Assembly (NCBI GenBank): GCA_036377595.1
Contig: DASUYB010000113.1
Location: forward strand, 1-64,000
Direction of reading: 5' to 3'
Length of the DNA stretch: 64,000 nucleotides
Source of the DNA: Longimicrobium sp.
GTDB lineage: Bacteria > Gemmatimonadota > Gemmatimonadetes > Longimicrobiales > Longimicrobiaceae
The position numbers and the translations under genes are program-made. Below, one piece after another: positions 1 to 64,000 of the stretch. The stretch's first letter is position 1, and each line of letters opens with the position of its first letter. The notes beneath the pieces are model-generated. The model was not told the DNA's origin. It worked only from the letters and a program-made list of their open reading frames with translations, and made no database searches.

Positions 1-25
1 CCTGTGTAAGCACTTGCCTCGATTC

Positions 26-65
26 AGACCCCGCCGGACGCGTTGTACACGCGTCCGACGGGGTC
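26..65 (+). terminator. Strong intrinsic-type terminator hairpin
   Basis: An 18-base arm starting at 26 pairs with an arm ending at 65 around a short loop, with one mismatch, and is followed on the plus strand by a T-rich stretch (66-90). It probably ends a plus-strand gene lying before the window. Bases 1-166 hold no convincing gene of their own. Confidence 0.75.
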
Positions 66-166
66 TTGTTGTATCTTGTTGCTGTTCAACCTCTTATGGC
101 CAACGTGTAAAACGGTGCTGTCGAACGCCTGCTGCGTGAGATTTTCTTTTCTGCTGACGCCGCGCC

Positions 167-1009
167 TCAGTGCACGGGCTGCATCGGGATCATCGGCGGC
201 GACGGGGGGAGCATGGCCATCCGCGCCAGGAAGAGCGGATACGACGCGTTGTTGATGGCCAGCCGCGGCGCCGGCCTGGGCATCATCCGCGCGATGACGG
301 CCTCGGTGGCCACCAGCCGCCGCTGGGTGTTGGGATGCGTGTCGAACCACTCCACCGTTTCGATATGCGGGTCCTGCCGCTCCTCCACCATCAACCCCTG
401 GAAGAGGGAGAGCATCCCCCGCGGGTCCACCCCGGCGGCCAGCATGTACCGCACCGCCTCGCTGTCGGCCGCGGCCTCGTCGGCACGCGAGTGCCCGGCG
501 CTCCAGAGCTGGTTCCCCAGCTGCAGCGCCTGCTGGTCGAGCAGCGGGTCGCGCCCCAGGATCGTCCGGTACAGCACCGTCGACATCGAGCTGGTGCGCA
601 TTTGCCGCTGCAGGTTCTTGGCGCCGTGCCTGAGCGCCACGTGCGCGATCTCGTGCGACAGAACGCCGGCCAGCTCGCTGACGTTGCGCGTGCGCGCGAT
701 CAGCCCGCGGTCGACGTAGACGTAGCCGCCGGGAAGCGCGAACGCGTTCACCGCGTCGGTGTCGACGATGTAGAAGTGGTAGCGCAGGTTGGGCCGCTCG
801 CTGTGGCGCGCCAGCAGCTGGCCCAGGTCGTTGACGTACAGGTTGAGCGGAACGTCCTGCACCAGCGGCACGCGGGCGTTGATGTTGGCCGCGATCTGCG
901 CGCCCAGCTGCTGCTCGCGCTGCTCGTTCACGCATCCCGCCAGCGCGGGAAGGGAGAGCAGCGCGAGCGCCGCCAGGCGGGCCCGCGTGCCGCCGGCGCG
1001 GGCACTCAC
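167..1009 (-). CDS. M48-family zinc metalloprotease lipoprotein (second of pair)
   Basis: A 280-residue peptidase M48 protein. The zinc motif HEIAH lies at residues 119-123, and the third ligand probably lies in the ADEAAADSEA stretch. The N-terminus has a signal peptide ending in a lipobox (LPALAGC, Cys26), so the protein should be anchored in an envelope membrane. The family includes BepA/LoiP-like proteases of envelope quality control. The GTG start at 1009 overlaps the TGA of the upstream gene (GTGA), so the two are translationally coupled. It is a paralogue of that gene: both carry the PGGYVYV(D/N)RGLI and HEIAHV blocks. Confidence 0.9.
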   Translation of the reverse strand: MSARAGGTRARLAALALLSLPALAGCVNEQREQQLGAQIAANINARVPLVQDVPLNLYVNDLGQLLARHSERPNLRYHFYIVDTDAVNAFALPGGYVYVDRGLIARTRNVSELAGVLSHEIAHVALRHGAKNLQRQMRTSSMSTVLYRTILGRDPLLDQQALQLGNQLWSAGHSRADEAAADSEAVRYMLAAGVDPRGMLSLFQGLMVEERQDPHIETVEWFDTHPNTQRRLVATEAVIARMMPRPAPRLAINNASYPLFLARMAMLPPSPPMIPMQPVH

Positions 1010-1842
1010 CGCCGGTCCTGCGGGGCCGGGGTCAGCGAGCGCACGCGGGCGCGGAAGTTCTGGAACTCGCGGGTGTCCGTCACCAGCCGCGGGTTGTTGG
1101 CGCCCGGCGTCTGCGCGATCTCGGCGCGCGTGGCCGTCACCCGCTCCTGGCTGCCGGGGTGCGTGGCGAACCAGCTCTCGATCTTGCTGGGCTGGCTGCG
1201 CTCCAGCGACATCAGCTTCTCGAAGAAGAGGGGAAGCTGGTTGGGATTGTACCCGGCGCGCGTCATGAAGATGATGGCGTCGTGGTCGGCCTCGCGCTCG
1301 GCGTCGCGGCTGTAGCCGGCGAACACCGCGCCGCCGCCCACCTGGATCCCCGCCTGCTCCACGCCGCTGGGGTTGCGCCGCAGCAGCACGCCGTAGAGCA
1401 CCGACAGCAGCGTGTTGGCGTTCTGCGCGCGCTGCATCTGGGTGATGGAGTGGCGCTCCACCACGTGCGCGATCTCGTGTCCCAGCACCCCCGCCAGCTG
1501 CGACACGTTGTCGGCCCGCTCGATCAGCCCGCGGTTCACGTACACGTAGCCGCCGGGGATGGAAAAGGCGTTGACAACGTCGGAGTTCACCACGTAAAAC
1601 GTGTACGGGATCCCCCGCGGGTCGGCCTGCGCGGCGATCTGGCGGCCGAGCTGGTTGATGTACTGGTTGGTGTACGAGTCGCGCAGCAGCGGCAGCTGCT
1701 GGTTGACCTGCTGCGAGTACTGCGCGCCGATCTGCTGCTCCTGCTGCGTCGTTACCGCCGGGGCGCATCCGCCGGCCGTCGCGGCGCCGCCCAGCGCCAG
1801 CGCGAACGCGCCGGCCCTGAGGCTTGTAAGTCGAAGACTCAT
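1006..1842 (-). CDS. M48-family zinc metalloprotease lipoprotein (first of pair)
   Basis: A 278-residue paralogue of the downstream gene. HEIAH is at residues 122-126, and a signal peptide ends at Cys26 (ATAGGC). The ATG at 1842 is preferred because a GGAGAG ribosome site lies just upstream of it and it begins the signal peptide directly; longer readings add a low-complexity tail. The pair is transcribed away from the divergent RNA methyltransferase gene, leaving 63 bases for both promoters. Substrates cannot be read from the sequence; by family, misfolded outer-membrane or periplasmic proteins are likely. Confidence 0.9.
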   Translation of the reverse strand: MSLRLTSLRAGAFALALGGAATAGGCAPAVTTQQEQQIGAQYSQQVNQQLPLLRDSYTNQYINQLGRQIAAQADPRGIPYTFYVVNSDVVNAFSIPGGYVYVNRGLIERADNVSQLAGVLGHEIAHVVERHSITQMQRAQNANTLLSVLYGVLLRRNPSGVEQAGIQVGGGAVFAGYSRDAEREADHDAIIFMTRAGYNPNQLPLFFEKLMSLERSQPSKIESWFATHPGSQERVTATRAEIAQTPGANNPRLVTDTREFQNFRARVRSLTPAPQDRR

Positions 1843-1905
1843 AACGCTCTCCATGGGCTGGGGGTTGTCCGTTCGGGGGGAAGGGAAAGGCAAGTTGCGG
1901 ACCAG

Positions 1906-2685
1906 ATGCCGACCACGCTGAGCCGCCGCGAGGAACGCCTGCTGCGCTCGCTGGCGGAGCGCAGGCACCGCGACGCCGAGGGGCTCTTCGTGGCCGAGGG
2001 CGTCCGCGCGGTCGAGGACCTGGCCGCGTCGCCGCTGCCGGTCCGCTTCGCCGTGGCCTCGTCCTCGCTGGAGGACACCCCCCGCGGCGCCGCGCTGCGC
2101 CGCATGCTGGCGGCGCAGGGCGTCGCGCTACGCGACACCGGCGACCGCGAGCTGCGCGCCCTGGCCGGCACCGAGCACCCGCAGGGGATCGTGGCCGTCG
2201 CCGAGATCCCGCGCTTTGGACTGGACGCGCTGCGGATGGGTGCCGAGCCCGCCGTGGTGCTGATGATGGACGCCGTGCAGGATCCCGGCAACTTCGGCAC
2301 CCTCGTCCGCACCGCCGAGGCGCTCGGCGCCGTGGGGGTCATCGCCCTGCCGGGGACGGTGGACGCGTGGAACCCCAAGTCCGTGCGCGCCGCGATGGGC
2401 TCGTCCTTCCGCCTTCCCGTCGTCCCCGCCGGGTGGGACGAAGCGGTGCCGTGGCTCGCCGCGAAAGGGGTGACCGTGATCGCCTCCGTCGTCGGCGCGC
2501 CCCCGCTCCCCTCTCCCCCGCCCGCGCGCGCGGCGCTGGTGCTGGGGAACGAGGGCGCAGGGGTCGGAGACGCGACCCTGGCGCACGCGGATCTCCAGGC
2601 GGGGATCCCGCTCCGCGGGCGCGCGGAGTCGCTGAACGTGGGTGCGGCGGGGGCCATCCTCCTCCACGAATTGCTCAGGACCTGA
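1906..2685 (+). CDS. TrmH/SpoU-family RNA 2'-O-methyltransferase
   Basis: A 259-residue SPOUT methyltransferase acting on tRNA or rRNA ribose with SAM. It has the N-terminal substrate-binding region (FVAEGVRAVEDL) and the three SPOUT motifs: QDPGNFGTLVRTAEALG, the glycine-rich LVLGNEGAGV, and the C-terminal knot segment SLNVGAAGAILLHE. The layout matches RlmB/TsnR-like enzymes; the exact target nucleotide cannot be told. pilD starts 8 bases downstream on the same strand, so the two may share a transcript. Confidence 0.92.
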   Translation: MPTTLSRREERLLRSLAERRHRDAEGLFVAEGVRAVEDLAASPLPVRFAVASSSLEDTPRGAALRRMLAAQGVALRDTGDRELRALAGTEHPQGIVAVAEIPRFGLDALRMGAEPAVVLMMDAVQDPGNFGTLVRTAEALGAVGVIALPGTVDAWNPKSVRAAMGSSFRLPVVPAGWDEAVPWLAAKGVTVIASVVGAPPLPSPPPARAALVLGNEGAGVGDATLAHADLQAGIPLRGRAESLNVGAAGAILLHELLRT

Positions 2686-2693
2686 CCCGATAG

Positions 2694-3464
2694 ATGCCGG
2701 ACATCCTGCTGTGGGCCTACGCGGCCTTGCTGGGGGCGTGCGTGGGCTCGTTCCTCAACGTGTGCGTGTACCGCTGGCCCGCCGGCGAGTCGGTCGTCCG
2801 TCCGCGCTCGCGCTGCCCGGCGTGCGGGACGCCCATCCGCTGGCACGACAACCTGCCGGTCGTCGGCTGGCTTCTCCTGCGGGGAAAGTGCCGCGCGTGC
2901 GGCGAGCGCATCTCCATCCAGTACCCGCTGATCGAGCTCACGACGGCGTCGCTCTGGGTGGCGGCCGTCCTCCGCCACGGCTTCACCTGGCAGGCGCTGT
3001 CGTCGGCGCTCTTCTTCACGCTGCTGCTGGGGATCGCGCTGACCGACGCGCGCACCTACATCATCCCCGACCAGTTCACGCTCGGTGGGCTGGCGATCGG
3101 GCTGGCGCTCTCCTTCGCGCCGGGGGGGATCGACCCGCTGCAGTCGTTCCTGGGCGCGCTGCTCGGCTTCGTGCTGCTGTGGATCGTTATGGTGCTTGGT
3201 GAAGCCATCTTTCGGCAACCCGCGATGGGCGGCGGAGACGTCAAAATGATGGCAATGGTAGGCGCTTTCCTGGGTCCGCCCGGCGTGTTGCTGACGATCT
3301 TTTTGGGTGCGTTGTCCGGCAGTATTGTCTTCGGCCCAATCAGCCTGAAGACGAAGAAGCGCGTACCGTTTGGAATCTTTCTAGCGATCGGAGCTGGGAT
3401 CTGTGAGCCTTGGGGACGTGCAATCATTGACTGGTATCTAACACATTTCGTCTACGTAAGATGA
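2694..3464 (+). CDS. pilD: Prepilin peptidase / N-methyltransferase PilD
   Basis: A 256-residue bifunctional membrane enzyme that cleaves type IV prepilin leaders and N-methylates the new terminus. It has the paired CxxC zinc motifs (Cys41/44 and Cys66/69) and both catalytic aspartates: D118 in TDARTYIIPD and D182 in GGGDVKM. Several hydrophobic segments follow. From about residue 162 (near 3186) to the stop, base composition drops to about 57% GC in sampled lines, against 78% in the 5' part, although the reading frame and active site are intact. It implies type IV pili or a related pseudopilus in this organism. Confidence 0.95.
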   Translation: MPDILLWAYAALLGACVGSFLNVCVYRWPAGESVVRPRSRCPACGTPIRWHDNLPVVGWLLLRGKCRACGERISIQYPLIELTTASLWVAAVLRHGFTWQALSSALFFTLLLGIALTDARTYIIPDQFTLGGLAIGLALSFAPGGIDPLQSFLGALLGFVLLWIVMVLGEAIFRQPAMGGGDVKMMAMVGAFLGPPGVLLTIFLGALSGSIVFGPISLKTKKRVPFGIFLAIGAGICEPWGRAIIDWYLTHFVYVR

Positions 3465-3520
3465 GCATTGAGGATTGATCGACGCCGGGATGCCAGTCAC
3501 GCCACCTATAAGAAATACGA

Positions 3521-3555
3521 AGCGCCCGCCGGGATCGTCACCGACGGGCGCTTTT
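3521..3555 (+). terminator. Intrinsic terminator after pilD
   Basis: The stem AGCGCCCG (3521-3528) pairs with CGGGCGCT (3545-3552) and is followed by TTTT. It lies between the convergent pilD and the minus-strand gene ending at 3573, and may serve both. Confidence 0.75.
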
Positions 3556-3572
3556 CATCTCCTGGTACGATT

Positions 3573-4145
3573 CTACCCCAGCGCGGGGGTGATGGCCGGG
3601 TCGACGGTGACGACCGGCGCGGCCGCCGCCGTGGGGACGGGCACGCCCGGCGTCACCAGCTCGCCGAGCGACTCGCGGCGCAGGTCGTCGACGTCCTCGG
3701 GCGACCAAGCCTTCAGCCGCGACACCTCCGAGCGGATCTCGGGGAAGGGCGAGTGCTCCACCTCCCAGCGCCGCTCGCGCGCGGCGAAGGCCACGCCCTT
3801 GGCCTCGTCCCACCGCTTCTGCTCGACGAACGCCAGGATCAGCGCCTCGTAGGCCAGCGGGTGCGGGTATTTGCGCAGTAGGTACTGCAGCCGCGGGATG
3901 GCCGCGCGGCGCGCCTCCGGGCTGCCGATGCCGATGCGCATCAGCTCGGCGGCCACGTCCTGGCGCCGGCGCAGCACGTTGGCCAGCTGGCCCGGATACG
4001 TCTCGGCGGTGAACTCGCCCAGCGCGTGCGCCGCCTCCTCGTCCTTCCCCAGCACGGAGTACACGAGCGACGCGACGGGCGGCGAGTCGCCCTCGTCGTC
4101 CACCGTGTCGGCCATCCGCTTCCGGATCCACTCCCGGAGTCCCAT
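3573..4145 (-). CDS. Conserved-type hypothetical, helical, HEAT/TPR-like
   Basis: A 190-residue protein with no signal peptide or membrane segment. It is mainly amphipathic helix, with repeated leucine/alanine blocks (VYSVLGKDEEAAHALGEF, RRAAIPRLQYLLRKYPHPLA) resembling HEAT or TPR-like solenoids, and a Pro/Ala/Val-rich tail. The ATG at 4145 is the first good start; upstream sequence is repeat DNA. I do not recognise a family and assign no function. Confidence 0.7.
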   Translation of the reverse strand: MGLREWIRKRMADTVDDEGDSPPVASLVYSVLGKDEEAAHALGEFTAETYPGQLANVLRRRQDVAAELMRIGIGSPEARRAAIPRLQYLLRKYPHPLAYEALILAFVEQKRWDEAKGVAFAARERRWEVEHSPFPEIRSEVSRLKAWSPEDVDDLRRESLGELVTPGVPVPTAAAAPVVTVDPAITPALG

Positions 4146-4219
4146 GTCGCCCTCGCGTGACAGGCGTTTCAACAGATGTTCTGCGGGAGCGAGAGGTAGC
4201 AAGGAGCGGGCCGGACGGG

Positions 4220-4253
4220 AGTGCTGGGTTCTGAGTGCTGAGTGCTGAGTGTC
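4220..4253 (+). repeat. Heptad tandem array, AGTGCTG type
   Basis: Imperfect 7-bp units related to AGTGCTG/TTCTGAG in the gap between two minus-strand genes. The same unit recurs at 14961-14984, and variant units occur at 7234 and 62894. Confidence 0.7.
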
Positions 4254-4261
4254 GGCTTTGG

Positions 4262-4325
4262 GTGGCGGTTGAAACCGCGGCAACAACCACACGAAGTCCG
4301 CCTTCGCGGACTACCGGCGACGGCT
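4262..4325 (+). repeat. Dispersed intergenic repeat A, copy 1
   Basis: Contains GTTGAAACCGCGGCAACAAC and then an inverted-repeat core (AGTCCGCCTTCGCGGACT). Copies lie at 34090-34150 (same orientation), 15035-15088 (opposite) and, degraded, at 54603-54660. All are intergenic. The rest of the 4146-4529 gap shows no gene. Confidence 0.7.
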
Positions 4326-4478
4326 CGGTCGAGGGCTCGGCGCGCGCGACGGGCTTCCAACGAACAACCCTCCCCCGAGTCGGTTTTGGGGGGAGGGTCG
4401 CGCGAAGCGCGGGGTGGGGGGCGCGATGCCGCGGCCGCACGCTAGCCAGTCCCGCGGCTCGACGTCTCGTCCGCGAAC

Positions 4479-4530
4479 GCACTCACGCACTCACGCACTT
4501 TCGCACTTTCGCACTTTCGCACTCACGCAC
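4479..4530 (+). repeat. Octad tandem array, GCACTCAC/GCACTTTC
   Basis: About 6.5 units of 8 bp, directly abutting the stop codon of serA. Related arrays lie at 29095-29126, 56641-56672 and 56759-56790. Confidence 0.8.
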
Positions 4531-6128
4531 TATTCCATGTCCACCTGCCGCACGTCCAGGATCTCGGGGAGGGCGGACAGCTGGTCGCAGACATCCTTCG
4601 GCATCGGGCCGTCGACGGTGATGGCGGCCAGCGCCTCGCCACCCACCTGCAGGCGCGCCTGGTGGTACTCGGCGATGTTCACCCCCGCCTCGCCCAGCAG
4701 CGTGCCCACGCGCCCGATCACACCGGGGACGTCGCGGTTGCGCAGCACCACCATGTTCCCGCGCGGCGCCACGTCCACGCGGAAGGCGCCGATGCGCACG
4801 ATGCGGCCCTGCACGTCGCCCAGCATCGCGCCGCCCACGCGGATGCTGCGGTCGCCGCCCTCCAGCCGCAGCTCCACCTCCTCACCCACCTCGCCGGGGC
4901 CGTCCACCCGCGTGAACGCCGTCTCGATCCCCCGCTCGCTCGCCACATGATGGACGTTGACCAGGTTCACGTTGCGGTCGACGACGTCGCGCATCGCCCC
5001 CATCAGCGCGGCCAGGAGGAGCGGGCGCGGCGCCTGGTCGCGCTTCCCCGCGTAGCGCAGCTCCAGGCTGCTGAGCGGGCCGGGGAGGAGCGCGCGTCCC
5101 AGTCTCCCCAGGCGGTCCGCGAGGTTGAGGAGCGGGCGGAGATCGGCCCAGGCGGCGCCGCCCACGCCGGCCGCGTTGATGGCCGCGGACAGGTCGCCCG
5201 TGACCAGCGCGTCGCGGACGGCGGCGCACGCCTCGATGGCCACGCTGCGCTGCGCGTCGGACGTCGACGCGCCCAGGTGCGGGGTGAGGACGACGTTCTC
5301 CAGCCTGCGCAGCGGGCTGTCCGCGGCCAGCGGCTCGCCGGCGTAAACGTCCAGCGCGGCGCCGCCGATGCGGCCGGACTGCAGCGCCTCGACCAGCGCG
5401 TCCTCGGCTACGATCCCCCCGCGCGCCAGGTTCAGCACGAACGCGCCGCGCGGCAGCCGGGCCAGCTCCGCCGCGCCGATCATCCCCTTCGTCTCGGGCG
5501 TCAGCGGGGTGTGGACGGTGAGCACGTCGGCGCGCTCCACCAGGTCGCCCAGCCGCTCGGCGCGCTCCACGCCCAGCTCCTCGAAGCGCGCGTTCCCCAC
5601 GTACGGGTCGTACGCCACCAGGTTCATCCCGAACGCGCGGCCGCGGCGCGCCACCTCGCTGCCGATCCGCCCCAGCCCCACGATCCCCAGCGTGCGCCCG
5701 CGGATCTCGATCCCCCCCAGCTTCGAGCGGTCCCACCGCCCCTCGCGCATCGACCGGTCGGCGTTGGTGATGTGACGCGCCAGGGAGATGACCACGCCGT
5801 AGAAGAGCTCGGCCACGGAGACGGTGTTCCCCCCCGGCGCGTTGATCACCGCGATCCCCAGCTGCGTGGCGGTGGGGATGTCGATGTTGTCCACGCCCAC
5901 GCCGGCGCGGCCGATCACCTTCAGCCGCGTGCCGCGGCGCAGCAGGTCGCCGGTGACGCGGGTGGCGCTGCGGCCGATGAAGCCGTCGTACTCGCCGATC
6001 TCCTCCAGCACCTCGGCCAGCGGGCGCGTCGGCCTTTCGACGACCTCGATGCGCGGATCGCCGCGGAGGACGGCCAGCCCCTCGGGGTCCACCTCGTCGG
6101 TGACGAGCACGCGGAAGCGGTCCGTCAT
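4530..6128 (-). CDS. serA: D-3-phosphoglycerate dehydrogenase
   Basis: A 532-residue NAD-dependent enzyme catalysing the first step of serine synthesis, in the long form. The order is substrate domain, Rossmann fold (GIVGLGRIGSEVARRG near 146-161), catalytic Arg in NLARGG, Glu in DVYAGEP and His in TPHLGAST, an intervening domain, and a C-terminal ACT domain (RDVPGVIGRVGTLLGEAGVN) that usually mediates serine feedback. The ATG overlaps the TGA of the upstream aminotransferase gene by four bases, so the two enzymes of consecutive steps are coupled. Confidence 0.96.
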   Translation of the reverse strand: MTDRFRVLVTDEVDPEGLAVLRGDPRIEVVERPTRPLAEVLEEIGEYDGFIGRSATRVTGDLLRRGTRLKVIGRAGVGVDNIDIPTATQLGIAVINAPGGNTVSVAELFYGVVISLARHITNADRSMREGRWDRSKLGGIEIRGRTLGIVGLGRIGSEVARRGRAFGMNLVAYDPYVGNARFEELGVERAERLGDLVERADVLTVHTPLTPETKGMIGAAELARLPRGAFVLNLARGGIVAEDALVEALQSGRIGGAALDVYAGEPLAADSPLRRLENVVLTPHLGASTSDAQRSVAIEACAAVRDALVTGDLSAAINAAGVGGAAWADLRPLLNLADRLGRLGRALLPGPLSSLELRYAGKRDQAPRPLLLAALMGAMRDVVDRNVNLVNVHHVASERGIETAFTRVDGPGEVGEEVELRLEGGDRSIRVGGAMLGDVQGRIVRIGAFRVDVAPRGNMVVLRNRDVPGVIGRVGTLLGEAGVNIAEYHQARLQVGGEALAAITVDGPMPKDVCDQLSALPEILDVRQVDME

Positions 6129-7222
6129 CCCAGCACCTCCTCGATCGCGCGCAGCAGCGCGTCCAGCTCGTCCACCGTGTGGTCTCCCATGTGCCCGATG
6201 CGGATCGTCCGTTCCTTCAGCGGCCCGTAGCCGCCACCGATCGTCCATCCTCCAGCCTTCAGCCGCGCCACGATCTCCGGCGCCGGCACGGGCCCGTCCA
6301 CGCCGATGCAGGTGACCGTCGGCGAGCGGCACCCCTCCGGCGCGAAGAGCGAGAGCCCCCACGCGGGGCCGCGCTCCGCCACCCATTCCCAGGTGCGGCG
6401 CGCCATCCGCCAGTGCCGCTCCGCGCGCGCGTCCACCCCCTCGTCGCGGATGCGGCGGCACTGCTCGGCCAGCGCGTAGATGAGGGAGATGGCGGGCGTG
6501 TTCGGCGTCTGGTGCTTCTTCCAGAACTCGTCGAACTCGATCAGGTCGAAGTACTGCCCGCGCCCCGTCAGCGTCGCCGCCCGCGCCATCATCCGCGCCG
6601 ACGCGGTGCCGAACGCGAGCCCCGGCGGCAGCGCCATCGCCTTCTGGCTGCCGGTGAGGACGAAATCCAGCCCCCACGCCTCCGACTCGACCACCGCGCC
6701 GCCGACGCTGGTGACGCCGTCGGCCAGGACGAGGATCTCCTCGCCGGTCTCGCGCTCCGCCCGCCGCACCGCCTCGGCGATCTCGAAGAGCGGGTCGAGC
6801 ACGCCGGTCGCGGTCTCGGAGTGGACGACGGTGACCGCGTCGAAGCCGCCGGCGCGGAGACGCTCGAACACCTGGTCGGGGTCGTGGCAGCGCCCCATCG
6901 GCACCTCGTACGTCTCCACCTGGCGCCCGCAGTCGGCCACGAGGTCGCGGTAGCGGCGGGAGAACGCGCCGTTGACCAGGGAGAGCGCCTTCGCGCGCAC
7001 GCCGTTGCGCACCGAGCCCTCCATCAGCCCGGTGGCGGAGGAGGAGGCGACGTAGACCGGGCGCGAGGTACGGAAGAGGTCGCGCAGCACGGGGTCGCAT
7101 TCGGCCAGGATGCGCGACATCTCGCTGCCGCGGTGCCCGATCACCGGCCGCGTCATGGCCTGCAGCACCTCGGGGCGGACCTCGGTGGGTCCCGGGAGGA
7201 AGAATCGGCCGAAGTCGGTCAT
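6125..7222 (-). CDS. Class V aminotransferase, probable phosphoserine aminotransferase
   Basis: A 365-residue PLP enzyme of the alanine-glyoxylate/serine-pyruvate aminotransferase branch (starts FFLPGPTEV; PLP lysine in LTGSQKAMALPPG; VLADGVTSVGG precedes it). By sequence type it is not a classical SerC, but it sits between serB-like and serA genes. The parsimonious role is therefore conversion of 3-phosphohydroxypyruvate to phosphoserine, as in archaeal-type phosphoserine aminotransferases. Alternatively it is an alanine-glyoxylate or serine-pyruvate transaminase. Confident of class, moderately so of substrate. Confidence 0.88.
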   Translation of the reverse strand: MTDFGRFFLPGPTEVRPEVLQAMTRPVIGHRGSEMSRILAECDPVLRDLFRTSRPVYVASSSATGLMEGSVRNGVRAKALSLVNGAFSRRYRDLVADCGRQVETYEVPMGRCHDPDQVFERLRAGGFDAVTVVHSETATGVLDPLFEIAEAVRRAERETGEEILVLADGVTSVGGAVVESEAWGLDFVLTGSQKAMALPPGLAFGTASARMMARAATLTGRGQYFDLIEFDEFWKKHQTPNTPAISLIYALAEQCRRIRDEGVDARAERHWRMARRTWEWVAERGPAWGLSLFAPEGCRSPTVTCIGVDGPVPAPEIVARLKAGGWTIGGGYGPLKERTIRIGHMGDHTVDELDALLRAIEEVLG

Positions 7223-7233
7223 TCGAGAATCAA

Positions 7234-7278
7234 AGTGCCCAGTGCCCAGTGCCGAGTGCCCAGTGCCCAGTGCCCAGT
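7234..7278 (+). repeat. Heptad tandem array, AGTGCCC type
   Basis: About six units of AGTGCCC, one of them AGTGCCG, just upstream of the aminotransferase start. It is a sequence variant of the AGTGCTG arrays elsewhere in the window. Confidence 0.8.
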
Positions 7279-7321
7279 AAGCTGTTCGGCTGTTCGGCTT
7301 GTGGCCGACATCCGCTCCGCG

Positions 7322-7394
7322 TGCGACGTCATCCTGAGGCCGGCCAGACCGAACCCGCGTCCGCGCCGTAAGTCGCAGGCCGAAGGATCTATCG
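7322..7394 (+). repeat. Dispersed intergenic repeat B, copy 1
   Basis: Begins GACGTCATCCTGAGGCCGGC and ends with GCAGGCCGAAGGATCTATC. A second copy lies at 18541-18615, with matching ends and a diverged middle. The remaining bases to 7574 hold nothing recognisable. Confidence 0.7.
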
Positions 7395-7574
7395 CCAGTC
7401 GCCGCACGAACATCGCCGTCCCGCACCGTCGCCCGAACAGCGGTGGGGGGACGAAGATGAAGCCGCGGACCCGACATTCTGGCGCGGCGGCGGGGCGCGC
7501 GAAACCCGTATGACGGGCAGTCCGCCCCTACCCGAATTTCCGGGCGGGGCGGACCGGGATGCGTGGCCGACAGT

Positions 7575-8315
7575 CTACCGCGTGGCGTCCGCCACGGCGA
7601 GGGCCGCGTCGCCGCGCGCGAGCAGGTCCGCCCACTCGCTCGCCGCCAGCCGCGCGCGATCGGCCGCCGTGGCCGCGAGCGACAGCACCGGCGCCAGGCT
7701 CTCGCCGCGCAGCACGAAGTCCGCGCCGTCGACCGCCGCGGGACGGTGCACGACGGCGGTGTAGGCGGCGAACGCGTCGACGGCGGGGCGCGCCTCGCGG
7801 TCCGTCACCCCGTCGCCCACCAGCAGCGAGGGGCGGGGGAGATGCCACCCGCGGATGACCTCCGTCTTCCCCCCGCTCCGCGCCAGCGGCGACGCGGTGT
7901 CGAACCCCGCGTACGTGCCGTCGTCCGCGAACTCCATCCCCACGGCGGTGACGGCCTCGGCGGGGAGGCCGAGGGCGCGCGCGGCCGCCTCCACCGCCGG
8001 GCGCAGGCCGCCGGAGAGGATGCGCACCGTCTTCCCCAGCCACATGAGCGCGGCCACCACCTCGCGCGCGTCGGGCATCAGCGCGTCCACGTACGCCCGG
8101 CCGACCGCCTCCACCTGCGCGCGCGTGGGCCGGATGATCTCCAGCCGCCGCCCGTAGACGTCCTCGAGCGGCACCGCGCCCTGCATGGCCGCGTCCGTCA
8201 GCGCGGCGATCCGGTCGCGGAACGGCCCGGCCAGCTGGTCGATCCCCTCGATCCGCGCCAGCGTCGAGTCGCAGTCGAAGACGACGGAGGCGAAGCCGTG
8301 AGAAGCGATGGTCAC
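7575..8315 (-). CDS. serB: HAD-family phosphoserine phosphatase-like protein
   Basis: A 246-residue haloacid-dehalogenase phosphatase. Motif I is FDCDSTLARIEG (the DxDST signature typical of SerB), motif II is RILSGG, and motif III/IV is LLVGDGVTDREA. A helical cap lies between motifs I and II. By family it hydrolyses phosphoserine to serine. With serA and the aminotransferase on the same strand nearby, the window can encode the whole three-step pathway. The 352-base gap to the aminotransferase gene contains repeats and may separate transcripts. Confidence 0.88.
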   Translation of the reverse strand: MTIASHGFASVVFDCDSTLARIEGIDQLAGPFRDRIAALTDAAMQGAVPLEDVYGRRLEIIRPTRAQVEAVGRAYVDALMPDAREVVAALMWLGKTVRILSGGLRPAVEAAARALGLPAEAVTAVGMEFADDGTYAGFDTASPLARSGGKTEVIRGWHLPRPSLLVGDGVTDREARPAVDAFAAYTAVVHRPAAVDGADFVLRGESLAPVLSLAATAADRARLAASEWADLLARGDAALAVADATR

Positions 8316-8483
8316 GGCCTATTCCCGTGCCCGGACGGCGCGGTGACGAAGCGCGTCCCCGCCCGCGGGCAGGGACGAGTCCGGCCCTCTACGTCTCCGT
8401 TGCGCGACGCTGGGCCGCGGACTATTGATGCGCGGGGATCCGCACGACTTCGATGGCGATCACTTTCGACCGGAGCAGACACA

Positions 8484-8840
8484 ATGTACACCATGACGAT
8501 GGCCCAATGGAGCAAGTACACGGACTATCTGAAGGATGCGGGGATGGCGTACGACGGCAACCCCCTGAAGAACGACGTCTTCATCTACAAGCGAGGGGCG
8601 GAAGGAGGACGGGAGAACTTTCACGTTCACGAATTCAGCGAGCTCAATGGTAACGACATGAGGTTCACCAGCCTGCTTCCCAAGAGCGGGTCCTTCCGGT
8701 CCGGCGAGCAGGTCAACCTGGCCAACCACACGCTCGATACCTGGGGCGCCAAGGTAGCGGACATGGACACGAAGACGAAGGAGGCCGTCGCGGCGATGGC
8801 AGCCTGCTTCCAACGCGTGGGGGCGACGTACTCCGCCTAG
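8484..8840 (+). CDS. Hypothetical small soluble protein
   Basis: 118 residues starting MYTMTMAQWSKYTDYLKD, with a GGAGCAG ribosome site about seven bases before the ATG. It has no signal, membrane segment or cysteine pair. It is rich in Lys/Asp/Asn, with AAG/GAC codons and less GC than its neighbours. I do not recognise the family. It lies alone between the divergent serB-like gene and the histidine kinase gene. Confidence 0.6.
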   Translation: MYTMTMAQWSKYTDYLKDAGMAYDGNPLKNDVFIYKRGAEGGRENFHVHEFSELNGNDMRFTSLLPKSGSFRSGEQVNLANHTLDTWGAKVADMDTKTKEAVAAMAACFQRVGATYSA

Positions 8841-8924
8841 GGCGCGACGCGGGCGCGCGGGGGACCGGCGCCGATCCGATCCCCTGCGCGCGCGGCGCCC
8901 GGGCGGGGGTGTCCGCTCGGACCG

Positions 8925-10286
8925 TCACCCCTCTCCCTCGATCCTCCCGCGCCCCGCCGGCAGCGCCAGCACGAAGCGCGAGCCCTTCCCCGGCTCCGAG
9001 CGCACGGTGATGTCGCCCCCCAGGCGCCGCGCCAGCTGACGGCTGAGCGCGAGCCCGATCCCCACCCCGCCGAAGCGCCGCGTGGCCGAGCCGTCGGCCT
9101 GGCGGAACTCGTCGAAGATCCGCTCCATTTCCTCCTCGGCCATCCCGATCCCCGTATCCTCCACCTCCCAGACGACGAGATGCCGCGCGTCGCCCGTGCG
9201 GCGCGCCTCGTCGCTCCACGGCGAGCCGCTGGCCATCCGCACCCGCAGCGTCACCGTCCCCTCGCGCGTGAACTTGCAGGCGTTGGAGACGAGATGGCGG
9301 AGGATGCGCAGCACGTGGCTGGGGTCCGTGCGCACGGGGACCGTCGCGTCCGGCGCCACCACGCGCACCTCCAGGTGCGGCGGCGGGGTGATGCCCGAGG
9401 TCGCCGCGCGCAGCAGGGCGACGGCGTCGCAGGTCTCGGGCTGCGGCTCCATCCGCCCCAGCTGCAGCGAGTTGAGGTCGAGCAGGTCTTCGATCAGCCG
9501 CAGCAGCTGCGTTCCCGCCTCCTCGATCCGCCCCACCTGCGCCGCCTGGTCGGGCGTCAGCCCGCCGCCGTCGCGCAGGAGGAAGGCGTAGCCCAGGATG
9601 GCGGTGAGCGGGGTGCGCAGCTCGTGCGAGACGTTGGCCAGCAGCTCGCCGCGCAGCCGCTTCGCCTCTTCCGCCTCGCGGAAGCGCGCCTCCAGCTCCA
9701 CGTTCTGCAGCCGCAGCAGCGCATTGGCCCGCTGCAGGTCCTCGATCAGGTGCGCCTTCTCCGCCGTCGCGCTGAGCTGGTCGGCGACCAGGCGGAGGAG
9801 ATGGCGGTCGTGCGGACGCGGCGCGCCGGCGTCGCGGAAGTAGAAGGTGATCGCCCCTTCCGGCCGGCCGTCCAGCTCCAGGGGGAGGGAGACGGACGCG
9901 GCGAAGCCCAGCTCGCGCGCCACCTCCCACCAGTCCTCCAGCGCCGGATCGGCGAACACGTCGTGCACTTCCACCACGCGGTCCTCGGCGACGGCTACTC
10001 CGGTGGGCCCGGCGCCCAGGCGCACGCGCATGTCGCCGAGGAAGGCGGCGTACTCGGGCGGCCAGTTCCAGGCGGCCTCCAGGCGCAGCATCGACCCCTC
10101 CTCGCGCAGGTACACCGACCCGAACGCGGCGCCCACCAGCGGCGAAACGCGTTCCAGCGCAAGACGATACACTTCGGTCGGGGAGGCGGCGGTCAGGAAG
10201 GCGTGCGCGATCTCGCGCGCAGCCTGCACCTCGCGCAGCAGGGTGTCGGCCGCGGGAAGCGGCGCCGCGACTGAATTTTCGGCCAC
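8925..10286 (-). CDS. GAF-domain sensor histidine kinase
   Basis: About 453 residues: an N-terminal GAF sensor domain, a short coiled coil (LIEDLQRANALLRLQNVELE), HisKA with the phospho-acceptor in NVSHELRTPLTAILGY, and HATPase with N-box LVSNACKFT, G1 DTGIGM, F-box IFDEFRQAD and G2 GVGIGLALSRQL. It has no membrane segment, so it should be cytoplasmic. I place the start at GTG 10286; GTG 10370 would add 28 low-complexity residues and run through the likely HU promoter. No response regulator is adjacent. Confidence 0.85.
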   Translation of the reverse strand: MAENSVAAPLPAADTLLREVQAAREIAHAFLTAASPTEVYRLALERVSPLVGAAFGSVYLREEGSMLRLEAAWNWPPEYAAFLGDMRVRLGAGPTGVAVAEDRVVEVHDVFADPALEDWWEVARELGFAASVSLPLELDGRPEGAITFYFRDAGAPRPHDRHLLRLVADQLSATAEKAHLIEDLQRANALLRLQNVELEARFREAEEAKRLRGELLANVSHELRTPLTAILGYAFLLRDGGGLTPDQAAQVGRIEEAGTQLLRLIEDLLDLNSLQLGRMEPQPETCDAVALLRAATSGITPPPHLEVRVVAPDATVPVRTDPSHVLRILRHLVSNACKFTREGTVTLRVRMASGSPWSDEARRTGDARHLVVWEVEDTGIGMAEEEMERIFDEFRQADGSATRRFGGVGIGLALSRQLARRLGGDITVRSEPGKGSRFVLALPAGRGRIEGEG

Positions 10287-10391
10287 TGGGCGTCTCTTGA
10301 CGGGAGGGGAGGCGGCTCCTACTGTAGGTGCGAACGGCGTAGCCGTTTGTGGGATTTCGCCGATTTCCACCCTCTCTACAGGAGCTCCGCG

Positions 10392-10685
10392 GTGAACAAG
10401 TCCGAACTAGTCCAGGCCCTGGCGAGCCGTGCCGACCTGAGCCGCGCCGAGGCGTCTCGCGCCATCGATGCGCTGTTCTCGGTCGACAACGGCATCATCG
10501 CCTCGGAACTGCGCGGCGGCAGCAAGGTGCAGATCACCGGGTTTGGCAGCTTCGAGGCCAAGAAGCGCGAGGCTCGCAAGGGGCGCAACCCCCGCACGGG
10601 CAAGGAGATCAACATCGCCGCGTCGACCAGCCCCGTGTTCCGCGGCGGCAAGAGCCTGAAGGACTCGTTCGGGAGCGGGAGCTGA
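10392..10685 (+). CDS. hup: HU-family nucleoid DNA-binding protein
   Basis: 97 residues of the HU/IHF fold: MNKSELVQALASRADLS-type N-terminus, the core GFGSFEAKKREARKGRNPRTG, and the ISP-like arm in NIAASTSPVFRGGKSLKD. The GTG start is set by GGAG seven bases upstream. A small hairpin (AACGGC-GTA-GCCGTT, near 10332-10346) lies in its leader. It bends and compacts DNA. Confidence 0.95.
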   Translation: MNKSELVQALASRADLSRAEASRAIDALFSVDNGIIASELRGGSKVQITGFGSFEAKKREARKGRNPRTGKEINIAASTSPVFRGGKSLKDSFGSGS

Positions 10686-10750
10686 TCCCCTCTCTCCCGG
10701 CAGCCCGGAGAGCCACGGCCACGGCCGTGGCTCTCTTCGCATCCGCACCC

Positions 10751-11212
10751 ATGGCGCGCCGCAAGCGACCTCGCGAGCCCCACGCACGGGGGACGATCCA
10801 CCCCCTCCTCGACCTGCACGGCCACACCGGTGGCGAGGCGCGGGTGCGGGCCGAGTCGTGGCTGCGCGCCCGCGCCGCCGCCGGCGACCGCACCGTGATC
10901 CTGGTCACCGGCCGCGGCAACCGCTCGCCCGGCCTCCCCGTCGTCCGCGGCGAGGTGGAGGATCTCCTCGCGTCCCTCGTCGGCGGGATCGTCGCCCGCT
11001 GGGAAGGGGTGGACGGCGGCGGGGGATTCCGCGTCGAGCTCCGCCCCGCCCCCGCCGCCTCGTCGCCGTCCGCCGACGCGGCGCTCCTGCGCGGTATGGC
11101 GCCCGACCTCCGCCGCCGGGCCGAGGAGGCGCTGATCGAGCTGGGGATCACCCCCACGCCCGCGCTGGTCCGCGCCGAGGCCCGCCGCATCGAGGAGGCG
11201 GAAGAGGGCTGA
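10751..11212 (+). CDS. Smr-domain protein
   Basis: 153 residues with the small MutS-related domain: LDLHGHTGGEARVRAESWL (the LDLHG signature), then VILVTGRGNRSPG (the TGRG motif) and VRGEVEDLL. Stand-alone Smr domains are nicking or RNA endonucleases. The C-terminal 40 residues form a helical tail. It follows HU by 65 bases and is probably cotranscribed. Confidence 0.88.
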   Translation: MARRKRPREPHARGTIHPLLDLHGHTGGEARVRAESWLRARAAAGDRTVILVTGRGNRSPGLPVVRGEVEDLLASLVGGIVARWEGVDGGGGFRVELRPAPAASSPSADAALLRGMAPDLRRRAEEALIELGITPTPALVRAEARRIEEAEEG

Positions 11213-11448
11213 GCGTTTCGTCTTCCGGAACCGGCCGCGAAGCTAGCCCGCCCGTCGCCTCCCGCGCAAGCCGAAAATCGCCCCCGCGCGCCGCCGTCGC
11301 GCGTTTCTTGCGGCAGGCTGGCGGCGTACCCGCATCCTTCCAAAAACCTTGTCAGGGGGATGCCGGTGCGTAGCTTGGATGCCGCGTCCCTTCACATCGT
11401 CGGCCGCCCGGAGCCGCGGGGCTTCCGCGCCCACAACGGAGGTTCGTC

Positions 11449-12288
11449 ATGGGGATCCTCGATCGTGCGATCTCGGTGTTCCGCCCCGACCCCTCTCCTC
11501 CCATCGCCGCCCCGCGCGGGCTGGCGCGCGATGAGGTGGAGCGCCGTCTGGCGGGCGAAGACCGCTCGCTGGCCGGGCTGGACCTGACCGGCGCCGACCT
11601 GTCGGGGATGGACCTGGAGGGCGCCAACCTGAGCGGCGCCAAGCTCCGCGACGCGAACCTGACGAAGGCGAACCTGACCGGGGCGAACCTGACCGGGGCG
11701 CTCCTCTGCAACGCCGACCTCACCGGCGCCACGCTCGAGAACGCCACGCTGCGCGACGCCAACTGCGTGCGCACGGGCGCCTTCAGCCCGCCCACGCTGG
11801 CCGAGGCGAACCTGTCCGGCGCCGACCTCACCGGCGCCGAGTTGACGCGCGCGAACCTGCACCGCGCCACGCTCACGGGCGCCATCCTCGACGAGGCGGG
11901 GCTGAACCATGCCGACCTGCGCGGCGTGCACGCGGGCGGGGCGCGCTTCCGCGGCGCCAACCTGCGCCACGCGCAGCTCGACGAGGCCACGCTCTCCGGC
12001 GCCAACCTCGACGAGGCCGACCTGGTGCGCGCCGCCTGCCGCGGCGCCAACTTCAGCGGGGCGTCGCTGGTGCGCGCGAACCTGGCCGGGGCGGTGCTCG
12101 AAGGCGCCGACCTCTCCAGCGCCGTCCTCCGCGACGCGCAGCTGGACGGCGTGGTGGTGCGCGGCGCCTCCCTGCGCGGCGCCTCGTTCGCCGGCGCGGA
12201 CCTGGACGGCATCTCGCTCGACGGCGCCGATGTCGAGGGCGCCGACTTCACCGGCAGCTACAACTACCGCGCGCCGGCCGTGACCTGA
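11449..12288 (+). CDS. Pentapeptide-repeat protein
   Basis: 279 residues. After about 45 residues it consists almost wholly of A(D/N)LxG pentapeptides (ANLTG, ADLSG, ATLTG), which fold as a right-handed square beta-helix. GGAGG precedes the ATG. Some family members protect DNA gyrase from quinolones or toxins by mimicking DNA, but nothing here proves that role. The preceding 236 bases hold no gene. Confidence 0.93.
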   Translation: MGILDRAISVFRPDPSPPIAAPRGLARDEVERRLAGEDRSLAGLDLTGADLSGMDLEGANLSGAKLRDANLTKANLTGANLTGALLCNADLTGATLENATLRDANCVRTGAFSPPTLAEANLSGADLTGAELTRANLHRATLTGAILDEAGLNHADLRGVHAGGARFRGANLRHAQLDEATLSGANLDEADLVRAACRGANFSGASLVRANLAGAVLEGADLSSAVLRDAQLDGVVVRGASLRGASFAGADLDGISLDGADVEGADFTGSYNYRAPAVT

Positions 12289-12315
12289 CGCCGGGCTCCG
12301 CATCACTCCCCGACT

Positions 12316-12349
12316 TCCCCCGCCGGCGCTTGCCGACGGGGGATTTTTT
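12316..12349 (+). terminator. Intrinsic terminator after the pentapeptide-repeat gene
   Basis: TCCCCCG-C-CGGC pairs with GCCG-A-CGGGGGA and is followed by six T. Confidence 0.9.
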
Positions 12350-12378
12350 CTCACGCAGAGTCAGCAGAGTCAGCAGAG
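12349..12378 (+). repeat. TCTCACGCAGAGTCAGCAG repeat, single arm
   Basis: Direct repeats of AGTCAGCAG. The sequence equals one arm of the long palindrome at 60881-60953, and a weaker relative lies at 30826-30856. All three follow gene ends. Confidence 0.65.
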
Positions 12379-12440
12379 AACTGCAGCTTCCTCACGGAGT
12401 CACCTGCGCCCGCGAGCCGTGGCCGATCACCGCGCCGCCC

Positions 12441-12497
12441 AGCCTCGCGCTGTTTGCGAGGCTTCCCATCTCCTGTAGCCGCGGCTTCAGCCGCCTG
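12441..12497 (+). repeat. Dispersed repeat C, copy 1
   Basis: AGCCTCGCGCTGTTTGCGAGGCTT hairpin followed by an AGCCGCGGCTTCAGCCGCC hairpin. A parallel copy lies at 35878-35934, where the first hairpin acts as a terminator. Confidence 0.6.
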
Positions 12498-12516
12498 TCA
12501 GCGATCCCCAAAGGGG

Positions 12517-12556
12517 TTGACATCTTCTCTCTACACTCGTAGTACTACAGATGTAG
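12517..12556 (+). promoter_or_regulatory. Promoter region with BlaI/MecI-type operator
   Basis: A perfect TTGACA -35 box (12517-12522) is followed by CTACACTCGTAG (12531-12542) and CTACAGATGTAG (12545-12556). The second contains TACA-NN-TGTA, the BlaI/MecI half-site arrangement. The operator lies just before the BlaI-family gene, so autorepression is likely. The -10 box is not clear. Confidence 0.65.
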
Positions 12557-12581
12557 ATAAACACTTCACCGCGGGAGCCGC

Positions 12582-12980
12582 ATGACCGACGCACCCGAGC
12601 TCACCGATCTCCAGCTAGCCGTCCTCCGCGTCCTGTGGGATCGCGGCGAGGCGACGGTGCAGGAGATCCATGCCGCGTTGCTCGACGAGCGTGGCTTGGC
12701 GCCGACGACTGTCGCGACGCTGCTGACGCGGCTGGAGCGGCGCGGCGTGGTGGCGCGGCGGGCGGACGGGCGCGTGCACCGCTACCGGGCGCGCGTCACC
12801 GAGCCCGAGGTGCGGCGCAGCATGGTCGGCGGCCTCGCGGCGCGGCTGTTCGGCGGCGACGTGACCGCGCTGGTGAGCCACCTGCTCGGCGGCGACGAGG
12901 TGGGCGCGGAGGACCTGGAGCGCATCAGGGCGCTCGTGGAACAGCGGGAACGCGAGCTCAAGGAGGGGCAGGATGGGTGA
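12582..12980 (+). CDS. BlaI/MecI/CopY-family transcriptional repressor
   Basis: 132 residues. The winged helix (LTDLQLAVLRVLWDRGEATV, then TTVATLLTRLERRGVV and a wing ending VHRYRA) is followed by a helical dimerisation region. By family it is a homodimer released from DNA when a partner M56 protease is activated. That partner is the next gene, whose ATG overlaps this stop by eight bases. The operator at 12531-12556 supports self-regulation. Confidence 0.95.
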   Translation: MTDAPELTDLQLAVLRVLWDRGEATVQEIHAALLDERGLAPTTVATLLTRLERRGVVARRADGRVHRYRARVTEPEVRRSMVGGLAARLFGGDVTALVSHLLGGDEVGAEDLERIRALVEQRERELKEGQDG

Positions 12981-14466
12981 GCCCGGATCGGCGTACTCGA
13001 CGTTCGTGGACGCGGCGGCCGCGTGGCTGCTGGCGTACGGCATCCACTCCACCGTGCTGCTCGGTGCGGCGTGGCTGGCCTCGCGCGGCCGCCGCGTGGG
13101 CGAGGGCGCGCGGGAGATGCTGTGGAAGCTCGCCCTCGCCGGCGCGCTGGCGACGACGACGATCGCGCAGCTGCGTCCCAGCATCGCCGCGCCGCACGTC
13201 TCGTCGTCGGCGGCGATGGTATCGCGATCGCCGGCGATCCCGATCTCCATCCCGCGAGCCGGGCGTCCTGTCGCCGATGCCATCATCCCCCGTCGATCGA
13301 GCGGTTTGGGGGGATGGAGATGGACGGAGATGGTGGTGCTGGCGTGGCTGGCGGGCGCGGGGATCGCGCTGGCGCGGTTCGGGGCGGGATGGCTGCGCTT
13401 CACGCGGCGGCTCGCGAGGACGTGGGTGGGTGACGGCGATCCGCTCGCGATCGCGCTGCGCGAGGTGTGCGCGGCGGCCGGGGTGCGCCGCCGCATCCGG
13501 CTGACCAGCTCGGCCGCGCTCGCGTCGCCCGTGGCCGTGCTGCGCGGCGAGATCTGCGTCCCGCGCGCGGCGGCCGCGCGGCTCGACGACGAGCAGCGGC
13601 GGGCGATGCTGGCGCACGAGGTCGCGCACCTGCTGCGCGGCGACCCGCTCTGGCTGTGGGCGGCGTCGGCGCTGGCGGGCGTGTTCTGGTTCCAGCCGCT
13701 GCTCCGCCTGTGCGTCCGCCGCCTCCGCGAGTCCGCCGAGTACCAGTGCGACGCGTGGGCGGCGCGGCACACCGGCGCGTTCGCGCTGGCGCGCTGCCTG
13801 GCCGAGGTCGCGTCGTGGCCCGCCGCCCGCGCGCCCCTGGCCGCCGCGGCGATCTCGGGCGGCGGCGCCAGCCTGGTGCGGCGCGTGGAGCGGCTGCTGG
13901 ACCGCGCGCCCGAGCCGCGCGGCGTGCGCCGCTGGGCCGTCGCGGCGCTCCTGGGCGTGGCCGCGGTGGCGGCTTGGATGCCCGGCGTTTCCGCGGGTCC
14001 CGCCGTCGCCCAATCTCCCGCGCGGCAGGAGTCGTTCGCGGCGCGCTTCGGCATCTCCACCGCGCTGGCGGACGCGGTGCAGCGCGCGGCGCGGAGCGAG
14101 GGCGTGGACGCGGAGCTCGCGTTCCGGCTGGTGCACACGGAGAGCCGCTTCGACGAGCGGAAGGCGGGGCCGGGCGGGATCGGGCTGACGCAGATCATCC
14201 TGCCGACCGCGCGCTCGCTGCAGCCCGGCATCACCCGCGGCCAGCTGTTCGAGCGCGACACCAACCTGCGGCTGGGGCTGCGCTACCTGCACCGGATGCT
14301 CGTCCGCTACCCGGGCAACGTCACCCGTGCGGTGCAGGCCTACTACGAGGGTCCGCGCCAGATCGACCGCGACGGCCCCGAGGCGGACACCCGCGCCTAC
14401 GCCGCCGCGCTGCTCGGCCCCGTCGCGGGTCTCCCGGCGTACCGCGGCCCGGGTGTGGGACGATGA
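12973..14466 (+). CDS. M56 (BlaR1-type) sensor protease fused to a lytic transglycosylase domain
   Basis: 497 residues. The N-terminal half is an M56 membrane protease: about four hydrophobic segments and the zinc motif HEVAHLLRGD at 215-224, followed by SAEYQCDAWA. After a last membrane segment near 321-341, the expected extracytoplasmic part is an SLT (lysozyme-like) domain. It has a putative catalytic Glu390 in VHTESRFDERKAGPGG, then GLTQI, NLRLGLRYLHRML and AYYEGP. Ordinary BlaR1 carries a penicillin-binding-protein-like sensor at this place; here a peptidoglycan-cleaving or -binding fold replaces it. Inferred role: sensing cell-wall damage or muropeptides and inactivating the BlaI partner. 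Confidence 0.9.
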   Translation: MGEPGSAYSTFVDAAAAWLLAYGIHSTVLLGAAWLASRGRRVGEGAREMLWKLALAGALATTTIAQLRPSIAAPHVSSSAAMVSRSPAIPISIPRAGRPVADAIIPRRSSGLGGWRWTEMVVLAWLAGAGIALARFGAGWLRFTRRLARTWVGDGDPLAIALREVCAAAGVRRRIRLTSSAALASPVAVLRGEICVPRAAAARLDDEQRRAMLAHEVAHLLRGDPLWLWAASALAGVFWFQPLLRLCVRRLRESAEYQCDAWAARHTGAFALARCLAEVASWPAARAPLAAAAISGGGASLVRRVERLLDRAPEPRGVRRWAVAALLGVAAVAAWMPGVSAGPAVAQSPARQESFAARFGISTALADAVQRAARSEGVDAELAFRLVHTESRFDERKAGPGGIGLTQIILPTARSLQPGITRGQLFERDTNLRLGLRYLHRMLVRYPGNVTRAVQAYYEGPRQIDRDGPEADTRAYAAALLGPVAGLPAYRGPGVGR

Positions 14467-14957
14467 CCGCGCGGCGCATGCTGGCCGGCGCGATCCTGGC
14501 CGCGGCGACCACCGCCGCGGCCTGCGATCCGCCGATGGTCTCGCCGCCGTTCCGCGATCCGACGCCCGCGCGCGTCACGGTCGGCGACCTCGCGCGGCTG
14601 CGGTGGATCGTGGGCGATTGGCGGGGGACGGGGGCACACCAGGCGCCGTTCTACGAGCGCTACCGCTTCGAGGACGATTCGACGCTGGTGGTGGAGTCGT
14701 TCGCCGACTCGACCTTCGCGCGGGCGACGGAGGCGACGCGGTTCGCGCTGCGCGGCGGCCGCCTGGGCCCGGACGAGCGGACGGCTGCGTCGCGGATCGA
14801 CGCGCGCTCGGTGACCTTCGCGCCGCAGCGGCCGGGCCCGAACTGGTACCAGTTCCGCTACGTGAACCGCGACGCGTGGACGGCGGTGCTCTGGTACCCC
14901 GCGACGCAGGCCCGCCCCGAGCGCACCGTCATCTACGACATGCGCCGGGTGCGGTGA
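14463..14957 (+). CDS. Putative lipoprotein, third gene of the blaI operon
   Basis: 164 residues. A signal peptide ends at Cys22 (TTAAAC), followed by a beta-rich domain with LRWIVGDWRGTG, FYERYRFEDDSTLVVESF and a C-terminal RTVIYDMRRVR, resembling lipocalin/DUF6265-like folds. The ATGA overlap with the protease gene shows tight coupling. It could be a ligand-binding accessory or an output of the sensor; the function is unknown. Confidence 0.8.
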   Translation: MTARRMLAGAILAAATTAAACDPPMVSPPFRDPTPARVTVGDLARLRWIVGDWRGTGAHQAPFYERYRFEDDSTLVVESFADSTFARATEATRFALRGGRLGPDERTAASRIDARSVTFAPQRPGPNWYQFRYVNRDAWTAVLWYPATQARPERTVIYDMRRVR

Positions 14958-14960
14958 GGA

Positions 14961-14984
14961 AGTGCTGAGTGCTGAGTGCTGAGT
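14961..14984 (+). repeat. Heptad tandem array, AGTGCTG type
   Basis: Three and a half perfect AGTGCTG units right after the lipoprotein stop. Confidence 0.8.
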
Positions 14985-15034
14985 TGGGCTGACGCTCGTC
15001 GCGAGCACCGAACTCCCCGGCTGAGCCGAAGCCT

Positions 15035-15088
15035 GTAGTCCGCGAAGGCGGACTTCGTGTGGTTGTTGCTGCGAATTTATTCGCCCGG
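15035..15088 (-). repeat. Dispersed intergenic repeat A, copy 2
   Basis: An inverted copy of the element at 4262-4325, with the same AGTCCGCGAAGGCGGACT core and the GTGTGGTTGTTGC flank. Confidence 0.65.
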
Positions 15089-15130
15089 TTCCCCTCGCCG
15101 CGGCACCGGCTCCATCTCCCGAAAACCTGG

Positions 15131-15162
15131 AAGCCCGCCCGGCAGCGCGCCGGACGGGCTTC
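15131..15162 (-). terminator. Hairpin between convergent genes
   Basis: AAGCCCG-CCCGGC pairs with GCCGGA-CGGGCTT. On the minus strand it is followed by a T-rich stretch, so it probably ends the chemoreceptor transcript. Confidence 0.6.
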
Positions 15163-15188
15163 GTCGTCTTGCGGATGGAGATCGCGGT

Positions 15189-16901
15189 TCAGGTCTGGAA
15201 GCCGCTCACCAGCTCGCGCATGCGCTCGGCGCTGTGGAGGAGCTCCATGCTGCTGGCCGACATCTCCTGCGTGGCGGCGCTCTGCTCCTCGGCGGCGGCG
15301 CTGACCTCCTCGGCGCTGGCGGCGTGGCTCTCGCTGGTGCCGCTGACCTCCGCCACCGCCATCTCCACCCCCTCCATCGCCGCGCCGTTGCGCGTCACCG
15401 CGTCCTCCACCTGGTCGGCCGCCATCCGCACTCCGTCGACCGCGGCCAGGATCTGCTCCAGCGCGGCGTCGGCGCCCTTCGACACGTGCTCCACGTCGGC
15501 CACCTTCTCCTGCCCGCGCGACATGGTGCCCACCACGCCCTCGATGCGGCTGCGGATGGCGTGCACGTTCTGCGCGACCTCCTGCGCCGCGCGCGCCGAG
15601 CCTTCCGCCAGCTTCCGCACCTCCTCGGCGACCACCGCGAAGCCGCGCCCGTGCTCGCCGGCGCGCGCCGCCTCGATGGCCGCGTTCAGCGCCAGCAGGT
15701 TGGTCTGCCGCGCGATGCCGGTGATGGTCTCGACGAAGCGGTCGATCTGCAGCGAGGTCTGCTCCAGCTCGGTCACCTGGTTGGCGCTGGCCTGCACCAC
15801 GTCGCGGATCTCCACCAGCCGCGCCAGCGCCGTCGACACCTCCTGCCGCGAGCGCGTGGCCGTCTCGAAGATCTGCTGCGTGAGCGAGCTCACCATCCGC
15901 GCCGCGTTCGACATCTCCTGCGTGCGGTGCTTCATCTCGTCCAGCGCCTCCTGCGTGGCCTGCAGGCCGTGGCTCTGGCTTTCCGCGCCGCTGGCGATTC
16001 CCACCATCGCCGTCGCCACCTCGCCCGACGACGCGGCGACCTCCTCGGAGATGGAGGAGAGGTCCGACGCGAAGGTGGAGATGCGCTCGGCCGTCGACAC
16101 CGTTTCGCTCACGATGTTGCGCAGCTGCCCCGCCATCCCGCTGAACGCGCCCGCCAGCGAGGCGAACTCGCCGGTCATGTTGCCGTTCAGGCTCACCCGC
16201 AGGTCGCCCTCGCCCAGCCGTTCGGCCGCCGTCACCAGCTCGTTCAGCGGCCGGGTGATGCTGCGGATGGTGGTGAAGACGAGCCCGGCGGCGATCAGCG
16301 CGGCGATCACGCCGATGGCGACGAGGCCCAGCTCCGTGTTCCGCGCCCGCTCGCGCAGCTGGGCCGACGCCGTGGCCACCTTCTCGGCCTGCGCCGCGCT
16401 GATCTTGCGGATCTCCTGCTGCAGCTCCTGCGTCTGCGGGCGGATGGCCGCCACCCGGCCGAGCGCGCCTTCGGTGTCGCCGATGTCGCGCTGCGCGTGC
16501 GCCAGCGCGTACTCCACCTCGATGCGCGAGTGCAGCCCCTCGACCTTCACGATCTCCTGCTGCTCGGCGGGCGTCAGGTCCTGCAGGTCCTTGTACTGGC
16601 GCCGCTGCTCGTGCGCCTGCCGGCCCAGGCTGCTGAACTGCTCGGCGATCTGCGGGCTGGGCGTCACCAGGTAGCGCTCGCCGGCGGCGATCTGGTTCAG
16701 GATCAGCGACTCCAGCGAGCTGCCGATCTCCGTCGACCGCCGCAGGCTCTGCAGCCGCTCGTCCATGCGCCGGGTCAGCCCGCTCACCGTCAGCAGGCTC
16801 CCCAGGGCGCCAAGGGTGATCAGCAGCACCAGGAACGCGCCGCCCCAGATCAGGCGGTCCCGGATCGACCGGAAGAAGCCGGGCCGGGTAATCGTGCTCA
16901 T
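15189..16901 (-). CDS. Methyl-accepting chemotaxis protein
   Basis: 570 residues. TM1 lies near 18-40, a mostly helical periplasmic domain near 41-185, TM2 near 190-212, then HAMP ([21 protein letters not shown]) and a long cytoplasmic coiled coil. The CheA/CheW-binding tip is [20 protein letters not shown]. It sends ligand signals to CheA, presumably the one at 54684-56633, the only CheA here. The ATG overlaps the TGA of the upstream binding-protein gene, suggesting that protein delivers the ligand. No CheR-docking pentapeptide is seen at the C-terminus. Confidence 0.95.
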
Positions 16902-18112
16902 CGAGAGACCTTGTTGAGCTGGATGGTTCCGTTCTGGATGACGCCCACGGCGAACGCCTTCTGCTCGGGGTCGCCGTTGCGGTCGAAGCGGATCTCGCCC
17001 GTGGCGCCCTGGAACGGCGGCGCGCCGCCCTGCTGCCCGAGCGTGTGGAGATAGCGCTGGATCCCTTCGCGCGTGGGGCCGTTGGCCGCGGCCGCCGCGG
17101 CCAGCAGCTTCACCGCGTCGTACGCCGCCGCCGCGAAGGGGTCGGGGTCGCTCCCGTACGCCTGCCGGTACGCCGCGGCGAAGGCCTGCGCGCGGTCGCT
17201 CGCGGCGGGGTGGTAGAGCAGGCCCACGAGCGTTCCCTCGTACGTCGCGCCCTGCGTGGCCAGCGGCACGAGCCCGTCGCCGCCGATGAAGCGCGCCGCG
17301 AGGCCCAGCTGCCGCGCCTGGGTGATGATGCGCGCGCCGGCCGCGTCGAGCCCGGCGATGAACACCACCTGCACCCCGCGGCCCTGCATCCGCTTCAGGT
17401 ACGGGCCGAAGTCCGCCGTCGAGTCGCTGAACGGGTCGTACTCGGCCACGCGCCCGCCGCCCTTCTCCAGTGCGTCGCGGAAGCTTCCCGCCAGCCCGCG
17501 GCCGTAGTCGTCGTTGGTGTACATGATGGCCACCGTCGGCGCCAGCTGCCGCGCCGTGGCGGCCAGCGCCACGGCGTTGGCCGAGTCCGACGAGGCCACG
17601 CGGTAGGTCCAGTCGCCCAGCCGGCTGACGGCGGGGGACGTCGCCGTCGTCGCCAGCCCGGGGAGCGCGCCCTTCACGCTGTCGGACTGGCCGTTGTAGA
17701 TCGGCGCCGCGGCGATCGTGGTCCCCGAGTTCACCGGCCCCGCCAGGGCGACGACGTTCGCGTCGCGCACCAGGTCGGCGGCAATGGAGATGGCGGTGTG
17801 CGCGTCGGCGTCGTCGTCCTTCTGCACCAGCACCAGCGTGCGCCCGCCGATGCCGCCCCGCGCGTTGATCTCCTTCACCGCCAGCTCGGCGCCCTGCCGC
17901 GTGGCGATGCCGTACGCCTGCTTCAGCGGCCCCGCCAGCGCGAACGTCACCTGCCCGCCGCCTCCGCCGCGGCACGAAGCCACGGCAAGGACCAGCAGGG
18001 GCGCCGCCAGCGCAGCGCGATGGCGTGCCGGGTGCCGCGGGCGTGCCGCGCGGCCAGAGGGCGGGTGGGGCATGTCGGGGCCGGGAAGCCGGGGAAGGTG
18101 AGAACGTCGCAT
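16898..18112 (-). CDS. Branched-chain-amino-acid-type (Leu/Ile/Val) periplasmic binding lipoprotein
   Basis: 404 residues of the type I periplasmic binding fold (Peripla_BP_6): [23 protein letters not shown], then [33 protein letters not shown] and [12 protein letters not shown] signal peptide ends at a lipobox Cys near residue 47 after an Arg-rich leader. No permease or ATPase gene is adjacent. Coupling to the chemoreceptor instead suggests a chemosensory ligand-capture protein. The ATG at 18112 has no obvious ribosome site; ATG 18073 is an alternative. Confidence 0.9.
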
Positions 18113-18540
18113 ACTACGGGCGCTGTCGGGGAGTTGTCAACGTCGCCGGGTGTTTCCAGCGGACGGATTTGTCACGCGCGCGGGCCGCTTCGCTCGTGCG
18201 CGGGGCACGGCACGCGAGCGGCATCGCCGTCCTGCGATTTCGGGGAGAGCGGGCACTGGAAGGAGTGACCGGTCGGGAATGCTACGGCGGCGAGGGGTGT
18301 CCTGTCAACGCCTTGCCGGAGCGCAGGTTGCGCGCGTCCGTCCGCCGCGCACGTTTCGGCCAAGACGTACGGATCGGTGCGCCACCGTGTCCCTCTGCCG
18401 AATCAAGTGTTTCTCGCAGAACGGCGCCGCCCGTGCTTCCACGCGCGAACTGCCGGCACGCTCTTCCCGCCGCGCTTCAATCTCCCATCCCCCTCGATAC
18501 GGAATTGGGGAATCGGTCGATGCGGCGGGACCGATCCCAC
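18113..18540. other. Non-coding stretch
   Basis: No gene with credible coding character is seen. It separates the binding-protein start from repeat B. Confidence 0.5.
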
Positions 18541-18615
18541 GCTGACGTCATCCTGAGGCCGGCCAGACCGTAACCAGCGTCTGCGCAAGCGCTTGCAGGC
18601 CGAAGGATCTATCAT
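18541..18615 (+). repeat. Dispersed intergenic repeat B, copy 2
   Basis: Shares GACGTCATCCTGAGGCCGGC and GCAGGCCGAAGGATCTATC with 7322-7394; the middle differs. Confidence 0.7.
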
Positions 18616-18676
18616 CTCGTCAGCACGAGAATGGGTTGGACGCACCAATACTTCCCCGGACGTGGTACAAACGGCG

Positions 18677-18703
18677 AAAGCCCCGCCGGGCTGGCAGAGC
18701 TTT
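18677..18703 (-). terminator. Terminator-like hairpin
   Basis: An 11-base arm on each side (AAAGCTCTGCC with GGCGGGGCTTT, two G-U pairs) with no strong T-run. It lies downstream of the lipoprotein gene and the small ORF at 18732. Confidence 0.45.
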
Positions 18704-18731
18704 CGTGTTTCGAGAGATGGAGATCGGCCGG

Positions 18732-18917
18732 TCAGGCGTACTTCCACAGCTCGTCGGGGTCGAGCGCGGCGGCCAGCACCAGCTTGTTCCACTGCTCGTC
18801 GTCGCCGGGGAGGGTGTCGCCGGCGGCCGGCGGGGAGCACCGGCTGTCGAGACTCCGACACAGGTTGCCCGCGGGCCCGTCCCGGCGGCCGGGGGGCTGC
18901 CGCCGGAACGGGGTCAC
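18732..18917 (-). CDS. Possible small protein, tail rich in aromatic and acidic residues
   Basis: A possible 61-residue ORF from GTG 18917. Its last third (GDDEQWNKLVLAAALDPDELW, then KYA) reads like a genuine amphipathic helix, while the first half is Arg/Pro-rich and poor. It could equally be the remnant of a longer C-terminus. A hairpin follows. Reported only as a candidate. Confidence 0.25.
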   Translation of the reverse strand: MTPFRRQPPGRRDGPAGNLCRSLDSRCSPPAAGDTLPGDDEQWNKLVLAAALDPDELWKYA

Positions 18918-18961
18918 GCCGCCCGCCGGCCACCGGTGTGGCGCCCGGCGGAGCGGAAAGG

Positions 18962-20575
18962 TCACGGGTTGATGGGACTGCCCTTCGCGTTCAGCGGGCA
19001 CCCGGCGTTGTTGTACGCGTCGAGCTGCCCCGCCAGGGCGATCAGCGTGGCGCGGTCCTTCGTGGCCAGCGCCGCGTTCACCTGCGAGGTGACGTCGCCC
19101 ACGCTCAGCGCGTAGCCGAACTTGCTGGCGTTCAGGTACGCCGCCGTCGCCGCGCGCAGCAGGATCTCCGCGCCGCCCTCCACCGTCGAGTTGCCCTGGA
19201 AGGCCAGGCCCTGCAGCAGCGTGTACTGGCCGAGCGTCTTCCCGTTCAGCAGGTACGGCGGGTTCAGCGTGGAGTTCGGGAAGGGCGAGCTCTCCAGCGT
19301 GCCCGTGGGCACCGGCCACCCCGCCGTGTTGTTCTTCCAGTACCCCGGTGTGCAGCCGCACACGTAGCTCACGTCCACGCCCCAGCTGTCCGACCCGTTC
19401 GCCTCGGTGCCGGAGAGCGACGCCGTGTTCGGGTAGTTGTACGTCTTCCCGCAGTCGCCGATGCGGCCGGGGCCGAAGGTGCGGCCGTAGGTGAAGGTCT
19501 TCGGCGAGTCGCCCACGCACACCTGCCCCAGCGCGCCCGCGAAGGTGTCCGACGCGTTGATGCACTTGTCCACTTCCGAGTTCGGCGCCGACGCGTCGAA
19601 CGAGAAGCCGGCGGTGCCGGTGAACTCCAGGTCGCTGCCGCCCTGCGGGTCGGCGACGAAGGCCTTCGCCGTGTTGCCATACCCCGTGCCGAACGCCACC
19701 GGCGGCTGCGCCAGCGCCTGCGTGTAGGTGCAGGTCAGCGTGTCGCCCACGTGGTGCAGGGTCACGGGGAGCGCGCAGTCCACCTGGTCGGCCGGGCCGA
19801 AGTCGGTCACGTCCGTCACGCTGGTGATGGTGGCGTCGACCTCCTTCTGGTTGGTGATGGTGATGGTGCCGCTCACCGAGAAGTTGCGGTCCACGCTGCC
19901 GGTGTTCGTCACCACCACCGAGTAGTTCACCGTCTTCGACTGCCCCGGCGCGAGGGTGACGGTCGAGGCGTCGGCGCTCTTGTCGACGCTCCAGCGGTAC
20001 GCGCGCTCGTACCAGCTGTCCGCCGTCTTGGTGACCGCCACCTCGGGGAGGTCGACGACCGCCGGCTTCACCTTGAAGTTGTCGGTCTTGGTGTTGCCGC
20101 CCGAGAAGTCGGACGCGCGGCTGACCCACACCTTGTACTCGCCGCCCGCGTTGTCGGTGTCGTCATACCCCGCGTCGCCGGGCGAGCTGGCCTTGTGGAC
20201 CACCGCGGCCAGCTGGTAGCACACCTGGAACTCGCCGCCGACCACGTGGACCGGCTGCGGCGTGGCCGTTCCCACGCTGGTGCCCAGCAGGGTGCCGCTG
20301 GGCGTGGTCACCTGGATGTAGTAGTCGCCGTCCGGCAGCCCGGCGGCGCCGGGGTGCGCGGGGCCGCCGTCCACGTACACGTCGGCCTTGTTGGCGTAGA
20401 TGTTCAGGTCCGTCCCGTCGCACGCGGCGCCGGTGGTGAAGATGGCGCCCGAGGTGCCGCCGCCCGCCGCGCGCGGCTGCTGCACGCTGGAGAGCGTGGG
20501 CGATCCGCCGGGGTCGGCGCACGCCGCGGCGATGGCCACCGCCAGGGCGGCCGGGAGGTAGAGCCGGTGCTTCAT
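18962..20575 (-). CDS. Large surface lipoprotein with adhesin-like domains, riboswitch-controlled
   Basis: 537 residues. A signal peptide ends in a lipobox (AIAAAC). An N-terminal domain is shared with the gene at 21051 (SGAIFTTGAACDGTDLNIYA, GGEYKVWVS, TKTDNFKV). A DUF11/Ig-like beta domain follows (VNYSVVVTNTGSVDRNFSVS), then a Cys-rich segment with CGCTPGYWKNN and a helical C-terminus. AAGGAGA sits eight bases before the ATG. Predicted to be surface-exposed; with a candidate c-di-GMP riboswitch in its leader, a part in attachment or matrix is plausible but inferred. Confidence 0.88.
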   Translation of the reverse strand: MKHRLYLPAALAVAIAAACADPGGSPTLSSVQQPRAAGGGTSGAIFTTGAACDGTDLNIYANKADVYVDGGPAHPGAAGLPDGDYYIQVTTPSGTLLGTSVGTATPQPVHVVGGEFQVCYQLAAVVHKASSPGDAGYDDTDNAGGEYKVWVSRASDFSGGNTKTDNFKVKPAVVDLPEVAVTKTADSWYERAYRWSVDKSADASTVTLAPGQSKTVNYSVVVTNTGSVDRNFSVSGTITITNQKEVDATITSVTDVTDFGPADQVDCALPVTLHHVGDTLTCTYTQALAQPPVAFGTGYGNTAKAFVADPQGGSDLEFTGTAGFSFDASAPNSEVDKCINASDTFAGALGQVCVGDSPKTFTYGRTFGPGRIGDCGKTYNYPNTASLSGTEANGSDSWGVDVSYVCGCTPGYWKNNTAGWPVPTGTLESSPFPNSTLNPPYLLNGKTLGQYTLLQGLAFQGNSTVEGGAEILLRAATAAYLNASKFGYALSVGDVTSQVNAALATKDRATLIALAGQLDAYNNAGCPLNAKGSPINP

Positions 20576-20617
20576 GGGTGTGTCTCCTTCGACAGGAACC
20601 GGCGCGGGGCCGGCGGT

Positions 20618-20704
20618 GAGGCTTCTTCGGCAGCCCGGCCGTCTCGGTGAGAGACCCGTGGCTTTGCGGACCGGCCTCGCGGCCGGGGTGCCCTTGTCGG
20701 AAGG
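20618..20704 (-). promoter_or_regulatory. Candidate GEMM / c-di-GMP-I-type riboswitch
   Basis: Read on the minus strand, the leader contains a stem capped by a GCGA (GNRA) tetraloop (GGCC-GCGA-GGCC), then CCGCAAAGCCACGGGTCT, a second stem and GGCCGGGCTGCCGAAG. These match the conserved GEMM-I core (CGCAAAGCC...GGG, tetraloop, then CCGGG(U/C)UGCCG). The expression platform probably lies in the GC-rich hairpin just before the ribosome site. I cannot settle by eye whether it prefers c-di-GMP or cGAMP. Confidence 0.8.
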
Positions 20705-20984
20705 AGGAGCGAGGAGGCTCGAATCGCGCCGGTGGGGACGGGAAGCTGCCTCGAGAGGCCGGCACGGTGGCGCCGGGTGAATCAGCGCCGAGAGGATTGC
20801 TGGTGGGTCAGCGTGCCGGTTCGGCCATTCGGGGGTGGCAACGGCCATGCCACGCCTGCTGCTACGGATACTCGAATAAATGCGTGGATTTACAACGATT
20901 TATCTGCTACACAACGATGGGTGCCAATGGGTTCGTTGCGTGCCACACGCAGGAGTGTTGCGTCCGTGCAACAGCGATTCGATG

Positions 20985-21023
20985 GAAAAGAACACCGGGG
21001 CCCCGCCGCGACGGGGTCCCGGT
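20985..21023 (-). terminator. Intrinsic terminator after the second lipoprotein gene
   Basis: Arms of 12 bases (ACCGGGACCCCG with CGGGGCCCCGGT, one mismatch), then TTCTTTT on the minus strand. Confidence 0.75.
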
Positions 21024-21050
21024 CGATCTATCTCTAGTCAGGATACTGGA

Positions 21051-22328
21051 TCAGGCACCGAAGCTGAACGCGCAGGGGGTGGCCTGCACGAAGCTCAGGT
21101 TGTTGTTCGCCTTGTCGAGCGCGTTCTTCAGCGCCTCCTGGTACGCGCGGAACGGGCTCCCGTCCGTGGTGACGCCGTGCAGCCCGAGCTCCGTGTCCGC
21201 CTCGGCCATCACCGCGCTCACCGTGGCGAAGCCGAGCGAGTTGGCGCTGGTCGCCCCCGGCGCGTAGATCAGCGACGAGCCGGCCACCTTGCCGTTGAAG
21301 ACGTTCAGCTCCATCGCCGCCAGCTGCGCGGAGAGCATGTACGCCATGTTGGTGGCGGTGGCGCCCAGGATCCAGGTGCGGAACGACGCGTACGTGCCCG
21401 GATCGAAGCCCGCGCCCGCGGCGTTGCGGAGATTGAGCGCGGAGAGCATGGCCAGGTCGGTGCCGTCCATCAGCGCCTGGCCGTTCTTGTTCGACCAGAA
21501 GCCCAGCGTCAGCCCGCCCCCGGCGCCCACGCACAGGTTGCCGAACGTCACCGTCCGGTCGTCACCCGCGGCCAGCGTCACCGCCACGGGGTTGGCCGTG
21601 GTGGCCAGCCAGTTCGTCTCGACGGGCGCCGATTCGGTCACCGTGTAGTCGTCCGGCGCCACCTGCATGTCCACCGGCGTGTAGTGGATCTCGTCGAACC
21701 CGTCGGCGATGCGCATCCGCCAGCCGATGATGGGCTGCCCGTCGTCGTCGATCCCGTTGGCGTTGGCGTCGTAGAACTTGCGCACGCGCAGCCAGGTCGG
21801 CAGCGGCTGCGGCTCATCCTCCTTCACCTTGAAGTTGTCCGTCTTCGTGGAGCTGTTGGTGAAGGTGTTGTCGGTGCTCACCCACACCTTGTACTCGCCG
21901 CCGGGGTTGTCGGTCGGGTCGAACCCCTGCGTGCTCGCGGGCGTGATCAGCGAGTTCCACAGGTTGATGCAGCTCACCACGCCGCCGGTCACCGTGAACG
22001 GCGTCTCGTCGGCCGCGCCCACGCTGGTGCCCAGCAGCAGGGCGCCGGACGGGTTGGTCACGCGCACGTAATAGGCGCCGTCGGGAAGCGTGGCGGCGCC
22101 CGGGTGCGTGGGGCCGCCGTCCAGCCACACGTCGTGGCGGTCGCCGTAGATGTTGAGGTCGGTGCCGTTGCACGCCACGTCGGTGGTGAAGATGGCGCCG
22201 CTGAGCGCCGAGCCGACGACGGCGGCGGGCGGCGCGGGCGCGTTCGCCGGCGCCGTGGGCGATCCGCCGTCGGAGCACGCCGCGGCCGCCGCCACGACGG
22301 CCAGGGGGATGATGTTGCCGAGTCTCAT
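21051..22328 (-). CDS. Surface lipoprotein with B-type repeat domain, riboswitch-controlled
   Basis: 425 residues. A lipobox ends at AAAAAC. An N-terminal domain is paralogous to the 18962-20575 protein (SGAIFTTDVACNGTDLNIYG, GGEYKVWVS, TKTDNFKVK). Then comes an SdrD/SpaA-like B domain with a calcium-loop-like YDANANGIDDDGQ, and a C-terminal part opening with GLTLGFWSNKNG, matching in position the GYWKNN motif of the paralogue. The 5' leader carries a second GEMM-like element, and AAGGAG precedes the ATG. Likely exposed; ligand unknown. Confidence 0.88.
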   Translation of the reverse strand: MRLGNIIPLAVVAAAAACSDGGSPTAPANAPAPPAAVVGSALSGAIFTTDVACNGTDLNIYGDRHDVWLDGGPTHPGAATLPDGAYYVRVTNPSGALLLGTSVGAADETPFTVTGGVVSCINLWNSLITPASTQGFDPTDNPGGEYKVWVSTDNTFTNSSTKTDNFKVKEDEPQPLPTWLRVRKFYDANANGIDDDGQPIIGWRMRIADGFDEIHYTPVDMQVAPDDYTVTESAPVETNWLATTANPVAVTLAAGDDRTVTFGNLCVGAGGGLTLGFWSNKNGQALMDGTDLAMLSALNLRNAAGAGFDPGTYASFRTWILGATATNMAYMLSAQLAAMELNVFNGKVAGSSLIYAPGATSANSLGFATVSAVMAEADTELGLHGVTTDGSPFRAYQEALKNALDKANNNLSFVQATPCAFSFGA

Positions 22329-22372
22329 TGTGGGGCTCTCCTTCGACAGTGCCGGCAGGGTGCCGGCGGTGT

Positions 22373-22452
22373 GCTTCTTCGGTAGCCCGGCCGTCTGCGC
22401 GAGACCCGTGGCTTTGCGGACCGACCTCGCGGCCGGGGTGCTATTGTCGGAA
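22373..22452 (-). promoter_or_regulatory. Second candidate GEMM / c-di-GMP-I-type riboswitch
   Basis: Nearly the same core as 20618-20704: a GGCC-GCGA-GG stem loop, CCGCAAAGCCACGGGTCT, then GGCCGGGCTACCGAAG. Differences fall mainly in stems. It leads the lipoprotein gene at 22328, so both paralogues should respond to the same signal. Confidence 0.8.
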
Positions 22453-23083
22453 GGAGGGGGCGGGCGGGGTGTCCGTCCCGATCTGTGGGCCCGTCCGTGA
22501 CGTCGTCGGTGGGTTACGTGGCGGCCTTCGGTGCAGTCCGCCTCGCCAGGCGCTCGCGGGCGCCGTCGGGCGAGGATGCGCCTTTCCCTGGATTCACGCG
22601 CGGTCGTGAAGATGAAGATCGAGAGAGGGGAGCCGCGCCGAATGCGGTTCGATCGAAACCGTGGGAATCAGGGGGAGCGGAGCATGAATCGCTGCGCACG
22701 AAGGCCGCGCCGCCGCGGCGGGCGGACTGTAAAGGAGCAATCGCTGTTCCGGACGTGAAGCAGGGGTAGTAAAACCTAAATTGCCTAATCACAATGACTT
22801 AGCAGAATCTAAGCTTGTCCTGAAAAGTGGCGTGTGGGTATCGTGCCACGGGATTGGGGAATGGGTGTCCCACCCGCGCCACACGGTCTCCTCATCGGCA
22901 AGAGAAACAAATCACGCGTTCTCAGCGGGACAATTCAGAATAATTTGAGCGCGCTTCCGAGTCCGCCGCGCCCGGATGACGACGGAGTTATGCTGCCCCG
23001 GTGGGCGCCGGACGTTTTCTCCGTCCCCCTGCGCGCTTAACTTCGGCGTGATCCCGTCATTCTCACGCGACCACGGCGGCGGA
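22453..23083. other. Long intergenic region
   Basis: About 630 bases with no convincing gene. Bases 22765-22840 are AT-rich relative to the surroundings and may hold the promoter of the riboswitch-led minus-strand transcript or of tilS. I see no known repeat here. Confidence 0.4.
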
Positions 23084-24442
23084 ATGGGCGAGCGGCCCTC
23101 GTTCACCCGGCGGTTCCTCGATCACCTCCCCTCGCTCGGCATCGGCGAGGGGGCGCACGTGCTCGTCGCGCTCTCGGGCGGCGCGGATTCCGTCGTCCTC
23201 CTGCATCTCCTCCGCTTTGCCGCGCGGGAGATGGGGATCGCCGTCTCCGCCGCGCACTTCGACCACGCCATGCGGCCGGAGAGCGAGCGCGACGCGCGCT
23301 GGGTGGCGGGCCTCTGCCGCGCGTGGGACGTCTCCCTCGTCACCGACCGCAGCCATCGCAGCCTGAGGACGGAGGAGGAGGCGCGGGACGCGCGCCACGC
23401 CTTCCTTCGCGACGCGCGCGAGCGGGCGGGCGCGGAGTGGATCGCCACCGCGCACCATGCGGACGACCAGGCGGAGACCGTGCTCTTCCGCGTGCTGCGG
23501 GGGACGGGGATCGCCGGGCTGGCGGGGATCGCGCCAGTGGATGAAGCGCGGAGACTCATCCGCCCGCTCCTTCCCTTCTGGCGCGCGGAGCTGCGGCGCT
23601 ACGCCCGCGAGCACCGCCTGCGCTGGCGCGAAGACCCCACCAACGCCGTCGCCGATCCGGCGCGCAACCGCATTCGCCTGGAACTGCTGCCGGCCATCGA
23701 GCGCACGATCGCGCCCGGCGCGCGGCGCGGACTCGTGCGCCTGGCCGAGCTCGCGCGCGAAGACGAAGTGGCGTGGGAGGCGCTCCTCGCGGCCGAGGCG
23801 GAGGGGCTGGCGAGGGAGGAGGAAGGGGCCATCGTCCTTGTCCGGGAACGCTTTGCGGGTTATGATTCGGCCGTGGCCGCACGGCTGCTGCGCGGCCTGC
23901 TGCGCCGGCTGGGGACGGTCCCCGACAGGGACGGAACCCGGTCGGCGCTCCGGTTTATCCGAACCGCCCCGAGCGGACGGGAGCTGGTGCTCCCCGGCGG
24001 GGTGCGCATCACCACCGAGTTCGGCGCCGCCCGCATCGAGCGCACCGGCGCCGCCCCCCCTCCGGACCTCCCCCTGCTCATCGACGCACCGGGAGGGTCC
24101 GGCACCTGCCGCATCGGCGGGCGCGAGCGCCGGGTGGCCTGGTGGACGGGCGACGACGGGCAGGGCGCGGGGGGATGCGCGGTGACGCTGGCCGCCGGCG
24201 AGGTGGCGCTCCCGCTCCTGCTGCGCGGGCGCCTTCCCGGCGACCGGGTGCGGACCCCGGCCGGCGGGCGCACGCTCAAGCGGCTGCTGATCGACCGCCG
24301 CGTGCCGCGGAGCGCCCGCGCGCGCGTGCCCGTGCTGGCGGACGCCGAGGGACGGGTGGTGTGGGTGCCGGGGCTCGCGCAGTGCGTGCGCGCGCCCTCG
24401 CCCGGAGAGCCGGGACTGACCGTCGAGATCACGGATGCCTGA
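23084..24442 (+). CDS. tilS: tRNA(Ile)-lysidine synthase
   Basis: 452 residues. The N-type ATP pyrophosphatase loop SGGADS is at 31-36, with HFDHAMRPES and the TAHHADDQAETVLFR signature, followed by TilS central and C-terminal domains (GDRVRTPAGGRTLKRLLIDRR). It adds lysine to C34 of tRNA-Ile(CAU), giving AUA decoding. The start at 23084 places the PP-loop at the usual distance. Its stop overlaps hpt by eight bases, the familiar tilS-hpt-ftsH order. Confidence 0.96.
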   Translation: MGERPSFTRRFLDHLPSLGIGEGAHVLVALSGGADSVVLLHLLRFAAREMGIAVSAAHFDHAMRPESERDARWVAGLCRAWDVSLVTDRSHRSLRTEEEARDARHAFLRDARERAGAEWIATAHHADDQAETVLFRVLRGTGIAGLAGIAPVDEARRLIRPLLPFWRAELRRYAREHRLRWREDPTNAVADPARNRIRLELLPAIERTIAPGARRGLVRLAELAREDEVAWEALLAAEAEGLAREEEGAIVLVRERFAGYDSAVAARLLRGLLRRLGTVPDRDGTRSALRFIRTAPSGRELVLPGGVRITTEFGAARIERTGAAPPPDLPLLIDAPGGSGTCRIGGRERRVAWWTGDDGQGAGGCAVTLAAGEVALPLLLRGRLPGDRVRTPAGGRTLKRLLIDRRVPRSARARVPVLADAEGRVVWVPGLAQCVRAPSPGEPGLTVEITDA

Positions 24443-24989
24443 TTCGGTTACTACGCTGCGACGCACGGGCGGGCGCGAGCTGGCCCGCATCGTCTACGAC
24501 GAAGACACCATCGCGGCGCGCGTGGCCGAGATGGGGCACGACATCTCCGAGAGCTATCCCGACGACGAGCCGCTGCTGGTGCTGGGGCTGCTGAAGGGCT
24601 CGTTCATCTTCCTCAGCGACCTGGTGCGCCACATCCACCGGCTCATGCACGTGGACTTCATCGTGGCCAGCAGCTACGGGAGCGGCACCACCACCTCGGG
24701 CACCGTCAACCTCCTCTACGACCCCTCCATCTCGCTGGAAGGCAAGCACATCGTGCTGGTGGAGGACATCGTGGACAGCGGGACGACGCTGTCGCGGCTG
24801 GTGCCCATGCTCGAGGAGCGGGGACCCTTGTCGCTCGAGATCTGTACTCTTCTGCATAAGCACGTGGCCGCCAACCTCATCCGCGAGCCGAAGTGGGTGG
24901 GGTTCGACGCGCCCAACGAGTTCCTGATCGGCTACGGTCTGGACCACTCCGAAGATTTCCGCAACCTGCCGTTCATCGGGAGCCTCTAA
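24435..24989 (+). CDS. hpt: Hypoxanthine phosphoribosyltransferase
   Basis: 184 residues. The PRPP-binding motif VLVEDIVDSGTTLS is at 107-120; GLLKGSFIFLSDL and the C-terminal WVGFDAPNEFLIGYGLD are typical. It salvages hypoxanthine and guanine to IMP/GMP. It lies between tilS and ftsH. Confidence 0.96.
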   Translation: MPDSVTTLRRTGGRELARIVYDEDTIAARVAEMGHDISESYPDDEPLLVLGLLKGSFIFLSDLVRHIHRLMHVDFIVASSYGSGTTTSGTVNLLYDPSISLEGKHIVLVEDIVDSGTTLSRLVPMLEERGPLSLEICTLLHKHVAANLIREPKWVGFDAPNEFLIGYGLDHSEDFRNLPFIGSL

Positions 24990-25052
24990 GGCTCCCCTGA
25001 GGCAGGGCGCACGCGGCCGGGGCTCCCCGGCGCGGACCGAGGAAGCATACGA

Positions 25053-27041
<1,989 letters not shown>

Positions 27042-27072
27042 GCCTTCCCCGAGAGGCCGGACGATTCCCTCG

Positions 27073-27107
27073 ACCGCCCCGGCCGGTGACCCACCGGCCG
27101 GGGCGGT
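27073..27107 (+). terminator. Perfect 16-bp hairpin after ftsH
   Basis: The ACCGCCCCGGCCGGTG arm and its exact complement surround a 3-base loop. There is no T-run, so termination may need a factor; it could also be an mRNA 3'-end stabiliser. Confidence 0.55.
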
Positions 27108-27163
27108 CCGCATTCGGGACCCCATCCCCCGTTCCGTCCCGTCCTCACCCTCCGGAGGCGACG

Positions 27164-29014
27164 ATGCGGAGATCCATCCCCCTGGCCCTCGCGCTGGCCG
27201 CGCTTCCCGCGGCGGCGCCCGCGCAGCACCCGTTCCGCCACCCGATGGACGCCATGGAGGTGCGCTACGCCCGGTCGCAGCCGGTCGTGTCGTACCTCCT
27301 GCGCGTCGACGGCGCCGACCTTTCCGGCTTCGACGTGGAGATGCGCATCCGCAACGCGCCGGACACCGTGCGCCTGGCCATGGCGGCGCACCCGGAGTAC
27401 GACGACCGCTACTGGCGCTACGTCGAGAACCTGCGGGTCGAGGGCGCCCCGTCGGCGGCGATCGCGCGGGTGGACAGCGCGGTGTGGCGGCTGGTGGCGC
27501 CGGGCGGCGCGGCGGTGGTGCGCTACCGGCTGCGGCTTCCGCCGGGGGAGGGCGGGGTGCGCGCGGCGTGGCGCCCGTTCCTGGCCAGCGGCGGAGGGAT
27601 GGTGGGCGGCCCGCACTCGTTCATGTACGTGCTGGGCGCCGAGCTGGCCCCATCGTACGTGCGGTTCGAGTTGCCTGCAGGGTGGGAGATGGCGACGGGT
27701 CTGGTGCCGACGTCCGACCCGCGGACCTTCTTCGCGCCGAGCGTGGACGTGCTGATGGAGTCGCCGCTGCTGGCGGGGCGGCTGCGCAGCTGGCGCTTCG
27801 CGGTGGACGGCGTTCCGCACCGCGTCGTCTACTGGCCCGCGGCAGGGGCGGCGCCCTTCGACACGGCGGCGTTCGCCGGGCAACTCGAGCGGGTGACGCG
27901 GCAGGCGGTGGCCCTCTTCGGCCGCGCACCCTACCGCGAGTTCACCTTTCTCTTGCAGGACAGCGCCTACGGCGGGCTCGAGCACCCGAACTCCGTCACC
28001 CTCGGCATACCCAGCGCCGAGCTGGCCGAGTCGCCCACGGCGGAGCTGGAGGAGACGGTACACGAGTTCTTCCACAGCTGGAACCTGATGCGGATCCGTC
28101 CCGAGGAGTACGGCGGCGTGGACTACCGCACGCAGCGGCCGGTCGCCGGCCTCTGGTTCAGCGAGGGGCTCACCCTCTTCTACGCCGACCTTCTCCTCCG
28201 CCGCGCGGGGCTGCCGGTGGAGGACTCCACCCGGGCGGCGCACCTGGAGGGCCTGATCGAGCGCTACCTGGCCGGCCCGGGGAACGCGCGCTTCTCGGCC
28301 GAGCAGGTGAGCCGCGTGGCCTACAACGCCCCGCCCGGCGCGCTGGGCGACTACACCGCCAGCGCGCACCTGCAGGGCGAGCTGATCGGCGCCATGCTGG
28401 ACCTGGTGATCCGCGACGCCACGGCCGGGCGGCGCTCGATGGACGACGTGATGCGGCTGATGCTGGAGCGCTTCTCGGGCGAGCGCGGGTTCAACGGGCG
28501 GGACGTGGAGCGCGCGGTGGAGGACGTGTGCGGCTGCGACGTGACCCCGTTCTTCGACGCGCACGTGCGCGGCGCGGGGGCGATCGACTTCGACCGGTAC
28601 CTGCGGCTGGCGGGGCTCCGCGCCCGGGTGGCGTGGTCGCCCGCGCTCGACCGCGAGGGGCGGCCGGCGGTGGACCTGCGTACCTGGGCGACGGAGAACC
28701 CGCCGGGCGGCGGCCTGCGCCTGATCGTCACCGACCCGGCGAGCGTCTGGGGGCGCGCGGGGCTGCACACGGGTGACCGCCTCGTCTCGGTGAACGGCGT
28801 TGCGTACGGCAGCTGGCGCGAATACCGGGCGATGCTCACGCGCGTCCGCATCGGCGACACGCTGCGCTACGAGGTGGCGCGCGCGTCGGGCCCGTTCCGC
28901 ACGACCGTGGTGGCGGCGGGCTTCGACCGCCCGCAGGTGACGATCGAGCCGCTCGCGGATGCGACGGAGCGGCAGCGCGCGATTCGCGACCGCTGGGCCG
29001 CGGGCGCGCCGTAG
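27164..29014 (+). CDS. Secreted M61-type glycyl-aminopeptidase-like protease with PDZ domain
   Basis: 616 residues. A signal peptide ends near AAPAQ. An N-terminal beta domain precedes the gluzincin catalytic domain: HEFFHSWN at 300-307, with LWFSEGLTLFYADL supplying the distal Glu. The C-terminal PDZ region (GRAGLHTGDRLVSVNG) is the M61 arrangement. GGAGG precedes the ATG. Likely a periplasmic or secreted peptidase. Confidence 0.92.
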   Translation: MRRSIPLALALAALPAAAPAQHPFRHPMDAMEVRYARSQPVVSYLLRVDGADLSGFDVEMRIRNAPDTVRLAMAAHPEYDDRYWRYVENLRVEGAPSAAIARVDSAVWRLVAPGGAAVVRYRLRLPPGEGGVRAAWRPFLASGGGMVGGPHSFMYVLGAELAPSYVRFELPAGWEMATGLVPTSDPRTFFAPSVDVLMESPLLAGRLRSWRFAVDGVPHRVVYWPAAGAAPFDTAAFAGQLERVTRQAVALFGRAPYREFTFLLQDSAYGGLEHPNSVTLGIPSAELAESPTAELEETVHEFFHSWNLMRIRPEEYGGVDYRTQRPVAGLWFSEGLTLFYADLLLRRAGLPVEDSTRAAHLEGLIERYLAGPGNARFSAEQVSRVAYNAPPGALGDYTASAHLQGELIGAMLDLVIRDATAGRRSMDDVMRLMLERFSGERGFNGRDVERAVEDVCGCDVTPFFDAHVRGAGAIDFDRYLRLAGLRARVAWSPALDREGRPAVDLRTWATENPPGGGLRLIVTDPASVWGRAGLHTGDRLVSVNGVAYGSWREYRAMLTRVRIGDTLRYEVARASGPFRTTVVAAGFDRPQVTIEPLADATERQRAIRDRWAAGAP

Positions 29015-29039
29015 CGGCACCGCATCCCCGTCGCACGCC

Positions 29040-29079
29040 GAGTGGCGGAACTACCGTGCGGACGGTAGTTTCGCCACTC
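29040..29079 (+). terminator. Hairpin with 18-base arms
   Basis: GAGTGGCGGAACTACCGT pairs with ACGGTAGTTTCGCCACTC, one mismatch, loop GCGG. No T-run. It lies between the M61 gene and folP. Confidence 0.55.
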
Positions 29080-29094
29080 GCGCTCTCTACTCTC

Positions 29095-29126
29095 GCACCT
29101 TCGCACTCTCGCACTTTCGCACCCAC
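29095..29126 (+). repeat. Octad tandem array abutting the folP start
   Basis: Four 8-bp units (GCACCTTC, GCACTCTC, GCACTTTC, GCACCCAC), the last touching the GTG of folP and leaving no clear ribosome site. Confidence 0.75.
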
Positions 29127-30002
29127 GTGCTGTCGGCCGCCGCGAACCTCGGGACCTGGCGCATCCGCGGGCGGGCGCTCTCGCTGGAGCGGCCCGTGAT
29201 CGTCGGCGTGCTGAACGTGACGCCCGACAGCTTCAGCGACGGGGGCCGGTTCCAGGGCGTGGAGCCGGCCCTCGCGCGCGCCCGCCAGCTCGTGGCCGAC
29301 GGCGCGCACGCCCTCGACGTCGGCGGCGAGTCCACGCGCCCCGGCTCCCTCGCCGTCTCCGCGGACGAGGAGCTGGCGCGCGTCCTTCCCGTGCTGCGCG
29401 CGATCAAGGCGGAGCTGGACGTCGTCGTCTCCGTCGACACACGCAAGGCGGCGGTCGCCCGGGTTGCGCTGGCGGAGGGCGCGGACGCCATCAACGACGT
29501 CTCCGCGCTGGAGGATGCGGAGATGGCGGCGGTGGTGGCCGACTCCGACGCCGGGCTGGTGCTGATGCACATGCGCGGGACGCCGGAGACGATGCAGACG
29601 CTGGCCGATTATCGCGACGTGGCGGAGGAGGTGGCCGACGAGCTGGAGCCGCGGGTGGCGCGCGCCGTGGCGGCGGGGATCGGCGAGGAGCGGATCGTGG
29701 TGGACCCGGGGATCGGCTTCGCCAAGTCGGTGGCGCAGAACCTGGAGCTGATCGCGCGGCTGGACGTGCTGGTCGAGCGCCTTGGACGGCCGGTGCTGCT
29801 GGGGCCCAGCCGCAAGGCGTTCATCGGCGCGCTGCTGGGCGGCGTCCCCGCGGGCGAGCGCGACGCGGGGACGGTGGGCGCGTGCGTGGCCGGGCTCATG
29901 CGCGGCGCCCGCCTCTTCCGCGTGCACGAGGTCCGCGCCGCGCGGCAGGCGCTGGACGTGGCCGACGCCATCTTCCGCGCGGGGGCGGCGTGGGCGCGCT
30001 GA
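29127..30002 (+). CDS. folP: Dihydropteroate synthase
   Basis: 291 residues of the TIM-barrel enzyme joining p-aminobenzoate to the pterin diphosphate. Signatures: GVLNVTPDSFSDGG, DVGGESTRPG, DTRK, NDVSA, LMHMRGTPETMQ and the C-terminal GPSRKAFIG. The GTG at 29127 follows directly after a tandem array, so ribosome binding is unclear; an upstream in-frame start is possible. The stop overlaps cdaA by 13 bases. Confidence 0.94.
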   Translation: MLSAAANLGTWRIRGRALSLERPVIVGVLNVTPDSFSDGGRFQGVEPALARARQLVADGAHALDVGGESTRPGSLAVSADEELARVLPVLRAIKAELDVVVSVDTRKAAVARVALAEGADAINDVSALEDAEMAAVVADSDAGLVLMHMRGTPETMQTLADYRDVAEEVADELEPRVARAVAAGIGEERIVVDPGIGFAKSVAQNLELIARLDVLVERLGRPVLLGPSRKAFIGALLGGVPAGERDAGTVGACVAGLMRGARLFRVHEVRAARQALDVADAIFRAGAAWAR

Positions 30003-30814
30003 TCGACCGCATCGCCTTCCTGGCCCCCGGGTGGCGCGACGTGGTGGAGATCCTCCTCGTCGCGGCCGTCATCTACCGCATCCTGCTGGTGTTCGCGGGA
30101 ACGCGGGCGTTCCAGATGCTGCTGGGCTTCTTCCTCCTGGTCGGCCTCTACGTCGTGTCGCGCATCCTGGCGCTCACGCTGGTCGAGTACCTGCTGACGC
30201 AGCTCTTCAACTTCGGGGTGATCGCGGCGCTCATCGTCTTCCAGCCCGAGCTGCGCAGCGGCTTGGCGTCGCTGGGGCAGAACCGCCTTTTCCGCGTGTT
30301 CACGGGGATGCAGGGCAGGGAGGTGAACCAGGAGATCGTCGAGGCGGTGGAGGAGCTTTCGCGCGACAAGGTGGGCGCCATCATCGCCATCGAGGAGGAG
30401 ATCGGGCTCGGCGAGTACCTGGAGACGGGGACGCCGCTGCAGGCCCGCGTATCCGCGCCGCTGCTGCAGAACATCTTCACCCCCTATTCGCTGCTGCACG
30501 ACGGCGCCGCGGTGGTGCGGGGGGACGAGATCGTCGCGGCGGGCGTGATCCTCCCGCTCACCCAGTTCCCGGTGACGGACCGCACGCTGGGGACGCGCCA
30601 TCGTGCCGCGCTCGGGCTGTCGGAGGAGACGGACGCGCTGGTGATCGTGGTCAGCGAGGAGACGGGGATCGTCTCCGTCGCCCACCGCGGCCGCCTGCAG
30701 CGTGGGCTGACGCCCGACCGGCTGCAGGAGATCCTCACCGCCGGCGCGCTGCCGGGCGAGAACGGGGGCCGCGCCGTGGCCTCGCGCGCCTCCGACGCGT
30801 CCGCGCAGACGTGA
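29990..30814 (+). CDS. cdaA: Diadenylate cyclase CdaA
   Basis: 274 residues. Three N-terminal membrane segments (about 15-80) lead into a DAC domain with LLHDGAAVV (DGA motif) and GTRHRAALG (RHR motif). It makes c-di-AMP from two ATP, a regulator of osmolyte and cell-wall homeostasis. The folP-cdaA overlap indicates coexpression; no cdaR follows. The GTG start at 29990 lies inside folP. Confidence 0.95.
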   Translation: MGALIDRIAFLAPGWRDVVEILLVAAVIYRILLVFAGTRAFQMLLGFFLLVGLYVVSRILALTLVEYLLTQLFNFGVIAALIVFQPELRSGLASLGQNRLFRVFTGMQGREVNQEIVEAVEELSRDKVGAIIAIEEEIGLGEYLETGTPLQARVSAPLLQNIFTPYSLLHDGAAVVRGDEIVAAGVILPLTQFPVTDRTLGTRHRAALGLSEETDALVIVVSEETGIVSVAHRGRLQRGLTPDRLQEILTAGALPGENGGRAVASRASDASAQT

Positions 30815-30825
30815 GATCGCTCTGG

Positions 30826-30856
30826 TCTCACGCGGAGACGCGGAGGCGCGGAGAAA
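30826..30856 (+). repeat. TCTCACGCGGAG-type repeat
   Basis: TCTCACGCGGAGACGCGGAGG and continuation, a 9-10 bp periodic relative of the elements at 12349 and 60881. Confidence 0.5.
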
Positions 30857-30862
30857 ACGAAG

Positions 30863-30894
30863 AGGACCGCCGACGCAGGGCGGTCCTCATCGTT
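30863..30894 (+). terminator. Terminator after cdaA
   Basis: AGGACCGCC pairs with GGCGGTCCT (30879-30887), followed by CATCGTTTG. Convergent with the peptide gene ending at 30918. Confidence 0.65.
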
Positions 30895-30917
30895 TGATAG
30901 CCAGCGATCCGCCGCGA

Positions 30918-31118
30918 TCAGCAGAAGCAGCTGAGCATGCCGTTGGTGACCAGACAGGGGCAGGCGCCATGGGTCTGGCAGCTGTCCTGGCAGGTGTCGC
31001 AGGTGAACGGCTTGCCGCTGGGCTGGTGGGCATCCACGGTGCCCTTCTCCGCCGGCTCGGTGGCGACGGCGAACGACTCCACGGTCAGGGCGTCCAGGCT
31101 CAGCTTGACTTTCTTCAT
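30918..31118 (-). CDS. RiPP precursor peptide, pinensin-like leader (peptide 2)
   Basis: 66 residues. Leader MKKVKLSLDALTVESFAVA resembles the pinensin-family lanthipeptide leaders frequent in Bacteroidota and Longimicrobium. The core has seven Cys among Ser/Thr (CDTCQDSCQTHGACPC, then SCFC). Dehydration and thioether formation are the known fate of that family. No lanthipeptide dehydratase or cyclase lies in the window, so enzymes must act from elsewhere. GAGAGG precedes the ATG. Confidence 0.85.
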   Translation of the reverse strand: MKKVKLSLDALTVESFAVATEPAEKGTVDAHQPSGKPFTCDTCQDSCQTHGACPCLVTNGMLSCFC

Positions 31119-31217
31119 CTCGACCTCTCGATCATGGGTGGAGCGCTACCAGCCGGGATGCTGGTGCACGTAGCTGCATGCGGACCGATACGCGCAGAGG
31201 GATGCGCGCCGCAGCGA

Positions 31218-31400
31218 TCAGCAGTGCCTGCCGGTAACCGGACAGGTGCAGTCCGTCAGGCAGGTGGCCCCGCAGGTGTCGCAGGTGAATGGCATGCCAC
31301 TGGGACGATGGGCCAGCACGGTCCCCTTCTCCGCCGACTCGGCGACGACGGCGAACGACTCCACGGACAGGGTGTCCAGGCTCAGCTTGACCTTCTTCAT
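31218..31400 (-). CDS. RiPP precursor peptide, pinensin-like leader (peptide 1)
   Basis: 60 residues. Leader MKKVKLSLDTLSVESFAVV, then EKGTVLAHRPSGMPFTC and a six-Cys core (CDTCGATCLTDCTCP, ending GRHC). Leader and spacer nearly match the downstream peptide, while the core diverges, as expected for a duplicated precursor. Same GATCGAGAGG site before the ATG. The start is at 31400; an upstream in-frame ATG adds unrelated residues. Confidence 0.85.
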   Translation of the reverse strand: MKKVKLSLDTLSVESFAVVAESAEKGTVLAHRPSGMPFTCDTCGATCLTDCTCPVTGRHC

Positions 31401-31584
31401 CTCGGCCTCTCGATCAGGGTGCGGCGCTACCAGCCGGATGCCGGTGCACGCTCCAATTGTAATCAAATGGGCGGCAATCATCCAATCTGTAGGCTCTTAC
31501 AGATCGCTCGCACCGCGGAAAGATCGCGGAGAACTCGGTCCAGGCGGTGATTGAGTCCTCGGCAATTCCCCTTTTCAATCAAAG

Positions 31585-31617
31585 AACCTCCGACGCAGAT
31601 CCGCCAGAGGTTCGATC
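31585..31617 (-). repeat. 33-bp repeat, left copy (terminator-like)
   Basis: AACCTCCGACGCAGATCCGC and continuation, identical at 32 of 33 positions to 32258-32290. Each copy can fold, with GGAGGTT against AACCTCC arms. The two flank the RelE/antitoxin pair. Confidence 0.75.
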
Positions 31618-31643
31618 CAGGCTGCGAGGGACGGTGTGTGACT

Positions 31644-31936
31644 CTAAAGCCTGTCACGCCAGTAGTCCGGCTGACGACTCTGATGTGCCAACGCAATGAT
31701 CTCGATTACATCATCACCGACGCGATAAACGAGAGCTACGGAAAGCGACGTAGCGGCTTCTTTCTCACACCATCCGAATCTGCCGCATAGCTCATCGGAA
31801 ATGCGGCGATCTGGTCTAACGCTGTTCGGAAATCGTGCGCAAACTCCCGCCCGTGTTGCGGACTCTCCGCCTTGTGGCGCGCGGCGGCGCCTACATATTC
31901 CGCGCGCGCCTCTGGATCGAAAAAGATCCGCATCAC
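31644..31936 (-). pseudogene. RelE/ParE-type toxin, frameshifted
   Basis: The first frame reads MRIFFDPEARAEYVGAAAR to PLRRFP and then meets TAG (31736-31738). The next frame continues exactly as the family does: VALVYRVGDDVIEIIALAHQ, then SRQPDYWRDRL, to the TAG at 31644. Loss of one base near 31738 explains the break (TTTCCG then TAG, where TTTCCGGTA is expected). The toxin should be truncated and inactive unless frameshifting rescues it. Its start overlaps the antitoxin stop by four bases. Confidence 0.85.
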
Positions 31937-32160
31937 CGAAGGAGTTCCTCGACCTCCTTCAACACTTCCTCGGCCGGGATGAGCGTGGTCTTCCCGGAAT
32001 CGATATCCCGGATGCGGCGCCGGATCTCTTCCGTCCAGGCCGCTTCAACCACGGGATCAACGCGCAGGCTTGCGAGTAGCGCTTCGGCAACATGCTCGCG
32101 TTCGGGACGGGGCAGAGATAGCGCCTGGGCCGCAATTTCGTCGGCAGTCAACGTCTTCAT
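31933..32160 (-). CDS. Addiction-module antitoxin component (TIGR02574-like)
   Basis: 75 residues: helical N-terminus ADEIAAQALSLPRPEREHVA, then VVEAAWTEEIRRRIRDIDSG and a C-terminal IPAEEVLKEVEELLR, the pattern of the putative addiction-module component paired with RelE-like toxins. ATG 32160 is favoured by AGAGGGA upstream; ATG 32187 adds nine residues. It is intact although its toxin is broken. Confidence 0.82.
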   Translation of the reverse strand: MKTLTADEIAAQALSLPRPEREHVAEALLASLRVDPVVEAAWTEEIRRRIRDIDSGKTTLIPAEEVLKEVEELLR

Positions 32161-32257
32161 CAGATCCCTCTGCGTTGAAATCTCCATCCATTTTACAAGG
32201 ATGGACTGGCTTTGGGAAGCTCCCGGGCAGTGACTTCTATTGTGGTTTCCATGACAA

Positions 32258-32290
32258 AACCTCCGACGCAGATCCGCCGGAGGTTCGATC
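32258..32290 (-). terminator. 33-bp repeat, right copy; terminator of tRNA-Val
   Basis: On the minus strand AACCTCCG pairs with CGGAGGTT, followed by TT. It lies three bases after the 3' end of tRNA-Val. Duplicate of 31585-31617. Confidence 0.65.
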
Positions 32291-32293
32291 TAT

Positions 32294-32367
32294 GGGCGCT
32301 GAGGGATTCGAACCCCCGACCCCCTGTGTGTAAGACAGGTGCTCTGGACCAGCTGAGCTAAGCGCCC
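32294..32367 (-). tRNA. tRNA-Val(TAC)
   Basis: 74 nt. The acceptor stem GGGCGCT pairs with AGCGCCC; the anticodon loop CTTACAC gives anticodon TAC; the T arm carries GGTTCGAATCC. CCA is not encoded. Confidence 0.95.
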
Positions 32368-32372
32368 GCGTG

Positions 32373-32597
32373 CTACAGGATGATCCCCAGCGGGATCAGC
32401 ACCGCGTAGCCCAGCACCAGCAGCAGCGGGGCGAACACGGTGTCGGCCGCGCCCAGCAGGACGTAGCCGAGGATGATGGCCGCCAGCCCCGCGCCGAGGA
32501 ACGCCAGGTTCTTCGGCGTGAAGCGGAGCGAGCCCGCGGCGTCGGCCGGAGGCGGGGCGGGTGCGTTGCGCGGACGCGCGGGAGTCGGTCTGGGCAT
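32373..32597 (-). CDS. Small membrane protein, two TM segments
   Basis: 74 residues. A Pro/Ala-rich cytoplasmic head, then FTPKNLAFLGAGLAAIILGY and a second hydrophobic segment to the C-terminus. The KNL..LG.G pattern resembles DUF3098-type small proteins. Upstream of tRNA-Val on the same strand, separated by five bases, so the tRNA may be in its transcript. Function unknown. Confidence 0.7.
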   Translation of the reverse strand: MPRPTPARPRNAPAPPPADAAGSLRFTPKNLAFLGAGLAAIILGYVLLGAADTVFAPLLLVLGYAVLIPLGIIL

Positions 32598-32699
32598 GCG
32601 AAAAACCTAGCCGCGGCGCGGGAAAGCGTCAACCCCGCCCGCCGCGCGGAGATGCGGGGACGGGGCCGCGCCCTGCGTTTCCGCTCGCCGCGCCGTCCG

Positions 32700-33128
32700 T
32701 CACGCCGCGGCGGCCAGCTCCACCTCGGCGGCGGCGTTCTTCATCACCGTGGCCAGCAGCGTGTAGGCCTCGGTCCACGCGGCCTCCACCTGGGGGGTGA
32801 ACGCCGGGCCCAGCCCCGTGCTCAGCGTCCACAGCAGGGCGGACGCCACGGTGTCGTAGTGCTCGTCCTCCACGCCGTACCCCGCGTGCCGCCGGCCGAG
32901 CGCCTCCACCGCGGGCACCAGCTGGTCCAGGCGGTCCAGCCCGCGTACCGCCACTGCCAGCATCTGCATCAGCTTCTTTCCCTGTTCCTTCAGGTCGCCG
33001 CGGAACATGGGCCGCAGCGACGGGTCGAGGTGGAACAGGCGGCCGTAGAACAGCTCCGCGGCGGCCTCGGAGATCGGCTCCACCAGCGCCCAGCTCGACT
33101 GCACGAGGGTCTTGCTCTCGGGGGTCAT
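32700..33128 (-). CDS. Single-domain globin
   Basis: 142 residues of the flavohaemoglobin-type globin fold: VQSSWALVEPISEAAAELFY, MFRGDLKEQGKKLMQML and the proximal haem ligand His81 in LGRRHAGYGVEDEHY, then ASALLWTL and VEAAWTEAY. It lacks the reductase domains, so oxygen or NO binding with an outside electron donor is the family expectation. ATG 33128 starts at the A helix. Confidence 0.92.
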   Translation of the reverse strand: MTPESKTLVQSSWALVEPISEAAAELFYGRLFHLDPSLRPMFRGDLKEQGKKLMQMLAVAVRGLDRLDQLVPAVEALGRRHAGYGVEDEHYDTVASALLWTLSTGLGPAFTPQVEAAWTEAYTLLATVMKNAAAEVELAAAA

Positions 33129-33276
33129 CTTCGGGTGCTCCGGATAGGATTGCGTCAGCGTCCGGACCTTCGTTCCCCCGCCGGACGTCGGGGTGGGCGG
33201 ATGGTGCGCCGTGTATGCCGAGCCGCCGGGCGGATCCGGCCCGGCGGGGCACAAGGGGATCGGGGGGAGCTCGACC

Positions 33277-33732
33277 TCAGCTCCCGATCTGCACCAGCCG
33301 CCGCTGCCGTTCGTGCAGCGGCACCACGCGCGAGCCCGCGTCGCCCAGCGCGGCCTGGCGGATCTCCGCGGCGTGCGCGCTGAACACCTCCATCCACGCC
33401 GCCCGCAGTGCGGGGGTGAAGCCGGCGCCCAGCGCCCGCTCCAGCATGGTGAAGAGCGCGCCGCAGACCACCATCTCGTGCGCGCTCTCCCAGGGATCTG
33501 CCGCGGCCTCGACGCCGCCGGCGCGCCACTCCTCGCCCAGGTTGCGAACGAGCGCGGTGAGCGCCCGCATCAGCTCCCGCTCCCGCTCGCGCATCTCGGT
33601 GCCGCGGAAGTGGCGGCCGAGCTGCGGGTCGATGTCGATCAGGCGGTCGTAGAACGCCTGCGCGGCGGCCGGCGCGTGGTCGAGCACGGCGGCCCAGCTC
33701 TCCTGCACCCGGTCTCGGGTCTCGTACGTCAT
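33277..33732 (-). CDS. Divergent globin paralogue
   Basis: 151 residues, aligned along its length with the downstream globin (VQESWAAVLDHAPAAAQAFY, HFRGTEMRERERELMRAL, GALFTMLERALGAGFTP, RAAWMEVFSAHA). The E-F region is about seven residues shorter, and the proximal His position is occupied by Trp or missing in the alignments I tried. It may not bind haem in the usual way and could be a regulatory or structural partner of the neighbouring globin. Confidence 0.8.
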   Translation of the reverse strand: MTYETRDRVQESWAAVLDHAPAAAQAFYDRLIDIDPQLGRHFRGTEMRERERELMRALTALVRNLGEEWRAGGVEAAADPWESAHEMVVCGALFTMLERALGAGFTPALRAAWMEVFSAHAAEIRQAALGDAGSRVVPLHERQRRLVQIGS

Positions 33733-34186
33733 CGGCAAGGCGGCGACGGGTGGCGTCTGACACCTGGATGCCGCCCCCCAGAGCAACCGCCGCGCCCGTT
33801 CCGGCACGCGCCCCAGGTTGTGGTGATGCAATCACTTGGAAATCACCACCCGCACCACGCCCGGGCGGGATGGGGTGTGCGTGGGACAATCTGCTGCCGG
33901 TGTGGGACGTGTGCGCCCCATGAGGCTGCGGCGCCGGCGGTACATCGGCGTCTCAGGCGCGGAGGTTACATCCGTCGTGGGGATGTCGGGAGGAAGATCG
34001 CCGGAAAGGGTGAGGAAAGCGCGGAAAATCGGGAAGGGACTGGGGGATTTGGGGAAGATGAAGATGGTGGGCGGGGTTGGGAGGGGCGGTTGAAACCGCG
34101 GCACCGCGGCAACAACCACACGAAGTCCGCCTTCGCGGACTACCGGCTGCGGCTCGTACGCAGATCAGGCGCGCGCGACGGGCTTC
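33733..34186. other. Intergenic region with hairpin and repeat A copy 3
   Basis: 454 bases without a gene. GTGGTGAT (33820-33827) pairs with ATCACCAC (33842-33849). Bases 34090-34150 are a third copy of dispersed repeat A, with the CGCGCGACGGGCTT flank also seen after copy 1. Confidence 0.6.
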
Positions 34187-35185
34187 TCACTCGCGTTCGT
34201 CGTCCGGCTCTGCGAGCGGGTAGTCGACGCCCGCCAGCTCCGGCCGCACGGGCGGCAGCATCCGCTCCTCGGCGTCCATCTGCGCGAGCTTGGCGCGGTT
34301 GCGGCGGCGGCGCGGGAGCCACGCGGCCAGCACCAGCGCCGTCGCGGCGAGCCAGATGAGCGCGGCGTTGCTGAGGATGGCGAGCCAGCCGTAGCGCGAG
34401 CGGACGTCGCGCCGCCACTCGTCCTCTAACTGGCCGAAGGTGATGCCGAAGGTGGTGCGCAGCGCGCCCTCGAAGCTTCCCTCGCGGCGCCAGTTGTCGA
34501 ACAGCAGCTGCATCCCGCGGTCGCCGCCGCGCCGGCGCAGGTAGTCCACCGCCGTGGCGGAGAGCAGGTAGGCGAAGCGCGCCTCGCCCGCGCCGCGCGG
34601 CCAGTCGAGCGTGAGCGAATCCAGCGGCGGCGTGCTGCCGGTGAGGAACGAGAGCCGGAGCTGCCACCCGCTCTCCACGTCCCACCCGCCGCTGGCCACC
34701 TCCGCGTAACCCTCGTCGAACCAGCGCGGGACCAGGTCGCCCAGTCGGTCGTGCAGCACCAGGTGCGCGACCTCGTGGCGCAGGATGACGGCCGCGTCCT
34801 CGTCGCGGACGCGCGCGCCCGGGTACTCCGGCAGCACGATCCGCCGCAGGCCCGGGATCGCCACGCCGCCCGCCCACTCGGGGATGTCGCCGCCCGTCGC
34901 CGCGGCGAACTCGGCCGGCGTGGATGCCAGGACGATCGTCGTCGACTCCGGCACCGCCACCGCGCCCAGTCCGGGAAAGCGCACCGGCCGCCGCGCCGCC
35001 TCCATCACCCGCTTCGCCAACCCTCGCTGTCGCGGTGCGTAGACGACGCTGACGCTCCCCGCGCGGAGCGTCTCCACCGACTGGGCCTGGAGATCGGACG
35101 AGATCGGGAGGATGGAATTGAAGATGAGCGAGGCAATCGCGGCGATGAGCCGCAGAGATCGCCGAAGGATGAACGGACGCGTCAT
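34187..35185 (-). CDS. Membrane-anchored gluzincin (peptidase MA-like)
   Basis: 332 residues. A signal sequence, the zinc motif HEVAHLVLHD with WFDEGYAEVASGG about 20 residues later, a helical region, one membrane segment near 270-290 and a basic then acidic cytoplasmic tail. This is the peptidase-MA-like arrangement. Predicted to face the periplasm, with its substrate unknown. Confidence 0.85.
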   Translation of the reverse strand: MTRPFILRRSLRLIAAIASLIFNSILPISSDLQAQSVETLRAGSVSVVYAPRQRGLAKRVMEAARRPVRFPGLGAVAVPESTTIVLASTPAEFAAATGGDIPEWAGGVAIPGLRRIVLPEYPGARVRDEDAAVILRHEVAHLVLHDRLGDLVPRWFDEGYAEVASGGWDVESGWQLRLSFLTGSTPPLDSLTLDWPRGAGEARFAYLLSATAVDYLRRRGGDRGMQLLFDNWRREGSFEGALRTTFGITFGQLEDEWRRDVRSRYGWLAILSNAALIWLAATALVLAAWLPRRRRNRAKLAQMDAEERMLPPVRPELAGVDYPLAEPDDERE

Positions 35186-35251
35186 ACCTGAACGATCAGC
35201 GAAACTCGAGGAATTGTGAAGCTGCCGGGGGGCAGGCAGACTTGATCAGGG

Positions 35252-35275
35252 GTAGGGTATGATATATTGTCCTAC
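35252..35275 (+). promoter_or_regulatory. Promoter/operator of the MazEF-like pair
   Basis: GTAGG and CCTAC arms enclose an AT-rich core with TATGAT/TATATT, directly before the antitoxin ATG. Antitoxins of this type usually autoregulate through such palindromes. Confidence 0.5.
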
Positions 35276-35276
35276 C

Positions 35277-35519
35277 ATGGCAAAAACTAAGATCGCGGTC
35301 ACGCTCGATGCGTCGCTGCTCAGCCAGGTCGACGCGCTCGTCCGCGAGCACCGCTATTCGAATCGAAGCCAGGCCATCGAGGCTGCGGTCGCGGAGCAAC
35401 TCGCCCGCTTCCGCCGGACGCGACTGGCTGAAGCGTGTTTGCGCTTGGATGTCGCAGAGGAGCGCGCACTGGCGGAGGAAGGCTTGGCTGCGGATGTCGC
35501 GGCTTGGCCGGAGTACTAA
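35277..35519 (+). CDS. Ribbon-helix-helix antitoxin (MazE-like)
   Basis: 80 residues. RHH core KIAVTLDASLLSQVDALV and NRSQAIEAAVAEQLARF, then an acidic tail that would cover the toxin. Two bases before the toxin gene. AT-richer than its surroundings. Confidence 0.88.
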   Translation: MAKTKIAVTLDASLLSQVDALVREHRYSNRSQAIEAAVAEQLARFRRTRLAEACLRLDVAEERALAEEGLAADVAAWPEY

Positions 35520-35521
35520 GC

Positions 35522-35857
35522 GTGCGCATCCGCCGAGGTGAAATCAGGTGGGCAGACCTGGATCCGGTACGCGGACGCGAGCAGGCCGGACGGCGCCCTG
35601 TGTTAATCCTGAGCCACGATGTATTCAACGAGCGCTCGGGCACCGTCATCGCCGCTGCAATCACGAGTCAGCCTCAACGTGCTGGCTTTCCCCTGACGCT
35701 TGAATTACGAGCCACCGCGCTTCCGAAGCGCTCCTGGGTGAAGATCAGCCAAGTGCGAGTTCTTACAACCGAACGGATCGGTGATCTGCTTGCCGAAGCA
35801 TCGCATGAAGAGCTGACACAGGTGGTCGAGGGGTTGAACGAGATCATCGGCGACTGA
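35522..35857 (+). CDS. MazF/PemK-family endoribonuclease toxin
   Basis: 111 residues: RRGEIRWADLDPVRGREQAG, RRPVLILSHDVFN, then RSWVKISQVRVLTTERI, the full MazF barrel. It should cleave mRNA at short sites and be held by the preceding antitoxin. The GTG start is two bases after that gene. Looks intact. Confidence 0.92.
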   Translation: MRIRRGEIRWADLDPVRGREQAGRRPVLILSHDVFNERSGTVIAAAITSQPQRAGFPLTLELRATALPKRSWVKISQVRVLTTERIGDLLAEASHEELTQVVEGLNEIIGD

Positions 35858-35876
35858 CAATCATCCCCCAAAAGAG

Positions 35877-35901
35877 AAGCCTCGCGCGGTTTGCGAGGCT
35901 T
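35877..35901. terminator. Bidirectional terminator
   Basis: AAGCCTCGC pairs with GCGAGGCTT. Short T-runs on both sides serve the mazF-like gene (plus) and the TPR gene ending at 35946 (minus). It forms part of dispersed repeat C (35878-35934). Confidence 0.75.
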
Positions 35902-35945
35902 TCCAATGTTCCAGCCGCGGCCTCAGCCGCCCGTCCGACCCTTGC

Positions 35946-36815
35946 TCACGCGTTGGCCGTCTCGCTCGCGTCGCTGGTGAAGGTCACCGGCTCGCCGGCG
36001 TCCACCTGCTTCAGCGCGATGCCGCAGCGCTCGCCCCACAGGCTGAAGCGGTTCGTCTCCACCCCCTGCCGCCACGCCTCGGCCGCGGCGCGGTGGTTCC
36101 CCTCCAGGTAGAACGCGCGCCCCATCTCCCACCACGCCTCGAGCATGTTGGGGCCCAGCTCCAGCGTGCGGCGGAAGAAGGCGCGCGCGTCGTCGAACAT
36201 CTCCCGCTCCAGGTACACCAGCCCCATGTAGAAGTGGGCGTAGAGACTCGCCTTGCGGTCCTGCTCCTGGCGGATGGCCTTGGACAGGTGCTCGATGGCC
36301 TCGCCGAAGATCCCCTTCTTCAGGCAGATGTAGCCCAGATTGACGCGCGCCAGCGGGTTGTCGGGCGTCTTCGCCAGCACCTTGTAGTAGGTGAACAGCG
36401 CGTCGTCGTACTGCCCGCGAAGCATCTGCGCCCACCCCAGCAGCGTCTCGGCCTGGGGATCGTTGGGCGCCAGCTCCAGCGCGCGCTCCAGCTCCTTGAT
36501 CGCGCGCTTCGGGTCGCCGCCGGCGATGGCGCTCCACCCGCGCTCGATGTAGGTGGAGCTGCCGATGTGGTCGGCCACGGCGGTGCGCCCGCGCGGCGCC
36601 GGCGACGGCTTCTCCCCCGCGAGCGACTTGTAGCGCTGCACCAGCTCGCGGAGGGTCTCCTTGAAGGCCGCCAGCTGCTCGACGGCGGCCTCGGTCTCCT
36701 TGAACAGCCCCACGATCTCGTTCTTCACCGCGTCGTCGGCGCCGCCCGCGTCCAGCCGGGCGACGATGGCGGCGCGGCGCTGCTCGTACGCGGCGATCAG
36801 CTCCTCCGCCGTCAT
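35946..36815 (-). CDS. TPR protein, last gene of the chemosensory cluster
   Basis: 289 residues. An N-terminal coiled coil (EAAVEQLAAFKETLRELV) precedes about five tetratricopeptide repeats (LERALELAPNDPQAETLLGW and similar). No signal or membrane part. The ATGA overlap with cheW places it in the operon as a probable scaffold or adaptor of the chemosensory proteins. Confidence 0.88.
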   Translation of the reverse strand: MTAEELIAAYEQRRAAIVARLDAGGADDAVKNEIVGLFKETEAAVEQLAAFKETLRELVQRYKSLAGEKPSPAPRGRTAVADHIGSSTYIERGWSAIAGGDPKRAIKELERALELAPNDPQAETLLGWAQMLRGQYDDALFTYYKVLAKTPDNPLARVNLGYICLKKGIFGEAIEHLSKAIRQEQDRKASLYAHFYMGLVYLEREMFDDARAFFRRTLELGPNMLEAWWEMGRAFYLEGNHRAAAEAWRQGVETNRFSLWGERCGIALKQVDAGEPVTFTSDASETANA

Positions 36816-37360
36816 CCCTTCGCGCCCTTCCGCTTCGTGCCCGGCGCCGACGCCTCGCCCGCGGTCTGCTCCTCGCCGCCGGCCAGGCCGGAGAAGAGCA
36901 GTTGCATCCGCTCCTGGCTGCTCAGGATGCGCTCCAGGTCGAGCAGCACCACGAGGCGCGATTCCAGCCGCACGATCCCGCGGATGAACTCGGCGGCGAG
37001 GCCCTTCACGAACTGCGGCGGCGGCTGCACGGCGGTCTCGGGGGCGCGCAGCACCTCGGTCACCTCGTCCACCACCAGCCCCAGGCGCTCGCCCTGGAAG
37101 TCGACCACCACGATGCGCGTGTCGTCGTCGTAGCGCAGGTCGTGCACCTCGAAGCGCTTCCGCAGGTCCACGATGGGCACGAGCGTGCCGCGCACGTCCA
37201 TCACGCCCTCGACGAAGGCGGGCGCCTTGGGCATGGCGGTGGGCTCCTCGTAGCGCAGGATCTCGTGCACCTGGAACACGTCGAGCCCGAACTCCTCGCC
37301 GCCGATGCGGAAGGTCACGAGCTGCACCTGCGGCACGGCCGCCGCGCGAACGTTTCTCAT
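36812..37360 (-). CDS. cheW: CheW adaptor (copy 1)
   Basis: 182 residues. The CheW SH3-like fold: QLVTFRIGGEEFGLDVFQVH, VEGVMDVRGTLVPIVDLRKR, RIVVVDFQGERLGLVVDEV and FVKGLAAEFIRGIVRLESRL. It couples receptors to CheA. The C-terminal extension (about 35 residues) is charged. Start at ATG 37360; longer readings are not coding in style. Confidence 0.95.
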   Translation of the reverse strand: MRNVRAAAVPQVQLVTFRIGGEEFGLDVFQVHEILRYEEPTAMPKAPAFVEGVMDVRGTLVPIVDLRKRFEVHDLRYDDDTRIVVVDFQGERLGLVVDEVTEVLRAPETAVQPPPQFVKGLAAEFIRGIVRLESRLVVLLDLERILSSQERMQLLFSGLAGGEEQTAGEASAPGTKRKGAKG

Positions 37361-37812
37361 GGGCGTGGTGTGGCGTGTGTGGAATCGCGGATCGTGGAAC
37401 TTCAACTGCAACTGCTTGAACTGCAAGGGGATTCGGGCGTGTCCCCCGGGAGACCCTCCCCCCGCGGCTGGGGCCGCGTACCCCCTCCCGATAACGGGAG
37501 GGGGTAACTTCAAGTGCGTGGCGCAACCAACGGTTGTGCACCTCGACTTCGGTGCGACGCGTTGCCCTGGCTGGCTTGTGTGCCGCATCGAAAGCTCCAC
37601 CACGCTGAGTTCTCCCCGCCCCTGCGCAGCGGGGGAGGGGCCGGGGGAGGGGGCCGCCTGCAGCCGCGCCGGCGCATCCCGTTCGCGGTGATGCCCGCCC
37701 GACTACCTCTCCCGGTACGGGAGAGGTGGCGAGCCTAGGCGAGCCGGAGAGGGCGCGACGCCGCGGTCGCTTCGATGCTCATCCTCCGTCCCGACTCACC
37801 CGGCGGCCGCTC
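37361..37812. other. Intergenic region with GC hairpins
   Basis: 452 bases with no gene. It has CCCCCTCCCG-ATAA-CGGGAGGGGG near 37480-37503 and CTCTCCCG-GTA-CGGGAGAG near 37707-37725. It splits the downstream two genes from the cheW-cheB-cheD-cheR string and may contain a promoter. Confidence 0.5.
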
Positions 37813-38286
37813 TCACCCCGCCGTCGTCGCCACCTCGCGCAGCATCTCCGCCAGGTCGATCAGGCTGACCAGCTTCCCGCCCACGCGCGCGACGCCGACG
37901 ACGAACTGGTCGCGCTCGCCGCCGGTGTGGGGCGGGGGGCGGTAGTCGGCGGGGGTGAGGGCCACCACGTCCTGCGCCCCGTCCACCGCCACGCCCAGCC
38001 GCGCGTCTCCCACGCCGACCACGAGGATCGCCGGCTGCTCCGCGGCGAGCGCCAGGTCCAGCAGCGGCGCCACGTCGAGCACGGGCACCAGCTCGCCGCG
38101 CAGGCGCAGCATCCCCAGCAGGTGCGGCGGCATGTCGGGAAGACGGTGGATGCGGCGCTTCGTCACCACCTCCTCCACCAGGTGGATGTCGCACGCGTGC
38201 AGCTCGCCGCCCAGCTGGAAGGCGATCACCTGCGCCTCGTCCTCCGCCACCCGCTCGCGGAAGGGGCGGAACGCGTCGCCGCTCAC
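37813..38286 (-). CDS. cheW: CheW-like protein (copy 2)
   Basis: 157 residues of CheW type: QVIAFQLGGELHACDIHLVE, LLGMLRLRGELVPVLDVAPL, ILVVGVGDARLGVAVDGAQD. More divergent than the other two copies. The GTG start overlaps the cheB stop (GTGA). Confidence 0.9.
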   Translation of the reverse strand: MSGDAFRPFRERVAEDEAQVIAFQLGGELHACDIHLVEEVVTKRRIHRLPDMPPHLLGMLRLRGELVPVLDVAPLLDLALAAEQPAILVVGVGDARLGVAVDGAQDVVALTPADYRPPPHTGGERDQFVVGVARVGGKLVSLIDLAEMLREVATTAG

Positions 38287-39494
38287 GCGTGTCCCTCCGC
38301 CATCACCGCCGCGCGCGCGTCCACCGCCTCCTCGATGGCGGCGGGGATGCGGTCCAGCGGCAGGATGGTGCGCACGTGCTCGGCCGCGGCGTGCGGCATC
38401 CCGTAGATCACGCTCGTCCCCCGGTCCTGCGCGATCCCCGCGCCGCCGGCGTCCACGATCTCGCGCACCCCCTCCGCGCCGTCGCGCCCCATCCCCGTCA
38501 GCACCACGCCGACCGCGCGCGCGCCGTACGCCTGCGCCACCGAGCGGAAGAGCACGTCCGCCGCGGGGCGCACGCCCCACAGCGACGGCCCCTGGTCCAG
38601 CGCCACCCGCGGCACCCCGGCCTCGTCGCGCACCACGCGCATGTGGTAGTCTCCCGGCGCCATGTAGACGTGGTTCTGCCGCACCGGCTCGCCCTCCACC
38701 GCCTCGGTCACCGGCAGCCCCTCCAGCGCGTCCAGCCGCTCGGCGAAGGTGCGGGTGAAGTGCGCCGGCATGTGCTGCACCACCAGCACCGCCGCGCCCA
38801 GCGGGACGCGCAGCCGCGGCAGCATCTCCGCCAGCGCGCGCGGCCCGCCGGTGGACGCCGCGATGCACACCGCGATCTCCGACGCGGCCGCGTCCAGCCC
38901 GGCCGGACGCCGCCGCTTCCGCCGCACCGGCGGCGCCGGCATCGCCGCCGCGGGCGACGGCGATGCGGCGGGCGGCTCCAGCACCGAGCGCTCGCGGCGG
39001 CGCGGCGACGGCCGCGCCTGCATGCGCACGGGGATCGCGGAGAGGTTCGCGGCGGCCGCGGCGCGGAGCGCCTCGAGCAGCCGGTCGGCCACCGTCTCCA
39101 GGTTCAGCGAGATCGTGCCGCTGGGCTTGCTGACGAAGTCCACCGCGCCGTAGTCCAGCGCGCGCATGGTCGCCTCGCCGCCCTCCGTGGTGTAGGCGGA
39201 GAGCATCACCACGGGGCGCGGGGTCTCGCTCATGATGTAGCCGAGCGCGGTCAGCCCGTCGACCCCGGGCATCTCCACGTCCATCGTCACCAGGTCGGGC
39301 TCGAGCTGGTGCACCTTCTTCAGCGCGTCGTTGCCGTCGCGCGCGGTGCCGATCACCCGGAACTCGTCGGTCTGCGACAGGATGTCGGTGATCACCCGGC
39401 GCATGAACGCGCTGTCGTCCACCACCAGCACGGTGTGCGTGCGGCGGGCCTTCCCGCGCGGGCGCGACCCCGACGGCGGCCTAGAGGACGACAT
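38283..39494 (-). CDS. cheB: Chemotaxis methylesterase/response regulator CheB
   Basis: 403 residues. A receiver domain (phospho-Asp72 in VTMDVEMPG), a Pro/Arg-rich linker, and the methylesterase domain with Ser in CIAASTGGPRAL, His in VLVVQHMPAHF and Asp in LTGMGRDGAEG. It demethylates and deamidates receptors when phosphorylated by CheA. Overlaps cheD by 14 bases. Confidence 0.96.
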   Translation of the reverse strand: MSSSRPPSGSRPRGKARRTHTVLVVDDSAFMRRVITDILSQTDEFRVIGTARDGNDALKKVHQLEPDLVTMDVEMPGVDGLTALGYIMSETPRPVVMLSAYTTEGGEATMRALDYGAVDFVSKPSGTISLNLETVADRLLEALRAAAAANLSAIPVRMQARPSPRRRERSVLEPPAASPSPAAAMPAPPVRRKRRRPAGLDAAASEIAVCIAASTGGPRALAEMLPRLRVPLGAAVLVVQHMPAHFTRTFAERLDALEGLPVTEAVEGEPVRQNHVYMAPGDYHMRVVRDEAGVPRVALDQGPSLWGVRPAADVLFRSVAQAYGARAVGVVLTGMGRDGAEGVREIVDAGGAGIAQDRGTSVIYGMPHAAAEHVRTILPLDRIPAAIEEAVDARAAVMAEGHA

Positions 39495-39969
39495 CCGGCC
39501 GGCCCACCGAGGAGACCACGGTGCGCCCCTCGGCCACGGAGAAGCGCACCGACCGCCCGAAGTCGCCCCCCACCGCCTCGCCCAGCAGCGGGATCCCAGC
39601 CCGGCGCAGCGCCTCGCGCGCCGCGCGGATGTTGCGCTCGCCCATGTTCAGCGAGCCGGGCACCATCAGCGAGGTGAACATCGACGCGCCGCCCACCAGC
39701 CGCGCCTCGATCCGCCCGTTGCGCGCGCCCATCCCCCCCAGCTCATCGATCAGCATGGGCACGGCGGTGGTGGCGAACTTGGCCGAGTTGTGGCGGTCGC
39801 GCGCCAGCGCGGGTTCGGGGAGGAGGACGTGCGCCAGCCCGCCCACCTTCGCCATCCGGTCGTGCAGGAGGATGGCCACGCAGCTCCCCAGCCCCAGCGT
39901 CACCAGCACGTCGCCGGCGCCGCCGACGGCGTGGTGGGCCACCTTCACGAAGATCTGCCGGGGATTCAT
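39481..39969 (-). CDS. cheD: Chemoreceptor glutamine deamidase CheD
   Basis: 162 residues. Catalytic Cys in TLGLGSCVAILL and His in GGLAHVLLP, then FATTAVPMLIDEL and a C-terminal RFSVAEGRTVV. It deamidates receptor glutamines and, where present, binds CheC; a cheC gene is in the same cluster. The ATGA overlap with cheR. Confidence 0.95.
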   Translation of the reverse strand: MNPRQIFVKVAHHAVGGAGDVLVTLGLGSCVAILLHDRMAKVGGLAHVLLPEPALARDRHNSAKFATTAVPMLIDELGGMGARNGRIEARLVGGASMFTSLMVPGSLNMGERNIRAAREALRRAGIPLLGEAVGGDFGRSVRFSVAEGRTVVSSVGRPDVVL

Positions 39970-40814
39970 GCGGGCTTCTGAAAGATCCGTTCGCGGTTGT
40001 TCACCGAGCGGAAGAGCGTGCGGGCCACGCCCACCAGCGTCTCCACCTTTCCCATGACCAGGTATCCCCCCGGCACCAGCGCGTCGTAGAAGTCCTTGAA
40101 CAGCCGCTCCTGGATCTCGCGGTCGAAGTAGATCACCACGTTGCGGCACAGGATCAGGTTCTGCCCCCCCTCCGCGCGCTCGGAGATCAGGTCGCGGCGC
40201 ACGAAGCTCACGTTCTTCTGCGCCTCGGGGCGGATGCGGAAGGGCGGACCGGGGCTGAACCAGCGCTGCCGCAGGTGCGGCGGCGTCTCGCTCAGCGACA
40301 GGTCGGGATAGACGCCGCGCTGCGCGTTGTCCAGGCTCTTGCGGTCGATGTCCGTCCCCACGATGCGCACGCGGTCGACCTCGTGGCGGCGGTGGTGCTT
40401 CTCCGCCCACTCGTGCATCAGGATGGAGACGGTGTACGCCTCCTCGCCGCTGGCGCTTCCCGCGCTCCACACGCGGATGGGCCCCGGCGCGGCGAACAGC
40501 GGCGGCAGCAGCTGCTGCTCGATGGCGTGCCACGTCTCGATGTTCCGGAAAAACTTCGTGACGTTGATGGTCAGCGTGTCGAGCAGGTGGTCGTACTCGC
40601 CCGGCTCGCGGTCGAGCAGCGCCGCGTAGTCGGCGAACGACGTCTGCCCGCGCGCGCGCATCCGCACGGCGATCCGCCTTCTAAGGCATTTATCCTTATA
40701 AAACGTACAATTAAAACCCCGGTCGCGCTCGATCTTCCGCTTCAGGCGCTCCAGCTCCTCCTCGTCGCCTTCCAGCGGGAGGGTGAAGGGGACGTACGGC
40801 GGCGGCAGGTTCAT
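39966..40814 (-). CDS. cheR: Chemotaxis methyltransferase CheR
   Basis: 282 residues. The N-terminal helical domain (FYKDKCLRRRIAVRMRARG, LLDTLTINVTKFFRN) and SAM-binding domain (VWSAGSASGEEAYTVSILM, RIVGTDIDRKSL, NLILCRNVVIYFD). It methylates receptor glutamates. The segment coding GFNCTFYKDKCLRRR (40675-40717) is strikingly AT-rich (25% GC over 40681-40716) with AGA, AGG, AAA and AAT codons. Both ends overlap neighbours by four bases. Confidence 0.96.
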   Translation of the reverse strand: MNLPPPYVPFTLPLEGDEEELERLKRKIERDRGFNCTFYKDKCLRRRIAVRMRARGQTSFADYAALLDREPGEYDHLLDTLTINVTKFFRNIETWHAIEQQLLPPLFAAPGPIRVWSAGSASGEEAYTVSILMHEWAEKHHRRHEVDRVRIVGTDIDRKSLDNAQRGVYPDLSLSETPPHLRQRWFSPGPPFRIRPEAQKNVSFVRRDLISERAEGGQNLILCRNVVIYFDREIQERLFKDFYDALVPGGYLVMGKVETLVGVARTLFRSVNNRERIFQKPA

Positions 40815-42427
40815 CGCAGCACGTTCTCCACCAGCTCCAGGTTCGTCCGGACGACGCCGTTGCCGGGATTGATCTCCAGCGCGCGCTTCCACAGCCGCAC
40901 CGCCTCGGGGCGCTCCATCCGCTTGTAGTGGATGTTGCCCAGGCGGAAGTAGACGTCGTCGCCCAGGTCGGGGCGCAGCTGGATGGCGCGGCGGTACGCG
41001 TCGGCCGCCTCGTCGTAGGCGCCGCGGCGGTAGAGCGCGTCGCCCAGCCCCTTGTGCGCCTGCGGGAGGTCGCCGTCCTCCTCCGTGGCCCTCCGATAGA
41101 GTTCCTCGGCCTGCTCCCACTCGCCCCGGCGCTCGCGGACGGCGCCGTAGTGGAGGTGCACCGGTGCGGAGTGGGGATGCGCGGCGACACCCTCCTCGCC
41201 CAGCTTCACCGCCTCGTCGGGCCGCCCCGCCGCGGCCTCGGCCAGCATGGCGAAGGCGAAGTAGGCGGCGGGCGCCTTTCCCGTCCCCAGGAGATCGCGG
41301 TACCTGGCGAACGCCTCGACGGCCGCGTGGGGGTCGCCCTGCTTGAGGACCAGGATGGCGCGGGAGAGGAGGACCTGCGGGCGCTTCGGCGCCATCCGCG
41401 CCGCCTCGTCCACCGCGAAGCGCGCGTCCTGCAGCCGGCCGATCCGCTCCAGCGCCAGCGCCATGTCGTGCAGCGCGCTGGCGCGGACGCCGCCGATCTC
41501 CACCACCTCCTTGAAGTACCGCAGCGCGAAGCGGTCGTCGCCCTTCCGCAGCCCGATCAGCGCGAGATGGAAGCGCGAGTCGGGGTTCGTCGGCTGCAGC
41601 TCGGCCACGCGCCTGAACTCGCGCGTGGACTCTTCGTACATCCCGGTCTTGTAGAAGGCGATGCCGAGGTTGCGGTGCTCGTCGATGCGGGCGCGGGGCA
41701 CCTGCTGCACCTCGGGCGCGCGCCGGCCCACGGGGTGCGCGAAGCCGGCCTGGATCAGCCCGTACAGGGCCTTTCCCACGTCGAACTCCACCATCCCGCT
41801 GTCGTCGATGATGTCCTGCACGCTGCGCTTGCCGTCGATCAGCGGCAGGATCTTGCGCTGCTCGTCGGCCAGCTCGAAGCCCTCGATGGGCTTGGAGCGG
41901 TCCATGTCGAACACCAGGTCCAGCGAGGGGATCTTCTTCTCGATCAGGCTCCACTCGTCGATCCGCCGCGCGCCTTCCAGGAGCAGGTTCTCGGGGTTGA
42001 TGGAGACGAGCATCGCCCCCTCCTCGGGGCGCTGGTCGGGCTCGAACTGGAAGGTCCCCTGGTTCCAGGTGAAGAGGAAGTAGACCGCCTCCTCGATCTG
42101 GATGCGGATGTAGTGCTGCAGCTGCTCGCGGGTGATGTGGCCGCGGCGGACCAGGATCTCGCCCAGGCGGTCGCCCGGCGTCCGCGCCTGCTCGTCGATG
42201 GCGGCGAAGAGGTCCTCCGCGCGCAGCAGCCCGTTCTTCACCAGCAGGTCGCCCAGCCGGTCGCGGCGGTTGACGATGCTGGCGTAGGTGATGCGCCCGC
42301 GGTCGAAGTAGATGTAGCCGAACGAGGCGCGGTCGGTCAGCGACAGGCACCCGGTCTTCTGCCCCATCGCCAGGAGCTGGAGGACGTCGGGAAGCCCGGC
42401 CTCGCGGAGGTTGCCCTTGATCGCCAT
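40811..42427 (-). CDS. DUF4388 (PATAN) protein with TPR array
   Basis: 538 residues. The N-terminal DUF4388/PATAN domain (GLPDVLQLLAMGQKTGCLSL, YIYFDRGRITYA, LGDLLVKNGLL) covers about 1-130 and is followed by a winged-helix-like part and about eight TPRs. In cyanobacteria PATAN domains of response regulators act on the type IV pilus motor; here the domain lacks a receiver and is fused to an adaptor array. Probable output or scaffold of the pathway. Paralogue at 49833-50972. Confidence 0.9.
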   Translation of the reverse strand: MAIKGNLREAGLPDVLQLLAMGQKTGCLSLTDRASFGYIYFDRGRITYASIVNRRDRLGDLLVKNGLLRAEDLFAAIDEQARTPGDRLGEILVRRGHITREQLQHYIRIQIEEAVYFLFTWNQGTFQFEPDQRPEEGAMLVSINPENLLLEGARRIDEWSLIEKKIPSLDLVFDMDRSKPIEGFELADEQRKILPLIDGKRSVQDIIDDSGMVEFDVGKALYGLIQAGFAHPVGRRAPEVQQVPRARIDEHRNLGIAFYKTGMYEESTREFRRVAELQPTNPDSRFHLALIGLRKGDDRFALRYFKEVVEIGGVRASALHDMALALERIGRLQDARFAVDEAARMAPKRPQVLLSRAILVLKQGDPHAAVEAFARYRDLLGTGKAPAAYFAFAMLAEAAAGRPDEAVKLGEEGVAAHPHSAPVHLHYGAVRERRGEWEQAEELYRRATEEDGDLPQAHKGLGDALYRRGAYDEAADAYRRAIQLRPDLGDDVYFRLGNIHYKRMERPEAVRLWKRALEINPGNGVVRTNLELVENVLR

Positions 42428-42428
42428 C

Positions 42429-43604
42429 TCAGGCCAGCTCCTCGATCAGCCGGTCGTCCAGCGCCAGCCAGTCCCACGCCACCTTCTCGGGGTTGTTGAG
42501 ATACCAGCGGTCCACCGGCGGCGGCGCCGGCCGCGAGCGCTCGGCCGCCGCGCGCGCGGACACCAGCAGCGCTTCCGCTTCGGCGACGCGGTCGGGGTCG
42601 CGGAGGACGGCGGAGGCGGCGGCCTCGGAGTCGAGCTCGGAAAGCTCCGTGGCGATCGCCTTCAGCTTCTGCAGGTCCGCCGCGTATCCGGCGAGGAGCG
42701 TGTCGACGTCGGGCGCGGAGTCCGCCTCGAGCGAGTGCTCCAGGCGGCGGGTGCGATAGCCCTCGCCCTCGTAGCGGAGGATGGCCTCGGCCAGCTTCTT
42801 CCGCCACGGGTCGGTCTCGACGATCTGTTCGACGGTGCTGGTGATGTCGAACAGGAAAGCGCTGAACTCGTCGGCGTGCTGGGGGCGGGGAAGGCCGACC
42901 AGCCCGGGAAGCTCGGAGACGCGCACCTGCCGCTGCTCCTCGGCCTGCACCTGGGCGATGCGGTCGACGCTCGCCTGCAGCTCGCGCGCGCCGTCCAGCG
43001 GCAGCTTGGCCAGCGCCTCGGTGACGCCGCCGGAGAGCTCGATGCCGTGCCGCGCCGCCGCGCGCCGGACGATCTCCTGCCGCGTCTCGGGTTCGGCCGG
43101 CGTCATGTCGACCACCAGGCCACCGGCGAGCTTGGCGCGGAACTCCTCGCTCACCCCGTCCAGATCCGCCGGGGCCAGCCGCGCGGCGAGGACGATCTGC
43201 GTTCCCGTCCAGACGATCTCGTCCCAGACGCGGAGGAGCTCCTGCTGCGTGCGGCTCTTTCCCGCCAGCAGGTGCGCGTCGTCGATGAGGATGACGTCGC
43301 TCTCCAGCAGCTCGTCGGCGAACGCCTCCAGCGTTCCCGCGCTGACGGCCGAGGAGATGTCGTCGACCAGCTCCTCGGCGGTGCGGAAGGTGACGTGCAG
43401 GTCCGGCCGCACGGTGAGCGCCAGCGCCCCCACCGCGCCGAGGAGATGCGACTTGCCGACCCCGGCGGAGCCGTAGACGTAGAGCGGGTTGTAGCTGGTC
43501 CCCGGGGCCTCGGCGGCACGGCGCGCGGCGGCCGCGGCCATCTGGGTGCCGGGGCCGGCCACGAACGTGTCGAAGGTGAAGCGGGGGTCCGGCTGGAACC
43601 TCAT
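42429..43604 (-). CDS. DnaA-type AAA+ ATPase lacking the DnaA DNA-binding domain
   Basis: 391 residues. FTFDTFVAGPGTQMAAAAAR is the DnaA domain III opening; Walker A GSAGVGKS is at 45-52, Walker B VILIDDAHLL at 104-113, and sensor-like LAARLAPADLDG follows. The C-terminal 150 residues are helical and acidic and end in LNNPEKVAWDWLALDDRLIE; no domain IV helix-turn-helix signature is seen. It starts the downstream part of the cluster, one base before the PATAN gene. It might position or remodel chemosensory complexes. Confidence 0.88.
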   Translation of the reverse strand: MRFQPDPRFTFDTFVAGPGTQMAAAAARRAAEAPGTSYNPLYVYGSAGVGKSHLLGAVGALALTVRPDLHVTFRTAEELVDDISSAVSAGTLEAFADELLESDVILIDDAHLLAGKSRTQQELLRVWDEIVWTGTQIVLAARLAPADLDGVSEEFRAKLAGGLVVDMTPAEPETRQEIVRRAAARHGIELSGGVTEALAKLPLDGARELQASVDRIAQVQAEEQRQVRVSELPGLVGLPRPQHADEFSAFLFDITSTVEQIVETDPWRKKLAEAILRYEGEGYRTRRLEHSLEADSAPDVDTLLAGYAADLQKLKAIATELSELDSEAAASAVLRDPDRVAEAEALLVSARAAAERSRPAPPPVDRWYLNNPEKVAWDWLALDDRLIEELA

Positions 43605-43718
43605 CGCGTCGGCGTGCGGGTCGGATTCAGGGCGGCGGCGGTGATGGATGATCGGAGGGAAAAGCTATCTTCCGACGCGCCTTGAGGCTAGGTGCGCGAC
43701 GCATGAGGGAGGGCTGGT

Positions 43719-44360
43719 TCAGCCGATCAATGGATTGATCCGGACCCACGCTGCGACGAACCGCCGCATCTCGACGAACTGCAGTTCCGACCGCCTGACG
43801 AAAAGCAGCCTGCATACGGCGGGAAGGTCCCTGGTGAAGCGTGCGTAACGCTCGCGGATTTTTGCGGGACCCGGAATGGAGGCGACGCCGTCCAGCGCGG
43901 TGGCCAGCATTGCGCGCACGGCGGCGATCGCCTCGCCGGGATCGTTGCCATGAGCGCGGATGTCCTGGCCGGCGATGTCGGAGCAGAACTGCTGGTAGCG
44001 GTAGCGCTCCCGGTCCAGGATCAGCGTTCGCTTCAGCTTTTGCACGCCCGTGCCGTACTCCCGCGCGCCCAGGAAGAGGCCGAGTTCCAGGGGCATGTTG
44101 AACCGTGGCAGGTGGCTCCTGGGGTCAAGCTGCACGCGGGAGATGTCGTGGATGCCGTAGCGGCAGTCCCGGATGATTCGCTTGATCTTCCGGATCCGCT
44201 CCTCGCCGCCGTCGTCCGCCTCCAGTGCCGTCCGCGCCACGAATCCGCACTCGTAAATGGTGAATACAACGGCGCGAAAAATTGGATGGTACCGGGCATC
44301 GAACGGACAGTTGACGAAGACGTTGCGGTCGTAATCGCCCGCGCTCGTCATCCGGGTCAC
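43719..44360 (-). CDS. TIR-like / nucleotide-hydrolase-like protein, putative defence effector
   Basis: 213 residues. DYDRNVFVNCPFDARYHPIF opens like a TIR beta-strand A; CRYGIHDISR (66-75) and NMPLELGLFLGARE (88-101) follow. The ELGxFLG block matches the catalytic-Glu segment (here Glu92) of Cap12-like TIR and predicted nucleotide-binding proteins. Inference: an NAD or nucleotide-cleaving effector. Not seen in chemosensory operons. The ATGA overlap with a small upstream gene suggests a two-gene unit. Fold confidence moderate. Confidence 0.75.
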   Translation of the reverse strand: MTRMTSAGDYDRNVFVNCPFDARYHPIFRAVVFTIYECGFVARTALEADDGGEERIRKIKRIIRDCRYGIHDISRVQLDPRSHLPRFNMPLELGLFLGAREYGTGVQKLKRTLILDRERYRYQQFCSDIAGQDIRAHGNDPGEAIAAVRAMLATALDGVASIPGPAKIRERYARFTRDLPAVCRLLFVRRSELQFVEMRRFVAAWVRINPLIG

Positions 44361-44536
44361 GCCTCCCGACTCCGGGGCGACTCAACTCCGTCGCCCGAGC
44401 TCCGATCCTTCATCCGGCACTCCCGGCGCTCGCGCCTTTCCATGACGGCACGAACCGCTTTCTCGATCTCCGCGTTCGTGAATCTGCCCTCTTCTGGCGG
44501 CATGATCACGGTTCTCCACGGAAGCTTCCTTGCCAT
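44357..44536 (-). CDS. Small partner of the TIR-like protein
   Basis: 59 residues: WRTVIMPPEEGRFTNAEIEK then AVRAVMERRERR and a Ser/Arg-rich tail. It has one predicted amphipathic helix and no membrane part. Its stop overlaps the TIR-like start. It may be a regulator or antitoxin-like partner. I do not recognise the family. Confidence 0.65.
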   Translation of the reverse strand: MARKLPWRTVIMPPEEGRFTNAEIEKAVRAVMERRERRECRMKDRSSGDGVESPRSREA

Positions 44537-44600
44537 GTCGCCTCCTCGTTCAGCGTCTGCAATCCAACCTCGCCACGAAGTGTGCAACGCGGAGAGATCG

Positions 44601-45503
44601 TCACTTCCCATCCGTTCCGCGCTCGAGGCGTTCCTGGAGCCGGGCTGCCCGCTCGCGGAGCATCTCCAGGCTTTCGTCGCGCTGCTCCGGCGAGCCCATG
44701 CACCCCAGCTCTGCGAAGATCGCGTGGACGAACTCGCCGAAGGTGATGGTGAGCCCGTCCTCGAGGATCGCGTTTCCGCCGAGCGGTCCTCCGTCGCGGA
44801 AGGCGATCCCGGGATCGTAGCGGAGGGGATAGTGCGCCAGCTCGTTCACGGGCGTGAGCTCGATGGCGATCCCTCCCTCGAAGGTCTCGGGATCGACCTC
44901 GGGGTGGGCGGCGAAGTAGCCGGGGTGCGGTTCCGTCCACCGGCCCCATCCCTGGAATCCGCGGTAGACGTGGTACGGCCCCACCCATCGCCCGTTCCGC
45001 CTGCCCGGAAGGATGCGGCGGCACACCGGCTGGCCGGTGATGGGGTCGTCGCCGGTGGCGTCCACGATCTTCGGCGGCGGCGTCTCGCCGATCAGCGCGT
45101 GCAGCGCATCGACGGCGGCGTCGTGCTCGCCGGCCTCGTCCTCGTCCACGAACCGCAGCGGCTCGTCGGGATTCTCCGGGTCGGCCTCGTACTCCGTCAG
45201 CCAGGCTTCGTTGTGCACCTCCAGATGGCGCATGCCGTCGTCGTCCTCGTCCTCGGGCTCGCGCTCCGCCTCGGCCAGGAACGCGGGCAGGTCGCAGGAG
45301 AGCATCCCCGACAGGTTCTCGATCCCCTCCACGCCGCGGAGGAGGGAGAACAGGTCGCCCATCGTGTAGTCGGGGTCGATCGCGTCGAGGAGGCAGTGCC
45401 AGAAGCACAGTAGCTCGAAGACGCCGGTGGGCACCACGAGATCCTGTCCGGCGTCGTGCCGCGCGACGATCCCGTCCTTCGTCAGCTCGATGGAGACGCT
45501 CAT
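44601..45503 (-). CDS. Unrecognised acidic protein, paralogue of the next gene (copy 2)
   Basis: 300 residues, soluble and strongly acidic. Blocks shared with 45500-46420: SIELTKDG, WHCLLDAIDPDYTMGDLFSL, NPDEPLRF, GFQGWGRWTEPHPGYFAAHP, PVNELAHYPLRYDPGIAF and LTITFGEFVHAIFAELG. The ATGA overlap with the upstream copy. Function unknown. Tandem acidic paralogues next to an accessory gene recall immunity proteins, but this is only context. Confidence 0.8.
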   Translation of the reverse strand: MSVSIELTKDGIVARHDAGQDLVVPTGVFELLCFWHCLLDAIDPDYTMGDLFSLLRGVEGIENLSGMLSCDLPAFLAEAEREPEDEDDDGMRHLEVHNEAWLTEYEADPENPDEPLRFVDEDEAGEHDAAVDALHALIGETPPPKIVDATGDDPITGQPVCRRILPGRRNGRWVGPYHVYRGFQGWGRWTEPHPGYFAAHPEVDPETFEGGIAIELTPVNELAHYPLRYDPGIAFRDGGPLGGNAILEDGLTITFGEFVHAIFAELGCMGSPEQRDESLEMLRERAARLQERLERGTDGK

Positions 45504-46420
45504 CCGCACCATCCCGCGTCCAGGTCGCCCAGCTTGCGCGCGATCTCCTCCATGATCTCGGCGGCGCGCTGCTCGACGGCTTCGCGGAACGCGTCGCGGG
45601 TACGCGGGTCGCCGGCCAGGCCCAGCACGCCGAAGACCGCGTGCACCAGCTCGCCGAAGGTGATGGTGATGCGCTCGCGGAAGACCGCGCCGTCGCGTCG
45701 CTCGTCGCCGAAGGCGATCTCCGGGTTGTAGCGCAGCGGGCGGTGGGCCAGCTCGTTCACCGGCACCAGCGCGAGCGCGAAGCCGTGGACGCACTTCGCG
45801 GGATCGAGCCGCGGATGCGCCGCGAGGTAGCCGGGGAACGGCTCGCGCCACCGCCCCACGCCGTGGAAGCCGCGGTGGATGTGGAACGGCCCGCACCACG
45901 TCCCGTTGCGCGAGCCCGGCACGAAGCGGCGCGTCAACGGCTTGCCGGGGAACGGATCGCCGGGGTCGAAGAACTCCTCCGTGGCGCGCAGCGGCCGCGG
46001 CTGCCCGCCGATCAGCTCGTGGAGCGCGCGCATCATCGCCTCGTGCTCCTCGGCCGCGGCGCCTTCCAGGTACCGCGATGGCTCGTCCGGGTTGCGCGGG
46101 TCTTCCTCGTACCCGGCGGGGATGGGCTCGTTGAAGACTTCGAGGTAGTCCGGGCCGTCGTCGTCGGCCGTGGGTGCGAGCTGGCCCTCGTCCAGGAACG
46201 ACGGCACGTCGCAGCCGAGCAGCGCGGGGAGGAGCTCGGCGTTCCGCAGACGGCGCAGGAGCGCCAGCAGGTCACCCAGCGTGTATTCGGGATCGATGTC
46301 CCCGACGATCCAGTGCCAGAGCTGGAGGAGGTCGAGACCCGTCTCGGGAACGAGGTATCCCGTGCGGCCGTCCACCTCCGCCCGCAGTCCATGCTTCGTG
46401 AGCTCGATCGAGTTGAACAT
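45500..46420 (-). CDS. Unrecognised acidic protein, paralogue (copy 1)
   Basis: 306 residues, soluble. It has the same block order as its neighbour: SIELTKHG, WHWIVGDIDPEYTLGDLLAL, NPDEPSRY, GFHGVGRWREPFPGYLAAHP, PVNELAHRPLRYNPEIAF and ITITFGELVHAVFGVLG. GAAGGAG precedes ATG 46420, giving this gene its own strong ribosome site and probably the head of a short accessory transcript. Confidence 0.8.
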   Translation of the reverse strand: MFNSIELTKHGLRAEVDGRTGYLVPETGLDLLQLWHWIVGDIDPEYTLGDLLALLRRLRNAELLPALLGCDVPSFLDEGQLAPTADDDGPDYLEVFNEPIPAGYEEDPRNPDEPSRYLEGAAAEEHEAMMRALHELIGGQPRPLRATEEFFDPGDPFPGKPLTRRFVPGSRNGTWCGPFHIHRGFHGVGRWREPFPGYLAAHPRLDPAKCVHGFALALVPVNELAHRPLRYNPEIAFGDERRDGAVFRERITITFGELVHAVFGVLGLAGDPRTRDAFREAVEQRAAEIMEEIARKLGDLDAGWCG

Positions 46421-46766
46421 GCGCACTCCTTCGATCTCATGAATGGAGAGCAGGACCCGATCGGGACCTGCTCGATGTGTCGGTGAGGGGATGAAAGATG
46501 GACGAAACGCACCCGCTGGCAAGGACATTGAGAACACCCGCGTCACGCTTGGATCGAAGACGCTTCCTGGCTGAAAGAGAGCTTGTCGTGTGGGGCTCGA
46601 AAGGAACGGCTCAGCACGCCGCTGCCGTTGTGGCAGCCGCGCGGGGCGGGAGATCAGCGGAATGGTGATGGATCGAAAGGAAACCGGTGCCGCCGCTCGT
46701 GGCGAGCGTTACGGCCCGAATCGGCTGGAGACTGGTCGACGAAGCACCAGCGATGGGCTGGCGGGA
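46421..46766. other. Intergenic boundary region
   Basis: 346 bases with no convincing gene. It separates the accessory genes from the chemosensory membrane protein ending at 46767 and probably holds the accessory promoter. Confidence 0.45.
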
Positions 46767-47318
46767 TCAGCCGTCGAGCTTCTCGGCGGAGAGCGCGATG
46801 GGGATCGCCGCGGGGAGGTAGTAGACGCGGTAGCGGGCGCCGCCGCGGAAGTAGCCCAGCGATTCGGCGTCCTGGAAGCGGAAGGTGAACTTCCGGAAGA
46901 GGCCGCGCCGCAGCTCGAGGTTGCGGACGGGGTGGGGACCTCCGTGCCAGACCTGCTTGTCGACGACGCGCGCCACGCCTTCCACCGAGCGGATGGCACC
47001 GCGGTGGTAGCGCCGCGTGCTCCAGAGGGCGGAGCCCGCCGCGATGGCGAACATCACCACGAGCAGCGCCGCCGCGATCCCCAGCCCCTGCCCACCGCTC
47101 GGCGTGAGCCGGGCCGGATCCCACCCCGCCCGGCCGAGCTCGACGACGGCGCCGGCCACCAGGATCAGGGCGAACCAGGCGCCGAACCAGCGCAGCGCCT
47201 GGAGCCCCTGCGTCCGCATCGTCGCCGCGTTGTGCTCGGCGAGCTGGCGCTGGGGCTCGCTCAGGTAGCCGCGCCGGTCGTGCGCGAGGTCGTTCTCGTC
47301 GAAGCGCAGGGTGTACAT
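46767..47318 (-). CDS. Two-TM membrane protein downstream of mglA
   Basis: 183 residues. A cytoplasmic N-terminus, two hydrophobic segments (about 42-62 and 80-100), then a C-terminal soluble beta-rich domain with SVEGVARVVDKQVWHGGPHP and YRVYYLPAAIPIALS. Family not recognised. 53 bases after mglA, likely cotranscribed. Confidence 0.75.
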   Translation of the reverse strand: MYTLRFDENDLAHDRRGYLSEPQRQLAEHNAATMRTQGLQALRWFGAWFALILVAGAVVELGRAGWDPARLTPSGGQGLGIAAALLVVMFAIAAGSALWSTRRYHRGAIRSVEGVARVVDKQVWHGGPHPVRNLELRRGLFRKFTFRFQDAESLGYFRGGARYRVYYLPAAIPIALSAEKLDG

Positions 47319-47371
47319 CGCCGCGTCCGCCCGTCGGGAGGGAAGCACGATGCCCGGGGAGAGACGGCCGG

Positions 47372-47983
47372 CTACGTGGCCGCGGTGACGCCGCGGCCGA
47401 AGCGCTGCGAGAGGCGGCGCAGCACCTGCTCGCTGATCCCCCGCAGCGTGTCGAACACGCCGGCGCCGGCCAGCGCGCGCGCCTCGTAGCGCGGCAGGTC
47501 GCGGTAGTTCAGCAGGTCGTCCATCTCCTCCACGCTCATCACGTCGGGGAGGTCGCGCTTGTTGTACTGCAGGACGATGGGAATCTGCCGCGGGTCGACG
47601 CCCTGCTCCAGCAGGTTCACCTGCAGGTTGCGGAAGCTCTCGATGTTCTCCTCGGCCTGCGCGCGCTGGCTGTCGGCCACGAAGACCACGCCGTCGGCGC
47701 CCTGCAGGACGAGCTTGCGGGTGGCGTCGTAGTAGACCTGGCCGGGAACGGTGTAGAGCTGGAACCGCGTCTGGAAGCCGGAGATGGTTCCCAGGTCCAG
47801 CGGCAGGAAATCGAAGAAGAGCGTGCGGTCGGTCTCGGTGGCGAGCGAAACCATCCGCCCGCGCCGGTCCTCGGGCACCTGGCCGTAGATGTACTGCAGG
47901 TTGGTGGTCTTCCCCGAGCGCCCCGGACCGTAGTACACGATCTTCGAGGTGATCTCGCGGGTGGAGTAGTTGACCAGGGACAT
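47372..47983 (-). CDS. mglA: MglA-type small GTPase
   Basis: 203 residues of the bacterial Ras-like polarity GTPase. P-loop YYGPGRSGKTTNLQYIY, switch region SLATETDRTLFFDFLP, LYTVPGQVYYDATRKLVLQG, and the guanine motif NKRD. In Myxococcus MglA-GTP marks the leading pole and directs type IV pili and gliding machinery; MglB roadblock proteins are its GAP. Three roadblock-domain genes lie directly upstream. Confidence 0.96.
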   Translation of the reverse strand: MSLVNYSTREITSKIVYYGPGRSGKTTNLQYIYGQVPEDRRGRMVSLATETDRTLFFDFLPLDLGTISGFQTRFQLYTVPGQVYYDATRKLVLQGADGVVFVADSQRAQAEENIESFRNLQVNLLEQGVDPRQIPIVLQYNKRDLPDVMSVEEMDDLLNYRDLPRYEARALAGAGVFDTLRGISEQVLRRLSQRFGRGVTAAT

Positions 47984-48038
47984 TCGCTCTTCCGCTTCCC
48001 TTCAATATCCGCCGTGCGTTGCGATGCGCCGTACCAAT

Positions 48039-48548
48039 CTACACGCCCGGCCCGGCGGCGGCGCCCTCCGCCTCACCGCCGAAGATGGTTTCCAGCCCCG
48101 CCTCGAGGTCGCGCTCGAACGAGCGGGCGTCGGCCGTGGGCCGCGTCTGGCTCCAACCGGGGAGCGCGGCCACCTCGCGCACGAACTCGTCGAAGAACAC
48201 CTGCACCAGCCCGATGGACGAGTCGTCGCCGAACACGGCGATGGCGATCAGGTCCTCGGCCGGCGTTCGGAACGGGCCGATGAACACCTGCGCCTGGGCA
48301 CCGCCCTGGTGCAGGTGGCGGAACCCGCCCTCACCCAGCATCACCGCCAGCGCGTGGGAGGAGGCGTGGATGCCGGCGCCCAGCGCGGCCACCCCCATCA
48401 CGTCCAGCGCCCGCGCGAAGCCGCGCTGCGCCAGCACCTGGCCGCTCTCGTTGATCAGGAGCACCAGGCGCAGCGCCGCCTCGCGCGCGAAGCGCTCCAC
48501 CGGCGGTGAGAGCGCGCCGACGAACTGCGCGAGGTCGGCGCGCCTCAT
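48039..48548 (-). CDS. Roadblock/LC7 protein (MglB-like) 1
   Basis: 169 residues. The roadblock core LRLVLLINESGQVLAQRGFA, VMGVAALGAGIHASSHALAV and FIGPFRTPAEDLIAIAVFGD is followed by a helical C-terminus with an acidic end. Precedes mglA by 55 bases. Candidate GAP or polarity partner. ATGA overlap with the upstream roadblock gene. Confidence 0.88.
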   Translation of the reverse strand: MRRADLAQFVGALSPPVERFAREAALRLVLLINESGQVLAQRGFARALDVMGVAALGAGIHASSHALAVMLGEGGFRHLHQGGAQAQVFIGPFRTPAEDLIAIAVFGDDSSIGLVQVFFDEFVREVAALPGWSQTRPTADARSFERDLEAGLETIFGGEAEGAAAGPGV

Positions 48549-48898
48549 CCCAGCGCCTCGACGACCTTCGCCGCCTCCAGGCGCACCATCCCCACGTTCA
48601 CCCACCCCTCGGCGATGACCACGAGGAGGAGGTCGCCCAGCTGCGGCGGGGCGGCGGCGAAGAGGAGCCCCTCGTCGGCCTCCACCTGCACGAACTGCGC
48701 GTGGCCGAACTCGGCGCCCCGTACGGAGCGGGCGGCGCGGCGGAAGATGGAGGCCACGAGCGCGGCCACCGCCTGGCCGGGGACGCCCACCATCAGGTCT
48801 TCCTCCACGATCAGCCCGTCCTCGAGCGCCACCACCATGCTGCCGCGGACGCCGGAGACGCGGTTGACCCGGTCGAGCAGCTCGGCGTAGGCGCTCAC
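48545..48898 (-). CDS. Roadblock/LC7 protein (MglB-like) 2
   Basis: 117 residues. Core VRGSMVVALEDGLIVEEDLM, QAVAALVASIFRRAARSVR and FAAAPPQLGDLLLVVIAEGW. The minimal size is that of a plain roadblock dimeriser. GTG start overlapping the upstream stop; overlaps the next roadblock gene by four bases. Confidence 0.88.
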   Translation of the reverse strand: MSAYAELLDRVNRVSGVRGSMVVALEDGLIVEEDLMVGVPGQAVAALVASIFRRAARSVRGAEFGHAQFVQVEADEGLLFAAAPPQLGDLLLVVIAEGWVNVGMVRLEAAKVVEALG

Positions 48899-49836
48899 CG
48901 GGCGCCTCCGCCCAGGAAGCGCGCCGCGGCCTCGCGCGCGCGGGCGGCCACGCGCAGCACCCATCCCATCGGCACCTCGCGGCGCCCGGCCACGGCCACC
49001 ATCCCGCCGTCGGGGGTGGGGGAGAGGCGGACGACGACTTCGGCCGTCTCCACCAGGATCCCCTTCCATTCCCCCAGCTTGAGATGCCGCACGGCGCGCT
49101 GCGCCTCGTCGCTGGCGGGGGAGAGGATGGCGGCGATCTCGGGCCCGCGGTCGCGCCCGCCCACGTGCATCTCGCCGGCGACGACGAACCCCTGCGCGTC
49201 GAGCATCACCGCGCCCACGATCCCCCGCTCACCGCCGAGCGCATGGAGATCGCGCTGGAGGAGATCGAACTCGTGCGCCTCCCCGCTCGCCGCCGTCCCA
49301 TCCGCCGACGGGGTCGCCGCGACCGTCTCCGGCGCCACGGGAGTCGGGGGAGACGGGGCGCCGCTTGCCGCCGCGCCCGCCGCAATCCTGCCGGGGGCCG
49401 GTCCTCCGCGCCGTCCTCGCAACCCGCGCCGCGCCTCGAGGATCCGCTCCAGCGCGTCGCGGACCTCGGCGTCGTCGAACTGGCTCTCCAGCGCACGCTC
49501 CAGGTGGCGCTCGGCTTCATCGAGCTCGCCCCGCTCGAGGCAGAGGAAGCCGATCTGGCGCCGCGCGTCGTGGTGCTCGGGGGCCAGCGCCAGCGCGATG
49601 TCCCACTCGTCGAAGGCGCGGACGGCGTCGCCGGCGTCCTGGTAGAGGAGGCCGAGGAGGTAGTGCGCCTCCACGTCGTGGGGATGGCGCTCCAGCCCGC
49701 GCAGCACCAGCCGCATCGCCGCGTCGGCCTTGCCCAGCGAGCGGTAGTGCTCCGCGAGCGGGAGGAAGGCCGGGCTGCCGGGGTCGGCGGCCACCTCGTC
49801 GCTCCACTGGCGCACCTGCTGGGGGGTGGCGCTCAT
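48895..49836 (-). CDS. TPR-roadblock fusion protein
   Basis: 313 residues. About three TPRs (LAEHYRSLGKADAAMRLVLR, LGLLYQDAGDAVRAFDEWDI), a Pro/Ala linker, then a roadblock domain (LHALGGERGIVGAVMLDAQG, MHVGGRDRGPEIAAIL). It could tie MglA-type partners to the TPR scaffold. ATGA overlap with the upstream PATAN gene. Confidence 0.88.
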   Translation of the reverse strand: MSATPQQVRQWSDEVAADPGSPAFLPLAEHYRSLGKADAAMRLVLRGLERHPHDVEAHYLLGLLYQDAGDAVRAFDEWDIALALAPEHHDARRQIGFLCLERGELDEAERHLERALESQFDDAEVRDALERILEARRGLRGRRGGPAPGRIAAGAAASGAPSPPTPVAPETVAATPSADGTAASGEAHEFDLLQRDLHALGGERGIVGAVMLDAQGFVVAGEMHVGGRDRGPEIAAILSPASDEAQRAVRHLKLGEWKGILVETAEVVVRLSPTPDGGMVAVAGRREVPMGWVLRVAARAREAAARFLGGGAR

Positions 49837-50972
49837 CCCGCCTCCTCGCCCATGGTGGACAGCAGCGCGTCGGCGGCGGCGATGGCGGTCTGCGCCTTCT
49901 CGCGGCGCTCGGCGTCGCCGTCCTCCAGGCGCAGGTACGTGGCCCAGGCGTCGCGGGCGCGGTGCATGTCGCCGGTGTGCGCGGCCGCGAAGCCCAACTC
50001 GTAGTGCGTCAGCGCCGCCAGCGGGTCCAGCGCCGCCGCGCGGGCCAGCGAGGCGACGGCCTCTCCCCAGCGCCCCAGCTTGCGCTGCGCCTGCGCCAGG
50101 AGGAGCCAGATCTCCGGGTGGCCGGCGTGCGCGTGCGACAGCTCGTCGAGCAGGCGGCGGGCGCGGTCGGCGTGGCCGTCGCTCAGCGCCAGCTTGGCCT
50201 CGCCCAGCGCGTCGCGCAGCGGGCGCTCCATCGCCGGGCCGGCCGTCTCCTCCGCGCGCTCCTCCAGGATCTCCACGATCCCCGTGGTCACCAGCCCGTA
50301 GACGATCTTGGCGATCTCGAACTCCGCGCGGCCCAGCGACGCGGCGATCTCCTTGAGCGTGCGCTCGCCGTCGATCTCCGCCAGCACCTCCCACTCCGAG
50401 GGGTGGAGATCGAGGGTGGGGCCTTCGGGAGAGTCGGAGACGAGCGCGGGGATGACCTCCACGCTGGGGATCTTGCTCTCAAGCGTGCTCCACTCGTCCA
50501 CCCGCCGCGCCGCCTCCATCAGCAGGCTCTCGGTCGGCACGCGCACGAAGATGGCGCCGTTCTGGCCGGCCGGGCCCTCCTCGAAGCGGAAGTAGCCGTC
50601 CTTCCACTGGATCAGGGCGTAGACGGCCTCCTCGATCTGGAAGCGCAGCTGGCGGCGGACGTCCTGCACGCCCAGCACGCCCATCTCCACCAGGATCTCG
50701 CCCAGGGGGCGGCCCGGCTGCCGCGACTGGATCTCGCGCGCGGCGTCGATGTGCCGCTCCGTCGCTTTACCCGCGCGGACGAGGAGATGGCCGATGCGCT
50801 CGTGCGGCTCGCCCAGCTCGGCGCCGGTCACGCCGCCGCGGTCGAAGCGCACCACGGCCGGGCGGCGGCGCCCCTCCTGGGTGATGGTGAGCACGCCGGT
50901 CTTGCGCGACAGGTCCAGCAGCTGGAACACGTCGCTCAGCGCGAGCTCGCGAAGCGGGCCTTCGATCGCCAT
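49833..50972 (-). CDS. DUF4388 (PATAN) protein with short TPR tail
   Basis: 379 residues. PATAN domain (LSDVFQLLDLSRKTGVLTIT, VVRFDRGGVTGAELGEPHER, LGEILVEMGVL) then LAEIDGERTLKEIAASLGRA and two or three TPRs. Paralogue of 40811-42427 with a much shorter TPR part. GGGGGAA ribosome site, 12 bases after the TPR gene. Confidence 0.9.
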   Translation of the reverse strand: MAIEGPLRELALSDVFQLLDLSRKTGVLTITQEGRRRPAVVRFDRGGVTGAELGEPHERIGHLLVRAGKATERHIDAAREIQSRQPGRPLGEILVEMGVLGVQDVRRQLRFQIEEAVYALIQWKDGYFRFEEGPAGQNGAIFVRVPTESLLMEAARRVDEWSTLESKIPSVEVIPALVSDSPEGPTLDLHPSEWEVLAEIDGERTLKEIAASLGRAEFEIAKIVYGLVTTGIVEILEERAEETAGPAMERPLRDALGEAKLALSDGHADRARRLLDELSHAHAGHPEIWLLLAQAQRKLGRWGEAVASLARAAALDPLAALTHYELGFAAAHTGDMHRARDAWATYLRLEDGDAERREKAQTAIAAADALLSTMGEEAG

Positions 50973-50984
50973 CCGTTCCCCCGC

Positions 50985-53753
50985 TCAGTCGGCGCCGGCG
51001 GGCGCCGCCGCGGTGCGGAAGACGCTGGCGAAGTCCAGCGCCGTGTCGATGTTGTCGCGCGCGGGGCCTGCCCACGGGCCGTCGGGGTCCGCCTCCACCG
51101 CCTGCCGCCAGTGCTCGATGGCCTCGCGGAAGCGGCGCTCGGCGGCGGCCACCATCCCCAGGTGGAAGAGCGCGTCGGCGCGATCGGGATCGAAGCGGAG
51201 GATGCGGGTGAAGGCGGTGCGCGCGTCCGCCCGGCGGCCGTCGTCCAGCAGCACCTGGCCGAGGAGGAGGAGCGCGTCGAAGTGGTACGGATCGCCCGCC
51301 AGGAGGTCGACCAGCACGTCCACCGCCTCGCCCAGCCGCCCCCCGGCTCGATAGGAGGACGCGAGCAGGAGCGCGCCCTCGAAGTAGCTCGGCAGCACGT
51401 CGAGCGCGGCCTGCGCCTCGGCCACGGCGTCGTCCGTCCGCCCGCTGTCGAGGTACAGCCGCCCCAGCTCCAGCCGCGCGGCCACGAAGTCGGGGTCGAG
51501 CCTGATGGCCAGCTTGAGCGCGCGCTCCGCGTCGTCCGCCTTCCCCGCGGCGATGGCGGCGCGCCCCAGGTTGCGCAGCAGCCCCGCGTCCTTCGGCGCC
51601 AGCTCCACCGCGCGGGAGAAGACGCGCACCGCCTCCGTCCCCTCGCCCTCGCCCAGCAGCGCCTCGCCCAGGACCTGGAGATTTTCCACGCGGTCGGGGT
51701 CGTGCTCGCGGACCGTCTCCGCCGCCTCGCGCGCGTCGGCGAGTCTCCCCAGCCGAAGGAGCGCGCGGGCGCGGCCGCTCCAGGCGCGCGCGTGGTCGGG
51801 CCCCCATTCGTGCGCCTCGAGCCGGGCGATGGCGCTGTCGAAGCGCTCCAGCGCCTCGCCCTCCAGCCCCTGTCGGAGGAAGATCTGCGCGGTCAGCAGC
51901 GCCGCCTGCACCGGGTCCGCCCCGGCCACGGCCACGCGGCGGACCTCGCCCAGCGCGCGGTCGAGTAGCCCCTTCGACAGGTAGTCCTCCGCCAGCGCGA
52001 ACGCGTCCGCCGCGGCGGGCGGGGTCGCCGGTGCCGCCGCCGCCGCGGGCTGGGGCGCCAGCTCGCTGAAGATCTGGTCGAGCGCCTGGTCGTCGAAGGT
52101 GAAACTCTCCACCCCCGCGTCGCCGCTGATGCGCTCGGCCGCGTCGAGCTCCGGCGCCAGCACCTCGGCGTACTCGAACTGGACGTCGATGGCCAGCTTG
52201 TAGCGCGGCGTGGTGTAGTACGGGTTCAGCTCCAGCGCGCGCTTGGTCTCGCGCAGCGCGCCCTCGAAGTCGCCCAGGTTGCTCAGGACGAAGGAGAGGT
52301 TGTAGCGCGCCTCGGCGTAGTTGGGGTCCGCCTCGACCGAGCGGACGAAGGCGTTGCGCGCCTCCTCGTAGCGCCGCGTCTCCATCAGCACCGCGCCGAT
52401 GCCGTTCCACGCGGCCGCGGCGTCGGGGCTGGCGCGCAGCGCGGCGCGGTAGGCGTCGAGCGCGGCGCCGTGGCGGGCGCGGCGCAGGTACATCAATCCC
52501 CGGTTGCACCACGCGTCCACGAACTCGGGGCGCAGCGACACGGCCTGCGTGAACGCCTCGTCCGCGCCCGCGTCGTCGCCGCGGTGCAGGCGGACCACGC
52601 CCAGGTTGTTCCACGCCAGCGAGTAGCCGGGGTCGCTCTCCAGCGCGCGGCGGTAGCTCGTCTCGGCCGAATCGACGTCGCCCGTCTGGTGCAGGCAGAC
52701 GCCGCGCTCGTTCCACAGCTTGGGGCTCCGCTCGTCCTCCGCCAGGAGACGGTCGTACAGGTCCAGCGCCTGCGACGCCTTCCCCTGGAGGAGGTAGACC
52801 TCGGCCATGGCCTGGCGGACCAGCGCGGGCTCCTCGGCCTGCTCCAGCGCGCGCGCGAACTCGCGCAGCGCCTCGTCGTAGAGCCCCTTCTGCCGGAAGG
52901 CGATCCCCAGGTTGTAGTGCGCCAGCTTCTCGCCCTGCGCCACCTCGGGGCGGCGGACGCGGCCGCCCACCAGCTCCTGGTAGCGCGCGGTGTTGTAGCG
53001 GTCGAGCGAGAGGTTGGCCTGCGCCTTGGCGAAGTGGGGATTGAGCTGCATCGCCGTCCGGCTCTCGGCGCGCGCCCGCTCCATGTCCTGCATGTCGCCG
53101 TAGACGAACGCCAGCACGTGGTGCGCGTCCGCGAGATCGGGATTCAGTTCCACGGCGCGCGTGAGCTCGCGCAGCGCCTCGTCGTTCAGCCCGCGGTTGT
53201 AGTAGAGCTCGCCGACGTAGAAGTGGAGGACGGCGCTGTCGGGGTCGTGGTCGAGCGCGCGCAGGAACCACGTCATGGCCGCCTCGAAGTTCCCCCCCGC
53301 CTTCTCCGCCTGGCCCAGCTGGATCAGGACCCCCAGGTCGTCGGGATCCTGCGCCAGGACGCGCTTGAGCTCGGCGACCGCGCCCGCGTGGTCGCCGGTG
53401 TTCAGGTACGCCGTCGCCAGGCGGGTGCGCGCCTCGGCGTCGGTGGGGTCTTCGCGGAGCCGCTCGCGCAGCTCCGAGATCATCCGGTCGTACCACCCCG
53501 TGGCGAAGTAGGCGATCTCCAGGTTGCGCTGCGCGACCACCATCTTCGGGTCGATGGCGAGGGCGCGCTGGAACTGCTGGATGGCCTCTTCGTAGAGGGC
53601 CTTGTTGAAGTAGAGGACGCCCAGGTTGTTGTGCGCGCCCGCGTCCGCGGCGTCGATGCGCTGCGCGAACCCGCGCAGGATGCGCAGGTCGCGCTCGGAG
53701 TGGGGCGGGCGCGGCTCGTGGGCGGCGGGGGAGAGGTCCTGCAGCTCAGGCAA
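50985..53753 (-). CDS. Large TPR scaffold protein
   Basis: 922 residues, nearly all tetratricopeptide repeats (over 20: NNLGVLYFNKALYEEAIQQF, AWNNLGVVRLHRGDDAGADE and similar), with a linker near 530-600 rich in Ala/Pro. No signal or TM. The apparent start is TTG at 53753, overlapping the cheC stop by eight bases, without a good ribosome site, which suggests coupled translation. Presumed assembly platform of the cluster. Confidence 0.9.
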   Translation of the reverse strand: MPELQDLSPAAHEPRPPHSERDLRILRGFAQRIDAADAGAHNNLGVLYFNKALYEEAIQQFQRALAIDPKMVVAQRNLEIAYFATGWYDRMISELRERLREDPTDAEARTRLATAYLNTGDHAGAVAELKRVLAQDPDDLGVLIQLGQAEKAGGNFEAAMTWFLRALDHDPDSAVLHFYVGELYYNRGLNDEALRELTRAVELNPDLADAHHVLAFVYGDMQDMERARAESRTAMQLNPHFAKAQANLSLDRYNTARYQELVGGRVRRPEVAQGEKLAHYNLGIAFRQKGLYDEALREFARALEQAEEPALVRQAMAEVYLLQGKASQALDLYDRLLAEDERSPKLWNERGVCLHQTGDVDSAETSYRRALESDPGYSLAWNNLGVVRLHRGDDAGADEAFTQAVSLRPEFVDAWCNRGLMYLRRARHGAALDAYRAALRASPDAAAAWNGIGAVLMETRRYEEARNAFVRSVEADPNYAEARYNLSFVLSNLGDFEGALRETKRALELNPYYTTPRYKLAIDVQFEYAEVLAPELDAAERISGDAGVESFTFDDQALDQIFSELAPQPAAAAAPATPPAAADAFALAEDYLSKGLLDRALGEVRRVAVAGADPVQAALLTAQIFLRQGLEGEALERFDSAIARLEAHEWGPDHARAWSGRARALLRLGRLADAREAAETVREHDPDRVENLQVLGEALLGEGEGTEAVRVFSRAVELAPKDAGLLRNLGRAAIAAGKADDAERALKLAIRLDPDFVAARLELGRLYLDSGRTDDAVAEAQAALDVLPSYFEGALLLASSYRAGGRLGEAVDVLVDLLAGDPYHFDALLLLGQVLLDDGRRADARTAFTRILRFDPDRADALFHLGMVAAAERRFREAIEHWRQAVEADPDGPWAGPARDNIDTALDFASVFRTAAAPAGAD

Positions 53754-54366
53754 GGCGGATGGCCTGGAGGATGATCTCGAGCGACTCCACGTCGGGGAGC
53801 AGCAGGAACTGTCCCTGCACCACCTCGTCGCCCTCCATCACGAACTCGGTCTGGATGCAGAACACGAAGTCGCGCTCGTGGCCGAAGTTGGTGTACGCCG
53901 TGGTCAGCACCGCGCCGCACAGGTCGATCACCAGCGACGGCACGGACGGGAGGAGCATCAGCCCCATGAAGTCCGACAGCGCGTTCATGTAGGCGGCGGA
54001 GAGGATGTTCCCCGCCTCCTTGATGGCGCTCTGCTCCAGCTCGCCGAACACGTGGGCGCTGCCGGGCTGGCGGTGCAGGAGGATCTCCGCCAGCCGCATC
54101 GCCGAGTTGCGCGGGAAGATCAGGAGCGTGCGCCCGGTCAGGTCGCCCAGCATGTGCATCAGCACCGCGGCCACGACCTCTTCCGGGTTGCCCATGATGT
54201 CGGGCACGTCCTCCAGCGCGGTGACCTGCAGGCGCGGAACGTTGATCATGATCCGCGTGTTGGTCATCTGCGACAGCGCCGTGGCGGCGTGCCCCGCCCC
54301 CATGTTGCTGACTTCGCGGAGGGCGTCGATCTGGATGGCCCCCAGGTCCCGCAGGTCGAGCGTCAT
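53746..54366 (-). CDS. cheC: CheC-family CheY-P phosphatase
   Basis: 206 residues. Both CheC half-sites are seen: IDALREVSNMGAGHAATALS and AIKEAGNILSAAYMNALSDF with the following PSVP. It dephosphorylates CheY-P and, with CheD, forms a feedback loop. ATG 54366 fits the family start; an earlier in-frame ATG at 54417 would add 17 residues without a ribosome site. Confidence 0.92.
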   Translation of the reverse strand: MTLDLRDLGAIQIDALREVSNMGAGHAATALSQMTNTRIMINVPRLQVTALEDVPDIMGNPEEVVAAVLMHMLGDLTGRTLLIFPRNSAMRLAEILLHRQPGSAHVFGELEQSAIKEAGNILSAAYMNALSDFMGLMLLPSVPSLVIDLCGAVLTTAYTNFGHERDFVFCIQTEFVMEGDEVVQGQFLLLPDVESLEIILQAIRLA

Positions 54367-54683
54367 ACCGGCGTTCGCCTCGTGTGCGTGTGTCGGTCCC
54401 GCGTTGTGATCCTGCATTGTCGGCGATCAGGTACAGCTAACTGCTCAAGGACAAAACTGCAACGGCGTTATTGCCCTCTCCCTGGCGCTTCGCGCCTGTC
54501 CCTCCCCCCAAACCGACCGGGGGAGGGACGAAGGCTCGCTTTGCTCGCGGCGACTTCGATCGGGCGGCCACACCGATGTGTATCCTTCGCCCGGATGCCG
54601 CGCCCGCAGTCCGCGAAGCGGACTTCGTGCCCTTGTTGCCGTGAATTCATTCGCCCGGCCATCCCCGGCGCGACGTCTCGCTC
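54367..54683. other. Intergenic region with degraded repeat A
   Basis: 317 bases between cheA and cheC without a gene. Bases 54603-54660 resemble repeat A (AGTCCGCGAAGCGGACT and TTGTTGC). Confidence 0.55.
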
Positions 54684-56633
54684 CTACGCGTTCACCGCGG
54701 CGGCCAGCACGCTGCCGGCGTCGAGGATCAGCGCGGGGCGGCCATCGGAGAGGATGGTGGCGCCGGAGAACAGGCGCAGCGTGTCGGCGGTGGCGTCGAA
54801 CTGCTTCACCACGATCTCCTGCTGCCCCATCAGCGCGTCCACCTCCAGCCCGATCCGCTGCTCGCCCACCTCCAGGATCACCGCGTGCCGCTTGGCGCCC
54901 TCGGGCGGCGTTCCGTTCGCGTGCAGGATCTGGCGCAGGCCCAGGAGCGGGATCACCTCGTCGCGCAGGAAGGCCACCTTCTTCCCCTTCACCGTGCCGA
55001 TCTCGTCCGCCAGGAGATGCACCGTCTCGCCGACGTGGGTGAGGGGGAGCGCGTAGGTCTCGCCGCTCTGCTGGACGAGGAGCGCGCGGACGATGGCCAG
55101 CGTCTGCGGCAGCTGCAGCGTCATGGCGGTGCCACGGCCGGGCTCGCTGAAGATCTCCAGCATCCCGCCCAGCGCGCGCACGCGCGTGGCCACCACGTCC
55201 AGCCCCACGCCGCGCCCGGAGACGTCCGTCACCGTCTCCGCCGTGGAAAAGCCGGGGCGGGTGAGCAGCCGGTGCACCTCCTCGTCCGGGAGCGTGGCCG
55301 CGTCGTCGCGCGAGACCAGGCCGGCCTGCACCGCCTTGGCGATCACGCGTTCGCGCTGGATGCCGCGGCCGTCGTCTTCCACGCGGATGATGATGCGGCT
55401 GCGCTCGCGCATCGCGGCGAGGCGGAGCGTGCCCGTCTCGGGCTTGCCGTGTGCGCGTCGCTCGGCCGGCGCCTCGATCCCGTGGTCGAGCGAGTTGCGG
55501 AGGAGGTGGACCAGCGGGTCGCCGATCTCGTCGAGCATCGAGCGGTCGAGCTCGATCTCCTTCCCCTCGATCACGAAGTCGACCTTCTTCCCCAGCGAGC
55601 GCGCGGCGTCGCGCACCAGGCGGGGGAAGCGGTCGAACACCTGGCTCACCGGGGCGAGCCGGGCGCGCATGATCTCGTCCTGCAGCTCGCCGATCAGCCG
55701 GCTGGCCTGGTCCACCGTCTCCGCCAGCTCCGGCGTCTCGTAGTCCACCAGGCGCCGCAGCCGGTCGCGGGCGATCACCAGCTCGCCCACCTGGTTCATC
55801 AGCGCGTCCAGGCGGCGCAGGTCCACGCGGATGTGCCGCGCGCGCCCCGCCGCACCCGCCGCGGTCCGTCCCTCGTCCGCCGCCTCGGCCGACGGCCCCT
55901 CCACCGCCTCGCCCGCGCGGTGCGAGGCCACGTCGACGTCGCCGATCTCGCCGATGGCCAGCAGCGCGCCCTGCACCTCGAGCGCCGGCGTCTCTGTGCG
56001 CAGGACGAAGCGCAGCGTGCCGTTGAACTCGGGCTCGTTGAGCGCGGCCTCGCTGGGCTCCAGCCCGCTGACCTCGCCCAGCTCGCGGGCACGCTTGAGC
56101 GCCATGAACGCGCGCACGCCGGGAAGGAGGGCTTCCTTCGCCACCTGCACGCGGACGGAGAGCGCACCCTCCTCGACCTCCGCCGCATCGTCGTCCTCGC
56201 GCGCGGGGGCGGGCTCGAGCTCGATCTGCGGGGCGAAGATGTCGAAGGTGACGTCGTCGCCCGCGGCCGCGCGCAGGCGGGTGAGCAGCGCGCCGATGCG
56301 CGGCTCGTCGCCGCTTTCCTCCACCGCCAGCTCGATGGCCCGCTCCAGCGCGTCGCACGCTGCGAAGAGCAGGTCGATCGTTTCCGGCGTGGCCTGCGCG
56401 CGTCCGTGCCGGATGCGGTCGAGCAGGTTCTCCATCTCGTGGGAGAGGTCCGCCACCGGGCGGTAGCCCATGGTGGCGCTCATCCCCTTGATGGTGTGGA
56501 CGGCGCGGAACACCCCCTCCACCACCTGCTTCGAGCCCGGGTCCGATTCCAGGGACAGGAGCAGGTGGTTGATCGTCGAGACGTGCTCGCGCGACTCGGA
56601 GAGGAAGAGCTCCCCGTACTGCGAGAGTTCCAT
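54684..56633 (-). CDS. cheA: Chemotaxis histidine kinase CheA
   Basis: 649 residues. Hpt domain with phospho-His46 (FRAVHTIKGMSATMGY), an acidic P2-like linker, the dimerisation domain (RRLDALMNQVGELVIARDRL), HATPase (HLLRNSLDHGIEAPAERR, VEDDGRGI, GRGVGLDVV) and a C-terminal CheW-like domain. Compact, with no receiver domain. It feeds CheY (56796) and CheB. Confidence 0.97.
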   Translation of the reverse strand: MELSQYGELFLSESREHVSTINHLLLSLESDPGSKQVVEGVFRAVHTIKGMSATMGYRPVADLSHEMENLLDRIRHGRAQATPETIDLLFAACDALERAIELAVEESGDEPRIGALLTRLRAAAGDDVTFDIFAPQIELEPAPAREDDDAAEVEEGALSVRVQVAKEALLPGVRAFMALKRARELGEVSGLEPSEAALNEPEFNGTLRFVLRTETPALEVQGALLAIGEIGDVDVASHRAGEAVEGPSAEAADEGRTAAGAAGRARHIRVDLRRLDALMNQVGELVIARDRLRRLVDYETPELAETVDQASRLIGELQDEIMRARLAPVSQVFDRFPRLVRDAARSLGKKVDFVIEGKEIELDRSMLDEIGDPLVHLLRNSLDHGIEAPAERRAHGKPETGTLRLAAMRERSRIIIRVEDDGRGIQRERVIAKAVQAGLVSRDDAATLPDEEVHRLLTRPGFSTAETVTDVSGRGVGLDVVATRVRALGGMLEIFSEPGRGTAMTLQLPQTLAIVRALLVQQSGETYALPLTHVGETVHLLADEIGTVKGKKVAFLRDEVIPLLGLRQILHANGTPPEGAKRHAVILEVGEQRIGLEVDALMGQQEIVVKQFDATADTLRLFSGATILSDGRPALILDAGSVLAAAVNA

Positions 56634-56640
56634 TCGGGAG

Positions 56641-56672
56641 GTGCGAAGGTGCGAGAGTGCGAGGGTGCGAAA
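56641..56672 (-). repeat. Octad array, GTGCGAAG/GTGCGAGA
   Basis: Four 8-bp units just upstream of cheA, in inverted orientation to 56759-56790; the two could form a stem of about 30 bp in the cheY-cheA transcript. Confidence 0.75.
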
Positions 56673-56758
56673 GGTGACTGCGAGCGTGGCAGGCGGGCCG
56701 ACGAGGTGCTCCGGGCGTCTGCTCGGCGGGACGGCGTCAGTCGGCGCCCGTCACCCCT

Positions 56759-56790
56759 TTCGCACTATCGCACCTTCGCACTCTCGCACT
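56759..56790 (+). repeat. Octad array, TTCGCACT type
   Basis: Four 8-bp units, complementary to the array at 56641-56672, adjoining the end of cheY. Confidence 0.75.
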
Positions 56791-56795
56791 GCGGT

Positions 56796-57158
56796 TCATC
56801 CCAGGACGCGCTGCACCGCCTCCAGCACCCGGCTGGGCTGGAACGGCTTCACCACGAAGTCGCGCGCGCCGGCCTGGATGGCCTCGATCACCAGGGCCTG
56901 CTGCCCCATGGCGCTGCACATCAGGATCTTGGCGGTGCTGTCCTCCTTGATGATCTCGCGAACGGCGTCGATCCCGCCCATGTCCGGCATCACGATGTCC
57001 ATGGTGACCAGGTCCGGCCTGAACTGGCGGTACTTCTCCACCGCCTGCACGCCGGTCTCGGCCTCGGCCACGATCTGGAAGCCCGCCTGGGTGAGGATGT
57101 CGCCGATCATGGTGCGCATGAAGATGGCGTCATCGCAGATCAACACGGTCTGACTCAT
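56796..57158 (-). CDS. cheY: CheY-type response regulator
   Basis: 120 residues, a lone receiver domain: acidic pocket CDD (8-10), phospho-Asp54 in VTMDIVMPD, Ser/Ala in MCSAMGQ, and Lys in FVVKPFQ. It carries the CheA signal to the motor or pilus output. GGAGG is placed for ATG 57158 rather than the TTG one codon before. Confidence 0.95.
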   Translation of the reverse strand: MSQTVLICDDAIFMRTMIGDILTQAGFQIVAEAETGVQAVEKYRQFRPDLVTMDIVMPDMGGIDAVREIIKEDSTAKILMCSAMGQQALVIEAIQAGARDFVVKPFQPSRVLEAVQRVLG

Positions 57159-57210
57159 CAAGCCTCCGTCTCTCTCGTCGCGTGGGGTCAGGGTGGTTCG
57201 CCGGAGCGCC

Positions 57211-57708
57211 CTAGGCCAGGATGGGTTCGAAGATCTCGTCGGGCTCGACGGCGACGAAGATCTCGTCGTCGACCTCGCCCACGCCGCGCAGGTACGCGCG
57301 GTCGATGCGCAGCGAGCGCAGGACGTCGGCGCTGTCGGCCAGCGAGCCGGGGTCCACCGCCACGATCCGCGCCACCTCTTCCACCGCCAGGCCCACGAGC
57401 TTCGCGTGGTGCTCCACGATCACGATGCTGTGCTCGGGGATGCGCGAGGCGGGAGGAAGGCCCAGGCGGGCGCCCAGGTCCACCACGGTCACGATGCGGC
57501 CGCGGAGGTTGATCAGCCCGCACACGTGGCCGCCGCTGCCGGGAAGCGGCGTGTACGGCCGCGCGGGGATGATCTCGCGGATCCGGCCGATGGGCACCGC
57601 GAAACGGTGCTCGCCCACCACGAAGAGCACCATCCGCTCGGGCTCGGCCGCCTCGTCTTCGAGCGCCGCGGACCCGGCGGGAACGTCTTCGGTGTCGGTG
57701 GGAAGCAT
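57211..57708 (-). CDS. cheW: CheW adaptor (copy 3), first gene of the cluster
   Basis: 165 residues with the CheW fold: MVLFVVGEHRFAVPIGRIRE, VCGLINLRGRIVTVVDLGAR, IVIVEHHAKLVGLAVEEV. Acidic N-terminal 24 residues. Its upstream region holds the TACTACGTAAGG repeats, so it probably heads the cluster transcript. Confidence 0.93.
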   Translation of the reverse strand: MLPTDTEDVPAGSAALEDEAAEPERMVLFVVGEHRFAVPIGRIREIIPARPYTPLPGSGGHVCGLINLRGRIVTVVDLGARLGLPPASRIPEHSIVIVEHHAKLVGLAVEEVARIVAVDPGSLADSADVLRSLRIDRAYLRGVGEVDDEIFVAVEPDEIFEPILA

Positions 57709-57901
57709 CGCCGGCCTGAAGGGGAGCCCGCTGGTCTGGATGTGAGCGGACCAACATAGCGGGCGCCCAGTACACGGTCAAGAAACCGCGGCCGCCGTGT
57801 CAGTTGCGCTCCCGGGGTCGCATCTGCTCGCACGGATGTGCAGGCGGCGGACCGACTTGCATCCCCCGGAGGAGCAGGAAGCGCGTGGGCTGGAGATATC
57901 G

Positions 57902-58006
57902 TACAACATAAGGGTGAGAGTTCCGTCATTTTCGACGATAACGTACTACGTAAGGCGCAGAATTGAAGATTTTTTACTACGTAAGGAGAAAACGTACTAC
58001 GTAAGG
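57902..58006 (-). promoter_or_regulatory. Iterated 12-bp element upstream of the chemosensory cluster
   Basis: CCTTACGTAGTA (minus strand) occurs exactly at 57944-57955, 57975-57986 and 57995-58006, with a two-mismatch copy at 57902-57913. Spacings are 42, 31 and 20 bases. The stretch is AT-rich. The last copy covers the stop codon of the rluD-like gene. It looks like a multi-site operator for a transcription factor. Confidence 0.6.
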
Positions 58007-58983
58007 CTTATCCCGCTCGTCTCCCGCGCCCAGGCGGCGGCGGCGGCGAGGTCGGGGGGAAGCGGGGCCTCGAAGCGCAGCTCCTCGCGCGTCCTCGGGT
58101 GGCGGAAGCGCAGCTCGGCGGCGTGGAGGAACTGGCGGGGGACGCGCCTGGCGAACGCCTGCGCCCAGCCGCGCTCGGGGCCGCTGACGCCTTTCGCCCG
58201 CCCGGGCGCGTAGGTCGCGTCGCCGACGACGGGGTGGCCGAGATGGAGGAGGTGGACGCGGATCTGGTGCGTGCGGCCCGTCTCCAGCTCCGCGCGCAGC
58301 AGGTCCGCCGCGCGCCAGCGCTCCAGCCGGCGGAAGTGCGTGCGCGCCGGCCGCCCGCCGGGGACGATCCCCATCTTCTTGCGGTCCGTGGGATGGCGGC
58401 CGATCGGCGCGTCCACGCTCGCCGTCTCCTGCGGGAGATGGCCCCAGCAGGCGGTCAGATACGCGCGCTTGACCTCCCGCAGCTTCAGGTCGTGCGAGAG
58501 GACGCGGTGCGCCTCGTCGTTCTTGGCGACGAGGAGGAGGCCCGAGGTGTCCTTGTCCAGCCGGTGCACGATCCCCGGGCGCAGCACGCCGCCGATCCCC
58601 GACAGGTCGCCGATCTCGTGCAGCAGCGCGTTGACCAGCGTGCCGCTGCGGTGGCCGGCGGCGGGATGCACCACGAGCCCCGCGGGCTTGTCGATCACCG
58701 CGAGGTCGGCGTCCTGCCAGACGATTCTCAGGGGGATGGCCTCCGGCGCGACGTCCGAAGGCTCGGGGGCGGGGATGGAGACGGCGAGCCGGTCGCCGGG
58801 CGCGACCGGGTCCTTCTTGCGGACCGGCGCGCCGTTGAGGGTGACGCGCCCGTCCTCGATCCACTGCGCCGCGCGGCTGCGGGACACGTCGAGCCGCGCG
58901 GCCAGCCACGCGTCCAGCCGGCCGCCGGCGTCGTCGCCGGCGACCAGCTCCGTCACCCCGTCAGTCGGCGGGCTCGGCGACAT
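57997..58983 (-). CDS. rluD: RluA/RluD-family rRNA pseudouridine synthase
   Basis: 328 residues. S4 RNA-binding domain (RLDAWLAARLDVSRSRAAQW), then the synthase with catalytic Asp in IVHRLDKDTSGLLLVAK and ELETGRTHQIRVHLLHLGHP. The family places pseudouridines in 23S rRNA; exact sites cannot be told. Its start overlaps the end of lspA by 23 bases, the usual lspA-rluD order. Confidence 0.93.
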   Translation of the reverse strand: MSPSPPTDGVTELVAGDDAGGRLDAWLAARLDVSRSRAAQWIEDGRVTLNGAPVRKKDPVAPGDRLAVSIPAPEPSDVAPEAIPLRIVWQDADLAVIDKPAGLVVHPAAGHRSGTLVNALLHEIGDLSGIGGVLRPGIVHRLDKDTSGLLLVAKNDEAHRVLSHDLKLREVKRAYLTACWGHLPQETASVDAPIGRHPTDRKKMGIVPGGRPARTHFRRLERWRAADLLRAELETGRTHQIRVHLLHLGHPVVGDATYAPGRAKGVSGPERGWAQAFARRVPRQFLHAAELRFRHPRTREELRFEAPLPPDLAAAAAWARETSGISLT

Positions 58984-59530
58984 CCAGCTCCTGCTCGATC
59001 TTCTGCTCCTCGCGCCAGAGCGAGAACGCGAGCAGCAGCGCGCCGACCGTCACCGCGATGTCGGCCACGTTGAACACCGGCCAGCGCACCTCGCCCACGC
59101 CGAAGTCCAGGAAGTCCACCACGCCGCGCGAACTGCGCACCCGGTCGATCACGTTCCCGATCGCCCCGCCGGTGACGCTGGCGATGGCCACGAGCCGCAG
59201 CTTGTCGCGCCAGGGGGTGCCGCGGAACATGAACCAGAGGACGACCACGGCGACCGCCGCCAGCGCCATGAACACCCAGCGCGACGCCTCGCCCAGGTGC
59301 AGCCCGAACGCCGCGCCGGTGTTGTAGATGAAGGTCAGGCGGAAGAAGTCGCCGCCCACCTCCACCGGCGTGTAGGGGCGCAGCTGGCGCAGGACGATGG
59401 CCTTGGTCACCTGGTCCAGCAGGATCACCCCGCCCACGGTGGCGGTGTACAGCACGATCTTGCGGCGCGCCTCGTCCGCCGGGGTGGTTGCCGCCGCGGC
59501 CGGGGTCTGCGTCATCACGGTATCGGTCAT
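58961..59530 (-). CDS. lspA: Lipoprotein signal peptidase II
   Basis: 189 residues. Four membrane segments; catalytic Asp in GGAIGNVIDRV and FNVADIAVTVG; FIYNTGAAFGLHLG is typical. It cleaves lipoprotein signal peptides after lipidation, and is needed for the many lipoproteins in this window. A 25-residue hydrophilic N-terminal extension precedes TM1. Confidence 0.96.
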   Translation of the reverse strand: MTDTVMTQTPAAAATTPADEARRKIVLYTATVGGVILLDQVTKAIVLRQLRPYTPVEVGGDFFRLTFIYNTGAAFGLHLGEASRWVFMALAAVAVVVLWFMFRGTPWRDKLRLVAIASVTGGAIGNVIDRVRSSRGVVDFLDFGVGEVRWPVFNVADIAVTVGALLLAFSLWREEQKIEQELDVAEPAD

Positions 59531-59973
59531 CCGTTCATGCTTCGGTTCACGCGCACGCGGCGCGATGAAAGTCGGTCAGCGGGTCGCGCTTCGTACCCTG
59601 CGGGGCGCCCCGGCGGTCCTTCGCCCCTCCGCACCTTCCGGACCCGGACAGGGTGATCGGATAGGACGATGGTTGGCCGTGCCGGATGCCGAATATAACA
59701 GCGGCGGCAACCTGCCGCGCCAGAAGCTTCCGCCGCGTACAATTCTGGTGCCCCGCGCCCGTCTCCGAACCATTCCGGTGCACGCATCAGGCGCATCAGA
59801 ACGCGGCGAATCTCGCTAAACACCTGAATTTACGCGGGTCTCCCGTTCGTCGGGGTCGTGGCGCGCGGCGTGCTGCGATTTCGGTCGCTTCCGCTCGAAC
59901 GGTCCCCTGACCACCGCAGTCTCTTCTCTCCCACCCACGGCCGGGCTGCCCGGCCACAACGGAGGTATCCCCC
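59531..59973. other. Divergent intergenic region
   Basis: 443 bases between divergent lspA and the protease gene. No gene or known repeat seen; an AATATAA run near 59691 may belong to a promoter. Confidence 0.4.
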
Positions 59974-60804
59974 ATGCGGCTGACCAACGGTCTGGCGGTT
60001 GCGGCTGCGCTCTGCGCCCTGGCCGCCTGCGGCGAGTCCGCCACCGAGCCCCTGCGCGCGCCGCAGGCGCCGCGCGGCATCACCAACGGCACGCCCACCG
60101 GCTCCAGCTTCGGCAACGTGGGCGCGCTGATGGTGGACTTCGACGGCAACGGGAAGATCGAGGGGCTGGACCAGGATTGCACCGGCAGCCTCATCTCCCC
60201 CACGGTGTTCCTGACGGCGGCGCACTGCGTGGAGTTTCTCCCCGCGGGCTACCCGGTGTACGTTACGTTCGATGCCACGCTGATGCCGGCGCCCAAGCAC
60301 GTGATCGCCGCCACGGGGTGGACGTACGATCCGCAGTACGGGCACGACCAGGGCGACCTGCACGACTTGGCGGTGGTCTTCCTCCCCAAGCGTGCGACCA
60401 CGGGGATGACGCCGCTCAAGCTGCCGCCGGCCGGGTACCTGGACCAGCTGCAGGCGCAGGGCGGGCTGACGGACGCCACGTTCATCAACGTGGGCTACGG
60501 CATCTCCGCGAACTCGAGGGGAATGCCGAGCTTCGGCTACGACGGCGTGCGGAAGTACTCGTTCTCGGAGTTCATGGGGCTGCAGCCGGCGTGGCTGGGG
60601 CTGCTGCAGAACTCCAACGCCACCGGCCAGGGCGGCGACTGCTACGGCGACTCGGGCGGCCCCAAGTTCCTGGACGGCCACCTGGACATGGTCGTGGCCA
60701 CCGTCACCACCGGCGACCAGTACTGCCGCGCGACGAGCTGGGACTACCGCCTAGACACGCCGAACGCGCGCGCGTTCCTCGGCCAGTTCGTGGCGCTGCC
60801 GTAA
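59974..60804 (+). CDS. Trypsin-like serine protease lipoprotein
   Basis: 276 residues. A lipobox signal peptide (LCALAAC), then an S1 fold: LISPTVFLTAAHCVEF (His), LHDLAVVFLP (Asp) and GGDCYGDSGGPKFL (Ser). The Cys pairs fit S1 disulfides. Ribosome site GGAGG. Predicted exported and membrane-anchored, with broad or unknown substrate. Confidence 0.93.
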   Translation: MRLTNGLAVAAALCALAACGESATEPLRAPQAPRGITNGTPTGSSFGNVGALMVDFDGNGKIEGLDQDCTGSLISPTVFLTAAHCVEFLPAGYPVYVTFDATLMPAPKHVIAATGWTYDPQYGHDQGDLHDLAVVFLPKRATTGMTPLKLPPAGYLDQLQAQGGLTDATFINVGYGISANSRGMPSFGYDGVRKYSFSEFMGLQPAWLGLLQNSNATGQGGDCYGDSGGPKFLDGHLDMVVATVTTGDQYCRATSWDYRLDTPNARAFLGQFVALP

Positions 60805-60880
60805 TTCGGATCGACAGATACGAACGCGAGGGCGGGGGTGCGAATCCCCGCCCTCGCTCGTTCCTCGAATTTTCTTGTTG

Positions 60881-60953
60881 TCTCACGCAGAATCAGCAGG
60901 GTTAGCAGTCGAACAGCTGCTGTTACTGCTAACCCTGCTGACTCTGCGTGAGA
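60881..60953. repeat. 73-bp near-perfect palindrome between convergent genes
   Basis: 29-base arms beginning TCTCACGCAG match at 28 positions around a 15-base centre that is itself palindromic (AACAGCTGCTGTT). The arm is shared with 12349-12378. It ends 29 bases before the minus-strand gene stop and may end both transcripts. Confidence 0.8.
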
Positions 60954-60982
60954 AAATGCGGTTGCGGAGTCAGCCCCCGCAC

Positions 60983-61762
60983 TTACAGCCGCTTCCCGCT
61001 GCGATCGACGACGGCGGCAGGAGGTGATGCGTCGTCGTCGACGGCGTCGAGGATCATGATCTTCTGCCAGATCTTGTTGGACAGGCTGGAGGCCAGCGTC
61101 TCGATGTCGTTCACCGCGTCGAGCACCACGTGGTCGTTCAGGTACTGCACGTGGAGCGCGGCCAGCTTGCTGCTCAGCGACAGCAGCTCCGAGCAGTAGT
61201 CCAGGTACCGCGCCAGCTCGAACCGCGAGAGCGTGCGCAGCGGGCTGCTGGCCGTGTCGTAGCGGCCGGAGAGCACGTACTGCGGGTCCTTGGTCAGCTG
61301 GTGCATGTCCACGATGTGCACGATGCTGCGCAGCCGGTGCAGCGCGCGCAGCGCCCGCGCCCGCTTGACCCGGGTTTCGACGGAGACGAGGAACCAGAGC
61401 GAGAGGGAGAAGAACACCAGGACGTTCACCGCCGCGTCGCCCCCCTGCAGCAGCTCGGAGACGTTGCCCACGTCCAGCGACACCCGCAGCGCCAGCGACG
61501 CCAGCCACAGCGTCGCCAGGACGAGCATCACGACGGCCACGACGGCGGCGATGCGCAGCGGCCAGATGGGGCGGCGGAGCGCGACGACGATGCGGCTCGT
61601 CTCGCCGGCCACGCGGCGGAGCTCGGCGCTCACGCGGCTGAGCCCCGAGTCCGGGAAGCGCTCGGCGATGCGCTGCTGCAGCCGCTCCACCGTCTGGATG
61701 ATGAGGCCGGCCTCCAGCTCGCTGTAGCTGGCGGGCCCCGGCCGCGAGGGATCGGTGCTCAT
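60983..61762 (-). CDS. Two-TM membrane protein with cytoplasmic helical domain
   Basis: 259 residues. Soluble N-terminus (about 60 residues), two hydrophobic segments (near 70-92 and 112-128), then a long helical domain (RALHRLRSIVHIVDMHQLTK, ELLSLSSKLAALHVQYLNDH). Reminiscent of small bacterial proteins of unknown function. ATGA overlap with the GNAT gene. Confidence 0.78.
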   Translation of the reverse strand: MSTDPSRPGPASYSELEAGLIIQTVERLQQRIAERFPDSGLSRVSAELRRVAGETSRIVVALRRPIWPLRIAAVVAVVMLVLATLWLASLALRVSLDVGNVSELLQGGDAAVNVLVFFSLSLWFLVSVETRVKRARALRALHRLRSIVHIVDMHQLTKDPQYVLSGRYDTASSPLRTLSRFELARYLDYCSELLSLSSKLAALHVQYLNDHVVLDAVNDIETLASSLSNKIWQKIMILDAVDDDASPPAAVVDRSGKRL

Positions 61763-62505
61763 GGGGAGATGGTGGATGCGTCGCGACGCGGCCGCACGGC
61801 CAGGCTGCGCGCGTACGGCTCGAACCCCAGCCGCGCGGCGACGGCGATGGACGGCGCGTTGGATTCCAGCGTGCGGTACTGGGGGACGAGCCCGCGCTCC
61901 AGCGCCTCCGCCGCGATCCGGCTCACCGCCGCCGCGCCGTGGCCGCGCCCGCGGTGGGCGGGATGGGTGACGACGGAGAGGTGCGCGACCGCGCCGCCCC
62001 ACACCTCGTACCCCGCCAGCGCGGCGATCTCGTCGCCCGCGAACGCGCCGGCGCACGGATGCTCGCGGACGTCCGACCCGCCGTGCTCCCACTCCGTCGC
62101 GGTGCACGCGACCCGGAGCCGTTCGATCGCGGGCGCATCGTCGAGGGTGAGCATGCGGACGGATGGCGAGGGAGGCTGCGGGCGGAAGGTGCCGCGGTCG
62201 GCGTAGCGGATCGTGGCCGGGCCGATCACCCGCTCCATCTCTCCCTCCAGCGCCGCCACGAGCGCGGCGGGATCATCGAACGCGGAGGCGATCGCCGCGG
62301 CGATGCGGGCGCGGGACGATGCGGAGAGGGCGGAGGAGACCGTGGCGACGGGCGCGGCGGCGCCGAAGAGCATCGCATGGACGCCGCGGGAGCCGTCGCC
62401 GCGCGGGAGGACCGCCGGCGCCGGCGGACGCAGGGCGGCGGGCTCGACCCCGAGCTCGCCGGCCCAGAACTCGTCGACGGCGCGGACGGTCTCCGGCGCC
62501 AGCAT
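61759..62505 (-). CDS. GNAT-family N-acetyltransferase
   Basis: 248 residues. The C-terminal GNAT domain has the acetyl-CoA loop VVTHPAHRGRGHGAAAVSRI and LESNAPSIAVAARLGFEPYA; the N-terminal half is an unrelated helical region. Substrate unknown. Confidence 0.9.
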   Translation of the reverse strand: MLAPETVRAVDEFWAGELGVEPAALRPPAPAVLPRGDGSRGVHAMLFGAAAPVATVSSALSASSRARIAAAIASAFDDPAALVAALEGEMERVIGPATIRYADRGTFRPQPPSPSVRMLTLDDAPAIERLRVACTATEWEHGGSDVREHPCAGAFAGDEIAALAGYEVWGGAVAHLSVVTHPAHRGRGHGAAAVSRIAAEALERGLVPQYRTLESNAPSIAVAARLGFEPYARSLAVRPRRDASTISP

Positions 62506-62510
62506 GGAGG

Positions 62511-62849
62511 CTACTTCGGCGCGTCGGGAAGGCGCTTGCAGGTCTGCTCCAGCAGCACGCGCTCGTCCTCGGCCGCGCCGCGGACGCGGGCCATGCACGA
62601 CGCGTACGTCTGCCCCGGGCCCATGCGGTGCACCGTGTCGCGGTTCTCCACCGGCAGCTCCTTGAACTGGGCCTGCGCGCTGGTGTCCAGCTGCGGCGCC
62701 GCGTTGGTCTGCGGGACGGGCGCGGGCTGCGTGCCGGCGGGCCGGGTGGAGTCGGCCGGCGCGCCGTTGCCGTTGCCGGAATCGCCGCCGCACGCGGCCA
62801 GGGTGAGCGCCGCCAGGGCCGCGGCGGCGCGGATCGCCATGCGCTTCAT
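62511..62849 (-). CDS. Small putative lipoprotein
   Basis: 112 residues. Signal peptide with lipobox ALTLAAC, a Gly/Asn/Pro-rich linker, then a short domain with two Cys (YASCMARV, LLEQTCKRLP) likely disulfide-linked. Five bases before the GNAT gene. ATG 62849 preferred. Confidence 0.75.
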   Translation of the reverse strand: MKRMAIRAAAALAALTLAACGGDSGNGNGAPADSTRPAGTQPAPVPQTNAAPQLDTSAQAQFKELPVENRDTVHRMGPGQTYASCMARVRGAAEDERVLLEQTCKRLPDAPK

Positions 62850-62893
62850 GGGGATGGAGATCGGGTTCACGGGATGGAGATCGCTTGGTGGGT

Positions 62894-62987
62894 AGTCCTG
62901 AGTCCTAAGTCCTGAGTCCTAAGTGCTGAACTGCACGAACGATAGCGATCCGGTAACTCGGGACTTAGGACTTAGGACTCAGGACTG
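62894..62987. repeat. Inverted pair of heptad arrays (AGTCCTA/AGTCCTG)
   Basis: Five units at 62894-62928 and a complementary set at 62961-62987. Together they can form a stem of about 24 bp around a loop of some 35 bases. Confidence 0.75.
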
Positions 62988-63021
62988 GGACCTGGGAGTC
63001 GACAACCTTTCGGGCATCTGC

Positions 63022-63861
63022 TTAGATGCGCGCGACCACGCCTTCGACCAGCTTCGTCAGGTTCGGCTCCGCGCGCCCCGCCGTGGCGATGATGGTGGCG
63101 ATGTCGGCCTCCTCCAGCGCGTCGGGCAGGCAGGCGTCGGTGATGATGGAGACGCCCATCACCCGCATCCCCCCGTGCCGGGCCACGATGCACTCGGGGA
63201 CGGTGCTCATCCCCACCACGTCGGCGCCCATCATCCGCAGCATGCGGTACTCGGCGCGCGTCTCCAGGTTCGGCCCGGCGACTGCGACGTAGACTCCGGT
63301 GCGCAGCGGGATCTTCAGCTCCAGCGCCACTTCCTTCGCCAGGTGCTGCAGCGCCAGGTCGTACGGCTGCGACATGTCGGGGAAGCGCGGGCCCAGCGCG
63401 TCGTCGTTCGGGCCGGTGAGCGGGTTCTCGCCCAGCAGGTTGATGTGGTCGGCCATCAGCATCAGGTCGCCGGGCGTCCACAGGGGGTTCATCCCCCCGC
63501 AGGCGTTGGAGGCGATCAGCGTCTCCACCCCCAGCGCCCGCATCACCCGCACGGGAAAGGTCACCTGCTGCAGCGTGTACCCCTCGTAGCGGTGGAAGCG
63601 CCCCTGCATCGCCACCACCTGCTTCCCTCCCAGCGTGCCGAAGAGGAGGCGGCCGGAGTGGGATTCGACGGTGGAGAGGGGGAAGTTGGGGAGGTCGGCG
63701 TACTCGATGGCGGTTTCCACGCCGATGCGGTCGGCCAGCCCGCCGAGCCCCGTGCCCAGGATGATGCCGATCGCGGGCGCCGCCCGGGTGCGCTCCCGGA
63801 TCGCGGCGACGGTCTCCGCGATCCGCTCGGCGAGCGGCCTCGAATCTCCCTCCATCCTCAC
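63022..63861 (-). CDS. Purine nucleoside phosphorylase
   Basis: 279 residues of the trimeric PNP/MTAP type: [16 protein letters not shown] (phosphate loop), [25 protein letters not shown] and [14 protein letters not shown], with Glu and Asn of the base pocket. It releases purine bases for salvage, in step with hpt (24435). GTG 63861 overlaps the upstream TGA; ATG 63855 is an alternative start. Confidence 0.94.
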
Positions 63862-64000
63862 CCCTCTCCCTCGTCGAGGGCGGCCTCGGTGCGGTCGACC
63901 TCGGCGTCGAGGCGGCCGAGCGCCGCGGTGCGCTCCTCCTCCTCGGAGATCTCGCCCAGCTGGCGCTCGACCAGCGCGCGGAACAGGCGCAGGAAGCGCA
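63858..64000 (-). CDS. Hypothetical protein, 3' end only
   Basis: The last 46 codons of a gene that continues beyond the window: [20 protein letters not shown], then [26 protein letters not shown] and TGA. Helical and acidic; overlaps the phosphorylase start. Nothing more can be said. Confidence 0.65.

Follow-up and report, generated by a model that had tools for sequence, protein, structure and literature searches.

The window, that is, the whole stretch of 64,000 nucleotides of a Longimicrobium sp. contig (DASUYB010000113.1) analysed here, carries a compact operon of three genes on the plus strand between positions 12531 and 14957. It encodes a repressor of the BlaI/MecI family, a protein in which an M56 metalloprotease module is fused to a lytic transglycosylase (SLT) domain, and a probable small lipoprotein. 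The features are:

12519-12524, plus strand: -35-like box TTGACA (sequence)
12531-12556, no strand assigned: tandem BlaI-type operator CTACACTCGTAG-TA-CTACAGATGTAG (sequence, conservation in G003)
12582-12980, plus strand: blaI, BlaI/MecI-family repressor, 132 aa (Pfam Penicillinase_R, E 8.5e-31)
12973-14466, plus strand: M56-SLT fusion receptor, 497 aa (Pfam Peptidase_M56 and SLT, orthologue, Foldseek)
13000-13992, plus strand: BlaR1-like membrane and zinc metalloprotease module (alignment, topology, AlphaFold2, Foldseek)
13987-13998, plus strand: candidate signal-peptidase site VSA-G after TM4, residues 339-342, cut between A and G (sequence, BlaR1 analogy)
14062-14397, plus strand: external SLT domain, residues 364-475 (Pfam SLT, PaSlt alignment, model pLDDT mostly >94)
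14463-14957, plus strand: third gene, probable small lipoprotein, 164 aa (orthologue in G003, weak fold matches)

The overlap between blaI and the fusion gene is 8 bases, that between the fusion gene and the third gene 4 bases (ATGA). Pfam places Peptidase_M56 at residues 117-262 (E 3.5e-20) and SLT at residues 368-474 (E 3.1e-12) of the fusion; both matches, as well as that to Penicillinase_R, exceed the curated Pfam cut-offs. An initial annotation, made by reading the sequence alone, had described one 497-residue protein with an M56 and an SLT part. The HMM search recovered both domains, with HEVAHLLRGD at residues 215-224, and the number given then for the SLT glutamate (390) was right, as were the coordinates.

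The three genes form an orthologous unit with those of G003, a genome of the same genus. The fusion orthologue is 75% identical end to end with an identical junction, the repressor is 90% and the third gene 70-71% identical. By halves, the fusion proteins share 84% identity in the SLT part and 73% in the M56 part. Differences between the two fusion genes lie mostly at third codon positions. Their dN/dS by NG86 is about 0.4, an approximate value only, given how rich in GC these genes are; we take this as a sign of purifying selection. Other M56 proteins are without SLT, and an assembly or sequencing error joining two genes, already envisaged in the initial annotation, might have produced such a protein. 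This explanation is virtually dismissed by the full-length orthologue with the same junction in G003 and by fusions of another type in two other genomes, G006 and G007.

Directly upstream of the operon lies a gene for a pentapeptide-repeat protein (11449-12288, plus strand; PF00805, 2.8e-58). A methyl-accepting chemotaxis protein beside a periplasmic substrate-binding protein (15189-18112, minus strand) is encoded convergently with the operon, and the G003 operon (L040) has similar neighbours.

Repressor, operator and third gene

Judged from its sequence, the first product is a BlaI/MecI repressor, with a Penicillinase_R winged helix, the C-terminal dimer part and the TACANNTGTA operator at its own promoter. 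It aligns without gaps with S. aureus BlaI (1sd4), and in this alignment H100-L101 fall on the S. aureus cleavage site N101-F102. The -35-like TTGACA ends 17 bases ahead of a -10-like TAGTAC (12542-12547), which the operator pair covers; since TAGTAC is poor as a -10 element, a consensus promoter scanner made no call at the blaI promoter. Operator box 1 (TACAGATGTA, 12546-12555) is a perfect TACANNTGTA, box 2 (TACACTCGTA, 12532-12541) matches it in seven of eight letters, and their centres lie 14 bases apart over the -10 region. TTGACATC is conserved in the promoter of the G003 orthologue. There both boxes are perfect and stand at the same distances from the blaI start (50 and 36 bases), with the rest of the upstream region drifting. 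The BlaI-type repressor with a TACA-NN-TGTA operator named in the initial annotation is thus confirmed by the Penicillinase_R match and the box pair at the blaI promoter.

With up to three mismatches, the tandem operator occurs a single time in the 7.2 Mb genome to which the window belongs (G000), namely at the blaI promoter. Of the exact single box CTACANNTGTAG there is one copy in G000 and there are two in G003, all of them at the blaI promoter of the fusion operon. Genome-wide searches with the tandem operator (three mismatches) or the exact single box revealed no wider regulon. On the basis of these motif searches the circuit looks local and autoregulated rather than a broad cell-wall-damage regulon.

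The third-gene protein has a 71% identical orthologue at the same position in G003 and none in 59 other relatives; the lipoprotein is found in 2 of 61 genomes, the same two that carry the window-type fusion. As the operator is present only at the operon's own promoter and the lipoprotein only beside this fusion, the likely output of the circuit is the operon itself, with the small lipoprotein as its likely sole non-regulatory product. The initial annotation had described overlapping genes for BlaI, a sensor and a lipoprotein. The overlaps stand, whereas the designation lipoprotein is only probable, since the lipobox (AAAC) is weak; the product is probably exported and lipid-anchored. Pfam gave a sub-threshold match to the THAP4 barrel, a low-confidence structural model gave weak lipocalin/nitrobindin matches (best E 0.045), and comparison with PDB sequences gave no match. 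From these fold matches, the protein is possibly a lipocalin-like beta-barrel.

The M56 module and its external domain

The M56 module comprises TM1 (residues ~10-37), TM2 (44-67), an outer loop (68-116), TM3 (117-146) and TM4 (320-340). Its zinc site consists of HEVAH (215-219) and E256 as third ligand, together with D260; H215, E216, H219, E256 and D260 are invariant across all fusions. Hydropathy and positive-inside counts predict an N-out protein with four membrane segments and the C-terminal SLT domain outside, not in the cytoplasm, in line with the external position first proposed. The PF05569 (Peptidase_M56) score is 72.8 bits against a cut-off of 31. When an HMM of the alignment was compared with the PDB, it matched BlaR1 (8exp, E 7.6e-15), with HEVAH and E256/D260 on the BlaR1 zinc site. 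AlphaFold2, supplied with window and locus proteins aligned in 67 rows, gave a model of the fusion with a mean pLDDT of 85.7 and values >90 over most of both domains; the outer loop (~70-116) and the linker (338-348) are disordered. Foldseek aligned the model with cryo-EM structures of BlaR1 (8exr_A, TMt 0.57, rmsd 3.4; 8exs_A, E 2.1e-4). Profile, HExxH, third Glu, Asp, four membrane segments and N-out/C-out orientation place the module in the Peptidase_M56/BlaR1 fold (MEROPS M56). By analogy, it may act as a zinc protease on BlaI and on itself.

BlaR1/MecR1 carry a penicillin-binding domain with an SXXK serine at the external position. This domain is absent here; there is no Pfam transpeptidase match, and an SLT domain is found instead. 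The NCBIfam model blaR1_generic scores 33.4 bits against a cut-off of 400. The landmarks of the SLT domain are E390-S391, GIGLTQ (402-407), AYYEG (456-460) and then a conserved Y476. E390 aligns with the catalytic Glu503 of P. aeruginosa Slt (PaSlt), where the E503Q mutant structure 6fcq shows Gln. Foldseek matched the SLT part to PaSlt, Slt70, MltC and MltE, and to Cj0843 with an rmsd of 2.9 over 129 columns. The structure prediction suggested in the initial annotation thus yields a fold that matches both BlaR1 cryo-EM structures and lytic transglycosylases, and a BlaR1-type receptor whose external domain has the SLT fold is well supported.

The system resembles BlaR1/MecR1-BlaI/MecI of S. 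aureus and B. licheniformis in its BlaI-family repressor, TACANNTGTA operators and overlapping M56 receptor gene, and in a receptor with N-out/C-out topology, HExxH plus third Glu and an enzyme-derived external domain after TM4. It differs in having SLT in place of the penicillin-binding serine domain, in an operon that holds neither beta-lactamase nor PBP2a, and in an operator restricted to its own promoter. Fold and operon logic group it with the BlaI-M56 systems; lacking the defining domain, it does not count as a BlaR1 beta-lactam receptor. With family 1 lytic transglycosylases (Slt70, PaSlt, MltC, MltE) the external domain shares the fold, Glu390 on PaSlt Glu503, the ES and GLxQ motifs and the later conserved Tyr. 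In contrast to these enzymes, it has AYYEG for AYNxG, an attached membrane protease and no other lytic transglycosylase domains.

BlaR1 has an N-out/C-out topology and sheds its sensor domain at a signal-peptidase site (PMC9834060). We regard VSA-G as a candidate shedding site and the putative counterpart of that documented BlaR1 site; it is also present in G003, and TSA-H, with the corresponding cut between A and H, is found at the equivalent place in G006 and G007.

M56-SLT proteins in related genomes

G006 and G007 each contain a second BlaI/M56-SLT pair, whose fusion proteins are 35-37% identical to that of the window:

L041:4199-5665, minus strand: M56-SLT receptor of the second type, paired with a separate BlaI, degenerate SLT motifs GLAR and IYLRG
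L042:4223-5728, plus strand: M56-SLT receptor of the second type, paired with a separate BlaI, degenerate SLT motifs GLAR and IYLRG

In a tree of 55 M56 modules, the M56 half of the second type lies elsewhere in the family, in a part with strong support. A single origin by descent, with the four fusions as one M56 clade, was rejected for the M56 half (AU p 1.3e-56). The SLT halves of both types group together with a support of 93/94, which is not decisive. Either an SLT module was transferred between two BlaI-M56 loci, or it was captured twice from one SLT subfamily. The occurrence of the M56-SLT combination on two M56 backgrounds argues for a functional combination. The gene after the fusion encodes a polysaccharide deacetylase in G007, which might be a glycan-modifying output, and in G006 a different protein with apparent beta-propeller repeats.

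An order-wide scan of 154 genomes, with up to ten candidates each, revealed only these four M56-SLT fusions. The phylum was scanned by scoring the best three candidates per genome, which makes absence there weak evidence. When contigs of other phyla were searched with six peptides, the sole match was one to the M56 region, in a planctomycete, and the open-access literature searched holds no description of an M56-SLT protein. An SLT domain at the external position of a BlaR1-type receptor is rare among the genomes scanned and, no description having been found, apparently undescribed.

Other BlaI-M56 pairs of the phylum follow the same two-gene logic with a variable C-terminal domain, and differ from the present system in carrying external HEAT repeats, DUF4097-like or unassigned domains and no SLT. 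Receptors of this phylum commonly vary in their external domain. The genome of the window itself has eight BlaI genes, most of them adjoining M56 proteins (L043, L045, L046, L047 and others). In these neighbours the external part is a long array of HEAT repeats or a DUF4097-like domain; together they make up a large set of orphan BlaR1-type receptors.

Motif drift, possible signal and proposed mechanism

SLT enzymes are characterized by the motifs ES, GLMQ and AYNxG (PMC8517470, PMC550655), of which AYNxG contributes to substrate interaction in Slt70 (PMC550655). AYN is kept in all 13 stand-alone relatives examined, and its Asn is lost in all four fusions. The window protein and its G003 orthologue read ESRF, GLTQ and AYY(E/Q)G; those of G006 and G007 read ESGF, GLAR and IYLRG and have lost the Gln of GLMQ as well. 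The window protein thus has ES and GLTQ, with AYNxG replaced by AYYEG; its profile match is above the cut-off and the lowest-scoring among the 11 SLT domains of the genome. All four fusions have the catalytic-type Glu at the position of E390. As the substrate-contact motif has drifted in both lineages, we read the SLT domain as one retained to bind, whose turnover is reduced or absent. This motif pattern favours glycan binding over efficient cleavage.

The window protein retains E390, S391, Q407, Y457 and Y476, which is compatible with catalysis. An active enzyme would turn the argument round: the SLT domain would be output and not input, a membrane-anchored lytic transglycosylase dosed by the BlaI/M56 loop and possibly released by signal peptidase or M56 autocleavage. 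The signal-peptidase-like site after TM4 and an operon that controls its own synthesis would suit such a role, as would the retained catalytic Glu, Ser, Gln and tyrosines. Nevertheless we consider it unlikely, given AYY for AYN here and IYL in the second lineage, where the Gln of GLMQ is lost too. An M56 loop lacking a sensor would have nothing to trigger it, and ten more SLT proteins are encoded in the genome.

Catalysis could also serve signalling indirectly, if the SLT domain cut glycan and a muropeptide, taken up and recycled, bound BlaI. Direct inactivation of BlaI/MecI by the peptidoglycan dipeptide gamma-D-Glu-L-Lys has been published (PMC3305447). The conserved catalytic Glu fits such a route; the motif drift speaks against high activity, and the operon is without an uptake gene. 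Moreover, SLT products are anhydro-disaccharide peptides and, from what is known of the family, differ from that dipeptide. We rate this route as quite improbable.

On balance we lean towards a BlaI-BlaR1-type cassette in which the beta-lactam-binding domain has been replaced by an SLT domain most likely binding peptidoglycan glycan. The mechanism can be modelled on BlaR1. There, the ligand moves the outer loop off the sensor, which is drawn towards the membrane and shielded from signal peptidase; the ligand also activates the protease, which cuts BlaI between Asn101 and Phe102 (PMC9834060). Accommodated in the SLT cleft, a glycan strand or muropeptide would shift the domain with respect to both membrane and outer loop. 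This shift would activate the cytoplasmic M56 zinc protease, which would cut BlaI near H100-L101 and derepress the whole operon including the lipoprotein. When no ligand is bound, shedding of the SLT domain may occur at the signal-peptidase-like site that follows TM4. With its changed AYNxG motif, the domain may bind its ligand and turn it over slowly or hardly at all, comparable to the BlaR1 sensor as an enzyme-derived domain turned receptor. The suggestion of the initial annotation that the SLT domain may detect glycan strands or muropeptides, or process them, is plausible; direct sensing of muropeptides or of cell-wall damage would follow by analogy to BlaR1. To a more far-reaching version we give somewhat less than even credence: a near-dead lytic transglycosylase as direct receptor for the cell's own wall glycan or muropeptides, on two unrelated M56 backgrounds and with a closed one-operon response.

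It may also be that the external domain senses no ligand at all, as other M56 proteins examined in this genome carry HEAT repeats and other domains with no known ligand. SLT might serve only to tether the receptor to the cell wall, holding it in position or under tension, with the signal arising elsewhere, for instance at the lipoprotein or the TM2-TM3 outer loop. The lipoprotein strictly co-occurs with the window-type fusion, and the model shows a long outer loop of ~50 residues without structure. For a simple tether, however, there would be no need to conserve catalytic-site residues, and all four fusions retain E390; we hold this alternative to be improbable.

To our knowledge, BlaR1-like receptors are known almost exclusively as beta-lactam sensors. 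Many M56 proteins in genomes have no known signal. If glycan sensing holds true, the ligands of the external domain belong to a class that is already known (glycan strands, muropeptides, bulgecin-type inhibitors). Such a receptor would make the signals of orphan receptors testable, and would show how bacteria may sense the wall itself instead of the drug. The single-operon, single-operator circuit would offer a compact base for a glycan biosensor.

The SLT family is expanded in this lineage: the genome has 11 SLT domains, several of them in short exported proteins that are near relatives of the fused domain.
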